A stretch of DNA of 64,000 nucleotides from NCBI GenBank assembly GCA_000310025.1, contig FN648236.1, positions 155,984 through 219,983 of the forward strand, given 5' to 3'. Of the stretch, positions 1-64,000 are shown piece by piece (position 1 is the first letter of the stretch; each line of letters starts with the position of its first letter). Source of the stretch: Ectocarpus siliculosus (lineage: Eukaryota > Sar > Phaeophyceae > Ectocarpales > Ectocarpaceae). The notes beneath the pieces were generated by a model. It did not search any database, was not told the DNA's origin, and saw nothing but the letters and a program-made list of their open reading frames with translations. Made by a program: the position numbers and the translations under genes.

Positions 1-2
1 GC

Positions 3-1231
3 GGCCAGGCCGATGCCGTGCGAGAAAAGATCCAGCGCAAAGCGTTCCTGCGCGAGCTGGACGCCATGATTCGCCTCAGGCATCCTCACACCGTCAACGT
101 CTACGGGGCCATCACCTCACTGCCGGACCGCCTGATTCTGGTCCTGGAGCTGCTCCCGGGCGGTGACCTCCGAACCATGCTGAAAAACTCTGAGCAGCCG
201 CTTCCCGAGGAGCAGTCCCGGCAGATAATCAAAGACATCTGCGCGGGGATGGCCTTCTTGCACAGCAAGTCGACGGTGCACGGCGACCTGAAATCCGCCA
301 ATATTCTTCTAGATGCGCGTGGAAGGGCAAAGGCACGTTGGGCGTGGTTGAGTTTGTCTGAGCGTTTTCGTTGTTTCGGGCCGTGTGGGTTCCACCCTGA
401 CGGTCTTCCGAAGTTTTTGTTGGACGTTCACCTGTTTCCGACGCAACGGGTTTGATGTTTGGTGTGTACATCTTTTCGACTTTTTGTATTGTAAAATAAG
501 CCGTTCCGACTTGTGCGCACTTCCTCACATTCCGTACTGATCCTATCACTAGAATTCGATTTCCGTAGTCACACAAGCTGAGTCCGAACCCAAGACCGAC
601 CAATGAACATTCATTAATATTGAACAATAGAGACCTGTGGGCTTGTCTTGTTTCTACGCACGCCCAGATTGGGGACTTCGGCACGTCGCGATGGACCCAG
701 AACACCGAGAGATCCACGGGTTTGGCCACCTATACCACTAATCCGGGACCAAGCACGCACATAAGCTTCGCATGGACTGCGCCAGAGGTGACGGGACGGT
801 CTGTTTTTTTTCTTCTTGACAGGCCCGAGGTGCAGGCTAAGAGCACGTTGATCTGGCGATTTGATGCACCATACCCAGTTGTGGTGGGAGTGCGTTCACG
901 TCAGCTTTCAGTTCCTCTGACAATTGTGTCATCGTCGGCGCGCGAGCAGGTGCTGGAGAAACAGACAACCTCTAAGGCGAGCGACGTGTACAGCTTCGGG
1001 ATAGTGGTGTGGGAGGTGTTGTCGAGACAGCTACCTTGGGCAGATCAAGCTCAGCCTCGCGACATTTACCTCCGTGTTGTCATTCATGGGGACCGTCCCG
1101 CGTTACCCGCGGATGCTCCCGTAGATATCGCGGATATGCTACTCGGCTGCTGGGCCCAGGAGCCCACTGAACGCCCCACGTTTCAAGCGCTTTCAGGCGG
1201 AGAAAAAGTCAAACCGGTGGTGATGAAATAG
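3..1231 (+). CDS. TKL-like protein kinase, 3' part (5' end outside window)
   Basis: This is the C-terminal two thirds of a protein kinase domain that would phosphorylate Ser/Thr (possibly Tyr) residues. Exons: 3-332, 668-787, 950-1231. Exon 1 carries the alpha-C region (FLRELDAMIRLRHPHTVNVYG), the hinge (LVLELLPGGDL) and the catalytic loop HGDLKSANILLD. Exon 2 carries DFGTSR and ends at APE. Exon 3 carries SDVYSFGIVVWEVLSRQLPW and the terminal Arg motif (ERPTF). The order and wording fit the tyrosine-kinase-like group. The Arg of HRD is Gly, so it is a non-RD kinase. The Gly-rich loop and VAIK lysine lie before the window. Intron 1 (333-667) needs a GC donor (AAG/GCACGT) to give K-IGDFG in frame; intron 2 (788-949) is GT-AG. 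The stop is TAG at 1229. A further 3' exon cannot be excluded. Substrate unknown. Confidence 0.8.
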
Positions 1232-3000
1232 ACTTCGCTTTTTCAATTCGCTGGAGGACTCTGTTGGTGTTTGTACACCTCCTGCGTCTATTTGTTGTTG
1301 TACCACTACAAGTATTTTCGTGCATTTTTTAGTTTGGACGGCATGAGACAAGAAATACTCATGAGATCATATGCGTATTGTTTTGGTCAGAACCCCGGAG
1401 TCTGTACTTTTAGGGTGTGTGAAGAGTTTGCTGTTCTGTGTGGCGTCTACCATGTTGAAGAGCGAGCGCAGACCGACGAAACCTCGCGCTCCCTTCGGGT
1501 GTTCTGGGGCTCAGTGGTACCACCACGAGGCAGTCACGGTTGGAAACTTGCGCTTGGAACACCACGCTCGGGAGCGTGTGACCACTTTTATTTGCCGCCT
1601 TTCCGCGAGGGACACTATAAGTTGTTGTGTATGCCCCCCGTCTATCCTTGCCCACCCTCTCTCTGTCTTCCCGCTCCGATAGAAAAGGCACTAACACTAG
1701 GTCGGGCATGGCCAAGCCCGGAGCAGGTTTACTGCTGCGGACGAGTGCGGGAAACGTTGTTTGTGGCGAAATATTTATTAGGATAGCATGTGGTCGGTGT
1801 ATTTTTCGCTGATACTCTCGGTGTCGGACTTGCTCAGGGAGGCCCCGTACGACCGGAAGAGGCCAGGGTGGACGTGTTAGCAATGAGGTGCGTTAGAGAT
1901 CCTAGTTTAGATCCACCGTTGCTGTCGGCAGGGTTCAAAACGTGACACCGTTGCGCACCCTAGCTGAACGCGCGAGGGCTTATTTGGAGCGTGGCCGACT
2001 TTGGAGTGTGACCGTAAGGGATCGTCTCTGGGTGTCCAGTAGTCCAAAGGGATGCCTGCGATTAATGTTAGTTTTTGCGATTAATAGCCCAAGGGAGCCG
2101 CCTTTGATTCACTTGACATGCGTATGTGTATGGGGCAGCCAGAGGTTCTGCGAAGATAAGTCAATGCCGGCGAGACGAGTGGTGGTATTCATTCCTTGGT
2201 GGCCCTTTGGAGGTCGGTGGAGTACCTGGGGAAGACAGCCAAGCCGCAGCTGTGAACGCGAGCAGCCTCAACGGTGGCACGGAGGCTTACGGTTAGCCGT
2301 GTTGTGTTTCTCATGGTGAGCCGCCGTAGTGAACCTTCCGGAGCGAAGTACGCAAACGGAATGTATGGGAAGATGATCTGCTGAGTTCTATGTAGAATCT
2401 CACCAAGAATGCGGCGTTTGCGAATTTGTGGCTCATCCACACTCCTCTGACGTGCCCGGTACGTTCTGGACTTGGTTTAGTCTAGCTGGTTACGACACGA
2501 AGGATTTCGTGATTTGGCACCCAATCGCCAATGCTTAGATTTCTGTAGTCACCAGCTGAAAAGGTTTTGGTGGTCACGTGCCTGTTGAAGAAAGTGCAGG
2601 CCGTGACGCCTGAACCGTCGACATGCACAGACGCTGGTGACGATGTTAAGGTGCTTACATGCAGGTTTTGGCGAGGCATATTGCACCCTAACCGCGTGCT
2701 TAAGCGTTCGACGGTACACATTTGTGCGATGTGCGGAACGTCACCATCTGGTCGTTCGGTTCGCACCGCGAGAAGGGATACGTGACGTTGCAAGCTATTC
2801 CTAGCCAACCTTCAGGCAGCATTCTTTGCGCTTGATTTAATGTCCTGTTCCCTAGCGCGGGGGATATATCCCGAAGCCCTAGCATTTGGCCGAACGGCAC
2901 GGACGGGCGGATTGTGGAATTTCGTTGAGTCCGCAGTATGCGGACACCAGGCTACCATGTTCCTTCACGTCTTGTCTGTCACCTTCCCCTCGCATTCGAG
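1232..3000. other. No gene seen between kinase and TPR relic
   Basis: Only short open frames without recognisable motifs, codon pattern or paired splice sites are visible. The stretch may hold the 3' UTR of the kinase and unrecognised decayed sequence. Confidence 0.4.
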
Positions 3001-4070
3001 GGGAACTATGAAGAAGCAGGCCCGCTGTTCGAGAGGACCCTTTAGGTTTTTGGTGCAGCCGTGGGTGAAGAACACCCTGACTATGGTTCAGCGCTCAACA
3101 ACCAGGCATTGCTGTTGATCGAGCAGGTGAAAGCCATCACCAAGGTTGCAGGAGATTTCTTGTGGAGTTCGATCGATGGTGCAGTGCCCAACAACCGGGC
3201 ATGGCTGTTGAGTATGTATTTCTCCGCGTGCATAATAAGATTCAACATGTTCCTAAATCTGTTCATACTTCAGGGAGAATATGACGAGGCGAGGCCGTTG
3301 TTTGTGCGGGCCACGGAGATTTTGGGAAACGTGCTGCATCCTCTCTGGCTAGCGACCACAGCCCTCAACAGCCGGGCGGCGTTCTTTAAGACCCAAGCGG
3401 CTTCTAGATGCTAATACGTTCCCCCGCACTTCTAGATCTCAGTCTGACTGAAATCCCACTCCATGATTGTCTGCCGAGGAAACCATTACACCATGACTTA
3501 GTTACTGAGATCGAGCCACTCTACGAGCGGTGACAGGCCGTACGAAGGAATATGCTGGGCCTGGAGCACCCGGATGTGGCTCATGCGCTCAACAACCGGG
3601 CCGGGCGGGCTTGAGAAAGTTATGATCGATCGTCACTTAGTTCTAGATTCCACTTGAACTGAGCTATGCATCCGACTCTGCTACGCTGTCTACGACTGCA
3701 TGCTAGAGCAAGCACGCGGAGGCAGAGCCTCCTCTGCGTGAGCTGGCGAAGGATACCTGGGAGAAGAACCCCGATCCTGAGGACACAACTTTGGCAACCG
3801 TGCTCAGCAACCGGGCGGTGTTGTTTGCGAAGCAGGTGAGAGCCAAGGCGGTGCTTCTAGATGCGTCTGGTAGAACATGCTCCTCCGGATTTCTAGGTCT
3901 GAATTTGACCGAAATCCGAGTGTCTGCCGCACTGTCCAGTGCATATCGGGCAAGCAAACTGAGACCGATCCATTCTGCGAGAGCCCACATATCATCCGAG
4001 GGAAGGTGTTGGGCCTTGAAACCGGATGTGGCCTGGGCGCTTATACAACTGGGCGGCCGTGGATGAAAAT
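3001..4070 (+). pseudogene. Decayed tetratricopeptide-repeat (TPR) exon array
   Basis: Four or more successive exon-like units each resemble one kinesin-light-chain-type TPR. Unit 1 (3001-3126) reads GNYEEAGPLFERTL, then a TAG stop at 3043, then EEHPDYGSALNNQALL. Unit 2 starts after CTTCAG at 3274 and reads GEYDEARPLFVRATEIL. Unit 3 (about 3510-3605) has EIEPLYER, an in-frame TGA, then LGLEHPDVAHALNNRA. Unit 4 (about 3712-3836) reads HAEAEPPLRELAKDT and ends ATVLSNRAVLFAKQ followed by a GTGAG donor. A fifth remnant lies near 3990-4060. The Asn-Asn/Ser-Arg-Ala ending recurs in each unit. The intervening intron pieces also resemble each other (CTTCTAGA...TTGACTGAA). Two in-frame stops argue for a pseudogene. 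In brown algae such TPR exons occur in NB-ARC-TPR and related families; no NB-ARC part is seen here. Confidence 0.7.
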
Positions 4071-4132
4071 ATGTTTCTCCGCAGTTGTAGACCCCCACCT
4101 TGACTGAACGATGCATCCATCTACCACACTAT

Positions 4133-4850
4133 CTTCTTCGCCGAGGTCCTCGAGGTCGTCGTTATCCGATTCAGCGGGGATGATGTTGTTCTGCGGAACC
4201 TGGTGTGCTTGTGGAGGAGGGAGGGGAAGACGGAAGCGGCGGGGGGGGAGGAGACACCCCTTGACCGAGTACGGAGGGCATATGGGGGATGCTGTATGCC
4301 GATGATGCGTGCGTCGTATCGAGGTCTGCAGGAGGACTGGCGAGAATGATGACCATCATCGTTGAGGTGTTCGGAGACTTCGGGCAACGGTGTCGGAGAA
4401 GAAGACGGAGACGCTCCTGATGCGCGCGAAGGACAAGTCGACTACAACAACATCACAGCCCCCCCCGCCTCCACCGCTGACCATCGAAGCCGCGGGACAG
4501 AAATACGCCCAGACGACCGAGTTCCGGTACCTCGGTGGCCTCGTCAACGAACATGGCGACCTCACCCGGGAGATCAGCTACAGGAGCAGAGGAGCGTAGG
4601 CGTGCCTCAGGCGATATGGCCAGGAGGAGCTCTTGGACAGACCGAAAGCGCCATTCCGACTCAAGATCCGCCTCCTCCAGGCGGAGGCGATGGAGGCACT
4701 ACTGTACGGCTGCATGACATGGTCACCACTCAGCGGCCACTATCAGACGCTGCGGTCGACACACCACCGACTGCTCCTTCGAGTTATCGGGTACAAGGAA
4801 GCGCAAGAAAGACACCTACGGGCAGCTCTCTTATTATTATATTATTGGTC
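4133..4850 (+). mobile_element. Non-LTR retrotransposon reverse transcriptase relic
   Basis: A damaged C-terminal half of a reverse transcriptase is spread over several frames. It reads FFAEVLEVVVIRFSGDDVV (from 4137), then LYADDACVVSRSAGGLARMM (about 4288-4350) with the catalytic YADD box. After a frame change it reads VSEKKTETLLMRAKD (4393 on) and TEFRYLGGLVNEHGDLTREI (about 4516-4575). After another change it reads LLQAEAMEALLYGCMTWSP and LRSTHHRLLLRVIGYK (to about 4798). This order is the palm-thumb-connection order of LINE-type elements. At least three frame breaks and a Pro-rich insertion show it is dead. An AT-rich stretch follows at 4830-4862. No 5' part, endonuclease or target-site duplication was recognised. 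Confidence 0.75.
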
Positions 4851-4862
4851 GATAAAATATAA

Positions 4863-6064
4863 AGAAGCACCCTTATTGGCCATTGTCTTCAAGAGGGTTC
4901 GCGGGTTCATTCTCGGTTCTGCCCTTGATGAAGCTGTGGTGCTGATTGGAAAGAGAGAGCAGCAGGACTAGCAGTGGGCAAGCCAGCTGCGTGGTGCTCG
5001 TTGCACTGCTGTGTTTCGTACGCTTGATGATTGCGACTGCGCGGCGGAACATGTGGGGGATACGCCATATGGACCAGGGGACACTGCCACCGTAGTGAGG
5101 CCCCACCATTGACGTGCCCCCCCGTCGCCGGCGCAAACCGGCGCCAAGCCAGGCTGCAGGGCAACAACACAGCAAGCACCAGGGAGGGCGGTTTGGCACC
5201 TCTGGAGGTTGCAAAGGGGTAAAAGCAATCCCTGCGATTGGTAGTAGCGTAGAGTATGTTCTATGGCGAGGTCTAGGCCGCCCTCATGGAGGGATTCGAG
5301 CAGGGGCTCTGCAGCATCATCGGTGCCTTCGAGCAACCAGCACTTTGGATCTCAGCATGTTGGCCAGGCTGATCCCGCGTTGACACTGGATCGAGTCATT
5401 GGGCAGGTAACTGTGTACGCCTGAGGGGACTGGAGGCGTTCGAAGTGATTCGGAGCGCCTAAGACTGTGTTGCAGTACATGTATTTCTGTCTCCAACAAG
5501 TTGTGCACGTGCGATCTTTGTTGCTACCCGCTCGCTCGTGCGCGGTCGAATAGCTGTGCGATGTTCTTCAACCAGGCTGGTTGCACGGCCTGCAGCTCAA
5601 CACGCCTCTCCCCATCAATATTACTACTCCCGGTTGACACACTATGCAGCATGTCTACTGCTGTCACCCCCATCGGTCTCTACTCGGCTGCCTTGCACGC
5701 CGTAAATTGTACTCCGGCTTCAGCTATTAGCTGTGGGGATCACTGCTGTCACATGACCCAACTGCATCCAAGGGTAGATGTTGATTCCTCTTGATGATAA
5801 GAAGCCGGTTGACCAAACGCAAACGTTCGTTGCTCTATTGTACACTGGCTTTGCTTGTCCACCAACACATACCGCACCTGACTTGGCCACTTGAAAGGTT
5901 TTGGCGCCAGGAACCTCAACCGCGAGCCTGTTCTATGGACACGGCTGTAGACAAGACTACTGGCATATGTAGACAAATATCGTTACCGTTTAATGGTCAC
6001 ATGACCTTTTGTGGGTTGACCCGCACCCTCTGTGCTCTGCGGCCATCATTCGGAAAATCGCAAG
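4863..6064. other. Upstream region of the WDR62-like gene; first exon(s) not found
   Basis: The first recognised exon of the downstream WD40 gene starts in the middle of blade 1, so at least one coding exon with the start codon should lie here or farther left. I could not identify it. Several open frames are present but none reads as the N-terminus of this family. Confidence 0.35.
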
Positions 6065-9000
6065 ACATGCTTGCACAACAGCGCTCTTGCCGTCAACCCC
6101 ATCACGGGAGATGTGGCGTATCCGGCCGGCTGCGTCGTGGTCATCTACCAACCCAGGAGAAATCGGCAGTTCAGGTGACACCACGGTCCGCTGGGTAGAC
6201 ATTGGTCCTGTGTATTTCCCTTGAGTCTAGTAAATATCAAGTGTTTTTTAGTTTGAATAAATGAACAGCAACAGCAGCAGCAACAGCAGCAGCAGCAGCA
6301 GCAACGTCAACAACACGTGATATCCCACGACATCTCTGTTTGCAGCATAGAACATCGCGGAAATTTGCGGGGACGGGGATCAGATTCGCAACACAATGTC
6401 GTGTGGTGTACACGCATCCGCGTGACGAATGGCGGCGAATTTTCCGAAATGATGCGAAGATCCGCACTCTGAGCATTTACGTCTCCTGGACTTTTCTTAT
6501 CCTTGACTACTTCCTTCCTGTCTTCTACACGGCCTGCCCCAATCTACCCAACGATAGGTACTTTCGTGCCAGCAAAACGGTAAGCTGCCTGGCTTTCTCG
6601 AGAGATGGAGGCATGCTGGTCGTGGGGGAGAGGGGACATCAGCCGTCGGCCACAGTGTGGAACCTCGCCACGGGTGCGGTTATCCGGGAGCTGGCGGGCG
6701 GGCACCGGTTTGGGATTGGCTGCATATCGTTCACGCCTAGCGGGGGCGGGGTCGTTACGATGGGTTTCAAGCACGACCGGATGCTGAGGGTAAGAAATCA
6801 AGGTTGCTGTTTTGTCGTGTGGGTTTCGCTTGAAGAAACGGCGGGGGGGTGAGTGCATTGCGTGAGTGCCTGGTATAGCTTAGGCTAACCAGTGTGGTAT
6901 CTACCTGCACACAGCAACGTGACTCGTCACTCCCGTTTGTTTCTTAATTGTGTGCGAGGCAACATTTCTAAATATTGCAGCTCCAAGATATGCAGCGCCT
7001 AAACTTGGGAACGTGGGACCCACGGATAGGCCAACGCAGCCCAGACACGCACCATCTATCTACTCGTTTCTCTCTCCTCCCCCCCGCGTGCATGCAACGA
7101 CCGCTGGCGTGAGCCACGGGATTTTTGTCCACTTTGGCTGGATTCTGTGGCGAAATGGACGTCTTCGTTCTTCATGGTGTCAAACGGCCGATGTACTAGT
7201 GGCACGCACACAAGATACGACTGCGGCCATCCTCCTTTTTGCGAGAGACATGTACTACCGTACGTGTCTCAACAGGGGGCGGGAATGGTGGTGTATCTCG
7301 AAAGAGGTGCTTGTTTGCTGGTGAAGCAGTTTTAGCAAGTCATCGAACCGGTACCCCCCGTGGCAGGTGTGGGACCTTCAGCTGGCGAGAGGGCGCACGG
7401 GAGTTTCATCGCCAGACCTGTCTCCGGACCGATTTGCTTGCCCCGTACCTGTCTACCCGTCTTCAGACCCAGAATCTCCGCCCCCTCCGCCACCGCCACC
7501 ATCACACCCATCGAACGGTCGTTGGGATCCGGGCGATTCATTTTCGACGACAGCGGCGGTTGCGCCGAACAGACGAGACGAAGCTCGAGAGGTGGGAGGG
7601 ATTGCGTGAGAGGAGTGCTATTCGAAACCGGATGGGAGTTTGTTTTGTTTTGAGGGGGGGAGTCGCGTTAGCCGCGCTGGGCAGCGAACAGAGATGGAAT
7701 ACAACAGAAACCCATCGACGTCATTGCGTTTGTTTTGTGTTCAAACCCAGCGGATGCTGGTCCTTGCATGAGTGGGGGGGCACAGTCCTTGCGGGTGCTT
7801 CAGAGGAGGAGTTGAGATCAACAAAGTAGACCATATTCCTTGAAATGTACCTTGACCTAGGATGTGTGCAACAAACGAGTAACTGATTTGGGGGGAATTT
7901 ACTTGCACATGGGAGTATGAAGGTGCATGCGATATGTATCGGTGCATTTGGCATGGAAAAACCGACGAGGGGACGACGGCCGAACGACGAGGCAAAACGA
8001 TGCACTGGACACCGAAATGGGAGGGGCTACGATAGCCACGATATTTCTCCTATTGCTTGACAGACGCATCACTAACAACGAAAACCGACCAACCCTTATT
8101 GAAACCAGGAACCATCCCGCGTCTGGAACGATACGCGCGGTCAACGGTCAATTAGCAAGTTCAGTAAAGCATGAGACCGCACCCTCGAAAGGTCCTGCCC
8201 GCTCTCACCCTTCACCGCCGCCCGGGTAACTTCCAGTACAGGAACGTTTCTTAAAGCTTACCAAGATTGGTGCTGAATACTACAGTAGTGAGGTGGTTCT
8301 GCGCGAATTGAGCCTCGTCAACCATACGAATTCCCACAACACGACAATGTTGAACATCACAACAGGTCGCCAGCGTTCGCGTGCCGCAGCGGGTCCGTGC
8401 GATGTCCTTCACCTCTGATGGGGAGTGCCTGGTCACATGCGGCGACAGCCACGTCAAGTTTTGGAAGATGCCCGAGAACGAAGGTACATCGGGAGCAGCA
8501 AACGGGGGGGGGTTCATTGGGATCGGCGCAGATGCTTCTCTTTCTGGCGCAGTCCCGACTCCCAAAGGTGGAGTATCGTCCCGCGGTGACAGCGGCGGTT
8601 TGGGAGTGGCCGGGGGTGGGGAGGTTTCGCCGGTTGTTGGCGTTCTTGAGGGATGGGCCGCCACCATTGGGGAAGAGCTTAAGAGAGCGACGTTCGTGGA
8701 CGTCTGCTCATCGGGTAAGCGCAGCGGTGGCGGCGGCGGCGGCGGCCACGGAGGGGCGGGGGCGGCGGCTCTGGACAGCGTGTTTTGCGTCACCGCGGAA
8801 GGCGTGCTGTGCGCGTTTACTCGGTGAGTATCCTTCAACGTGCGGTGGTTGGAGGAAGTGGTAGTTTACTGCATGTCGGTTGAACACCGTTTTATGTAAA
8901 TGGTAGTCCTGTACCGTCGAGGCAACACGTTCACCTCCCTGCTAAGATTTGGGTATGGGACGTCGGGTGTTCACTGAGTTAGTACCACAGGGCTCTACGA

Positions 9001-12000
9001 CCAAATCGATTGGTTAAAGCCAGGACAGGGTGGCGGACTCCGGGAGAAAGCTGGCGGGGCTTGTTTGCAGAGGAATTCTTGATTAAGTGCGCTTCCGAGA
9101 CTATATTTTCGTTGTCCAAGGTCCTCTAAGAGATGCCTATAGTGTCTTTTCTGAAAGATGCATATAGTGTCCTGTAGGCAGCCAGAAAGACGAGGAGGAA
9201 TGCTACCCGCAATGCCCTAAACAGAGCAGTGACTGGTTGTTGTGGTCACACCGGAAGCTTCAACACGCATCTAACCCCTGCCTCCCCCCTCTCCCCCCAC
9301 CGACGATACAAGGGGTGGTGTGATGGAGCATTGGGTCTCCTTGGAGGCGCCTGCTGCCTACGGCCTGTCTGTACACGAGGACGGCACGCTGGCTGTGGCC
9401 TGCGCCGACGGGGTTGTCAGACTGTTCAAGGCCGACAGCCTCGGCTACGTCGCCACCCTGCCGCGCCCGCCTCCGCTGGGCCACGCCAACATAGCCTCCG
9501 TGAGGGAGCTCCAAGAGATCGCCGACTTGTCGGCTGCGGCGGCGAAGGCTGGCGCTGCCAGTGGCAACGGCGCTGCCGGCGACGACGGTGTTGGCGCGAG
9601 CCCTCGCGCCGTGGCCGAAACGTCCTTCGCTAGTGGGTTTTGTGGCACAGGGGATGCTGCGCCCGAGGAAAATGACAGTGTCAACGTCGGAACCATCGAC
9701 AAAGATGCGTTCGGCAAGGTGAAGAGTGGCAACGGCGACGCCAGCAGTGGACACAGGTCGGTGGTTCGGTATCCCGCGGCGCTGGGGTGCCGGCTTACCC
9801 CCTCCGGAACGAAGGTGGTGTGCATCTACGCTGACAGGGGGCTGTTTATCTGGGACGTAACGGACCCGCTGTGCGTCGGCAAGTACCGGTCGTTCCTCGC
9901 ACACGGCGGCTGTATCTGGGACGTCCAGCGAATGCCCGGTAAGCGCCGAACGCTGCGCTTTTTACGCACACGAAACGGGGGTGAAACACGGACAACAAGC
10001 GGGGAGTAGAGATTTCTTTTGTGCCGGTAACCTCTACGATCGCTCGGTCGGAGAGACTTGTGAATGATAATCTAAACCGCGTGCCACAATTCAACCCTCT
10101 ACTCGCTTATGTTTTCAATGCTTCAAGTTTCGCATATTTTCTCCTCTTTCTACACACACCGACACATGAGGGCATTATCCAGCAACCGAGCAACGGACGA
10201 GTCGTTCAGGGAGCCCGGGGGGTGGCGTACTCTTATGTTTTGCATGCGTTAGCGGTTTGACCATTGAGCGCGCGTCCTCGAGAAGACAGAGAATTGTTTC
10301 CACAGGACCGATGACCGATGGCCAATCATTCTTTCCTACTTTGCCAAAGGTGGTTCAAAACATTTACCCCGGTCTATCTACCCTATCCCTATCACTTCCC
10401 GCCTTTTCCACCCACTTCCTATATCCCAGTACAGCTACCGTATTCTCCTGGCTATATCATGCCTCAAACATCTCCCTGTATGTTCCTTCTACTTCTCCCA
10501 GCCCAGTCGTGTACACTTCCCTCTCTTTCTTGTACAATGGACACTCCGTATTGGCATGAACCCGGTCTTCGCCTTCGGAACCGCATTCACGTTTGAACTT
10601 GTCGTCTTCATCCGGTCTTCGCACTCGGAGCCTCAATCGCATTTGAACTTGTCGTCTTCATCGTCCACCGTCCTAAATCGTCGTCTACGTTCTCGAAGGT
10701 CAATGTCCCCGGTCCTAAATTTGACCTTCTGCTTTGTCTTTGCGTCCATTGGTCCATGTAGGTACCCCTTTTTGAACCCTATTCCTTCATTCCGTACAAA
10801 TCTAGACCTTCCTTCTCCTCGGGGTCTGTGGTTAGATTCTGTTCTTCTCTCTCGGCGAAAGCAACAGCGATCTTCTCCTTGAATCTCTCTCGACCTTCCG
10901 TTTCTAGTGTGTCACCTTCGTCAAGTCCTTCCATACGTCATCTACAACCTTGGCCCACTCCGTGGGTTGGCTACCCCTCCTCTTGCTTAGCTGCTTTGCC
11001 TCCCAAGCTATTGTCGGCAACCTCTCCTCTCCCATACCGTACATGCGGTACTGCCATTTTGTTTTCCTTGTGCCTCTTTCCGATCGTAAGGCTTGGGTCC
11101 CCAGATATTCCCTGACGGCTGCTTTACGTGTGAGCTTTGAGCGCCCTAGGATGATTTTCGCTGCTTTCATCTGCGCCGCCTCGAGCTCTGACTACGTTCT
11201 TATATCCTTTCCATGCTTCTTCGGCGTACTCTAGCGGCGGTACGATTCCGCTATTCAATCTTGCCAATCTGTGCGTGTATCGAGGTGCCTGTTTGCGCGT
11301 ATTGGGTACAGCTTCCCTGCTCGTGCTTTGCCCTTTTCCGCTACCTCGGACATGTGTGCATTCCACGAACAGTCTACTCCCACGGGGGGTTAAAAACTCC
11401 GAGACAAGCTAGGAGCCAGATGACAACATGCTCTCCATCATGTTCGTGTATTCGCGTGGAAGTGTAAAATTCATGGGCCCCGGAAATATCTCGTAAGAAC
11501 ACCTTATCACACGGCGTGCCCCGTGCGTCTGTCATCATTTCCGGCGCAGCGAAAATCCCCACGCTTCCGGGGGCTGGGAGTCAATCGCCCCCTGTCCCAG
11601 ACATCCCTGCCGGGGCGATGGTGACTTGCTCGGCGGACAACACGGTTCGAGTGTGGGATCTCGGGGCTCTCGATGGGAAGGGCACTGGTGATAACGAGAA
11701 TCGTCACTCCGGCAGGCAAGTTGATCAGCAAACGGTAACGATCATTCGACACACTCCGATTTGGGGTCAGGTAGTCGAATCGGGAAAGCTTTCCCGTCAT
11801 GTGTTTCGGTTTCCTTCCTTTTTATCACAATGCCCTGTTTGTCATGCCATTCGAGACTAACCATCATGGCCACCACCACCAACAACGTGCACATTCTTCC
11901 CGCCGTGCGGCTGCGACCGCGTTTTTGCCGCTTCAGGTGGTCCAACATCTACAGCAAGCACCTCCTGCGTGTGCTGTACGCCAGTGGGGAGAACACTCGT

Positions 12001-15000
12001 GATTCCAATGGAAACGCCAACCCTGGCAAGAACGAGGGACAAGGAAAGCGGGCGCCGAATGAAAGCTTCGGGAAGAAAGCTGGCAGTAAGACTGGACGTT
12101 TCGACTACTCGTCATCTTATCTTCCAATTTTGTTCTTATTTCTTTGTGTTTCCATGATTTTGGTTTAGCTAGCCTGGATTTCGGAAAAGTGAGGCAGTTA
12201 GCGAGCTGTACGTGGCGGGGGTGTTCAGTACTCTCAGCGGTAGATTCGGAATATCATTTCTCCAAACACAACACCTATGGTTGCATGCCAAGTACTGCCG
12301 AAAATATATGCCTGCTTCGATAAGACTATGCGCCCACCTAGGAGAAAGTTTGCGGCTTGAGTACGACGGAGTGAAGTTCTCCTCCCCCACACCGACGTTC
12401 CAGCTATTGTTACTGGCTGGACCTGTGCACCACTCATGCTCGCGAAGTTCGTTGAATTCACGCGCATGGTCTAATCATCTCAGGAAATCCCTTCCTTTGG
12501 CGGGACGGGTGGATGCGGGAGAAAAAATGAAGATGACATGGGAGGGATCAGAAGGCGACGGCATGAAAAAATCAATATGTGTGTTCCTTTCTGGATCGTT
12601 CATGTGGGGTATTTTCGCACTGACCTAACTGGCTCGTCGATACCTTCGCCGAGCCCTGAGCCGAGGGGTGCTTCGCGCTGGAGCAAGCTTCAACTTGCGT
12701 ACCATCTCGACAAAAAAATCCCCAAAACTACGAACAGACCGTGAAACATTAACCTTATCCCTCGCGCGCACCCCTGTTTCCTTCGACGACAAGGGATTTT
12801 CAACTACTTCGGGGACGACGCGGCGGCGAAGGAGGTGGCTCTGTCGGAGGGGGCTTTTGATCCAGAGATTCCACACAAGCCGGAGTGGTCTTGCTCTCCC
12901 AGGAGTCTGGCGGTGCACCCTGATGGCTCCCAGGTGTGCGGTTTTGTTGCTGCCCCTCTTTACCATCGTCTCTTTCATGTTAATTTGACAGACACCGGTT
13001 ATCAGCGGATATTCTCGCTTGCCACTCCGACTCGGTCGACAATGGGGGCGTTGTCGTTGCCTCACCTTCTTCTCCTTACCTGAAAACACGCGGGTGTTGA
13101 CAGTTCTACTGTCAACACCGTCCTGGCCTCTATCCAGCTCTTCCTTTCCCTACTGTTAAGAGGAAAATGTTCAAATCACCGTGGTCGCAGGCTATTTCCG
13201 GGCAAGAAGCATTTGAAAAAAGAGGAGAAGCGGGCACACGTTAAATCCATTCACGAACGGATGAATGGGTTAGAGAGAAACAAGTGATTGGATGTATTTT
13301 CCCTCCTACTTGTCACATGTATGCTGTTGCACTTCTGCTAAAGGTGGCTTGCGGAGACAAAGGAGGCCGCATCTGTGTCTACGACCTGGAAGAAATGGAG
13401 CTGGCTCACATACAGGTGGGCCAACATAGCTTTGCGGTGGATTCGTTTACCCCTTTTCTTCTGCTCGTCTGTGGTGGGGGCAATGATGGCAACTGGGGCG
13501 GAATAGAGACGGGCTTGGTACTTTTCAGGGCGAACCCATATTGCCACGGTGAGAGACGGCCGAGATAGCCTCCTTTGGTTGCTTCCACTGCCGACTGATG
13601 GCGTGACGTCGGTGCTCTCGTATTGCGCCCTGGTATGCATTTCAACGCCACTACCGCTGCACCAATGTTGTCCCTGCTATCCTCAAGCCGTGGTCGCCTC
13701 CTTCTCATGTTTCTTCCGCTTGGCATCTCCCTACCGGGCGGCTGGGCAAACGATGATGGCGTCCTGGCCGTTGCAAAGTGCAGCGTGCACACGACGCTGA
13801 GGTCCTGTGCCTGGCCTACTCCCCTCTCATGGTTCCCGCTCCCTGTGGCGGGCGCAGTAGCAGCACCTCCCCAACTCCACCCTCCCCCGACAACGGTGGC
13901 GTTTCGGGTGACAACAGAGAACGTGGGGCAGGCGATGGCGGGGATGCCAGTGGCGCGAAGTCACTCTCTTCCACAGGGACAGTGTTGGTGGCGACGCCAC
14001 CCCCGTCATCAATTAGTAGTAGGATTAGTGCGGCGAGGGGTGTGGGCGCTTGGGATGCAGTGGACCCGCTTGACCCTGACGGCGCCGCGAAGAAGATACT
14101 CTCTCTGTCGTTGATGTCGTCGTCGTTGCCGCCGTCGTCGGCGACAGCGGCAGCCGTGCCGTCGGAGATGGGCCGAAACGCCGGTGGTCGTGAAGGGGAT
14201 GCCGGCATATCGCATGATGACGTCATCGACCGTGAGAGAGACGAACGGTACCCCGAGAGAAAGGAGTGTCGCCGGAACGAAGGCGGAGAAGGAGAAGATG
14301 CCCCATCCAACGACGCTTGTGCTCCGCGGCAGCAGAGTCAGACTGACGACTCAATCCGCCGCAGCCCGCTCGTGCTGCTGGCTTCGGCGAGCCGCGATCG
14401 TCTCGTGCGCGTGTTCGACGCGTCACGGTCACCTTTCGTTTACAGTGCTGGGGCTGGTGTTGGTGGTAGGGGGGCGGGCGGCGGCAGCGGTGCCTCCGAG
14501 GCGGCGACAACGGCGGCACGAGGGTCCGCTGCTGCGTGTGCGGAGAACGTTGTGGCCCACAGGAGCTCAAGAGGGAAGGAAGCCGGGCAACCAGGAGCGA
14601 GAGAGAACGCGGCGAACACGGATGCAACGGCCGCTCCAGGCGGTGCAGCTGAGACGGGGGTAGGGGCGGCGAGTGAGGCGGCCGGACTTCCGCTATTGAC
14701 GACTCTCGACAGCCACACGGGCTCCGTTAGTGCCGTCAAATTCTCGAAGGACGGAAAGAGGTAATTTGGGAAAATCTTGTTTGGCCATAGGTCCTCCAGA
14801 GTACACCTTCGTCAAACACACATGTATGTTGTCGTTGTCCTAGAAACTCACCGGAGGAAGGAGTGTTGTGAGCAATCACCGGATTTGGAAGAGGCATGTG
14901 TGGAAGAAGAGTGTGATAAGACGCCTTCTGTGTCGAAGCTTCAGGGAAGGACGATAGAGAGGCGGGCGAGCATGAGCATGGGATGGGGGCAACGGGGATA

Positions 15001-18000
15001 TCCCACCAATGCTGCGCGTCGTTGTCGGCAGTTGCTGATGTTCCTTCTCGACAAAGCATGCGTAACGGAAGAAACCTTGTCGGAGACCAAAATACTGTTT
15101 GTCAGGTGTCCAATACTTATCTATGATCGTCTTGCACGGAATAATTTGGATTTTCGTTCTGTGGTGTTGTATCGTGCTGTCGCTTTGAACGGCGGTGACA
15201 GGCTCATTACGGCGGGAGGCGATAAGACGTTAGTCCTGAACAGCGTCAGGGGACCGCACGTTCACAGGTAAAATTAGCAGACGCTTGTCGTGTGGTGTAG
15301 CACCAGCATTCGGCAACGTCTAAGGCTGCCAATGTGCTTCAAACAAAGTCAACATTGCCTATCGATTTTCTCGTGAAACGGCCTGGAGCCATTGAAGAAA
15401 ACCTTGCGAAAGTAAGAATAAAAAGGGTCGAGGCAGGGTTCAAGGAAGACCCCGAAAATAGTGGGAATGTGGCGTTAAGTTTGATGTAGAGTGTCGGGAC
15501 GGCCCATCCCGATGTATCCCATCCCGATGTTTCCCATCGGGAATCGTAAGGCAGCCAATGTAGGAGACTCGAGTCGATCATGGCCGTGGTACAGTATACT
15601 TCTTGGAGTAATATTCAAAGTTCGAGCTTCACCATACCCCGCCAAGACCACACCCGATCATGCTTGATACACGAACTAAGAAGGCACGGAGCACGGAACT
15701 TTGGCTGCACCGCTAAGATAATAACTACTGCCGCTGGATTTCGATATGCATTGGTGGTGAACTGGGTTTGTTTCCGCTGCCGTTTCTTCCGCCCATGATG
15801 GATCGCAGGCTGAGAGCGGTGAAAGTCCCGCAGGGCACAATCTACGGCCTCGACGTCGACCCCACCAACAAGTACATCATCACCGCCGGCCAGGTAATGA
15901 CTTCTGTTGTGGCTGCAGAGGGAAGCTCTGTGACTCGTCGCGTAAGACTGAGATACCCAATGTTTATTCACCACTCAGATCTTGGGCCTTGTCGCGATGC
16001 ACGAGGCCAAGAGCAAGGTACACTATCACTTTCTGGTGGATGTGACGTAGTTGTTCAGTTGTCATCGAGGTAGAAGTTAACGTGGCGACCATTTCTACAC
16101 AATGTACGAACGACGATTCGCAAGATCCGTCCGCTCTCGATGCGTACAGCACTTGTGTAGTTTATCGAAAAAATATTGTGATCCCGATCACCGGTCCGCA
16201 GACAGACGGAGTCATCGTGTGGTTTCTGGCGTGCATGCTTTTGGCCGGTTTTATGCGTCGTCACGCGCTGCTCTACGTAAGTGGTCTGCTGAGAATGACG
16301 GGGAAGCAACTGGGTCACTCTCTCGATGTGTGTTGGTAGATTGTGTTTGATTTTGTCTCTTGGAGACGTTCCCAATGGGTGGTTCCCTCGAACCTTCCCT
16401 GTCACATATCGTACATGATGAAAATTTGTGCATGGTTTTGTGTAGTTGCGAAACATCTATAATACTACGGAGAGCAAGGCCCACGTGGAATTTCTCCTTT
16501 CCACCCCCACCCCGTGTGCCGCTGAACAGGACAAACGCCTCAATATCTGGAGCACCATTTCCGGAAAACACGTCAGGGCGTACCAGGTGGAACCGTTAAC
16601 GAAGACGCCAAACCCATCGCCGTCAGCCGAATCGACAGCGGGAGGACAAGGCGGTGCCAGCGTGGGGGAAGGCCCACGAGATAAGGGAGACACAGGGGGG
16701 GAGCTTTTCAAGGTCGACTTGGATCCCACGGGGATGTACGCGGCGGCGTGCAGCTTCGATAAGGTGTGCGCGCGGTGCTCGATAGCTGTAAGCGTGGCAG
16801 CATTATGATTCTTTTTTTTTTGCGGTACTTTCTCATTGTGCTACTGTTATAGTTCACGTTGGGAACGCTCCCGCTTGTTTTTTCGACGATATGACGAAAG
16901 AATTGTGTTGTTTCCATCCCATACCACGAAGAATAGTCGATCGTGTTGCATCTTTTATCTCCCCTTGATGCGGATGGTGAGGCTTTGGTCCAATCCTCTT
17001 TTGTCACTACATGTATGCTTTATGCCACGATCGCCACTAAACCGTTCCGCGACTTGTCGCACAGTAGCGGTCTGCTGACCGAAAGAAGGCATATAAACAA
17101 GCTTTCATATACACTAAATGCGCATCGTTCACATTGGCTGGGCTCGATTCTTGCTGTACGTTAACGTCTTACGATAAATACAAACGCGACAACGAGCAGT
17201 GGATCCGACTCTTCGATTTCTACTCTGGGGAGTGTTTGGCGAAGGTGGCGGGCCACAGCGAGCTGGCGACGGGCGTGAGGTTCACCCCTGATGGGCGACG
17301 CCTCGTTACCACGGGAGGTGAAGTGGGATAGGCGGGGTACTCTCGCGGTGTTCCTGCCGAACAATATCGACAGTCGCATCCGAACCCTAGTATGGAGTAT
17401 GTCCGACTTTCACGATGGGGGGGGGCCTTCAAGTAGTGACGCGAGGGTATTGGGATTTCTTCCGGTATTTAGTTAGATGGTGTGGGTTCTGCGATCCTTT
17501 TGTGAAGCGGGCCTATGCGAGAATTTGGACCATCGACCAGGAGGCACAGAGGAATAACACCTCATTCGCCGTTGTTTCGCCTTCGCATGCCCCATCTTAC
17601 CCCACGATTGGGAACCTGAAGGCGACGGGGTAATGTTCGTGTGGCGACTTTCCTCGGAGCTGCACGAGTCCATGCGAGATAGAATGTGCGAGCTGAGGCC
17701 AGGGGGAGAGACGGCAGGTGGTGGCAGCATTCGCGGGACTCGTGACGGTGGCCGTGGCGGCAGTACGTTGTCGTCGGATACACCAACGCCGACATCGGCA
17801 GCAGCAACAGCCGCGGCAGCAGCAATACCACCGCCAACACCGCCAATACCGCCACCATCGGAGGCAAGTGTAGACGAGAGATACGTATCCGGTTAATCGA
17901 AACAGGACCGCTTGGGCCGAATACGCCAATCGTTTAGTTTAAGCACACCCCTTGGGCAAGAAGGCCTCGGAAACCGCATATACCAAGAAGTATTCACTTG

Positions 18001-21000
18001 CCACAGCGATCTGTGAGGAAGGCAACAATCCAGTTTTTTCACCGGGTGGAGGCCCCCCAATAGATGCAATGTTGAATGGAATGGCCGGTGCTGAGTGAAC
18101 ACGACCTGCTGTGCTCCAACCGCCCTTGTTTCATATCAAGGCCATACAAGTACCAACCGGCAGAGTCGTCGCGACGTTTCCCCGCCTCAAAACAGCGCCA
18201 CCCTTCATCATCCGTCGGTCGTTCTTCCACGAAACACGGCACTCTTCGGATTCTTCCACTCTTCTGAAGAACGCTTATGCACCATGTCCCTTTCGTAAAG
18301 AATGTATCGCTTCACCCTTTCCGGAATGGGCGGCCAGTAACAAATCGTTTTCATTGGCTTTCATCGCGCAGAACCCGGCTGCACGAGATACCGCCGAGAC
18401 TGGTGTTCCAACGACCGTAACATCGGGAGATCTGGGGCTCTCCGCGGCAGATGGTGCCGACCACAACGGGGGTGACAGCGGCGACGGGGCACGGGACTCT
18501 GGGCTGCAAGCGGGGCCGGCAAAGGGCGGCATGGACGCTAGCGCGAAAACCAAGTCCGTGACAGACAGTGCCACCGACAACGGGGGTAGCAGCGGCGATG
18601 GAGCACGGGGGCCTGGGTCGCAAGTGACGCCCGCGAAGAGCGGCGTAGAGGCTCGCGCGAAAGCCAAAGCTGATGCAAAGGCCCGCCTTAGGTGAGATAG
18701 AACGGTGCTGGTGTCGAAGTCTCTGCAGGCGCACATTTGTTGCCGGTTGGACTCTTAACCCCCCGAAGTACCTCCGTTGGTGAAGGGAGTCTGACCGATG
18801 ATAATGTCGGGATGTTCTCAGTGATCACTGGTAAATTACGAAGTCCTTCCTGTTAGGCTCCAACTTTTGCCTGTGTGAGAGGCTTTTGTGTCCGTGCTCC
18901 TACGCAGTGGGGTGGATCACGTTGGAATTGCGTCCACCGGCTCGAATGGCAACATAGCCCGGGAGGTGCTCAGCAGCCGGACCGCCGGTCGCGTCTGATA
19001 CTGCCTGCGAGACAAGTTGTGAAAAGTAGGCAGGGGGCGAGGCGGGGGGAGGAGAAGGTCAGAAAATGAGGCGAGCTCTCGGAAAGTATGCTCCTTGTGG
19101 AGTTGGCGTGAGGAACTGCAGTACGGTTTGAGTTCACCAAGACTTATGAAAATCCAACCCCACGCAAACTTCCTGGGCATGTCTGTTGGGCACGCGTGTG
19201 CTTCCTGCGGCTTGATGCTCCCGAAGGTTTCAGAGGTACCAACTCCCGGCCTGGGCGCACACTCAGCAAGGGTTAGCGCCTACAGCCACCCCGGCAGCGG
19301 CAAACACCCCGCCCTCGTCATCAATGCCGGCGAAGGATTCCCTTGGCGCGGAAAAATCCGCTTCAGAGGGTGCAGAAACAACACCTGTAACTGGATGCAG
19401 CGGTGGGAGTGACGGTGGCCGCGGCGGTGCTGGACTTGGTAGTGTTGGTGGTGATGGCTCTGGTGATGCTGCGGCGAAGGTTGATGGAGATATTGTAGAG
19501 GCGGAAGTAGGTGATGTGGTCGATCTTGGCCGGGATTCTCCTCCGCCGATGTTAGCGGCTTTGGTGCCCACTGTCCCGGTTGGGGGCGGATCGTTTTCGC
19601 GAGATCGTCGGGGCAGCAAAGAGAGCAGCAGATCCATCAACGACGGCCAAGACGACGGAGAGTATGGCAGTAGTAGCGGCGCCATCATTGAGACCAGAAC
19701 CGCGAGCAAGACCGCCGAGACGAAAAGTGAAAGCACCAACAACACTGAGGCCGAAGCCAGTTCGCCCGATAGCAGTTCGGGCGTCACATACGGTGGATCC
19801 TCGTCACCATCCCTCTACCTGATCCCACCAACGTCCGCTCAGCAGAAAGGAGCCGCAACAGTAAAAGGTAAACAGAAACTGCAGAAAGCGACAAGCCCGG
19901 AGCCGGAAGCAATGGCGGCGATCCCCGCTGACGATATTCGTGTAGTCATGCCCACGACAGCTGCAACGACGACGTCACCTTTGAGAGAAGGCAGAGATGC
20001 TGCTGCCAAGGGTAGTGGAGGCGGTCGTGCCCCGGTGATATCTCGCGCAAGATGGGGGATTCGTCGAGAAGGGGTGGCAGCAGCGGCGGGGTCGGCGAAA
20101 ACCGCGACTCCATCAGCACGAGGGAGCAAGGGCGACGTGTTGGCTGCGGCTCGCGGTCGGTGGGAGAGGCGCGGCGTTCAGGAAGAGGTGGGACTTCACG
20201 CGGCATGTAGCTCATTCGAGCTAGTCTGTTGGTGAATCCGACAAGTTTGGTTTCGGGGAACGGGCGGGAGTAGGTGCGGGGTCGACGACATCAGATCATT
20301 GGGAAGTGCACAAAATGCAACTGAGAAGTCACCCTTTCTTGGTTCGGTTTTACGTGGCGGGAAGAACAGGGTTCGGCAATCGTTCTTTGGTAATTTCGAC
20401 CCTTCTTTGGGTAAGTTTGAATGTTTAGGTTTCATCCGAAACGTTTGTAGCCGGAAAATATACCAGCATTCGTAGAATAGCAATGTTTGGAAAATCCCTT
20501 CATGCCGGCATCGCTCGGCCCACGGATCGACTGCTCGCGGGTTGTTGTTTGATCGGTTGACCGTATTGAGGCATGCGGCGCACTTGTGTGTGATGTGCCA
20601 TGAAGGAGCGCGTTTAACGCTCGTCCTTTCGAAAGCAATCCTTTCCTTGGTTTCAGCCAAGCGTTTGGGTGCAGGTGCGTGTGACTTTAAGCTTGTCTTC
20701 GTTTTTCCGCCTTGTTATGACTTGCTTTCTTCGAACGGTGTGAATGTCCGGTATACTCTAACGTTTGCAGGGATCACTTGAGATTGTTGGACATCGAGCG
20801 GGAACGAAGAACAATTTCCAGAAATTTTCCAACCAGACGTCGGCGTCGGCGGAACGGGCGGAGGAAACCCAACAGGCGTCGGTGGCCAAACCTGATGGAG
20901 GCACAAGTGTGGGCAAGGCGCCGGCGAGTCTGGCAGAGTTTCGAGAAGACGAAGACGGAGTAATAATGGGCGACCCAGGTAAATATCACAGGAACGGTGA

Positions 21001-24000
21001 TGTGAGGGAAGGAGCGGTGGGGACTTTCTGGCCTCGTTGCTTGTGGACGCGAGCACTGCAGAGGAGTGAGTGTAAAAGTTTCTTGGGACGAACCCCGATC
21101 GATGCGGACCAGAAGAAATGAAAAGGCTGCAAGGCAGCGGGACACGTGAAAGGGCCGATATAATGACGAACCAAAGAGAGCGACGGGTATCCGTACAGAA
21201 ACAGGAAATCAGGAGGCTAGGGACCTTTTTTTTTGGATTTTCGCCATTGTCCCACATTTTCCACTCCCTCTTCGCCGATTGTTGATGCATTTTCCCTTCC
21301 TCCGCCCTACGATGCCGGCGATGGCGATGACGACGCCACACTACGCCAAACTCTTGATTTCGTTCCCCCCAACCAACTCACTTGCTTTGCTTCCACGACG
21401 AACCACTCGTTTAAACTACGTAGACGACCATGAAATGGATGAGCACGAGTACTCGATGGACGACGACTTCGAGGAGGCCGGCCTGGGTCGAGCGGGGGCA
21501 AATGAAACGCCAAAGATAGACGAACCTGGGCCACCACCTTTCGTCGCCGGAGGCCGGGGTGGCGACCTTCGGCGCTCCGAGGACAATCGCGAGCACGATA
21601 CGCCCTCCCCTTCTGATCGGAAAGGACGGGCGTTGTTACCGTCTGACCCCACCCCCGTTGCCGTTTCCGGCGGACGTGACAATTCTTCTCCGTGGCACGA
21701 CGCTGGAAACGGTCAAGCAATGTTCGTTCCGGAGGCCCGGGAGGCGGCGAAGATGCTTCTCGACGATGTCGAGCGAGATGGTTTGAAGGAAACCGGCGAC
21801 CGCAGACACGACGGGAGCGGCGCTTGTGTGGATGGTGACGACGCAACAGCGGCAAATGTGGATGTCACAGATGTCAAGTGTATGACAGCTAGTACGGCGG
21901 TCGCGCGCCCTGTGCCACCGTCGGCCACCGCGACAACTGCTGCTGCTGCTGCTGCTAATGATGATGATGACGACGATGTTTCTCTGACAACGTATGAGGG
22001 GGTCAAACATGGAGGAAATTCTTGCAATGACGACAGCAATCCGGGTAGTAAGGAAGGTAGCAGCAGCCTTCGGAGAGGAAACAGCTTCCGGTCAAGAGCA
22101 AGCGGCGAAGGTAGTGCCGTCGCCGCGTCTTTGGAGGGAGGAGGCCGACCGGGGCCCACCACCTCGACCGCTAGCAGTGAGTCCTCGGAGAGAACTGCTG
22201 CGGACCAGAGGGAAGAGGGTGCGTCGTCCAAGAGGGGCCGTCGAATAAGCGAGACGGAAGGAGCGGTGGAGACCATGAGGAGAAAACTATCCGCGATGGG
22301 GTTCCTGGAGGCCGGTGGTGACAATCCCAGCTGTGAAGACGAAGGGGCTGCCGCCGCAAAACATGTCGGTGAGGAGAAGAGGTTTTCCCCAGTCAACGCG
22401 CTTTCTAAAGCGCCCAGACAATCCGCAGAAGGCCGTGGTAGTCCCCTTGTCAGCGGGAAGGGTGCTACTACTGTTGCTGCTTCCACTGTCGATGCGGAGA
22501 CCGAAGAGAGGGGGCGTACCGGCAACGCCGGCGCCGAAGATGAGGGCGAAGATCGTCGAATAGCTGCCGAGCCCGCGGCCTCTTCACCCCCTCCTCCTCC
22601 TCTGCCGTCACGACCACCACCTCCACTGTCACGTTCGCCTTGTTTAGAGTGCCGCCCAGCTGGACCCGATGCGGACGGATTTCGGACCGATGAAGTTCCG
22701 GTCGCCACACCAATCGACTCCCTTACGGTGGACGTGCAAGGTGCCGATGACGACGGTGTGGAAGCTAGTTCGAGCGGCTTAGGCGACACACCTTCTTCCA
22801 ATCGAGGGACGAATGCGGGCCACGAACACCCGCTGGAGAGTGGAAGTTCATCGATCCTCTCGTCCGGTCGTCGCCGGCGCCGCCGGTATCACCACAGCCG
22901 CCCAGAAGAAAAGAACGTGGACCGAGGAAGCGTTTCCCCCTTCACCGCCAGCAACGGGGTCGCGGTCGCTCTCCCGCGGCCGGACAAGGAGTACGAGGAG
23001 GCCCTCCTGCGTCTCACCGAAGCGGCTTCGCACGCCGCAGAGCTGTACCGGGAGCTCACGGAGGCGTCTTCCGCCTCTCTCGTGTCGCAGGAAACGGAGA
23101 CGGGGACAAGGGCGGGCACCGAGGACGAGGGATCAGGTGTGGGGTTGGAATCCTTCCCCTCGATGTCGTCGGTGGGGCTTGGGAGTGCTGTTCGCAAGCT
23201 CACACATGCAGGTAGTTTTTCTGCCTCAGACTCCGACTGTGAAGGCTTGACACAATTTCGCGTGGGTTCATCGCTACCGTGCTAGCGTTGGCAGTCAATG
23301 TAGAGACCAGAGAGATGTGCCAAGCCCTGAATTTTCGCGGTATTCCCGAGAGAAGTTCGGGTGAAACGCGCATCCCACTTACGGACGCGGTGTTGATAGA
23401 TGTGCTTGTTCCTTTTCACATTACAGGCAAACATGTGTAGGCTGCGATGATCCTCCTTTCTTTCCGTGCCGTTGTAGTCGTCAGGAAGCGCACAATCTCC
23501 AGGAAAACGAACAGCATGAACCCATCTACGAGACAAATTAATGCAGAACAAAGGCACACAAGAGCGCGTGTAGGCAATTGCGCGGACGTTTTCGTGGCCT
23601 GTGCTCATTTCGAATCGGGCTCGTTACCTTAGACTGCGTTCCGCATGTGTGAACGCATGTGTGGAATCTTGTTCAGGCTAGCGTTTCGGTTGGATGGACA
23701 GGAGGTGATGCATGATTGTACTGCTCGCACGCCGTGTGTCTTCTGATTATGGCTTTTTCTCAGGTGGCGAGCACGAAGAAAGAAAACAAGGCAACGGCGG
23801 CAGCGGCAGTGGCCGTGTAGCAGCGTTAACATCATCGCCATCCATGGCACCATCGACTTCAATGAGCCATCCAGGAGAGTCAGACGGGGATGACGAATCT
23901 TATGACGATGACGACGAATGGGAAGATGAAGAGGAAGTACTCGATGAAGAAGACCCCCATGCCACAGCAGAAAACAGAACAGGCCAAGGACAGGGAGGGG

Positions 24001-24810
24001 TTCGAGATGGGCTGGGACAACTCGCTCTCGAAAGATCGTTTAGGGAGAGCTTCGCCTGCGTAAACGGCATCTTGTCAGTTATGGCGGGCAAGGGGATCCC
24101 CGCCGCGTCTCCAGCTTCGCCCTCGCCAGCAAGTATTGGCGGGAGCTGTGCCAACAGCAGCAGCGGTAGCGGCTCTGTACCGGGTGCTGCCAGCAACACC
24201 GGCAGCACCACCGGCGGCAGGCTTGCAGCTATGAGCAAACACAAGATTGGCACGGAATCATCGTCGTCGCACCAGTCAGCCGAAAGAGATAGGGGCGGAC
24301 TAGCCTCACCGCCGGGCCTATCCTTATCGTTCCTCCCTCCACCACCCAGACGAGCACAGGCGAGAGAGATGGCGAGCCCTGGCGGATCGGAGACGATAGT
24401 TGGGGGGTTAAGGGCGGTGATTCCTGGCACAACGGCGGAGAAGGTTGAGGCTCTACCGGTCGCCGAGGCTGGCGATAAAGGGGCAGGTTCGGTTGAGTCG
24501 AGAAGCAGGCGGGCTCTTGGTGGCGCAGAAGAACAGCTGCCAGCAGAGATGACGGGCATGCTTCACCGATACTCGGAGATGATGCTCAAGGTGGTGCAGG
24601 TAGGCGACGCACTTGCGATGGGTGGGACGGATGCTGAAATGTTTCTTGGGTGTTTCCATCATTCCGCACCAACCTCTCAGATCGGGATATCATGGGCCTG
24701 TGTCTGATTCTAAATACTGTATGCTCCAGGGATACGTGCAAGAAAAATACTGTCCGCCCACCCCTTCTACTCTTGGTCGCAGACGTTTTCGTGTGGTGCT
24801 TTCAGCGTAA
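6065..24810 (+). CDS. WDR62/MAPKBP1-type WD40 scaffold protein (5' end missing)
   Basis: Homologue of animal WDR62/MAPKBP1, scaffolds acting at spindle poles/centrosomes and in JNK signalling. Exons: 6065-6174, 6558-6789, 7367-7402, 8366-8823, 9313-9938, 11550-11715, 11937-12085, 12794-12933, 13344-13415, 13784-14760, 15202-15267, 15809-15893, 16530-16763, 17200-17317, 17622-17863, 18372-18691, 19236-20187, 20771-20978, 21424-23211, 23764-24599, 24730-24810. All phases agree. Family-diagnostic strings occur in order: VAYPAGCVVVIYQPRRNRQ, VSCLAFSRDG, VTCSADNTVRVWDL, SNIYSKHLLRVLY, HDAEVLCLAYS, LLASASRDRLVRVFD, LFDFYSGECLAKVAGHSE, VMFVWRL. They make up the double propeller (about residues 1-1175). 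The C-terminal 1,450 residues are Ser/Gly/Ala/Glu-rich, with a helix near the end (ALLRLTEAASHAAELYRELT) that the animal proteins resemble. Introns after 11715 and 17863 need GC donors. Exons before 17622 are firm; the last six are supported mainly by phase. Confidence 0.85.
6265..6307 (+). repeat. CAG/CAA trinucleotide repeat
   Basis: An imperfect (CAG)n/(CAA)n run lies within the first recognised intron of the WDR62-like gene (6175-6557). It would read as Gln, Ser or Ala in the three frames, but intron phase places it outside the coding sequence. Confidence 0.85.
10440..11370 (-). mobile_element. Antisense reverse-transcriptase-type retroelement relic in a WDR62-like intron
   Basis: On the minus strand, inside the intron 9939-11549, fragments read in order: PLEYAEEAWKGYKNVVR (about 11265-11185), MKAAKIILGRSKLTRKAAVR with LGTQALRSER (11170-11075), KWQYRMYGMGEERLP, and WAKVVDDVWKDL (to about 10905). 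Farther on come CGSEGEDRVHANTECP and YKKEREVY (10640-10500). This is the C-terminal order of LINE-type reverse transcriptases: thumb/connection, then a Cys/His-rich tail. Several frame changes show it is inactive. No endonuclease, catalytic YxDD box or poly(A) tail was seen, so only the 3' portion remains. It is a different lineage or region from the plus-strand relic at 4133-4850. Confidence 0.6.
10562..10661. repeat. 50-bp tandem duplication within the retroelement relic
   Basis: Two adjacent 50-bp copies (10562-10611 and 10612-10661) share the start CCGGTCTTCG and the end TTTGAACTTGTCGTCTTCAT, with a handful of substitutions between. On the minus strand each would encode the acidic-to-Cys stretch DEDDKFK..CGSE, so the duplication falls on the Cys/His tail of the relic. 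Confidence 0.85.
13093..13119. repeat. Perfect 12-bp inverted repeat with 3-nt loop
   Basis: GGTGTTGACAGT, then TCT, then ACTGTCAACACC form a perfect hairpin within the intron 12934-13343 of the WDR62-like gene. It is not followed by a T-run and lies in a eukaryotic intron, so a bacterial-type terminator reading does not apply. Confidence 0.9.
18462..18672 (+). repeat. Internal tandem repeat of about 100 bp in a coding exon
   Basis: Two copies (about 18462-18559 and 18574-18672) lie in exon 18372-18691 of the WDR62-like gene. Each encodes a stretch of about 33 residues of the form DNGGxSGDGARxxGxQ..PAK.G..A.AK, in frame. The copies are similar but clearly diverged at the DNA level, so the duplication is not recent. 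Confidence 0.75.
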
Positions 24811-27293
24811 TCATTCTCATACGTCTTGTCCTGCGGGCTTGGGACTAAACGAACCCCCCAAGGGTTAGTTCATCCACACTTGTGTCAGCCCTGTTTTATC
24901 CACGTTATTTCACCCCAATCCCGTCCCGAGTGAAACGACTGTACCCATTACTGTCATTGTGCAACGAGCCACCGAGGTGCATGCGACATGTCCTGTGAAG
25001 TAATCGCGAGAGCACCTCAGCAGCCGTGTGCTTCCCTCGCGCGGTTGTCGTTGTTTCTCCTTCGGCAGGAAAAAATGGAGGCGAGGATGAACGACGGCAC
25101 GCTACACCCCAGCACCTGACCTTCAACCCTATCACGAGTCGTAGCTTCAGGCATTTCGCCTCGAATGATACACCGGCCGGTTTGCGGTTGGTGTTTGATT
25201 GAAACTGCCTTGATATGTCGAGGGAAGACTCTTGTATGCAACAGCAGAACCTTGTGACCGCCACTGGCTGGTTCTGGCCGTCGCATGCTATTTGGGGCTG
25301 AAGTGGGACGACTGAGCTCTTAGGAGAATGGGTTGTTTCTCAGTTTGGATCATAAAGAGGAGCTTTAGGCGGCTGCCCGAGCTTGAAGATAAATCTTCCG
25401 ACGGAGAGCTGCACGTCTGTAAATTCTAAAGTTCATCATTTTCGGTGCGACGCGAGTTCTACACCAGGAGGGCCTCGCGAACGCAAGGTATAGCTCCTGC
25501 GGAATGTTATTGTCCGGCCAACGACTACGACGAAACTTGTCGCAGGAAGGACGTATCATCGCTTGAGAACGTGTGTATCCTTGCTGGCGGGATGTTGATG
25601 GTGGTGATGAACTGGTGTCCAGACGGGACGAACACTCGGAATCAACATACCCATGAATGATGCATCGATGTCAATGCTGCAAACATGCCATGGTTCCTCG
25701 GCTGCGGATTTTGAAAACACAAACACGTCTGCCATGATTGCCGGGAATTTTCGTCACCCCTGCTTGCCTAAACCTCGGTCCCCGACAGAACCAACAGCAT
25801 CATCGACAGCGACTCTAACGCAAACAGTACCAAGACAGTAGCAACATCAAGACCAACCAACAACACGTGTAGTCATGAACGAGTTTGGCGATGAAGCTCG
25901 CGTACTTCGTTACATCTTCCATACAGGAATCCTATCCATATGCACTCCCTCAAACAGATTAAATTTCCGCAGAAAAATATAGGGAGGAAAACATGGGACC
26001 GATCAAATATTGTCTACATTGCGCTGGTCAAGGTTGCCACGTTACATCTCCACCTCCATACATGTACCCGAATCCTACCCATCGGTAGTCCCTCAAACAG
26101 AGTAGACTTCTCCCCCAAAAAATGTCGGTAGGAAAACATGGGGCCGATCAAATATGGGCTACTGCTGTACATTGCGCTGGTCAAGGTTGCCACCAGGCCT
26201 CTATCTGTTGTCTGTGGTGCGCCATCGGGAGTGCGGTTTGTGGTGCGGAAAGAACCCGGAGAGTTGGGGACGCTCGGGGTTGGGGTGTCGTCGTCAATAC
26301 TTGTACGCACGCTTGCTTGCGTTTGTGCGCACTTTCTGACGCGGGACACGCAAATCACGGCAAAGCAGGAATGAAATGAATTTGTGACATGTTTTGTTGC
26401 CCGACATCCCCGCCCACTCGTACTCAGGTATTGTGCAACAATGAGCAAAATGTTAGTGGCGGCCCCACGATAACTGATGTAACAGAAAGTCTATCCACGA
26501 TACTCGCGTCAGTTGGACTATCAAGTCAGCACGATGATAGGAGGTACGGCGCAGAGATCGACAAGGGATGTTAGACGACAATTTCGGAAATGCACCAAAC
26601 AACACATCAGCAAACAAAGATTCCCCACGAACCGGAAGAGCACTTCCCGCAAAGTGAACGGTGATACCAGTACGATGGGGACAAAGTGCGAATTGGGCTT
26701 GAGTACACTGCAGCATATTATATGTTTGATTTGATCTGTTTACAAAAGTTGGTACAGTATAGTAGACGAAACTGACGTCTACATCGTCCGCCGGACTATC
26801 GAGTAGTCCCGACACCCCGATGTCCTCCAGATATGGCAGTGATATCGTGCGGTTTCATCAGGTGAGATATATCCACGTAGGAGTCATGCTACAAGGTCTA
26901 TATCAATTTGCATCATGTATATCGTTACACTGACAAAACGCAAAATCCGAGTTTGGATCCTCTTTGTAGCGCATATCACGGGGCCAATTTCAAATTCGCA
27001 AACCGTGGTTGAGACTCTCAACGGCCAGCCGGTCCGTGCGCACATAGAGAACAACACAACAGGTAGTGGCATACGATGGAAAGAGCGTTTGGGGAGAGGG
27101 AGGGAGAGAGATCACACATCACAGAGAGACAGCTCGATGGGGGTTTCCAGGCAGGCTCTCGTGGCCACCGGGGGAGGGGGAGAACCGATGGTGGCAGAAA
27201 AAAAAAAAAACATGAACATGATATCATGTGCGTCCGGTCCGCATGGCTGCCACTCTCCCACCTGTCCCCGGTTGACCCACAAATAGCATCACC
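24811..27293. other. Intergenic region between the WDR62-like and CaMKII-AD/PDZ genes
   Basis: No coding pattern is recognised. The stretch holds the 3' flank of the WDR62-like gene, a pair of imperfect direct repeats (listed separately) and the upstream region of the next gene. A purine-rich run and an A11 tract lie at about 27070-27210, shortly before the start codon. Confidence 0.45.
25928..26193. repeat. Imperfect direct repeat of about 115 bp
   Basis: Copy 1 (25928-26040) and copy 2 (26071-26193) both begin AATCCTA(T/C)CCAT and continue through CCCTCAAACAG, GGAAAACATGGG(A/G)CCGATCAA, and end with CATTGCGCTGGTCAAGGTTG. The last 20 or so bases are identical. A 30-bp spacer separates them. 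No open frame runs through both copies, so this looks like a duplicated non-coding or transposon-derived piece. Confidence 0.8.
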
Positions 27294-30200
27294 ATGGAGC
27301 GCACCAGGATGGACACGAGCACGCTGGACCGCGTCAGCAGGCTGGCATCCAACGTGGGAGACGCCACGTCGATCCAGGTGTCGCTTGGAGCCCTGGAGTG
27401 GGACATCAAGCTTGTCGATGGCGATGTCCGTAAGTTGTTGTCCTGCCTGCAAGGCAAGCCAGGCGCACAGACCTACGCGGGCACCAGCAACGAGACCGAG
27501 CAGGGCAGGGCCTTCCTGAAGAAGCAGCTCGATGGGCTCATGGCCGAGAAAGCACAGTACAAGGAGAAGAGGCTGGCCCTCTTGCAGCTCCAGCAGGAGC
27601 TCCCCAACCTCGAGGAGGACGAGGAATACGCCGCAGGTGAGTGGGGTGTGGCATGCGCACGCATGCGGCGTGTTTCCGACTAAACTGCAGTAGGAGAGAG
27701 CTCTGCGCCTGCTGGCACTCCGGCATGCCCATCCCGTCGCCCAAGCTGTGAGAACGACCCTCTGGGCTCGACTAGGACGCACGCCTTGTCACGCACGGGG
27801 TATTACCGCGGCTGTACCTCCACCGCAGTTGCCGTGATTTTCAAATAAACCTAGCATACGTCACCCAAGCATGATTACGTACCCACAGATGTTCCCTCCC
27901 CGCCTTCCGGATCGGTCGATGTAGCATCTGCATATTGGTTTGAATTCCCGAGCAGGGATACCCTTCGATACAAAAGCCGGCTACACAAAGATGAGAGAGA
28001 GCCCCTAGCTTGTGCTGCTCTGCTTGGATCATGATTGCACGTGGTACACGCTGTCGTCCGCGGCGATTTCACAGAACAAAAAAAATGCGGGTTTTATGTT
28101 TGATGACGGGTGGTGATGACACATGGGGGTGTCATCTTCGGACCATTCCCTGTCAGAGGGCAGCAGAAAAAATACAAGTGGCGGCGGAAACATGAAACAC
28201 CTGCAATAGATATGGTTATGAGTTATGAACGCGCAACCTTCCAACGCGTTTTCTCCAAGCCCCTCCTCTCCCGTCACGCGCGAAGAAGCCTAACAACCCT
28301 CCCTCGCGCCTGACCGTCACCCTCCCGCTGAACCAGGAGCCCCAGAGCCCGAAGCCCCAGCCCCGCCGGCGGCACCAACGGAGGAGGAAGGTGAAGAGGA
28401 TGATGTGACGTTGGCACCAAGACCGTTTATCTACGCACGTGCTGCCCTCCCCCGGTGTTTCGAGATTTGCTAAGCAATTACCCACCCTTCCTCCTGGGGC
28501 GGACTGGACATGGTCAGACGTACACACGCCGTGTGTCAATCTCAAAGGGAGTACATGCTACGTAGCTGAAAAACACGAGAGATGATGTTCGATGATTTTT
28601 TTTGGTACGTGTTCGAGGTCTCCCGACGCTACGGGAGAGCGGCGGCGGAATGCGAGCATGTAGACTAAGTTTGAGAGCCGAGTGCCCGGATCCCAAAAAC
28701 GATACAGGAAATATCTGATAGAGCATTAGGAAACCGCTGTGGCGCTGGTTTTCGTACGCCATGAGCCTACCCGGGTGTACGAATCTACTGCTGTAGATAT
28801 CGGGCAAAGTACAGCGGTGCGACAGCACACACTCTTTGCTGTGGCCTATTCCGCTTGGAACCATGTTTGTGTGACCCTCACATCATGACGTTCGAAACCT
28901 CAAGGGACTCAAGGTGCTACGGACGTTATGGCGTCGGCCCGGGTGAATTGCTGTTCGAAGTACTGAGGCGCGAGATACTGCAATATTGAGGCCTATGCAT
29001 ATCATCATTGTGCCAATGGGGCTGAGAACAAGTTGTCAATTTACCGTTCGACCACGCGAGAATGGTGTCAAACGAGGGTCGGACCAGTACAATGCACTTG
29101 TGTTGATGATGCCCCCTCTGATGGGGCCGTTCTATGCACATACTTTGTCTCCCATCCTGTACATGCCATGGGAAATTGGGTTTTCACCTACGCAGCGGTT
29201 GTTCCATTCTTCCATCCCTGAAACTCGTGGCCTGGCTTGTGAAGCCAAGCTTGAAACTGGCGATGTACTTCGTGCGATATCCTGTGCATAGAAGCGATGA
29301 AAGCTGACCGATCACCGAATTAATCTATAATAATTTGACGCCCCGCCTCATTTGTGTCTTCTAACCCCCACAGCAGTTCAGTATAACACGTTACATACAA
29401 GTATAGTGTAGAAATTGTGGACAAATCGTTGGAAATTCATTACTGCAGTGTGCGGGGGGCGAAAAACGGTTGTTCACGCCGCGTGGCGATTGGCCTTTTG
29501 ACACTGGAACGCTTTCCTTCGCTTCGATATTTCCCGTCGCTCCCTGCCGTAGACAAGGCGGCCGTCGCCGCCACCACCGTCGTGTGGAAGGACACAGTGA
29601 CTAGCGGCACCTACGATGCCCCCAAGAAGACGGCGGCTCTCTACGCCGAGGACGGCGTTCTCTGGGGAACGGTCTCGGAGGAGGTCCGCGACACCCCTGA
29701 GCAGATCTACGCATACTTCGTGAGTCGTTGGTCTTCATCGTTGTCGTTGGTGGCGGTGTTGGTGGTGTTGCCGTCGTCATTGTGATCGCCATTGTTGTGT
29801 TTGTTGTCGCAGGTGGTTGTTGACGCACGCCGAGAGCCGTTCCGATCTCATCTAGCGTTTTTTTGCTAGTTTAGGTGCTTTTTTATTTTGGGCGTCCTTG
29901 CGCTACGCGCTCTCAAGAGGTTGCCACCAACCACGTCGCTCCGCCCTCCTTCTTGTCGTTTTCCTGAACCCCCGCTCCATTCGTACAATATTAATGTTCC
30001 GTCCCCCAAGACTGCAGATATTTCAGCAACATTAACCGAACCAAGATGGAACACAACAACCCTATTACGTCCCCCCAAGACTGACAAATTCTTAAGTGAC
30101 CCAAAACAAGATGGACAAAAAGACAAGAACAGTAAATCCCCCAAGACAAAAAAATATCTAAACATTCACACAAGATGAACCAAACAACCCACCGTCTGTT

Positions 30201-33200
30201 TTATCCTCCCCCCCCCAGGACTACTTCGCCCGTCTCCCCGAGCTCCGCCTGGTGGAGTACACCCCCGTGGCGGTGCGCGTGTACGGCGACTTCGCGGTCC
30301 AGGCCGGCACGTACACGTTCGCGTTCCAGGGGGCGGACGGGGCGACCGTGGAGAAGAGGGCGCGGTTCAGCTTCACGTTCAGGAGGGACCACCCGGAAAG
30401 CCCCACCCCGTGGACGATCGTCGAGCACCACTCGTCGTCCATGCCCAACGCGCCGGCGGGGCTCAAGCGCGTGAGTGTGGTGGCGACGCGCCTCGGAGTC
30501 AGGCAGTTGTGGTGGTCGAGGTGACGTTATGTGTCGGTCGTTGCTGCTGCGGCGACACGGGTTGATTTTTGTGTTCTGGTCCCATTTTTATTTTTGAGAC
30601 TAGACGATTTTTTGTTTGTTGTCGAGACAACAATACCACAATTTATTCTCTGGCCGACTCGGCAGTCTTGGCTCACCTTTCGGCGTACCATGTTGGAAGC
30701 ACAGAACGGGGTCATGTGTAGGAGGAAATTCTCCGCCGTTCCTCCTGCGGCGCTTGCCCCCAAGGTTTATGCGCGAGAAGGGTTGATGATGCGGCCGTCC
30801 CTTCTTTGCCTTGTTGTGCGTGTACTCACGGCCATCTGATCGACCCGGCCTCCCCTCAACCGCGCCGCTGATACCTCAGGTCGGACCGAACGCGGAGCTC
30901 GTGAAGGTGACGCCGAAGGAGCTCGAGGTCACTCCCGGTAGGTGTAGCTGTTGCTGCCAAACTGCCTTATGCTGCTGCTTTTTGTGCTTTCCGCCGCTGC
31001 ATTGTTTCTGCGTATGCTGCTACCGCTGCTACTTTTGATGTCAAAAGGCCACTTTTTAACACGACAGCCCTCGGTCTGAACGTGGCATCTAGGCCCCGCA
31101 GGACTTAAGTCTCCCGGATCGAGATCTCAACTTCCCCCCGCCCCCCCCCTTCGCGTGTGTTTTTTTTTTTTTTCGATGGGGCAGAAATGAAGGCCGGGTC
31201 GGAAACGACGATCGTGTGGAAGGACACGGTCACCCTTGGCACCGAGGATGCCCCCAAAAAAACGTCGGCTCTCTACCCCGAGGACGCCGTGCTGTGGGGA
31301 ACGGTCTCGGAGGAGGTCCGCGAGACGCCGGAACAGATCTACGACTACTTCGTGAGTCACCGCCGCCGCCGTCTTTATTGTCGTTGAAATTGTTGATGTG
31401 GTTGTGTTTGTTCGTTGTTGTTGCTGTGTAGCTTGTAGTTGTGAACTGTTGCTGTAGCTGTCGCTGTGGCTGCCGTTTCGGTGATTGTTGTTGTTGCCGT
31501 CGTCGGCTACTTGTTTTCTCCCGCCAATCTGGAAGCTCATCCACCCGGCGTCACGCCCGCTCCCCCCTCTGACTTCCCTGCCACCAAACGGAAAAAACAT
31601 CAGGACTTCTTCGCTAGGCTCCCGAAGCTGAGGCTGGTGGAGTACAGCCCGGCGCCCGCCCGCGTGTACGGCCAGTTCGCCGTACAGGCCGGCACGTACA
31701 CGTTCGCCTGGCAGGGGAACGACGACGAGACCGTCGAGAAGCGGGCGCGGTTCAGCTTCACGTTCAGGAGGGACCACCCGGAGAGCCCCACCCCGTGGAC
31801 GATCGTCGAGCACCACTCGTCGTCCATGCCCAGCGCGCCGGCGGGGCTCAAGCGCGTGAGTTTAGAGGAAGCTCAAGTAGGACTGGATAAGAGGAAGGTT
31901 GACCCGCCAGTGGTTATATAGCCCCACCGTGGGACTTTGCATCCGACATGCACCGCGGTTCAGCACCCTACCAATCTCGCCGCGTTTCATCACCCCCCCG
32001 TCACTGTGAGGTCGTTTCCTGTTGCCTCACTGCTCGTGAGTACTCTGTACAGTGGTGTTGCCGTTCCTTTCTCGACCTTCCCTTTCCCCCCCCAAGCAAC
32101 CCTCGTAACCAGACACAGTTCAAACTAGCCCATCCCAAACCCGGCCTAGCTCATCGTGCATCCCCGAAACCTTCGTGTGCTGAAACGCAGGTCGAGAACG
32201 ACCCCGCCGCCGTCATGGACGAGGTTGTCGTCGAAGACGCCCCCGCCGTCGTTGCCGCCGAAGAGCCCGCTGTCGTTGCCGACGAGCCCGCCGCCGAAGC
32301 GGAACCAGACGTCGTTGAGAAGGAGGCGCCGGCGGCGGAAGAACCGGCTTCGGAGGAGGCGGAAGAGGTGCCCGACTTCTCCGTCGTGCCCGACGAGGAG
32401 GTGAGAAGATTTTTCGTTTACGTTTTTATTTATTTATTTTTTTTACAATTGTGAACCCTTTTGGGTAGTTGGCTTCGTGCGTAATTTTTTGTTTTCATAC
32501 CTAAGTGTCTACCTTTTTGGGTGTAGTTGGCCCGTGTGACCACGGAAGGCGTCTGCGTAAGGTTAAGCCCGGTACACGGGTGCTGTAAGGTGCTGAGCAG
32601 GACCCGGAACGGTTTTTATCGTGACGACCGAAAACAAAATTTTTGTGGAGATCCCGCGTCATCAAGGGTATATTCTCCCCAACCTCTTGGAGGGCGATTC
32701 CCTATTGTGGCACACGTGATTTTTGTTGTGCTTCAGCCACACGTCCAAACCTCAAGACCCACTCGTAACAGAGAACGATATTGCCTAGTACCCTCGGAAG
32801 GCGCGACATTCGGCTTCCAATTTCGTAGCTTCCTTGTCAGCCGTGAACGTTTGAATCCCGCGACGTTTTTGGCACCGAATCGACCACGAACCCTTCCCCT
32901 CCCGCTCATTGTGCCGCTTCGGGTTGTTCACCGATATGGTGTTTCGCGTGTTGTTCGGCAGCCATTCGTACCTCCCACTCACCCGGTGGACGTAACGATA
33001 ACCGTGGGTTCGAACGGGTTGGGAGTCATCCTTGGGGAAGAGAAGGAAGGCACCCGCTGGACCGTAAAGGGTTTCCGAAACATGCCAGACGGCGACAAGG
33101 GCCCCGCGGAGGTGTGGTATTTTGTAGAGCGGGGGGGGGGGGGGGGGGGGGGGGGGGGNNNNNNNNNNNNNNNNNNNNNNNNNNNNNNNNNNNNNNNNNN

Positions 33201-33826
33201 NNNNNNNNNNNNNNNNNNNNNNNNNNNNNNNNNNNNNNNNNNNNNNNNNNNNNNNNNNGAAGGGAGGGGGGGGGGGGGGGGGGGGGGGGTGTACTCATAG
33301 TCGTGCATGCCGTAGTCGTTTGACCATTGACCTCGCATCCCTACAAAGCCGGGGTTGTCGTTTGGGATGGGAGGGAGGGTTTTATCTGATTGTTTTTTGT
33401 TCTCCTGCCGTGTCGTTTTTTGTTGTGTCGTCGAGTTTTCTGTCGTTCGTTGTTGTGGCGCTTTTTTTCTCTGCTGTGGTCGCTCGTCTGTTTTGCTTGG
33501 CCCATTTACATGGTTTCGTGTGAACTACGATGATGCTGTGCTTGGCATACACATGTGTTTCCGTGCTAACGATGCCGATGACAGCAGTGAAGATGTACTT
33601 TTCTCGTAAACGATGATCGTATTGATGTGCTAAAGCTCATTTTGCATGCCACTACACGTTCGTCTGTCTTTTCGCTCCCCAGGTGGCTGGCGTTGAGGTC
33701 GGGGACACGCTGCAGAAGCTCGAGGGGGTCATCCTTGGATCCTACAAGGAAGGGATGGCCATGTTTAAGAAGCAGACGGGCTCCTTCTCCCTCACGATTC
33801 TCCGTCAGGACGAAATCACCATCTAA
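27294..33826 (+). CDS. Tandem iota-carbonic-anhydrase-like (CaMKII-AD/SgcJ-EcaC) protein with C-terminal PDZ-like domain
   Basis: Exons: 27294-27635, possibly one acidic exon from 28348, 29558-29719, 30219-30470, 30880-30937, 31185-31351, 31604-31855, 32191-32400, 32962-33111, 33683-33826; phases agree. Start ATG at 27294, stop TAA at 33824. The N-terminal exon (114 residues) is helical and unrecognised, with no evident signal peptide. Two copies of one domain follow. Each has VWKDTVT.GT.DAPKK, LW GTVSEEVR.TPEQIY.YF, GTYTF, RARFSFTFRRDHPES and WTIVEHHSSSMP. That is the SgcJ/EcaC and CaMKII-association fold; within it, algal LCIP63-type proteins with HHSSxMP are iota-class carbonic anhydrases (CO2/bicarbonate interconversion). 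Then come an Ala/Glu/Pro acidic linker (70 residues) and a PDZ-like domain (GLGVILGEEKEG, VAGVEVGDTLQKLEGV, FSLTILR). Carbonic anhydrase activity is inferred; joining the first exon to the rest is less certain. Confidence 0.8.
33159..33258. other. Assembly gap of 100 N flanked by poly-G
   Basis: Exactly 100 N, preceded by a G28 run (33131-33158) and followed by a G-rich run to about 33289. It lies inside the last intron (33112-33682) of the CaMKII-AD/PDZ gene, so coding sequence is probably not lost, but the true intron length is unknown. Confidence 0.98.
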
Positions 33827-36800
33827 ATCTAAATACGTAGATCTGGAGTGTAACCGTCCATACGATAGACATGCCTGCCTGTTTTTTCTCGGCCAGAGGG
33901 AACAAAAAAATGTCCTCGAGCCGTTGGATCGTACAGCAGGATAGTACGGCCCGATCAGACTAGGCGTATGTCGATGTTCGCGAACACCACGGGGGGCGAT
34001 ACGTTCGGGTGTGTGCACGGTCCTAGTCGGTCGATGTGACGGAGCCCCTTAACAAACGTGCGCCGGGTGATGAGCAAGGGCTTTATTCTGTCGCGGTTCT
34101 ACTAGGCTGTGGGTGGATGTGGAGAGAGCGACCAAATTTTGACAAGATTACTTCCGCGCATGGTCGGTGGGCTTCCGTCGAGTGGGGGGAGACTGTATGT
34201 CCCAATGAAAAGCAAATTAGCGAGCTGCTGGCAAGGCCATTTGAGTTTCCGTTGAAAGCTATCTGTGGAGCAGACGTTGGTAGGCGGACAGGCGAATGCG
34301 CCGCGTACGTACCATAAGTAAATAAACGCCATGGACGGTGCGTTTCATTGAAAGAGCGGGATTCTACCGGTAGAGAGGTGCAAGGGGGTGTTGGAAAGAC
34401 GGCGTTCCGGGTCGAGAGGAAGGTGGCTTGTTTTCTGTGAATCGCGTCTTGCGTGTCACAATGCCATGGGTGGCGCATCTCCAGGGGGGACATGACATGG
34501 GCGGGGTACACTGATAGGTTTTTAACTGTTACCCACGTAGGGTGTGTTGTTTCCGCGGACGTGTTCCACGAAAGGGGACCGATTTTTTTTGGAGAAGGAT
34601 CGGTTTGGGAGCGCAGGAGGGGGTGGGGGTGGCACCTATAAAGTGGCATGTACCACACAACCGAGAGAGACCGCTGGATTCCCATTTCGTGCCTTGATCT
34701 GGTTCGGCTTTTAGGCTGGTCGTACACACGCGGCATCGTCTCGGATTATTCCTTTAACATGCGGCGCAGGCACATGGATGCCGGGATGTTTTTTTTTGGT
34801 GCACCGGCCCCACAGGAGGCAGCAGCAGGGTGGCAAAACGAGATTTCCCGATTTGTTTTTCGGAAGGGCCCGGCACTTGATGGTCGTACGTGTTGTTGTG
34901 ATTTTGTTTGGGAGGGGGGGTCTGCTTTTGCCTTACTTCCTAGACCATTGGCTACATGTCAGTTGAGACGGCCCGGCTGGCTCGTGGTCCGTTTTCCTAG
35001 TAGAGAAAATCCCAACGTTTGAGTGCTCCCCAGCAGTGAATTTTTGTTGTGTTCTCAACGGATGTTGGCTGGTTGTTGTGTTTTGTTCTGCATCGTGCTT
35101 GTACCTTACCTGTTCTGCCCCCTGTGTCTGGAGAGACGGGCCAGGATGTTTTGTTGAACGTGAGTAGTCGGTTCTCCCAATGCTGTTGCTCTTTGGGCGC
35201 TGCTGCTGTGCCAAGAACCGATTGAGGATGCTCTTTTTCTTTGGCCAGGATGATGGAGATGGTGGGTGCGGGAGTCTTCAGGCAACAATAAAGAAAAAAT
35301 CATGTAACATACTACTAACCCACCGCGTGCACACCTCTGAGGATCGGGTACAAGTGCCACACGAGCGTTTCAGGAAAAGAAAAATACCCGTAAATGTATC
35401 TCGCGGGCGAGAGGATCGCCGTGGGAGTGCACCACCGAAACGGGAAAGACCCGGACTCGTTTACGGGGATCTTTTGCGGGTTATTGCGGCGACGGCCGTA
35501 AGTGTGCACATCCTTCTACACCTTGCCCGTTCTTACACGCAAGGTGCTGATTTACTTGTAGCTCTTTATCACAACCAACCATCGGTCACAGCTGAGACCT
35601 GCCTACTCCATGGCCTTGCCCATTCACAGCACGGGTTACTACGTCGAAGAGTTCCTCTTCGGCGACAAGAAAAAAACCGGGAAACCGCAAGACAAGCGCG
35701 CTCGATACAGAGCTTTGTGGAAGAAGGGCCTGGAGAAATGTAGAGGAAAGGGCCGCACCAACTGCACCATCAGTGTCTCAGCCTAATGTCATTGGGATGG
35801 ACAAATAAGGGGTGACGTTATGTACATCTCTAGTCACATGCTCCGTCCCACGAGCAACAGTGTCGATGCCATGGAGAATCGTCTCAACTGCTAATGAAAA
35901 TGAACGAGAGAATCGGCGGGCGTTCCCCCAGACAACACAGCAATATGCATATGTAGCACTGTTGAGTTTCTAAACGCTTCGTAACCAACAACGCCAGTAA
36001 GAAGGACTACGCCATCGCTGAGTTCGATGATGGATGGTGACATCGCAGTACGGCTCACAGGAGACGGCGTTAGCCGTGCACAATACGCCCGCATGCATCT
36101 ACCGAATTTTCCAAGCACGAAACACTACGCACACGTTCACCCATCGCCAATGAATTTCCTGGACTCGTGTCTATGGACGAGACGTGACTTGTTTCTGTAG
36201 CCGCAAAATATACACACACGCTTGTAACGCCTGGGTACCTACAAAAGTCGCCATCAGAAAGCGTGGCGCCTCGTTGTTACCTTTCAAAATTTTCTCAACA
36301 TTGCCTTGCTCGCACATCGAGCACCGAGGCAAGCACGGAGAGGAAGCTTCACTCGTGTGCGCCCGAAAAGCGTTGCTTCGCACAACACAACCCCAGCTGT
36401 GGTGCTGGCAGCAGTCACACACAGACAGCTGCTCCGCTCAAAAACAACCCACAACAGCACTCATGCAGCAACACCCACACCGCGGGGCACACACGACGAA
36501 TTACAAAAAGAACGAATGCAAACGCTTTCGTCGCCCAGAGAAACGGCGGCCATCTGCAGCCGTTCACCGTAAAAACGAGCAAAAAAACAATCAGGGCTGC
36601 CATACAATACATGTTCAAAAAATTCCAAGGTCGTCGGGTGTAAACCTTAAACGTGTCGGGCTAGCACGACTGACTCTCGCTCTAGGCCCATCCCCTTTGT
36701 CGACAAGCGAGCAGGACACGGCAGCAAGCGCTACCACAAAGCGAAACTCGTGTGCACTGGTACCGCATCTCCGAAGTCGCCCTCTCGGGCCGGGGTCCCG

Positions 36801-37621
36801 ACATCTACAAACGTTTTTCGCGCATCTATGTACAAATTGAAACGTTGCGCAGGATAGACCCCATTTCACAGTGGTGCATCAGATAATGAAACGATGAATA
36901 ATTATCCGATTGGTGCACATCGCCGATTGGAAAAGCTTCTCGACGACACACGCTCCTTCCCCACAACGCGCATAAAACCAGACGTTCCACGGGCATACCC
37001 AAGTGGAAACAAATTAGGAACCCCCGTCCCCTTGCAGACAGCGTCCCCAACATCCCACACGTACGAACCCAGCATCGGTTCCCGCCCTCGCCCACCCACG
37101 CACACCCTCCCTTAAAAACACGGACAATAGTCATTCTTTAGTCGGCTACGTTTCGCAAGATCTGTCGCGTCTGCGCCATCGCCGCCTGGGTCGTTGTTTA
37201 GCACCGGGGTAGCGCGGGACAGCCGGCAGGGGGGTTCGGGGTAGAGTGGGGTGCGGTGGGCTTGGGGGTCGCCAATAAAACGGGAGGTGTACAACAAGTG
37301 TTTTCTATTCCTGCGAGCCACGCTAGACGATCAGAATTAGGGTGTTAGACCGACTTCACCAACATAGCCCACTCTACGGCAAGCGCGCCTGTATCTTCGA
37401 TGGATGTTACTGGCCACCTTCCCCGTTTGTGGATTTTGTCGCGTGGGAAGCGCCTTTTCGATGGCCAATTAGATGGTATGGAATGAAAAATTTCGAAAAA
37501 ACGCGTAACGGGGCGACAACAGGTGCACATCACCTCGCCATACAACAACGCCGCCCTCGTGGGGCAGCCACGAACGAGGAAAATCTTCCTGGTGTTCTTG
37601 TTTCTTATTTTCTTATTCTGA
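33827..37621. other. Region between convergent genes, nothing recognised
   Basis: The flanking genes converge here, so both 3' UTRs should lie inside. Open frames of up to about 220 codons exist (for example plus strand 34648-35022 and 36184-36840), but none shows domain motifs, plausible splice partners or a consistent composition. I see no transposon or RNA gene. Confidence 0.4.
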
Positions 37622-40600
37622 TCAGCGCTTCTTGCCAAAGACGACCTCCATATGACACTCGGTCAGCTGTTACAAAATAACGGCCAAAGCCGAGCACGCA
37701 CACCCACTCGACAACCACCAGCGGCGCGCGCGAGAGGAAGAGACCCCCGGCCGCAGCCGCGGGGCCACCGACAAACTGACCTGTTCGACCGTCTTGCTCA
37801 GGTTCGCGATCTCGTTGTCCAGCCTGGTCAGATCCTCCCGGGTCACCGCGCGAGGCCCAAGCGAAGACCCCCCCCCAAACCTCACGGAACCCCCCCCACC
37901 ATTCTTGCCGCCGCCAACCTCGCTGTTGGTGGCTTTGGGCCGTGGCGGGGGTCCGCCCACCCGTGCAGCACCGGCACCGATCCCGCGTTCTGCCGGTGTT
38001 CTGCCGATAGCGGTAATGGGGGGCCGGCTTGACAGCCACGCGGTGTCCCTCCGGCGTCCCGAAAACGCGGCGGCGGCCGTCGGTGCCGCCGTCGCCGCCG
38101 CCGCCGCCGCCGCCGCCGCAGATCTTCTTCCACCGCCACCGCCACCGCCACCGCCACCGAGAAGCGAGCTAGTACCGTAGCCCAGCGCCGTGTCCCGCCA
38201 TCTGTACCCGACCCCCGGTAGCTCCGCACCGGCGGCACGCGAATCGCCAACACCGGCGACATCATCGCCCCCGCCGCCGTCGCCCGCCCCTCTCCTCCCG
38301 GTGCCATTCATGACGGCGTCGTCCACGATTCTCTGGATGTCCCTTCGAGTGAGTAGCTCGCGGCCGCCAACCCCGGCGCCCTCGGCGTGCCGCGCGGAGC
38401 GGGGTGGCTCTCTTTCGGCGCCTCCGCGGACGGCGGGGGCCGCCGGAGACCCCGGAAAACCGTCCCCTGTGTCGGGTGCGGCGGTGTGCTGCTGGGGCTG
38501 ATGCCGCTGGCCGTGGCGCCGCTCGACGCCGGCGCCCTCGCCACCTTCCCACCACGCGCCGTCACCATCGGGGCTGCACGCGGAGGCCAGCGCGCTGGGC
38601 TCCAACCGTGGCGCATCCCGTCCGTGGTTGTAGAGCGCTTCGCTCCCCGTTGCCGGATAGACAGCCGGGGCTTGAGGGGTAGGCGGGGTCGCCGCCACCG
38701 GTGCTTGGGGGGTAGCGGCAAATGCTGCTGGTGGCGGCGGCGGCGGCGGCGGTGGCGGTTGGGGTGCAGGGGGATACGCGGGACTTGACGACGCCTGACG
38801 TTGGTGGAGGATGCCGAGCGCTGCGCTGAGCGTCTGCGTGGCAGCCGTGCTGTTCTGTCTTCGCTGTGGGATCCGATTGCCCGGGGGGCAAGGAGTGAGC
38901 AAGGGGAAAATGTGTCTAGCTCGGTGTTGATCGTGCAGCAGAGCACGCTGGTGGTTGTCGCTGTTCCCGTTCAGCCATTCCACTACCCCTCACGAGTTTG
39001 TGATGAAGGTTTGACTAGGCAAATTATTGTGTGTCGCGCCTGGAAATGCCAAAATAAAGCACACCCTGGTTACGACGGTCGTGCAAGTATTCAACGTACC
39101 CTCAACGCGTCGCGCTCTCGCTTTGTCTCCTTGAGCATGGCTTCCAGCCTACGACGATGGCCGTCCGCGGCGGCGACCTTCGAGGACAAGCCTTCGACTT
39201 CCAGTTCCAGTTGCCGACACCGCAGCTCCTCCTGATGAAAAAAATACAAGTGCACCCGCAGCAGTACATGGTACGGTTATAACCGTGTACGTCTGCACGC
39301 GTCGGCGTGAAGGCTATGTAGAGTGGCACCACGCCGAACGACCCGGGCTATGCAGTGGCATCAGTCGAGCATGCAAACATACGAGCACAACAGCTAGTAA
39401 CGAGTGCAGCAGCAGCACCCCACACGACTGTACGCCGCCCGTCCATCCCTGCAAAGTTTCGCTTTGTTGTGTGCTTCTGTCGCCTGTACTTTACGGACTT
39501 CGTATCGTTTCCAACGCCTCCATCTACCCGCAATGATACTGCATACGCGAACGTGTCCTGCCAAAACAGCCGTTGTGTGGCGACCTGGAAACCCAAACTC
39601 TACACAACTACCAGCGGTTGCTGTTGCCGCCACACGTGCCATTCCATTCATTTTTAACCAGTCTCTCCATCACAGTGTCCCCAGTAGAACCCCTTTTACA
39701 CGGCCCTGACCACAATGATGCACATGGGAATATCCGTGCGGATGCAGTTCCCTCCATCGTAGCGCTCCAAGTTCACCCGCGGCGCTGCGAATGCGTAACA
39801 CGTGGTGGAACCGCCGTGAGACGCATCCCAGCTAAACACTTCCAGGTACATCAAGAGACAAGAGCCTCAAGCAAAAAGTCTCCGTGCGTGTAGCGCACCA
39901 CGCCGCCGGGTCCTCCCCCCCCAGCGACAAAAGCGATCGATTTCTCGCACCCAAGACCAAAAGGAACGGATGAAAGCTCACGCGTTTCACCTGCTCAACC
40001 CTATCGCCCGCCGATCTCGCCGCCTCCTTCTCTCCGTGCAGCCTTTCCCTCGTCGCCTTGAGCTGTGCGGTAAGCTTGGTTACCGCCAGGCGGTACGCCC
40101 ACTCCGTTGAAAACCGCGCCGTCGTTCTCCCTCCCCCCCCCTCCTGGGCCTGGAAGTCCTCTTGGCTACCGCTGCTTCCGCCGCCGCTGCCGTCGCCGTC
40201 GGAAGAAAAATACCCGCCACTGCCACCGCCACCGCCGCCGCCACCGCCGCCGCCATCGATCGCCGCGGGCAAGCTTCTCCCTCGCCCTGTACGTAGATCA
40301 GTAGCCTCCTCGTCGTCTAACCGATCCGATACACCAGACGGTATCGGCGTCAGCCCTTTCACCGTGACCCGCGGGCCGGCGGCGGCGGCGGCGACGTGCG
40401 GCGACCGCTTCGGCGATCCCCTACGATGGGGAGGCGAAGGGTCAGCCGGGGGCGAACAAGCGGCAGAGGGCGAGCGTTGTCTCCGCCGCCGCGCGGGGGA
40501 GAGCTGCGCGTCCGACTCCAGGGTCTCGAGGCACCCGAAGATCTGCTCGATGAGCTGGAAGGCGGTGAAGGACGGGGCCGAGTGGAGGCCGCGCTGGACG

Positions 40601-42701
40601 TGCCGCCGGAGAGACTCGAGGAGCGCTCTCTGAGACTGTAGATGAGCCGGAATGGTTGGCGCAGGGGACGGGGTCGGTGCTCATGCCTTTGTAGGACAAC
40701 AAGATGTAGAAACATATGGAATAGTTTATCGTTGATGGAAGGTGCCTGCCTCCCGGAAAACGGGGGGGGGGAGTGGAGCGACATTCTATGCGAAGCTCTC
40801 AGGTAGATGTTCCTAACGACGACTATTGCAGGACGACCAGGTTACCCCTCCGTCGACAAATAAACAGGTGGAAACACACCCGCAGAAGGCAATGGAGTTG
40901 GGGGCGCCTTAGACCATGGACCACGCGGCCTCGAGATATCGGAGCACTGTTCTCACAGGACCCATCACCAGGTCGGGGTCGGGGATCTTCAATCGAGCGA
41001 CAACGCTATGCCTGTCTCACCCGTGTTGTTGCTCTCCAGCGCTTGCATCTTGCCCTCTGCTCATGATCGAGGTCTTCCAGGGAAGCCCTAAGGGTCGAGA
41101 GGGAGCTGCGCGCCTTGGCTTCGTTTTGCCTGGTCCGAAGCCTGGCCCCGTCTAGATCGCGTCGGAGCCGTCGGTTGTCACTCTCGAGCTCGCGTGCGCG
41201 GGTCTGCCTCATGCGGAAATGCCGAGGCGTCGCAAGGGTTGTGTCGGGTTGTGTCGGGTAGTTGTCACAATATTGCAATGGTATGAAATATTTTGTTCGT
41301 TCTTCCTGTTTTATGGTGAGGGTGTTGACGGAGTTGTCGTCGTTGTTGCTGAGGGCGGCCGTGTTGGGGGGATTTTTCTCGTTTCGCTTTTTTTTTTTTT
41401 GTAGTTGCTGAGGGTGGCGGTGCTCGTGGGGGTTGTAGTTGTTGTTGATGATGTGTTGGTGTCTCGAACAACAAACTATGGTCGAAAAAACTGTTCTCGA
41501 TACATACCTTACTCCTACGACGCAGAAATTCCGGATCTCTTCCCATCTGTACTAGCCAAGTGAGAACACCCCCCCACGAGAAACGTTGGGCTTAGTAGGC
41601 AGCGCCTATATAGCTGCAGCACTACTGTACCGCCACCTCACCTCGCTCTTGGCCAGCTCCGTCTCGCAGCGGTTCGCTCTTTCCTCTCCCTTGCGAGCGA
41701 CTTTCAGGGAGTCGCGTAGGCGTCCCGTCTCCTCCAGCAACCTGTGCCAAGGGTAATGTCCGCTGTGAGCAGCTTTTGACGCTTGGGCGGCTAAGCTGGC
41801 GCAGAGCAAGCGGTACTTGCTGCAGATTTCGAATCAGTTCTCGACAAGGATTAGCAGATAAATATACTGCAGTCGCCCACGCTGCAATGTGAAAAGCGAC
41901 GAGGTTTTCATAGCATAACTCGGGGTACGTTGAGCTATTTTACATGTGTAGCTCCTGCTTGCAACATTTTGCAAGGGGATGTTCTGCTGTATCGTAGATA
42001 TGAAGTTTGAGGGCCGATTTTTGCTGCTGCCTATGTACCGAACAGCATGAACCCTCGCATCGGTGGGTCAAATTGCGAAGTACCCCATGCATATGATATG
42101 TGTTCATGGCTCATGAGAGCAAGACACCCAAGGGCCCCCACCTGCCGCAGACCAACTGCTGTAGTTCAAACAATCAGAGAGCTCTTCGTACTCTGAGCGT
42201 TGTTACAGGGTGAGCAAAGAGGGCCAACCGTTCGGAAGTCCAGCTGGCGCACCGCTCCATCTCCCAGTAGGAAAATGCAACCGGTTTCCGACCGCCCCGA
42301 ACCAGCTCCTTGCGCTGACTACATAGGCAGCCTTGCAGAGCACGTATTATAGTTGTGTGTACACAGTCACAACGGTTGCGAGTTACTGCCACCGACAGCG
42401 ATCTCCCTTTGAGTGGGGAGTGCACGGGCCAAACACACCGGCAGGTGCCGAGACCGCAATCTCACCGAGAAGCTTTCGCCTGAGCCGCGGCCGCTCGAGC
42501 TCTTGAAGCACGCAGGGCTGTAGCCAGAGCAGGCAAGGCCAGCTTGCTCGGAGACACATCGCCCCCGGAGGGACGACTACCAATACTATGTTGTCCGGGT
42601 GAACGCGGGTTCCAACACTCGCTGCTCGTGTCGCTGCTATCGGAGGAGTCATCCACCGAGCTGAACATCCTCGTACCCGCTGACCAGGGTGGTCCCGGCA
42701 T
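37622..42701 (-). CDS. Coiled-coil protein of unknown function, seven exons
   Basis: Exons in transcript order: 42701-42466, 41741-41642, 41203-41021, 40635-39982, 39231-39100, 38863-37781, 37666-37622. Each junction keeps phase and has a GT donor and AG acceptor. Start ATG at 42701-42699 (MPGPPWSAGTRM; a second Met follows 11 residues later). The product is about 810 residues. Helical, heptad-rich segments are LLEETGRLRDSLKVARKGEE, ELESDNRRLRRDLDGARLR, LAVTKLTAQLKATRERLHGE, EELRCRQLELEVEGLSSKVA and LTRLDNEIANLSKTVEQ. Exon 4 also has QLIEQIFGCLETLE and a poly-Gly tract. Exon 6 (361 codons) is a Pro/Ala/Gly-rich disordered region with poly-Pro, poly-Ala and poly-Gly runs. The last exon encodes LTECHMEVVFGKKR then TGA. 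I do not recognise a family. Coiled-coil plus disorder suggests a structural, perhaps cytoskeletal or centrosomal, role; that is a guess. Confidence 0.7.
38060..38160. repeat. GCC and CCACCG microsatellite in coding exon
   Basis: On the plus strand a (GCC)n run (about 38087-38120) is followed by (CCACCG)n (about 38131-38160). In the minus-strand coiled-coil gene they encode the adjoining poly-Gly and poly-Ala tracts of exon 37781-38863. They are in frame and probably length-variable. Confidence 0.8.
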
Positions 42702-43863
42702 CGTGACCGCACAGATCGACAGAGTACCACACTCCACAACAGACGTACGCCAAGGGCCAAGGGCACACACACCTAACACCTAACGGCTCCGCGATGCGGC
42801 GCAATTAAGGCTGCTGGACAGCCGGAGCGAGTTCGAAGAGCGGGGTTCGCCCGCCGGTTCGGGTGAAACGCCAACACCTGTATTCGAGTTTCATGATTTC
42901 TAACGCGATCGCATGATGTACCCTCGTACAGCAGTAGAACCAAGAAGTTGTTTCCGGACGTTGATTGGTGTCCTTGGACAGTCTTCCGCGGTTTGCTTTG
43001 GGCGGAAAACGCACCTCCTTCGGGGTGTATTACCTTGCTGCGAGAGTTCAGCACGAGCTTCTAAAAAAGTCGGCATGGCTGGGGAGAGGTCGCGTCGCGG
43101 CAGAAAGCTGGAGGAGGGCTCCTTGGCGATCGACAAGCGGCACTATGGCCGATCAAGGAATACGCGAGTCAGGCCGACGGCACCAGCAGGTAGGATACAT
43201 ATTTTGTGCACTGCACACATGTCGAACCCCGGTCAAGCGGCAAACGCGTAAGACATGTAGAGGATTTCTGACGTACAACTTGCAAACCACGGCAGCAGGC
43301 CCGCTATCATCTAGACTGCCCGTCGACCCGAAGCTACCGTCGTAGCTCTCCGACTCTGTGCATTATGGTATGTCGGGTTCGGGGTCACCATACTGTAGAT
43401 TCTTGGGCTGCAGCATAAGCACCACGCACTATCCATCCAATAAAAGCGCCAGAAAGATCGTACAATGTATTTATACCGCTCTCGAACAGTCACAACAAAA
43501 TTTGGGATGTGTAAATAGTAGTACAGTGTAGGATGACACTACAGTCTGTCACTGTCTCAGTTACCATGTTGTCAAAGAAATACAAACACACTTAGGAATC
43601 TGCGATCTCGGTGGTGGAAAGGGAAATCTACGAGAACATCTGTGAAGCAACCAGTCTAAGAGCCTTTTACAACCCGATGTTGTGACGCAGCGATGATTAT
43701 GTAGCAAGGGCCTCGAGGCACATGCAACCACGCCCCACGTAACTAAACGTGCTCGTTTTCATGCACACCGCCCCCTGTTGTAGATGAGTCTCCACCATCT
43801 GTCCAAGCTTCGGCTACAACGGCCAAGATTGGACTTCCGCATCAGCCTCCCTCTCTTGTCACC
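42702..43863. promoter_or_regulatory. Divergent intergenic region, likely bidirectional promoter
   Basis: The start codons of the minus-strand coiled-coil gene (42701) and the plus-strand RS/IQ gene (43864) face away from each other across about 1.16 kb. No convincing TATA box or other core element could be picked by eye. The assignment rests on gene orientation only, and either gene could have an additional 5' non-coding exon here. Confidence 0.35.
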
Positions 43864-46800
43864 ATGTCAGCTTCTTCAATGTCTCAGCGAACGTCGGCAT
43901 CTCCATCGGGTTCTTCTCCTGCGTCTTCTTCTTCTACTTCTTCGTCCTCCTGTACCTCTCCCTCCCCTCCCCCCCCCACCCCCCACGCCAACCTTCAATT
44001 ATATTCCCCAAATCCTTCTTCCCTCCCTCCTGCTCAGCATTCCGGTCTAACGACAGAACCCTCCGAAAAGGGATCCGCAACGAGGCCCGACAACATCCGT
44101 CGTGGTCGTCGTGGTCATCATTCTCGTCGTGACCACGGTCGCCGCAAAACCAGCTCGACACATCGAACCGGCCGAGATAGCGGCCGGCGCCGTAAAGAAA
44201 GTTCTTCTCGGCATCCCAGACGCCGTGGAACGCATTCTTCTCGGCATCGTGACCGCAATAGCTCGTCCTCCGCGGCAGCACGATACAAATTCCCCGGGGA
44301 GACACCGTCGACGTCGATGGGGGACAGTGGCAGCAGCAACACTAGCAGCAGCCAAGAAGACGCTAGCGATACGAGCGCTACGGGAACTACCGCAACGTCG
44401 TCCAGAGAGGGGCCAAGCCAAGAAAGACACGAACGTCTCGTCAAGCGGTCTTCGTTTCCGAAGAAGCGGCGGTCAACAAACAGAGGAGGAGGCTCCGACG
44501 GCTATGACCTCCACTGGAGCAATGGGGATGAGCATGCCCGTCGCAGCCATCACCGCAAAGACCACCGCAGCATACGCGTACACTCTAGGGATGTAGGGGA
44601 CAGCAGAGAAAGGTGAAGAAAGCGAAGGGTTCGTGCGTAGCGCCAACACCTACGGTAGTACATCTTGATTCTTCCGAGCCTGGCGCAGCCGTTGAGAAAA
44701 GCACGCGTGGAACCTCCACCGGTGACTTTAGTGAGATGATGAAATTCTGGTCCCTAGAATTCAAGGAGAGAAAGGAACACCTTGGAGAGCAGATGTTAAA
44801 ACCAAAACAGTGAACATTTTTGGTGCGGCCGGATGCCATCAGAAACCTATCATCGGTACATGCCGACAGGCGTGCCCATCGCTCCTCAAGAAGTAGAGTT
44901 GGGTCAAGTTTCAAAGTCGAGAAGGAGAGAAGCGGTCCACAGTCTCATTTTCGCTCAAAAAAACATGCAGCACGTGTTCACGCAGAGTACAAAAGAAACT
45001 CAGCCCGAGAGGTCTCATCGGCCAACGAAATCATCGGAAGCAGGCTCCAAGACAAGGACCCGGGTGGCCGAGAGAGGGGTCACCACAGAGACAACCGCCA
45101 CCGCCATCGCTCTCGTGAAAGCGGCGAGGATCGAAAGGATCGAAACGACCAACCCCGACGAAAAAGCGAACGAAAATCCAAGCATGCCCTGGAGGATCGT
45201 CGAAGAACCCACCACAGTCGCTCTCGGGTCGAAAACACCAACGAGAGGAGGATCACGGTTGGCAGGGCGGGCAAAGACCGGGCGGGGGGCCCAGCAATCG
45301 TGAAGCTTGCCAAGGTACGTCCGTACAATATTGATCCTCCTGACTATGTACCAGGCGGTAGTTGTACACGGCATACTTCGATACGGTCGAGAGCTAGATT
45401 CCCAGCATACCTATTGTTTTGCTGCCTCAGATGGACAGGATACTCAGCAAGAAATTGAGGTCCGATGAGCAGCGCTGATGAAGGGCAGCCCCGAGGAGAT
45501 CTCTGGGTATATGGCAGCAAGAAACTGGGAATCACACCCCGGCGACTACTAGAAGTATATTGTTTTAGTGCTGACTTCAACGTAGGCTAGCTATCACGCG
45601 AGCGCTTGAACGTGGTGAAGGAGAGTGGTGACGAATAGCGAATGTTTGGCATTATCCTGCGTCTATTTTCCTGAAAAGGTTTTGCTGACGATGTGGTGGC
45701 CACTGTTGGTCTATAACCCCTCAGGTAGAGACGGTAATACGGCGACGTAACAAAGTTCCAAGTAAACATCGACGACTGTCTGTATTCAATTTACGCTGGT
45801 CGCGATCCCGCATATCTCCCTTCGTTTCGCTGCGAGGGAGGATCGCGCCGTCGATGCAACTTTTCGATCTGACCACAAGTACGTCATCACTCCGTGTCAG
45901 TATTTTTGTACGATACCCTCCCTGTGCATGCCGGCGATCAGCAGGAAGCAGACATGGAAGGACCGAACAAGGTCTTGACAGGCGCTCGCGGGGAAGAAAC
46001 CGTACATGACACCAATGAGTTAAGGAGGAGAGAAGCGCTCCGCGAACGAACGTGGGTAAAACATCTATGTTGGCGCAAGCAATACAAGCCGAGCCAAATT
46101 CTATGTCGCACCTACGTGGAGGCAAGCAAACATTGCCACGAAGTCTAGGCAACGCTTTGTAGAAAGTGCCGCCAATTACAAGCATTTTTTGCGGGTTTCG
46201 ATTTCCTGTGAAACGGCTGGCGTTATTAGTTTCGCCGTAATCAATAATATACGCCCCAAGGGATGTTGTCCCCCTACCCTCGTATTACCAGACAAAGGAT
46301 TAGGGCTGCCATGAGTATTCAACACCCTGTCGGTAATGCGCTCGGCTCATGATTATGCACAGATCTCTAAATTCAATTTTTTCCCCGTGTATTGTTTCTG
46401 GTGCCAGCGTTGTCATATTGTTTCCCCCAGTTTGTGTGGTCTGGCAGTAGGTACATTCCTACCCACTCATGTCTACATTTTCGTGCTTGGTGGCTTGTGC
46501 TATTTAAACTGCTTTCAAACGTCGGTCGCGCCAACCGTAGCCAAGGCGGTTGTCCATTCATGTCACATTCTGCACCGTGAACCTGCACACGTCGTACACT
46601 TATAATAGCATGAGGGCCATCGTGACGGTACAACGCATTGCCCGAGGAATCGCGGCCCGAAACCGCGTGGCGGGAAGACGAATTGCTGTCGAAATGTTGA
46701 GGACCGCCTGCCTTGGAGTGGCGATGGAAATCATCGAGGCGTACATCCGCGAGGTGAGTGTGCAAGCTGCAGATGCCGCGAGCGCGGTAACGTTTTGGGA

Positions 46801-49800
46801 CGTGGACGTTCTGGGAGTTTTCCTGCAATCCGGGGAGCTCCTACCGATGGAATTGCTTTCGGCCTTGTCCGTGAGACAACTTTTTAACGGAATGGTATCG
46901 AGACACCAAGTCTCCAACGCGTTTTCGTCATTGGCCTTAAGGTTTTCGGGGTGCACGGTTGTCAATATTTGCTTCTCGTGGACGACGTGTGGTGCTGTTT
47001 TGGATGCAGGAAATGATGGGCACGCTGATTAAAATACCTGGCACTCAAGCGTCATCCTCCGTTGTCTTTCCCCCTTCTCATGTCGATCGTTCGGCGTAAC
47101 GAACGCCGCAATGCCTGCGGCTATCCCACTCAGAATGCCACTGGAACCGTTCCGTCGGTAACGAAAAATGTAAACGTGTGCTAGGTTAGCAACCGCAGTT
47201 CCCTCCTGTTAACCGTGGAATGGTGGGTTCAATCATCAACACTTGCCGCTGCGACGACTCCAAGAACTCTGCGATCCCCCCCGCCGTGAAATCCTTCGGT
47301 TTGCCAGGATGTTGCTCCGGATGTCATCTCCGACGCACTCGGTGTGGGTTTCGAGGGTGTCCATTCAGTGGTGTCGCAGAGGGCCGAAGCAGCTTCTGCC
47401 GCGCATGCTATCATGGAAGAGGTAAACTCACGGAATATTTTTTCCGGTATCACAACTACGAGGGACTACGTTATCGGAATTCATCCATTGGTCACCCAAG
47501 CCAAACAACACCGTGGAGCATTTTTTATCGAACAGCTAGGATTCAGGATTAGACTACCACACCCTGTAGGCGGGAAACGAGTGCATCGATCGACGCGCCT
47601 CAGGTGAACGCTTTTTGACCTCCGCTGTCCACTGCTACTATCACATAATTGTTGCCTTCAGGTTATAACCTAGTCTGGGGTTTATCCACTATCTGGTCAC
47701 AAGACTCAGGTCAAAGAAACGAAAATTCGTGCTGACGATGTCCCAGTCAACAGAGACAGAGAAAACAATCCAAAACGGTTGGATATTGCTCTATTTATCG
47801 CTCTTGTTGACGAAACAATGGTATTACCTCCATCTTCATAAGCCAAGTGCTTTCAACAATGATGCTAGTCCTGATTCTTGGACGTACCACATCGGGAAAA
47901 TGGGCGAGCGAGGAAACCACGAGCCATACGCTTTGTGTGGAGAGGGTAAAATGCAGTAGACGTAGAGTCAGGGCGTGGAGACGTACCGCCGAAGTGTAGA
48001 CCCCTCCAGAAACGGCTTTCACGCTGAGACGAAAACCTGTCTCGAAGAATAAGCCTATGTCCTGCCTATCGCTTTCCCTCTCCAGACGGCCGCGTCGCTG
48101 ATTCGTGGGCTCGTGTCGATGACGCTGGCAGAGGAAGCCGACAGGTGGGATGATGTTGGAGTTCAGACCCGATTCAGGTTCTTGATTACTTTGCGCCATA
48201 CCTCCCCCCCCTATCTGCGCAGATCCTATTCGGTCCTATCTCTCTAGAACCTAGGAGCCGCGGTGGAGTTCGCCAAGTGTTCGTGGGTACTCGTTGTTGA
48301 TTCGTGGTTGCATCGTCCTTCTAAAGGGAAAAATGAATAATCCCGCGTCGCGTCCCGATCTGACCCCTTTCTCGGACGCCTTTTCTTTTATGGAATGTCC
48401 GCGCCTCGTCTTGGTGGCATGAGCAGCCACCTAGATGTTGTCTACGTCAGAGATCGAAGGAATCCGTTGCTCGCGACGGTGGATGATTTGGTCTCCGAGG
48501 CGCTCAGGGTGTGGATGAGAGAGGTGCGAACTACTTTACACGAGGGAATAGTGACTCTCGTCCATTCCTGTGCTATTCCTGCGTCGCTTGGTCTGTTGGT
48601 CCACCGGGATACCCCGAAGGCGGCAAACGAAGAAGGTGTCTAGTATGTCTTCCATATTGGCGCCTGAAAAATCAACATTGAACTCTTACCGACTGTAATT
48701 TCGGCCGGCTTTCCAATCCTCAATACGGCGAAGAAAACGGACACAAACACTCGCCCCAAGGCAATCCGCGAGGTCGGGATCAGTGATTTCCGCCACGATC
48801 GGAACTGCCCCTATGACAGAAGGAAGTGCTTTCAAAGGGGACCTTAACGTGCATTCAGAAGCACGGAATGGTTGACGACTGAGCATGCCACAGAAGTCGG
48901 CGACGCCTGCATGCAACAGATTTGAAGCGATGAGACCGATAGCCTCTCATGCTCATGATCGCAGAATGATGGAAGCATCGTAACCAAAAATATGTATATA
49001 ACTGAAGAGCAAGCACAACATCATACGTTGGATTCGGTGCTGCTACAATCAAGCGTGTGAACCATCAAACACACACATATACTTTAGTGCGACACAATTG
49101 CTGCCATGTCCGATTTTGCCCAACGCGCGCGCATCCCAGGCAGTGACAGAGGTAGTGAAAGAGTGCGCCGAAGAGTTTTTGTTCGGGAAGCGAATCTCGG
49201 TGCTTGTAGAAACGGTCCTCGAGGAAGGAGTAGTGGAGGCGGTGTGGCCAATCGCTTCTGAGGTCTACTACAACGCCGCTGTGAGTCGATGGGTGGGCAT
49301 ATCATAGTTCTACGCGCGCATGTTGGACCTTGTGACACTTTGTGTTCAGCGAGAACGTCACAGCAAACAAAATATATATATTGTCCTGGTCGTGGAGTGC
49401 GCCGTGGAGCGGTCATTGTTTTGGTCAAGGACTTCTTGCGAAACGCCCTAGGAACAGCTTCGATGTGGGTCGGAGCCGTCAAGACATATGGCGTGGTTTC
49501 TGTCGTAGCCGTCGTTGTCGTCGTTGTTATTGTCTTTATGGTGTTTGTATTGTCGCTCTTCTTGCCCTGTTCTTGTAGAAATGCTGCGTGTGCTAGCGAA
49601 CAAGTTGTCGCAAGACCGAAGGTCCTGGATGACACCCCCCTTTATTGAACGATGTTTTAGTGCGGGGAGATCGAATTAAATTGTTACATAGAGGAAGGCC
49701 CTCACCTCGGCTTGAAACAAGCCAGTCGTCGGTGTTCCTATGTTTGATGATCGTCGGCTATGACAGATGCACTACAGCTGAAGGATTTTGCGGGGACGAT

Positions 49801-51940
49801 GGAGGGCCTTGCGGCTCGCTTCTTGTTTACCACAGATGGCAAGCTAAGACCACCTGGTTGTCATATCACCCTCCTCCCAAACTAGGTCCATATGCTGCTT
49901 GAACACGCATACCGCCTTGCAAAATGCCCTAACCCAAACCCTGTTACAATACCTCCTGATGTCTCGCAGGCACTGGCTTCGTTTTTAGAGATCGAAGAAG
50001 AACTTTGCAGCAATGAAGCAAGGTCGGTGGTTTCTGAAACCATGGCACCCTTCGAGGACCAGCTTATAGAATTACAGAGGGAAAAGGATTTTGCCGCTAT
50101 TCAGGTGCGAAGAAAGACCCAAGCCTACAGTAGCGAACGCACCAAGTCACGTTGCAATTTTTGCGCTCCGGTATCAGCTTCTCGGGAAGTCCCGCAAGTC
50201 CGGTACGTCTGGATGGTTAAATAGTGTTTGATTTTGGTCGGTGCGACCGGAACACCCATCGTCATGGCCGCTGTACACGTGTCGAGCAGGAATGCGGTCA
50301 ATCAAGTCCCGCCTACCCACGAAACAACTCCTGTCTTGCTCCACATACGCACGGCAACTACGAAACATACGAAAGCGCTCCTTCGTCGGGCCTCAGACAT
50401 AAAAGCTATTTTATCCTTCGCAGGCCACGGCGTACGGCGTGATAGTCAAAGGGCTTCAGCTCCAGCACGCGGCCAGGACGGTGGGGCAGAGGGGCAAGCT
50501 GGTTGCCATGAGCGACATCCATGGGAAGACCCTCAACCTCTTATTGGCTGGAAGGTACTACTGTACTGTACATGACGATCCTCCATATGTTAATGTCTTA
50601 CGTATACTTCGTTTTGTTTACTGGAGTTCGTTCGACCAACTTGCCTTCGTGCTTTTCCCGGCCTTCTTCATGTGTTGGCCTTGAGTATGTGCGGTCTATT
50701 GCTTGTGCTTGCTCTTGTATGCACAGCAACAAAAAGAGTTCGTTTCTACCGTTAGAAAACCGTCCGGATACTTCGTGATGGGTTCATAGTGCTATATCTA
50801 GGACCTGCCTGTATTTCTACGTACAGTAGTACCCTAACACACACTCTTCTGCGTTCGTCTTGCAGATTCTTATCTATCCTGAGGGCCGCCGAGACCAATC
50901 GTCTCCAAGTCTCCACCAGCCCCTTGCTCTTCATGCTGTTTCGAAGGCTGGTTGTCAGGTATCAATCGATGGTTGTCCGCTTCAATGTTAATGTTGCCTG
51001 GTCAACAAATGCTCTCTAAGCTCTGAAAGGGGTACAAAAGCGTGATTGATGTACTCTGCCGCCTCCCTCCGAAGCGTCTGCATATTGTTCTCAGGCGATC
51101 TCCCCTCTTCGTACTGAAATAGGGCAATTGAAAGCCCTTGGTTTGTGTTCAATGGCGACGACGTTCAGTACCTCGCCGGGCGATGCCTACGATATCTGTC
51201 TGTGACATCTTGAAAGGAGTCAAGACATACGGTAGACCTCTCTCTGTCGCTCTCAGATGTTTTTTGTGGCAACGCTCCGAATATGCCGCCACCCCTTGGG
51301 GTGAATCCTCATTATGAGAGAGCGACAACAAACAAGGGGCGGGTGGGAAGGCCTGGTGGGGGTCTACTGTATAATAGCGGTCGGTCAGGGCGGCAGACCC
51401 CCGCCCTGCGCCCAACGTTGACGTAGACTCGATGGAAACAGGAGTGGACACTTGAAAACAATGGTCACGATTGAAGATACACATTTTCCTGAGTTGAGCA
51501 GAACAACTTGGTATGCGTACCTCATGTGTTGAAATATTTTGAGGTGTAAAGCCTGCGTACATAGATAGGTTGAAATCTTGATGCTCGCTTTGCACCCAAG
51601 ATCATGTCCGACCTCGTAAACTCTGGGACAAATAAAAATATGCTACGTAGATATCCGTCGGGTTGGTGCTTGAAGGTTTCAGAGCAAGGACGTGAAACCA
51701 AGTTGGTTTGCTTGAACTGCCGAAGCACGACACCTCCTCCAACCCGTCCGTTCACGCTTGTCGACTCCTACCGATACCCCCGTGATTAACAAATCGCCCT
51801 GCAGGGCTGGACGGAGCGTTCTTTTGGATGAACTTTCACGAGAGCTTGACCGAGACGAAACGGCACTACACGCGCTTGAACTGGAGCGAATCGACGATGT
51901 CGACCGACAGCGGAGAGCTGGTCGTGATCGCACGGCATAG
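43864..51940 (+). CDS. RS-rich, IQ-motif helical protein of unknown function
   Basis: Twelve exons fit phase: 43864-44612, 44870-45314, 45942-46055 (least certain), 46541-46753, 47308-47421, 48086-48144, 48460-48523, 49140-49280, 49970-50104, 50424-50554, 50866-50958, 51805-51940. Stop TAG at 51938. Product about 757 residues. Residues 1-400 are Arg/Ser/His-rich with many SR, RRR, HHSRR and SSRHRDR strings, like SR-related proteins. Exon 4 has an IQ calmodulin-binding motif (VQRIARGIAARNR). The remaining short exons encode amphipathic helices rich in Val, Leu and Glu, for example VVKECAEEFLFGK, LVETVLEEGVVEAV and VDDLVSEALRVWMRE. The C-terminus (LLDELSRELDRDETALHALE) looks coiled-coil. The RS part (exons 1-2) and the IQ/helical part could be two genes; phase continuity is the only argument for joining them. 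No family recognised. Confidence 0.55.
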
Positions 51941-53519
51941 GCTGACGTCTCATCTTCTGGTTCTCCCGAACGCACTTTGTCGAAAATAACCGAGCCTCGC
52001 TGGCGGCACATTAGTCAAGAAAATACTCACGTGATTGCTGTTGGTTTGAGTTTTGGACGGTACCAGCAAACATACGGTTGGGTGCACTCTCGCACACTCT
52101 GGAAACTTCCATATGTTGTGACCGCCCGTGTCCAGCGTCGCTGTCCCACACCGCTCTACAATTTAGTTGTCTCTATCGACAGCCCATTGCAACAAAAAGG
52201 CGCTGAAAAGTTCCCCCCTTCAATACTCCAAGTGGAAGCGGCGACCGGTTAGAACGTCCAATGTCAAGGTATAGCGGTACCTACCCCCAAGAGTTGGGGG
52301 ATCCATCAGACGCGCACCGGGGTGCGCAAGGGTGCCCAAGGAAGGCACTAACGAGGAAATGATTCCTCACAGGTGTCGTCGAGTAGGTCTGGGGATGGAA
52401 CCCGATAAACGCCCACAGGAATGCGAGCGAGTTCGCACATGCTAGCCCGGGCGACTTCGGGAATCGCATGGGGTTGCAATAACAGAGAACACGACATTTT
52501 GCAGAGTGCTGTGTGTCGTGATTTCCATATTTTTAGTTTCCGTGTACCTCGACTGATGGTGTATGGCATCTCGATGTAGCACACGTCGACTAGTGGATGC
52601 TCTCATGAAAAATCGTAAAACCCGTATCCACACAGATAGCCAAGATCCACTAAGCAACTCGTTTGCGGCAACATCGGTGTAGGACCGTCTATGCCTCAAA
52701 GAAAGAGAAACGTTCAATAGGGAGCACGTCAAACAACAAATACTCTGGTACGAACCAAGAGCAGCTGCAACATGCACATTTTGTTTCCAAGAAGTGACGG
52801 GTTAGGAGATTGTGCACAGACAGGCATCGAACAAAACGCACGTTGAGGAAAAACATCGAAATACATTTCTTACTTCATTGTGTGTTGGCGACAACAAACA
52901 ACACAGCCTCATTTGCGGGGGGGTCATCCACCGCCAACCCCGCAGTACTCGAACTAAAGCAACCCAAGCTATGGTCGCTGGCGGGATAGGGTAACGACTT
53001 CAAATTATCATCCCATAACATTCTAGCTGCCTCTCTGCCTCCGCTCTTTCTCCAAGAAAACGCCGACCGTCCACGGCGGGGTATAAGCCGTTGCGTTCCG
53101 ATCGCCCGTCGCTCTTATCAAGACTTTCCCTAATTGTCTACATGTATGACGAGGAACGAAAAGAATAACACGAAAACTCCACAATGCTTTTCTCACACAC
53201 TTGTTGCAGCTCTGTCCATTCATCAACTTTTCAATGAAGAAATACGATGCAGATCCCCCCCGAAGTCGGGCAAAATATTAATCTGCGGACGCGTCATATT
53301 GAAGGCTGGAGACGGTGATGACCTGGTTTGCGTCTTCCCGGGACCCATTCGTGTCCGTTCGCGTATCAGCATCCCCTTCAAACGGAACAACAGGCAACCA
53401 CACAATTTTTTCTGCAACTAACCTGTCTCTGATTGCCCTCCGTCGCCTTAATTTGGTGAATGGCGGCTGTTCATCGCACCGTAGTCCCTCCTGTTGTGAG
53501 GTCGGTCTTGAAGCCCCTG
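51941..53519. other. Intergenic region, nothing recognised
   Basis: No motif-bearing frame, RNA gene or LTR could be identified here. If the neighbouring copia-type gag belonged to a complete element, its pol would be expected in this stretch on the minus strand; no protease, integrase or reverse transcriptase signature is visible. Confidence 0.4.
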
Positions 53520-54653
53520 TCACCACCGAGAAACGCCTCGTTGTCGTGGAAAGGGGGCGGATGCGAGAAGATCTCCAATTATTTCCTCCGCCGCCGACGA
53601 AAAATCCAGAACGGCAACGGCGTGTGCCGCCGCCCCCGCCGCCGCCGCCGCCCGTGCAACACGCGGTTCAAAACGAAAACATCTCCTCCACCACGGGTTC
53701 CGCTCGAGCACGCTGCTGAGCACGACACTCGGCGTCACTGTGCGTGGTTGACCTGTGCTTCGAGCACCATTTCCCCGCCTCTGCGCGACAACGGCTGGAA
53801 TTGCTCCAACCCTCGCCAGTCTCCTCTGCAGTGCCCTGCATTTCGCCTTGATGTCCCCCGGCTCACAACAGCAGTAACCAGATTCCTTTGGAGTATTGGC
53901 TGCTTGGCGGCTCCGACGCATGTACGTCCGCTGAATAGTGGCCTCGATCTGCGGAAGGTCGAACTCGGGGTCCTTGGTCACGAACAACGTCCTCACGAAA
54001 TCGTACTCTTCGGTGAGGTGTTCGATAACGATGAACTCAAGCTCGTCATAAGAATCAACTTCTCCTTGCTCCTTCTGCAGGTCCGTGCGAAGCTGATGCA
54101 GTGTGTTCAGGTACTCGTCCGGGTCTTGCCCGACAGACATTTGGGTGTGGTTCAAAGCGTCGCGGATGACCCGTGGAGAGGCGTACTTGGCCTTCAGCTC
54201 CCTCCACCCCGTTTGCCCGTTTGGCCCGTTTCCAATGCCGCCCGCGCGATTATTCCCCCCATGGCGTTTCACTAAGCCCTGGGGGATACCCGTCGTTGTC
54301 AGGCATAGCACGGCTTGCAGTCTTGAAGACGCACGATCCCATCGCGCCACTGTCATGGCGCCCTCCTTTTTCCCACCATCATCGTCTCCTCCTCCACCAA
54401 CTGAGTTGGAATTTGTGATGGAACTCTCCGCCGAAGGTCGCTGCGCCCCCCGAAGGACTGCACAGATATCCTCCTCCTTCGACATGGACAGCAATAACTG
54501 GATGCCATGGGCCCAGTTGCTGTACTGGATTGCCCAGGTGCTTATTCCCCTAGCTTCGAACTTCGTGGAGTGTTCGATAACGCGCCAAAGGTTTCCTTCG
54601 GATGACTCGTCCATGGTTGGCTGCACGATTGGTGTTCTTTTTTTGTTCTTCAA
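53520..54653 (-). CDS. Copia-type retrotransposon gag polyprotein
   Basis: An uninterrupted frame of 377 codons resembles the gag region of LTR/Copia elements, the structural protein that packages element RNA. Family-like parts are LWRVIEHSTKFEARGISTWA near the N-terminus, WRELKAKYASPRVIRDAL, DPDEYLNTLHQLRTDL, EFIVIEHLTEEYDFVRTLF and FDLPQIEATIQRTYMRR. The expected CCHC zinc knuckle near residues 265-280 is present only as YCCCEPGDIKAKC and lacks the histidine and the normal cysteine spacing. The last 90 residues are Ala/Arg-rich and unlike gag, so the frame may have run into other sequence. The likely start is the second Met (MDESSEGNLW, at about 54614). No pol follows and no LTR pair or primer binding site was recognised. 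It is either a fragment or a domesticated gag. Confidence 0.7.
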   Translation of the reverse strand: MKNKKRTPIVQPTMDESSEGNLWRVIEHSTKFEARGISTWAIQYSNWAHGIQLLLSMSKEEDICAVLRGAQRPSAESSITNSNSVGGGGDDDGGKKEGAMTVARWDRASSRLQAVLCLTTTGIPQGLVKRHGGNNRAGGIGNGPNGQTGWRELKAKYASPRVIRDALNHTQMSVGQDPDEYLNTLHQLRTDLQKEQGEVDSYDELEFIVIEHLTEEYDFVRTLFVTKDPEFDLPQIEATIQRTYMRRSRQAANTPKESGYCCCEPGDIKAKCRALQRRLARVGAIPAVVAQRRGNGARSTGQPRTVTPSVVLSSVLERNPWWRRCFRFEPRVARAAAAAGAAAHAVAVLDFSSAAEEIIGDLLASAPFPRQRGVSRW

Positions 54654-56922
54654 AACCTTCTTCGTTCGGGTGCTGTATTGACAGCATGATGTAGATGCCT
54701 ACAGTACTGCTGTAGGTACGAGGGGTTTCTCCCACTGCTGTCGTCGGTGGTGGCGTGTCTCTCACTCCCTGGGTCCTTGCTGCTGAAGATGATGGTGATG
54801 ATGGCTACTCTATGCCGCGTTCGGTCAAATTGCCGGTGGTCCAATATGCCGTCCTCACTTCCGAAACCGTTACGGGTGTTTGTTGGGATCCTCCTGATGA
54901 TTTTTGACGGTTTCGAGTCTCCAGACCTGAGCCTCCCAAAACCCAGACTACAGATTCTCCCTTGCGTGCCACGCGCTCGGGATCTCTGTGGAGCACGTTG
55001 ATAGCGGGATAGTCTCGAGGCGACGACGGGCTCTCTGTCCCAGCGAGCTATCTGTCCGACGGACTGTGAGAAGGTAGGGCTCCCTCCTGGTTCTCACGCT
55101 TCGGTCCCGCGCGAGTATATGCTGTCGAAGCTCGTCTCTTCTTGGTGATATGTGTACTAACCCGCAAAGAGGAAGTCGACCCACGCTGTGGAACAGATCC
55201 CGGTTGAACTTAGCGCTTGCTGTGGGTGCTGTGAGGTGGGAGAGATAGAGAGATGGAAGGTGGAAGAAACTTGTGATGAGTGAGGGGTGAGAGGTGCTGA
55301 ATCGTCGTTGTCATCGGACACCGTGTCGAGAACATTCTAGAAAACGGGCCGATGATCTAGACGACGCATCTACGGAGATTCAAGCAATGTGCAGTAACGG
55401 CCCGTCGGACAATTGCGGATCTACTTGTATGGAGAGGATGGAAAACGAAGCACATATTCCCGCGCGTACCTTGCCAACACAGCTGCCGGCATTAAGACGT
55501 GTGTCACACAGCCCTTTAATCATCCGTATAAGCTCGTTCACATCTGGTACACAGTCTCCCTGCGAAAACCGGGGGTGGGCATAGAAATATTACCGTTCCA
55601 CGAGTAAATAGCGCTAAAGCGGGTAGCCCATTGTTTCGTTTCGCCAAATCTTCAAAATAGAAGGAGCTACAGAAAAGTATAGACACCATTTTCCATCTTG
55701 AAAAGGAGCCCTACATACAGCACACACAGTCGTTTGCCATGTATTGAAACGTTTTCCAACTGCTTCCACAGCAGTCGGTGTGGTTGTCTTCGACACATCT
55801 ACGTATCAGCAGACCCTCTACTGCTGTACGCACACCAAGTCACCAGAATTGCTGTCGACATATTTCGACATGCATTTCAGTCCTACTTGAGAGTTTTTCA
55901 GTCAGTTCTCAAGACCTGCAACCTTAACCTTCGTTGCACACATACGAAGCAGGAACCGCATCGAGATCCAGCCATCTATTTATTTCGTTGATGTATTATT
56001 GTCTGGGAGCGAGCTCGGCTCTTCCCAAAACAAGGCGTAGAGGCTACCACCGGTCTCACTGGAAAAAGGAGATTTGCAGCGTCTTGGGATGCCACCAAGT
56101 CATGAGAATAAGTGAGATCAAAGCAGCACCTCACATCCACCGCCATATCGGAAGGACAGCGCAAGCCAAGTGTGAAGATTTCAAGCTTGTTCGAGCAAAA
56201 ACAAGCACCTGGTTTCTGTTCACACTCACTATAATAGTGAACTACGTACGTCCGGGGCCTTCAACTGAGAACGTCAATGTCCCGTCCTGGCTCAAAACAT
56301 TGGTTTGTCACCGCCGTCGAGAATAGACTTGCATCTAAGATGTGCCAGGATCCATCGCTGGAGAAGCGCTTCTTGACAATTCTTCCATGCTTGTGGACTC
56401 TTGGGTCTTCTAAAATCAGAATTCTCAATGGCGGGCCCGAAGTTTGCGTGAAAGTGGATGCGGACGGTTCTTTCCGATCGATTCCGCACCGGTCAAACCC
56501 ATAGACACCTCAAGGAGAAAAAGTGTAGCGCAACATCGACAAATAAACAGGTTGTCGTTGTCAATCACCTTGTTGAAGTGGCACGTGATTGCTTGAGCGA
56601 AGAATGTTTAAGCCCATGGCAAGAAGGCCGTTGAAAAACACCCTTTGCGAACGAGCTCCTACTGTACAAGCCTGTGACGTTGCTCTGCACCAACTATAGA
56701 AACCTTCAGCAGCAGCAGCACCACCGACGCTGCTGCCGGAGCACCAATCTTTCACTTGAGCGCAACTTTTGCCACTTCGAAGCGGAGTCCTCGTCGCTAC
56801 GTTTGAAAACCCTAACGGTGATCAAGCTCACAAGGGAAACGATAAACCGCACGCGAACATGTAATTCATCTGTTTGCCGCTGCTTCCCAGCGGTCAACCG
56901 CGCCAGCCCCCGCTTGATTTAC
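54654..56922. other. Intergenic region, nothing recognised
   Basis: It should contain any 5' LTR of the neighbouring gag element and the missing 3' end of the nucleoredoxin-like gene. Neither was identified. A short palindrome-like CCTACAGTACTGCTGTAGG lies at about 54699-54717. Confidence 0.4.
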
Positions 56923-59593
56923 GTCGTCCACGCCGTTCATGGTCAGGAGAACCCCGTCCGACGCGCGGAACACGGCGAGCGTAGGGATGCCTCCCTTTCG
57001 ATCGGAGGGAGACATGCCCAAGGCCGTCACCTCTGATCCAGCACACGCCCCGAAACGCCTGTTGTAGTTGAATTTTTGACCGCGGGAAGAACAAAATGAT
57101 AAAGTGAGGGTGTGATGCGGGCCCGGCATGGCGCACGCCGTTATGCGGAGCGGTTGCTGGGGCGGTGCTGAGAGTTTATGGAGGCGCTTATTGGGCGGAT
57201 CTGGTCGATGCTCGCCCTGTCTTGCAGAAGTCTTGTGAAAAAAGGACCTACCACTACATGTGATATAGGGGGTACAACACCATTCCACTAAACCCTGAGA
57301 GCTCCCTCTCCGGTGTTCTTGTTGCAGGCAAGGTAGACCTTGCCAGCGGCGGTTTCACGATATTATATCTCCATTTTGCGAGGGTGCCGGTGTTCCGGGC
57401 GGCAACCCATCCGCAGGAGAAACATGCGATGAATTGTGGGAGCTAGAGGACCAGTCCTACCAGTGTCACCCTATGCAGTCCTTCCTTCTCATGCCTTCAT
57501 ACTGGTCAAACAAAAAAAAAAAACGCGTGTTTAGGCAAGTTTAGGCAACTAACTCGTTTCTCTCGCCTTTTGAGATCAGCCCGGTGTTCGCCGTCGAAGG
57601 TCACGGCCGGCCAATCCGCGTGGAGAACTTCGGAAGTTGCGAGGCCCCGGGCGAAAGCAGACACATAATAAGAAGGAAAAGACAGCGCAAGAGTTTCGTC
57701 GGGTTGGATGCTGCTGTCGTTACGCGTTCCTTTCAAGTTGGCTGGCTTGCCAAGCTCGGGGAATCCATGCCTTGGTCCCGATGGGCAAAGTTACCGCACG
57801 TTAGGCTAGCCCAGCAACATCTGAATCCTTAGGCAACACGCAGGGCGTTGCGCACCAACCGGTTGGCCTAATCTTGTGTCCCACTCTTCTCGTCTGCGCG
57901 TTGTTGATCTCGCAGGAAAAAATAACCCCAACCCCACGACTCGCAGCAATGTGATCTCACCCTCCTCCATGTAACGGCGCTGGAGTTCCTCGCTCCTGTC
58001 CGAGCTAATGAAGACGATGTCGGCCTGACCTGGCTTGAACCCCTTGAACGCTTCCACTAGCGACGGCACGAACCTCACACAGTCTGCCAAAAGCGTGAGG
58101 TCATTGGTGTGGAAGGCGCGGTTAGGGATTCTGTGGCATTGAGGCACTGGGTTGCTACGGAAATGCAAAACGCCTCTTGTGTCCGGTTGTAGAGATACTG
58201 GCTGATGTCAAACTCCAGCGGCGGAGAACAGGCTACTGAGGATTGCTGACAGAGGTAAGGAGAGAAAGAGAGGGAAAGGGAGAGAGGGAGGGAGAGGGAA
58301 TATGGAGGGAAAAAAGAACACCTATGAACACAACGCCACGTCTCTGGGATCGCTTCGCACCTGTACATATTCTGAAGCAAGTTTGTGTCGGGCTCCGAAT
58401 TCGCTCAGAGGTTGTGATGAGCGGGTGATCGCGTTCAGTATGCGAAAAAGAGTACCGGAAACACGTACACACAGATGCATGATGTTTTCCTTCCTTGTTT
58501 TTCTGCATCGTCCGACATGTGTGATACGTCTGTCTGCATATTGTACACTTTTCGACACTTTGGCACGAGCTCAGCACAGACTGCATCGCCGATGTGATTG
58601 ACTGGCCGCCAGGCGAACATCAACTCATCCCTATCGAACACAAAAGCAATTTTAGTAGGAGGTTCCTGTGCATGTCGTTTTGAGTCAAGGCGAAGATTGT
58701 CTTGTAGAGCAAATCCTCTGTGATCAGCTCCGGATCTTGAGAAAGGGCAGCAAGAGGTCGAAGAGAAGGCAGTGTGCTGCCGCCTGGGGTGTATCGCATC
58801 CGGCCTCTTCACACTACGTACCCTACCCCTGCCTACATGTATACCAGATTCCTGTGTTGTTTGTCGGAAACTCCGTGTTGAGTGCTGGCGTGCTGCGACG
58901 CAGCAGTCCCCAACGTATCGACCGGCAGAGACAAGAACGGAAATGTCACATAGTCTTCCAATGCTGGCGTGTACTGCTGTAGCGCCAGGATCCTCCTCGG
59001 TAATCGGTTGCATTTGTACTTGACCCTCGGACACGTTGAAGTATTAGTATCACTCTCCTAGAGAGCCACCTCCAGAGTTGTTATTCTTGGCAAGGTTGCC
59101 CCCTCTCACCCACGCTGAGCATATGCATAAATGCGCCACCGCACACAGCGCGTATGAGTAGCGGTTACCCCCAATCTACCCGGATCGGTGAATCGGTACA
59201 TCGGTCCAAACGTCCAAACCTGGGGGACATCTGCGGAAAAACTTGTTGTGACACTGCTTTAATTGTACAACAGTAGATAACTTCGCGCATGCGGTCGTTC
59301 TCTCTCCCGCTCCCTGTGCAATGCAACTGAACTCCACTGCACACTGCAAGTGATTACCACTGCTGACCTGCTGCTGCACCCGTAAAGGGCTTTGTGCCAA
59401 GAGCACCATCACGACCCTGCACATTGTCACCTCGGGTCAACTACAGTAGACAACAACAAACCATCCAGGAACCCGACTCACCAGGGCACCACTGGCTGGA
59501 GAAAAACAGACAGAGCAGAGGCGCGTTTAGTGACGGTGGCGTAGCAGCGCCCGCCTTGGCCAAGAACAGGGGAACTCCATCCAAGATACTCAT
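56923..59593 (-). CDS. Nucleoredoxin-like thioredoxin-fold protein (3' end not found)
   Basis: Exons in transcript order: 59593-59482, 58083-57961, 57627-57567, 57058-56923. The start is ATG at 59593-59591 (MSILDGVPLFLAKAG). The first intron splits the active site; the join gives LLCLFFSSQWCPDCVRFVPS, a WCPDC redox motif in place of the usual WCPPC. Then come DIVFISSDRSEELQRRYMEE, DWPAVTFDGEHRADLKR, RFGACAGSE and GIPTLAVFRASDGVLLTMNG. This is the family order: beta-strand, CxxC helix, SSDRSE, W-P, GIPTL with the cis-Pro. Such proteins are cytosolic or nuclear disulphide oxidoreductases. The third intron needs a GC donor (AAG/GCGAGA) to keep frame. An insertion of about 15 residues before GIPTL is longer than usual. 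A last exon after 56923 is expected but was not found. Confidence 0.75.
58255..58318. repeat. Purine-only (GA-rich) tract
   Basis: About 60 bp on the plus strand are nearly all purine (AGAGAGG/GGGAGAG-type runs), inside the first intron of the nucleoredoxin-like gene. Simple sequence of this kind can form triplex DNA; no function is implied. Confidence 0.75.
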
Positions 59594-61050
59594 CTTCTCG
59601 TACGCCTTGCACACAAATGATCGCGGCCCTTGAGTGCCTTGGCCCTGCACAGTGGGGGTGACGCAAACTTGTTGCGGGGGGTGAAGCAAATTTGTTCGTA
59701 CTGTTCGTGCATGGCTCTAACCAGCTGCCAAACTGTCTGGGCCAGAGCTGGACTGCTTGGACAGCAGGAGCGAGCCTGGGGTGCGATCGTAGTCTGCAAG
59801 ACCAGTTGGACGGGGCCATCATGTGAGAGGATCCGTTGTACCGTGGGATGCTGTGTGCATTGGTGTGTGGATGTCTGTGAGCTTGCCGTGAGATCAAGCC
59901 CAGCGAGTCCGCAGATTCGTGCTTGCCGACTCGCCTCATGATCGCTTGCCGGCAGTGTTGTATCCATCTATCTCCTCCGTCCGACGAGGGGATACCGCGA
60001 GAGCTCTTGGGGCATGTATCGTTGAGGGAAAGCCAAGGGCCGTCCCAGCTTCGCCGTCTTGATGCAAGGGGCGAAGACGTTGACGTTCAAGGAACGACAG
60101 GAACAGCCATGGAACTGTGTTTCCCCCCGCCCTTTGAAATTCAAACTTACAAATTCGCGCTGCAACAAACCGCGGAAAGAGGTGCCCTCAGCTGGGATCG
60201 CAGAAACAGCGTGCTGGATACACCTTAAACCGTCCGGAGCTTTTGGCTGTCACTGTGGCAGGATCCCCGTTGTAGAACCCTCACTGGCAATTGGCTAGTT
60301 GGTGGTTGTGTCGTCCCATTGAATCTGGCGGAGGACAACTTACAGCAGACAGCAGTTTTTTGGTGGTGCAGGCATGCTCGCACGCTGCCGCCCCTTGGCG
60401 GGCTTTTGATGTTCGCGCAACATCGATGAAAAAAATGGGAGGGGGTGAACAATCGCTTTTACCCTACGTTGATCTCCATCAAGGGGAAAAATAATTGGAC
60501 ACCGCATTAGCCTCTGCCCTCTCTCGCAAGAAAAGCTGTTGTACTACGGAAGATATCACCCCCTTCCCTTGGCCATGTTGAACACCAACCCATGCCAGCT
60601 ATTGTGTCAACCAATACACCATATCCATAGGAAGCTGGGGTAGGGTAAAAAGTCCCTGCATTTAGTTGACACCCACTCTATTTTCCCACGTTTGTCTCAT
60701 CTCCGTGGCGACAATGGCAAGTGTAGGCCAGCCAACACCGTGATCCTGATGATTTCTACCTGCAGATCGAGGGTCAATATCAGAGCCATTGGACCCTCGT
60801 CGGTTCACGCGCCCGAATGTTGTGTGCCGCTGTTTTGCGAATATGGCGCTTGCTATCGGCAAACACCCACCCGCACAATCCCAGTGTTCCGTATATACCA
60901 TCTCGTACCAGTACTGGTTAGGTTTCGGGTAGCAGTGCTACACACTTGCGTATCCCCGCGTTTATCAATCCGCTGGCAAACCCGCCTTGTGCTCATCGCA
61001 GCCCATCCCCTGGACGTGCTTCCCTGCCTGCCGCATTTGCCCCCTTAAGG
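59594..61050. other. Divergent region between nucleoredoxin-like gene and MRE11
   Basis: The two genes point away from each other. The start codon exon of MRE11 must lie here or just beyond, but could not be fixed. Other frames in the stretch have no motif support. Confidence 0.4.
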
Positions 61051-63319
61051 TCCGAGCCAGATGTCCCGGGGCCCGAGAGTCTGAGCATCATGGTGGCAAC
61101 GGATAGCCACCTCGGGCGAGTGTGAAGCGATTGTTGGAAGAACGGCCCGCGCACTTGTTGCGCCAGGCACTTGCACTGCTGCCGTTGTCGGCTTGCTGTG
61201 TGTCCGGCGCCTAGCACGCTGACTTCGTTTTTGTTTGCTAGATGCTTCCCCTTTGTCATGACAAGCACTCATGAAGCGAGACGTGTCGTACAGCGCGACC
61301 TATGCATATGCATTCGAGTAGTCGTATTCCGGTAAGTTTTTCTGTCTGTTGAGCTTGATATGTTATCTGTACATAGTTGCGCTACTTCCAGTGGTGTTCA
61401 CGTTGGGTGGGTGCCTTTTTTGGCTTTCACGTCAAAATGGTGTTACCTTTTCGTCTCCCGACTATCCGTTGTTGCGCTTTTTGTCATTCTCGTCTTTTGG
61501 GTGCAATAGGTACATGGAGCGAGACCCCGTGCGGGGGAAAGACTCCTTCGCGGCCTTCGAAGAGATGCTTCTCCTTGCAAAGGAAAGAAAGGTGAGGCGC
61601 GATTCACGGTGGCCCCAGCAGTGCATCTTTCCCGCGAAGCTTTGCTGTGTTGTCCTGGTGTTAGTTTCATGGCTTGGGTGATTCTCGCCGCAAGTTACAT
61701 GGCCCAGTGTTGGCGAGAGCAGGGCTCAGCGGTACGGAAATCGCAGGGTAAATGTCTGTACGATCTGATGGCCTTGACGCACAACACATACCCTTGCTGT
61801 GCAAAAATGTTGAGGAGCCATGTCTAGAGGACGAAGAACACTATGTAACGCCGGCTGTATAGAAAAGTACGGCTGCCTCACGACAACACTCATTGTTTGT
61901 ATGGCCGACCCTCTCAGACCCAACAAGTAATCCCATGTGGTAGCGTCCGCCTGTCATTCTTTGCCCAGAGAAGAGGCGCTTCCGGAAGATGAGGTAGTCT
62001 TCTTTGTCACTGCACCTCGTGGTTTGTGACGAACGCAAGAGGGTTTGGTGAAGTTCCCGGAGGGTGTGTGAATATATTCGGTGACATCTCTTGATGGTTG
62101 CTTCTTCGATTGTCATCGTCGATACCGAGGCCATCGGCCACCACCACCACGACCACCACGACCACCGCCAAAAACAACAACTACGTCTCACCACGAAAAA
62201 GGGGGGGACTGTCGCCATAAAAAATAGGACGAAAACACACACACAAACAACACAACAACAACAACCTCAGGTGGACTTCGTGCTGCTAGGAGGGGACCTC
62301 TTCCACGAGAACAAGCCCTCGCGGCGCACTCTGTACCAAACCATGGACATCTTGCGGCGGCACTGCATGGGAGATGAGCCCGTGAGCTTCCAGATCATCA
62401 GCGAGCAGGCGCACAACTTCAAGGACAGGCGAGGAATAGTGCTTGCCACCACACGTGGAACGCCGCCGCTGTGCGTGTGTCTCGTTATTCTGCATTTTAC
62501 AAGTTCTGTTTGTTGATATCGCTCGCTTGCTGTTGTTTCCCCTGATGCGGTTTCCGGAATGAATGACCTCGTTTTCTTGTGTGCTTTTCCATATCTCGGC
62601 TTTTGTTTTTTTTTGGCTGCCAACAAGAGGGAACAGAGTGCTGCACTCTTCTCGCATTAATAATCGAAGGCAAAGTGCCGCAGGAGAGGTGGGTAGGGGA
62701 CCTCAGGGAGGGGAACCTTTCTGTGTGACCACGGGTTGGGGTAAACGGCACAAGTGCTGTGAGCGCTGATTTTTAGTGATAAATACAATAAAAAATAGAC
62801 CGGTGTGTGATGCCCTTGTGCATTTTTGTTGTTGTGATCTCGGATGGAGTCGATGGTTTGTCGAGGCCTCGCTACTGTCGCTCTTGGTTCTGCAGTACTT
62901 GCCGTTGAAGCACGCGAGGTTTTTTGAGAAACTCGTCGCGATCATGATTCCATTCTTCCGTGGGGCACTCGTGATACGTGAGAGCTATGGCAACCTCTCA
63001 TCGTCGGGGTGCGATAAGACGAAGCGGATGTTTTTTTGTTTTTTTTTTGTATTTACGCGTTTTTGTTTTGTTTTTTACCCTGGTTTCGTTGTTTCGTGGA
63101 GAACGAGAACGCTTCAAGTATTTTTTTTTTTTTCATGTGTCGTGTGACAGGTTCGGGCACGTGAATTACGAAGACCCCTACTTTTCGGTGGGGCTCCCTA
63201 TCTTCAGCATCCACGGAAATCACGATGACCCCACCCGTGAGGGGGGAGTGGAGGCCCTCGCGGCCCTCGACCTTCTGCACGTGGCCAACCTCGTCAATTA
63301 CTTCGGCAAGAGCAACAAG
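61051..63319 (+). CDS. MRE11: MRE11 double-strand-break repair nuclease, 5' part
   Basis: N-terminal half of the nuclease domain of MRE11, the Mn-dependent phosphoesterase of the MRE11-RAD50-NBS1 complex that processes DNA double-strand breaks in the nucleus. Exons: about 61051-61115, 61510-61591, 62271-62428, 63151-63319; phases agree. Motif I is VATDSHLG, followed by the conserved [20 protein letters not shown]. Motif II is [17 protein letters not shown]. Then come [16 protein letters not shown], and motif [15 protein letters not shown]. The Asp, His and Asn metal ligands in these motifs are all present. The last exon ends NYFGKSNK at a GT donor; the remaining motifs lie beyond the window. 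The introns after 61115 and 62428 need GC donors. The initiator Met is upstream of 61063 or is the Met in motif I (SIMVATDSH), which would be short for the family. Confidence 0.88.
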
Positions 63320-64000
63320 GTCAGCAGAGGCGCTCTTGTCGGTGCTCGTCGTCTGCTGTCGGCGATGGTGTTGACGTGCTGCAGCTGTTGCTGCTGCTTT
63401 GTTTTTCTTTCTGTTGTTGCTGCTGTAGCTGCTGTAGCTGCTGTAGCTTCTGTAGCTGATTTAGCTGATTTAGCTGATTTAGCTGTTGCAGCTGCGTGCT
63501 GTTGCTGTTGAAGTGTGTTGCCGTGCCCTTGATGGTGTTCCCGTCTGGTTCAAGCTGCTGCTGCTGCTGTCGACGGTGTTGTCATCGTGCACGGTTGCGT
63601 AAGGCAAAAAGCTTCTGAAGTCACGGGATTGCCGGCTTCTGCAGCTGCTGTTGTTGCTGACTGGGGCTACAGCTCGGGGAGAATAGGTTGCCCGAGGTTC
63701 AGGGTCAGGGGAACGCCTTTAAACAAGAAACTATGCAGAGTATATCTTCCAGATTCTGGTTGCGTGACCCGCCCCCCCCCCCCCCCCCCCCCCATTTTTC
63801 GGCCTTTGTAACCCCCTTTTGCCAAAAGGGGGAAAAAGTGGAAGGCAACCCCAACCCCCTCCCAAAAGGGTTGGACCAAATGGCACTCTACCGGAAGGGG
63901 AACATGAAGGAACAAAAGGTCCACCCCCTGTGGCAACCAAAAAAAGGTAACGGCCTGTTTTCTCCCCAAGGGGGGGGGGGGGGGGGGGGGGGCGAAGTCC
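63320..64000 (+). other. MRE11 intron with tandem repeat and low-quality end
   Basis: The intron after exon 63151-63319 holds a GCTGTT/TAGCTG-type repeat (about 63366-63510). It then holds a C22 run (63772-63793), a block in which nearly every base is in a homopolymer run, and a G23 run (63970-63992). No exon could be found before the window ends. Confidence 0.7.
63424..63485. repeat. TAGCTG-based tandem repeat in MRE11 intron
   Basis: Repeats of TGTAGCTGC and TGATTTAGC units run back to back, for example the repeated GCTGATTTA (3 units) preceded by GCTGCTGTA units. They continue a broader GCTGTT-rich stretch from about 63366. Confidence 0.85.

Follow-up and report, generated by a model that had tools for sequence, protein, structure and literature searches.

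The presumably nuclear gene at positions 27294-33826 of the window (here, the whole stretch of 64,000 nucleotides analyzed from Ectocarpus siliculosus contig FN648236.1) probably encodes a cytosolic iota-carbonic anhydrase (CA) addressable through its own PDZ domain, a reading to which we give a probability of about 0.6 and in which catalysis, location, PDZ ligand binding and partner identity are the parts that we infer. On the plus strand, ten exons with GT-AG introns and consistent phases are joined into a single frame of 598 codons (598 residues), the ATG and the stop codon occupying the very ends of the interval that an earlier, sequence-only reading had delimited. The encoded protein is successively composed of a helical hairpin, two iota-CA domains, an acidic linker and a PDZ domain (Table 1). 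Codon scoring places most of the exons at the top of the window's coding segments, a ranking which is not independent as the scoring was trained partly on these very exons. The acidic linker encoded by exon 8 has no clear sequence counterpart in the paralogs, and the last intron contains an assembly gap (window 33129-33290) flanked by long poly-G runs. Elsewhere in the window, likely exons of a protein kinase (3-290), a MABP1/WDR62-like WD40 protein (9344-9628), a copia gag (53919-54212) and a thioredoxin-like protein (57953-58078) were observed, along with an MRE11-looking exon (62268-62429) which Pfam did not confirm; in the genome, contigs C92, C488, C232 and C16 carry large arrays of light-harvesting-protein genes, many with identical scores, the many matches to such proteins being those of a photosynthetic eukaryote.

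Table 1. Exons of the window gene (window coordinates) and related loci of the same genome (contig coordinates).
Feature	Location	Strand	Basis
Exon 1: N-terminal helical hairpin, residues 1-114, start codon	27294..27636	+	Structure model; Met and first residues kept in closest paralogs
Exon 2: Pro/Ala/Glu-rich linker, residues 115-132	28337..28390	+	Phase-consistent GT-AG only; least certain exon; paralog counterpart not traced
Exon 3: iota-CA domain 1, first half (Thr172, Tyr187)	29553..29719	+	Paralogs share boundaries
Exon 4: iota-CA domain 1, second half (His258, Ser260, HHSS)	30219..30470	+	Pfam, 3h51 match, structure model
Exon 5: linker between CA domains, VGPNAELVKVTPKELEVTP	30880..30937	+	Homologous exon in paralog, C9:5771637-5771693, 79% identical
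Exon 6: iota-CA domain 2, first half (Thr331, Tyr346)	31185..31351	+	Splice frame; paralog loci
Exon 7: iota-CA domain 2, second half (His417, Ser419, HHSS)	31604..31855	+	Splice frame; paralog loci
Exon 8: acidic Glu/Ala/Val/Pro-rich linker	32191..32400	+	Splice frame, codon scoring
Exon 9: PDZ first half, GLGV carboxylate-binding-type loop	32962..33111	+	PDZ profiles, paralogs
Exon 10: PDZ second half, C-terminus ...DEITI, stop codon	33683..33826	+	PDZ profiles, paralogs
Paralog: hairpin, two CA, PDZ	C9:5777315 to 5766404	-	Module searches and rescan
Paralog: hairpin, two CA, PDZ	C9:5820811 to 5828439	+	Module searches and rescan
Paralog: doubled hairpin, one CA, PDZ	C9:5790170 to 5797960	+	Module searches and rescan
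Paralog: hairpin, CA, CA	C9:5789313 to 5783290	-	Module searches and rescan
Dynamin-like exons and PDZ	C27:2026500-2013646	-	Dynamin_N 1.9e-14, PDZ family match

Judging from their sequences, both central domains are COG4875/LCIP63-type iota-CAs, as the sequence-only reading had recognized from the WGTVSEEVR, GTYTF and HHSSSMP signatures, each of which was found twice in the protein. Searches with the whole protein retrieved two CaMKII_AD/DUF4440 domains above the Pfam cut-off (PF08332, 3.3e-17; PF14534, 5.3e-18), and the C-terminal HHSS motif of each domain lies within EHHSSSMP, at residues 257 and 416. Among solved structures, the closest is the Xanthomonas protein 3h51 (6.6e-18 with one domain and 4.9e-24 with the paralog profile); the COG4337 iota-CA 7c5x gave a weak and partial match (3.6e-7 with the paralog profile), and on this comparison membership of the COG4337 type (7c5v-7c5y) was rejected. 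Exon 4, modelled by itself with AlphaFold (mean pLDDT 85), forms the NTF2-like sheet, for which a fold search returned 3h51 and many CaMKII hubs along with other matches. Between the two repeats, DNA identity amounts to 80% for exons 3 and 6 and 87% for exons 4 and 7, with differences mostly at third codon positions. Since most forks of the CA-domain tree are unresolved, a possible single origin of CA1 and CA2 before gene duplication is judged from the variants that they share and not from support values.

It has been reported that Thr, Tyr, His and Ser are the active-site residues of iota-CAs and that, in two COG4337 iota-CAs, alanine at the equivalent residues inactivates or impairs the enzyme (PMC8132391), the diatom active-site positions being Thr62, Tyr77, Phe78, Phe81, His139 and Ser141 (PMC8395977). 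In the window protein, the four residues are present in both domains (Table 1) with their neighboring Phe188/347 and Phe191/350, and the Thr-Tyr spacing of 15, the YFxxF motif and the His-Ser spacing are as in the diatom tp-iota-CA. The loss of catalytic residues, which the earlier reading had named as evidence against itself, was thus not seen, equivalence of the four residues to 3h51 being established by sequence alignment, not by superposition. Because these residues and their spacing match those of tested iota-CAs, both domains are expected to be catalytically competent.

Paralogs were sought in the genome with each module separately and the loci were then rescanned, which revealed four paralogous loci clustered in a segment of about 65 kb on contig C9. 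At three of them, hairpin, CA and PDZ follow one another in this order, all on one strand per locus, and intron positions within the CA domain and within the PDZ are identical across the CA-linked copies; no PDZ was found at the fourth locus (5789313 to 5783290, minus strand). As the paralogs repeat both module order and intron positions, the hairpin-CA-PDZ fusion is real and not a modelling accident. The gene model itself is built on DNA alone and spans introns of up to 1.2 kb, so that its hairpin, CA and PDZ exons could in principle belong to separate neighboring genes. This explanation is extremely improbable and was rejected on the synteny of the C9 paralogs: order, strand and intron positions recur there at three more loci, where PDZ and CA exons are linked and not separated, separation in transcripts being what the sequence-only reading had named as evidence against itself, and splice phases match across the whole window gene. 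Pairwise Nei-Gojobori dN/dS between paralogs, for which some dS values are saturated, is about 0.08-0.21 for the CA domains and, in CA-linked copies, 0.10-0.29 for the PDZ; hairpin values range from 0.22 to 0.66, the comparison of the window gene with its closest paralog giving 0.22. Purifying selection between paralogs thus acts on the hairpin, on each CA domain and on the PDZ and, given these low ratios, each module is very probably translated and constrained. Downstream of the paralog without PDZ, an ORF (C9:5780767-5780234, minus strand) has the hydrophobic stretch AAVAAAIVGFVAAVLMA, which might be a membrane anchor replacing the PDZ in that paralog, its link to the gene being putative.

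Outside contig C9, the relatives on contig C25 (L045, L046) and the second copy on contig C6 (L044:6688-6927) have lost HHSS, which is changed to HCTF, HYSF and HHAV, and are likely to be catalytically altered or dead. Because these copies lost the motif, the CA-type fold can persist without HHSS. Such retention of the fold, together with the CaMKII hubs being structural neighbors, is in line with the NTF2-like domains of the window protein serving as an assembly hub or bicarbonate sensor instead of an enzyme, with the hairpin and PDZ as a scaffold. We consider this unlikely, as neither domain of the window protein has lost any of the four catalytic residues or of the flanking Phe, nor have the CA domains of the C9 paralogs, with dN/dS near 0.1-0.2, and we favor an active iota-CA. 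Five near-identical CA-domain copies, four on contig C476 and one on C479, reflect either a recent duplication or redundancy of the assembly. A further single-domain iota-CA relative is preceded by an ORF that is rich in Arg and poor in acidic residues, MNALLSTRSGLTVTQAATRLAIAKIPVRHMSG (C479:659397-658984, minus strand), and resembles a mitochondrial presequence. Pattern scans of genome contigs and viral sequences returned no bacterial or viral relatives, a negative result attributable to the method, as relatives with about 37-41% identity are retrieved from plasmids by tblastn.

The helical N-terminus, which had been noted as unrecognized and devoid of plastid or ER signal, kept both attributes. 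Exon 1 was modelled as a long helical hairpin (mean pLDDT 78; helices 24-53 and 69-113) whose helices are joined by a conserved, YAG-containing loop. The fold search gave nothing significant (best E about 1, with prefoldin, the CHMP4B hairpin and bMERB as generic matches), and the sequence search gave one weak match (1skv, 0.065). The closest paralogs have kept the start Met and the residues that follow it, the upstream sequence is non-homologous and the first 60 residues contain no hydrophobic segment (maximum 19-residue mean hydropathy, 0.62), which argues that the protein is probably cytosolic, although an additional exon further upstream may exist.

The acidic linker and PDZ-like domain recognized at the C-terminus by the earlier reading were also recovered, and the PDZ appears, by profile comparison, to be genuine but divergent. 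As a single sequence, the window PDZ is weakly matched (Pfam PDZ_6, E=0.05, below the Pfam cut-off); the profile of the five-member PDZ family clearly matches many PDB PDZ domains (7xft, 3.2e-6; Scribble PDZ1, 1.5e-4), PF17820 is matched by five of five members (best 4.9e-6) and the GLGF-type carboxylate-binding loop is kept in all as GLGV or GLGL. Since position alphaB1 is occupied by Lys, Arg or Gln in place of the His of the aligned Scribble PDZ1, class I specificity is not indicated. The absence of His, and the hydrophobic C-terminal residue which the window protein and two of the paralogs carry directly after the PDZ, would also fit a PDZ that self-associates within or between copies via its own C-terminus (...EITI or ...EVLI), with no tether to another protein. 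However, the C-terminus varies, the C9:5797960 paralog ending in ...QNGAK and the dynamin-linked PDZ in ...RQKA, and it follows the last PDZ strand almost immediately, making self-association quite improbable compared with the binding of a partner.

Contig C27 carries the fifth PDZ of the type encoded by exons 9-10. This PDZ is located downstream of dynamin-like exons (Table 1), has an intron at about the same place as in the CA-linked copies, and possibly forms one dynamin-PDZ gene with these exons. The occurrence of the same module after dynamin-like exons suggests exon shuffling and, if this PDZ is spliced to them, it is a mobile module in the Ectocarpus genome. As one copy adjoins a dynamin-like gene, the PDZ is more suggestive of a general adaptor than of one dedicated to carbon uptake, and its partner need not be a transporter.

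Based on these features, the following mechanism can be proposed for a PDZ-addressable iota-CA. The two COG4875/LCIP63-type domains would interconvert CO2 and bicarbonate using the Thr-Tyr-His-Ser site and, by analogy with solved relatives, would probably pair via their beta-sheet face, while the helical hairpin may contribute to oligomerization or protein binding. The acidic linker, being flexible, would allow the C-terminal PDZ to bind a partner via the partner's own C-terminal tail, and the bound enzyme would be positioned where inorganic carbon moves or is sensed. The weakest step is the putative connection of the PDZ to a carbon-uptake partner: anchoring to a membrane or carbon-uptake complex, as envisaged in the sequence-only reading, stays a proposal because the PDZ does not have the His typical of class I and a copy of it lies beside a dynamin-like gene. 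It is conceivable, albeit doubtful, that a CA family gained its own PDZ address and oligomerizing hairpin by exon shuffling, to become a one-chain, carbon-handling metabolon which, within the cytosol of a multicellular alga, is directly docked onto a bicarbonate transporter or channel. The built-in PDZ provides a direct handle for the partner and could be used as bait.

No iota-CA-PDZ fusion was found in the non-subscription literature searched, the only eukaryote genome covered being that of Ectocarpus, which agrees with the earlier statement that a PDZ tether was not known in iota-CAs; published descriptions (PMC6776030, PMC8395977, PMC8425729) do not mention a PDZ. Ectocarpus and Saccharina homologs of the iota-CA domain were already listed in a 2019 study. 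A 2026 survey of Saccharina CAs, using HMMs for alpha, beta and gamma domains and BLAST queries, reported only these three subfamilies (PMC13212357), and the Ectocarpus CA-PDZ family is thus a repertoire likely missed by algal CA surveys.

Among known systems, LCIP63/tp-iota-CA from Thalassiosira pseudonana resembles the Ectocarpus protein by its repeated CaMKII_AD-like domains, several per chain, by HHSS and by the identical local spacing of Thr, Tyr, His, Ser and Phe. Diatom LCIP63 differs by its ER and plastid targeting signals and its two to four repeats, and neither a PDZ nor an N-terminal hairpin has been described (PMC6776030, PMC8395977); the ER signal and plastid peptide are features of diatom members and do not define the iota-CA class. 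The CaMKII_AD-like protein 3h51 from X. campestris, the closest solved sequence, and the bacterial SgcJ/EcaC-type iota-CAs (BteCA-iota) share the fold and motif, but are bacterial, single-domain proteins without extra modules. The metal-free COG4337 iota-CAs (Anabaena all2909, Bigelowiella Bn86287; 7c5v-7c5y) have equivalent catalytic residues and fold, but form a distinct sequence family. Regarding the PDZ, a mammalian SLC4 transporter is described in PMC4098744 as binding PDZ proteins via its C-terminus. Exons of SLC4-type bicarbonate transporters are present in the Ectocarpus genome, on contigs C5 and C139. Animal SLC4 transporters binding PDZ proteins offer a works-like analogy in which a PDZ is linked to bicarbonate handling, the transporter, the PDZ scaffold and the CA being separate proteins in animals.
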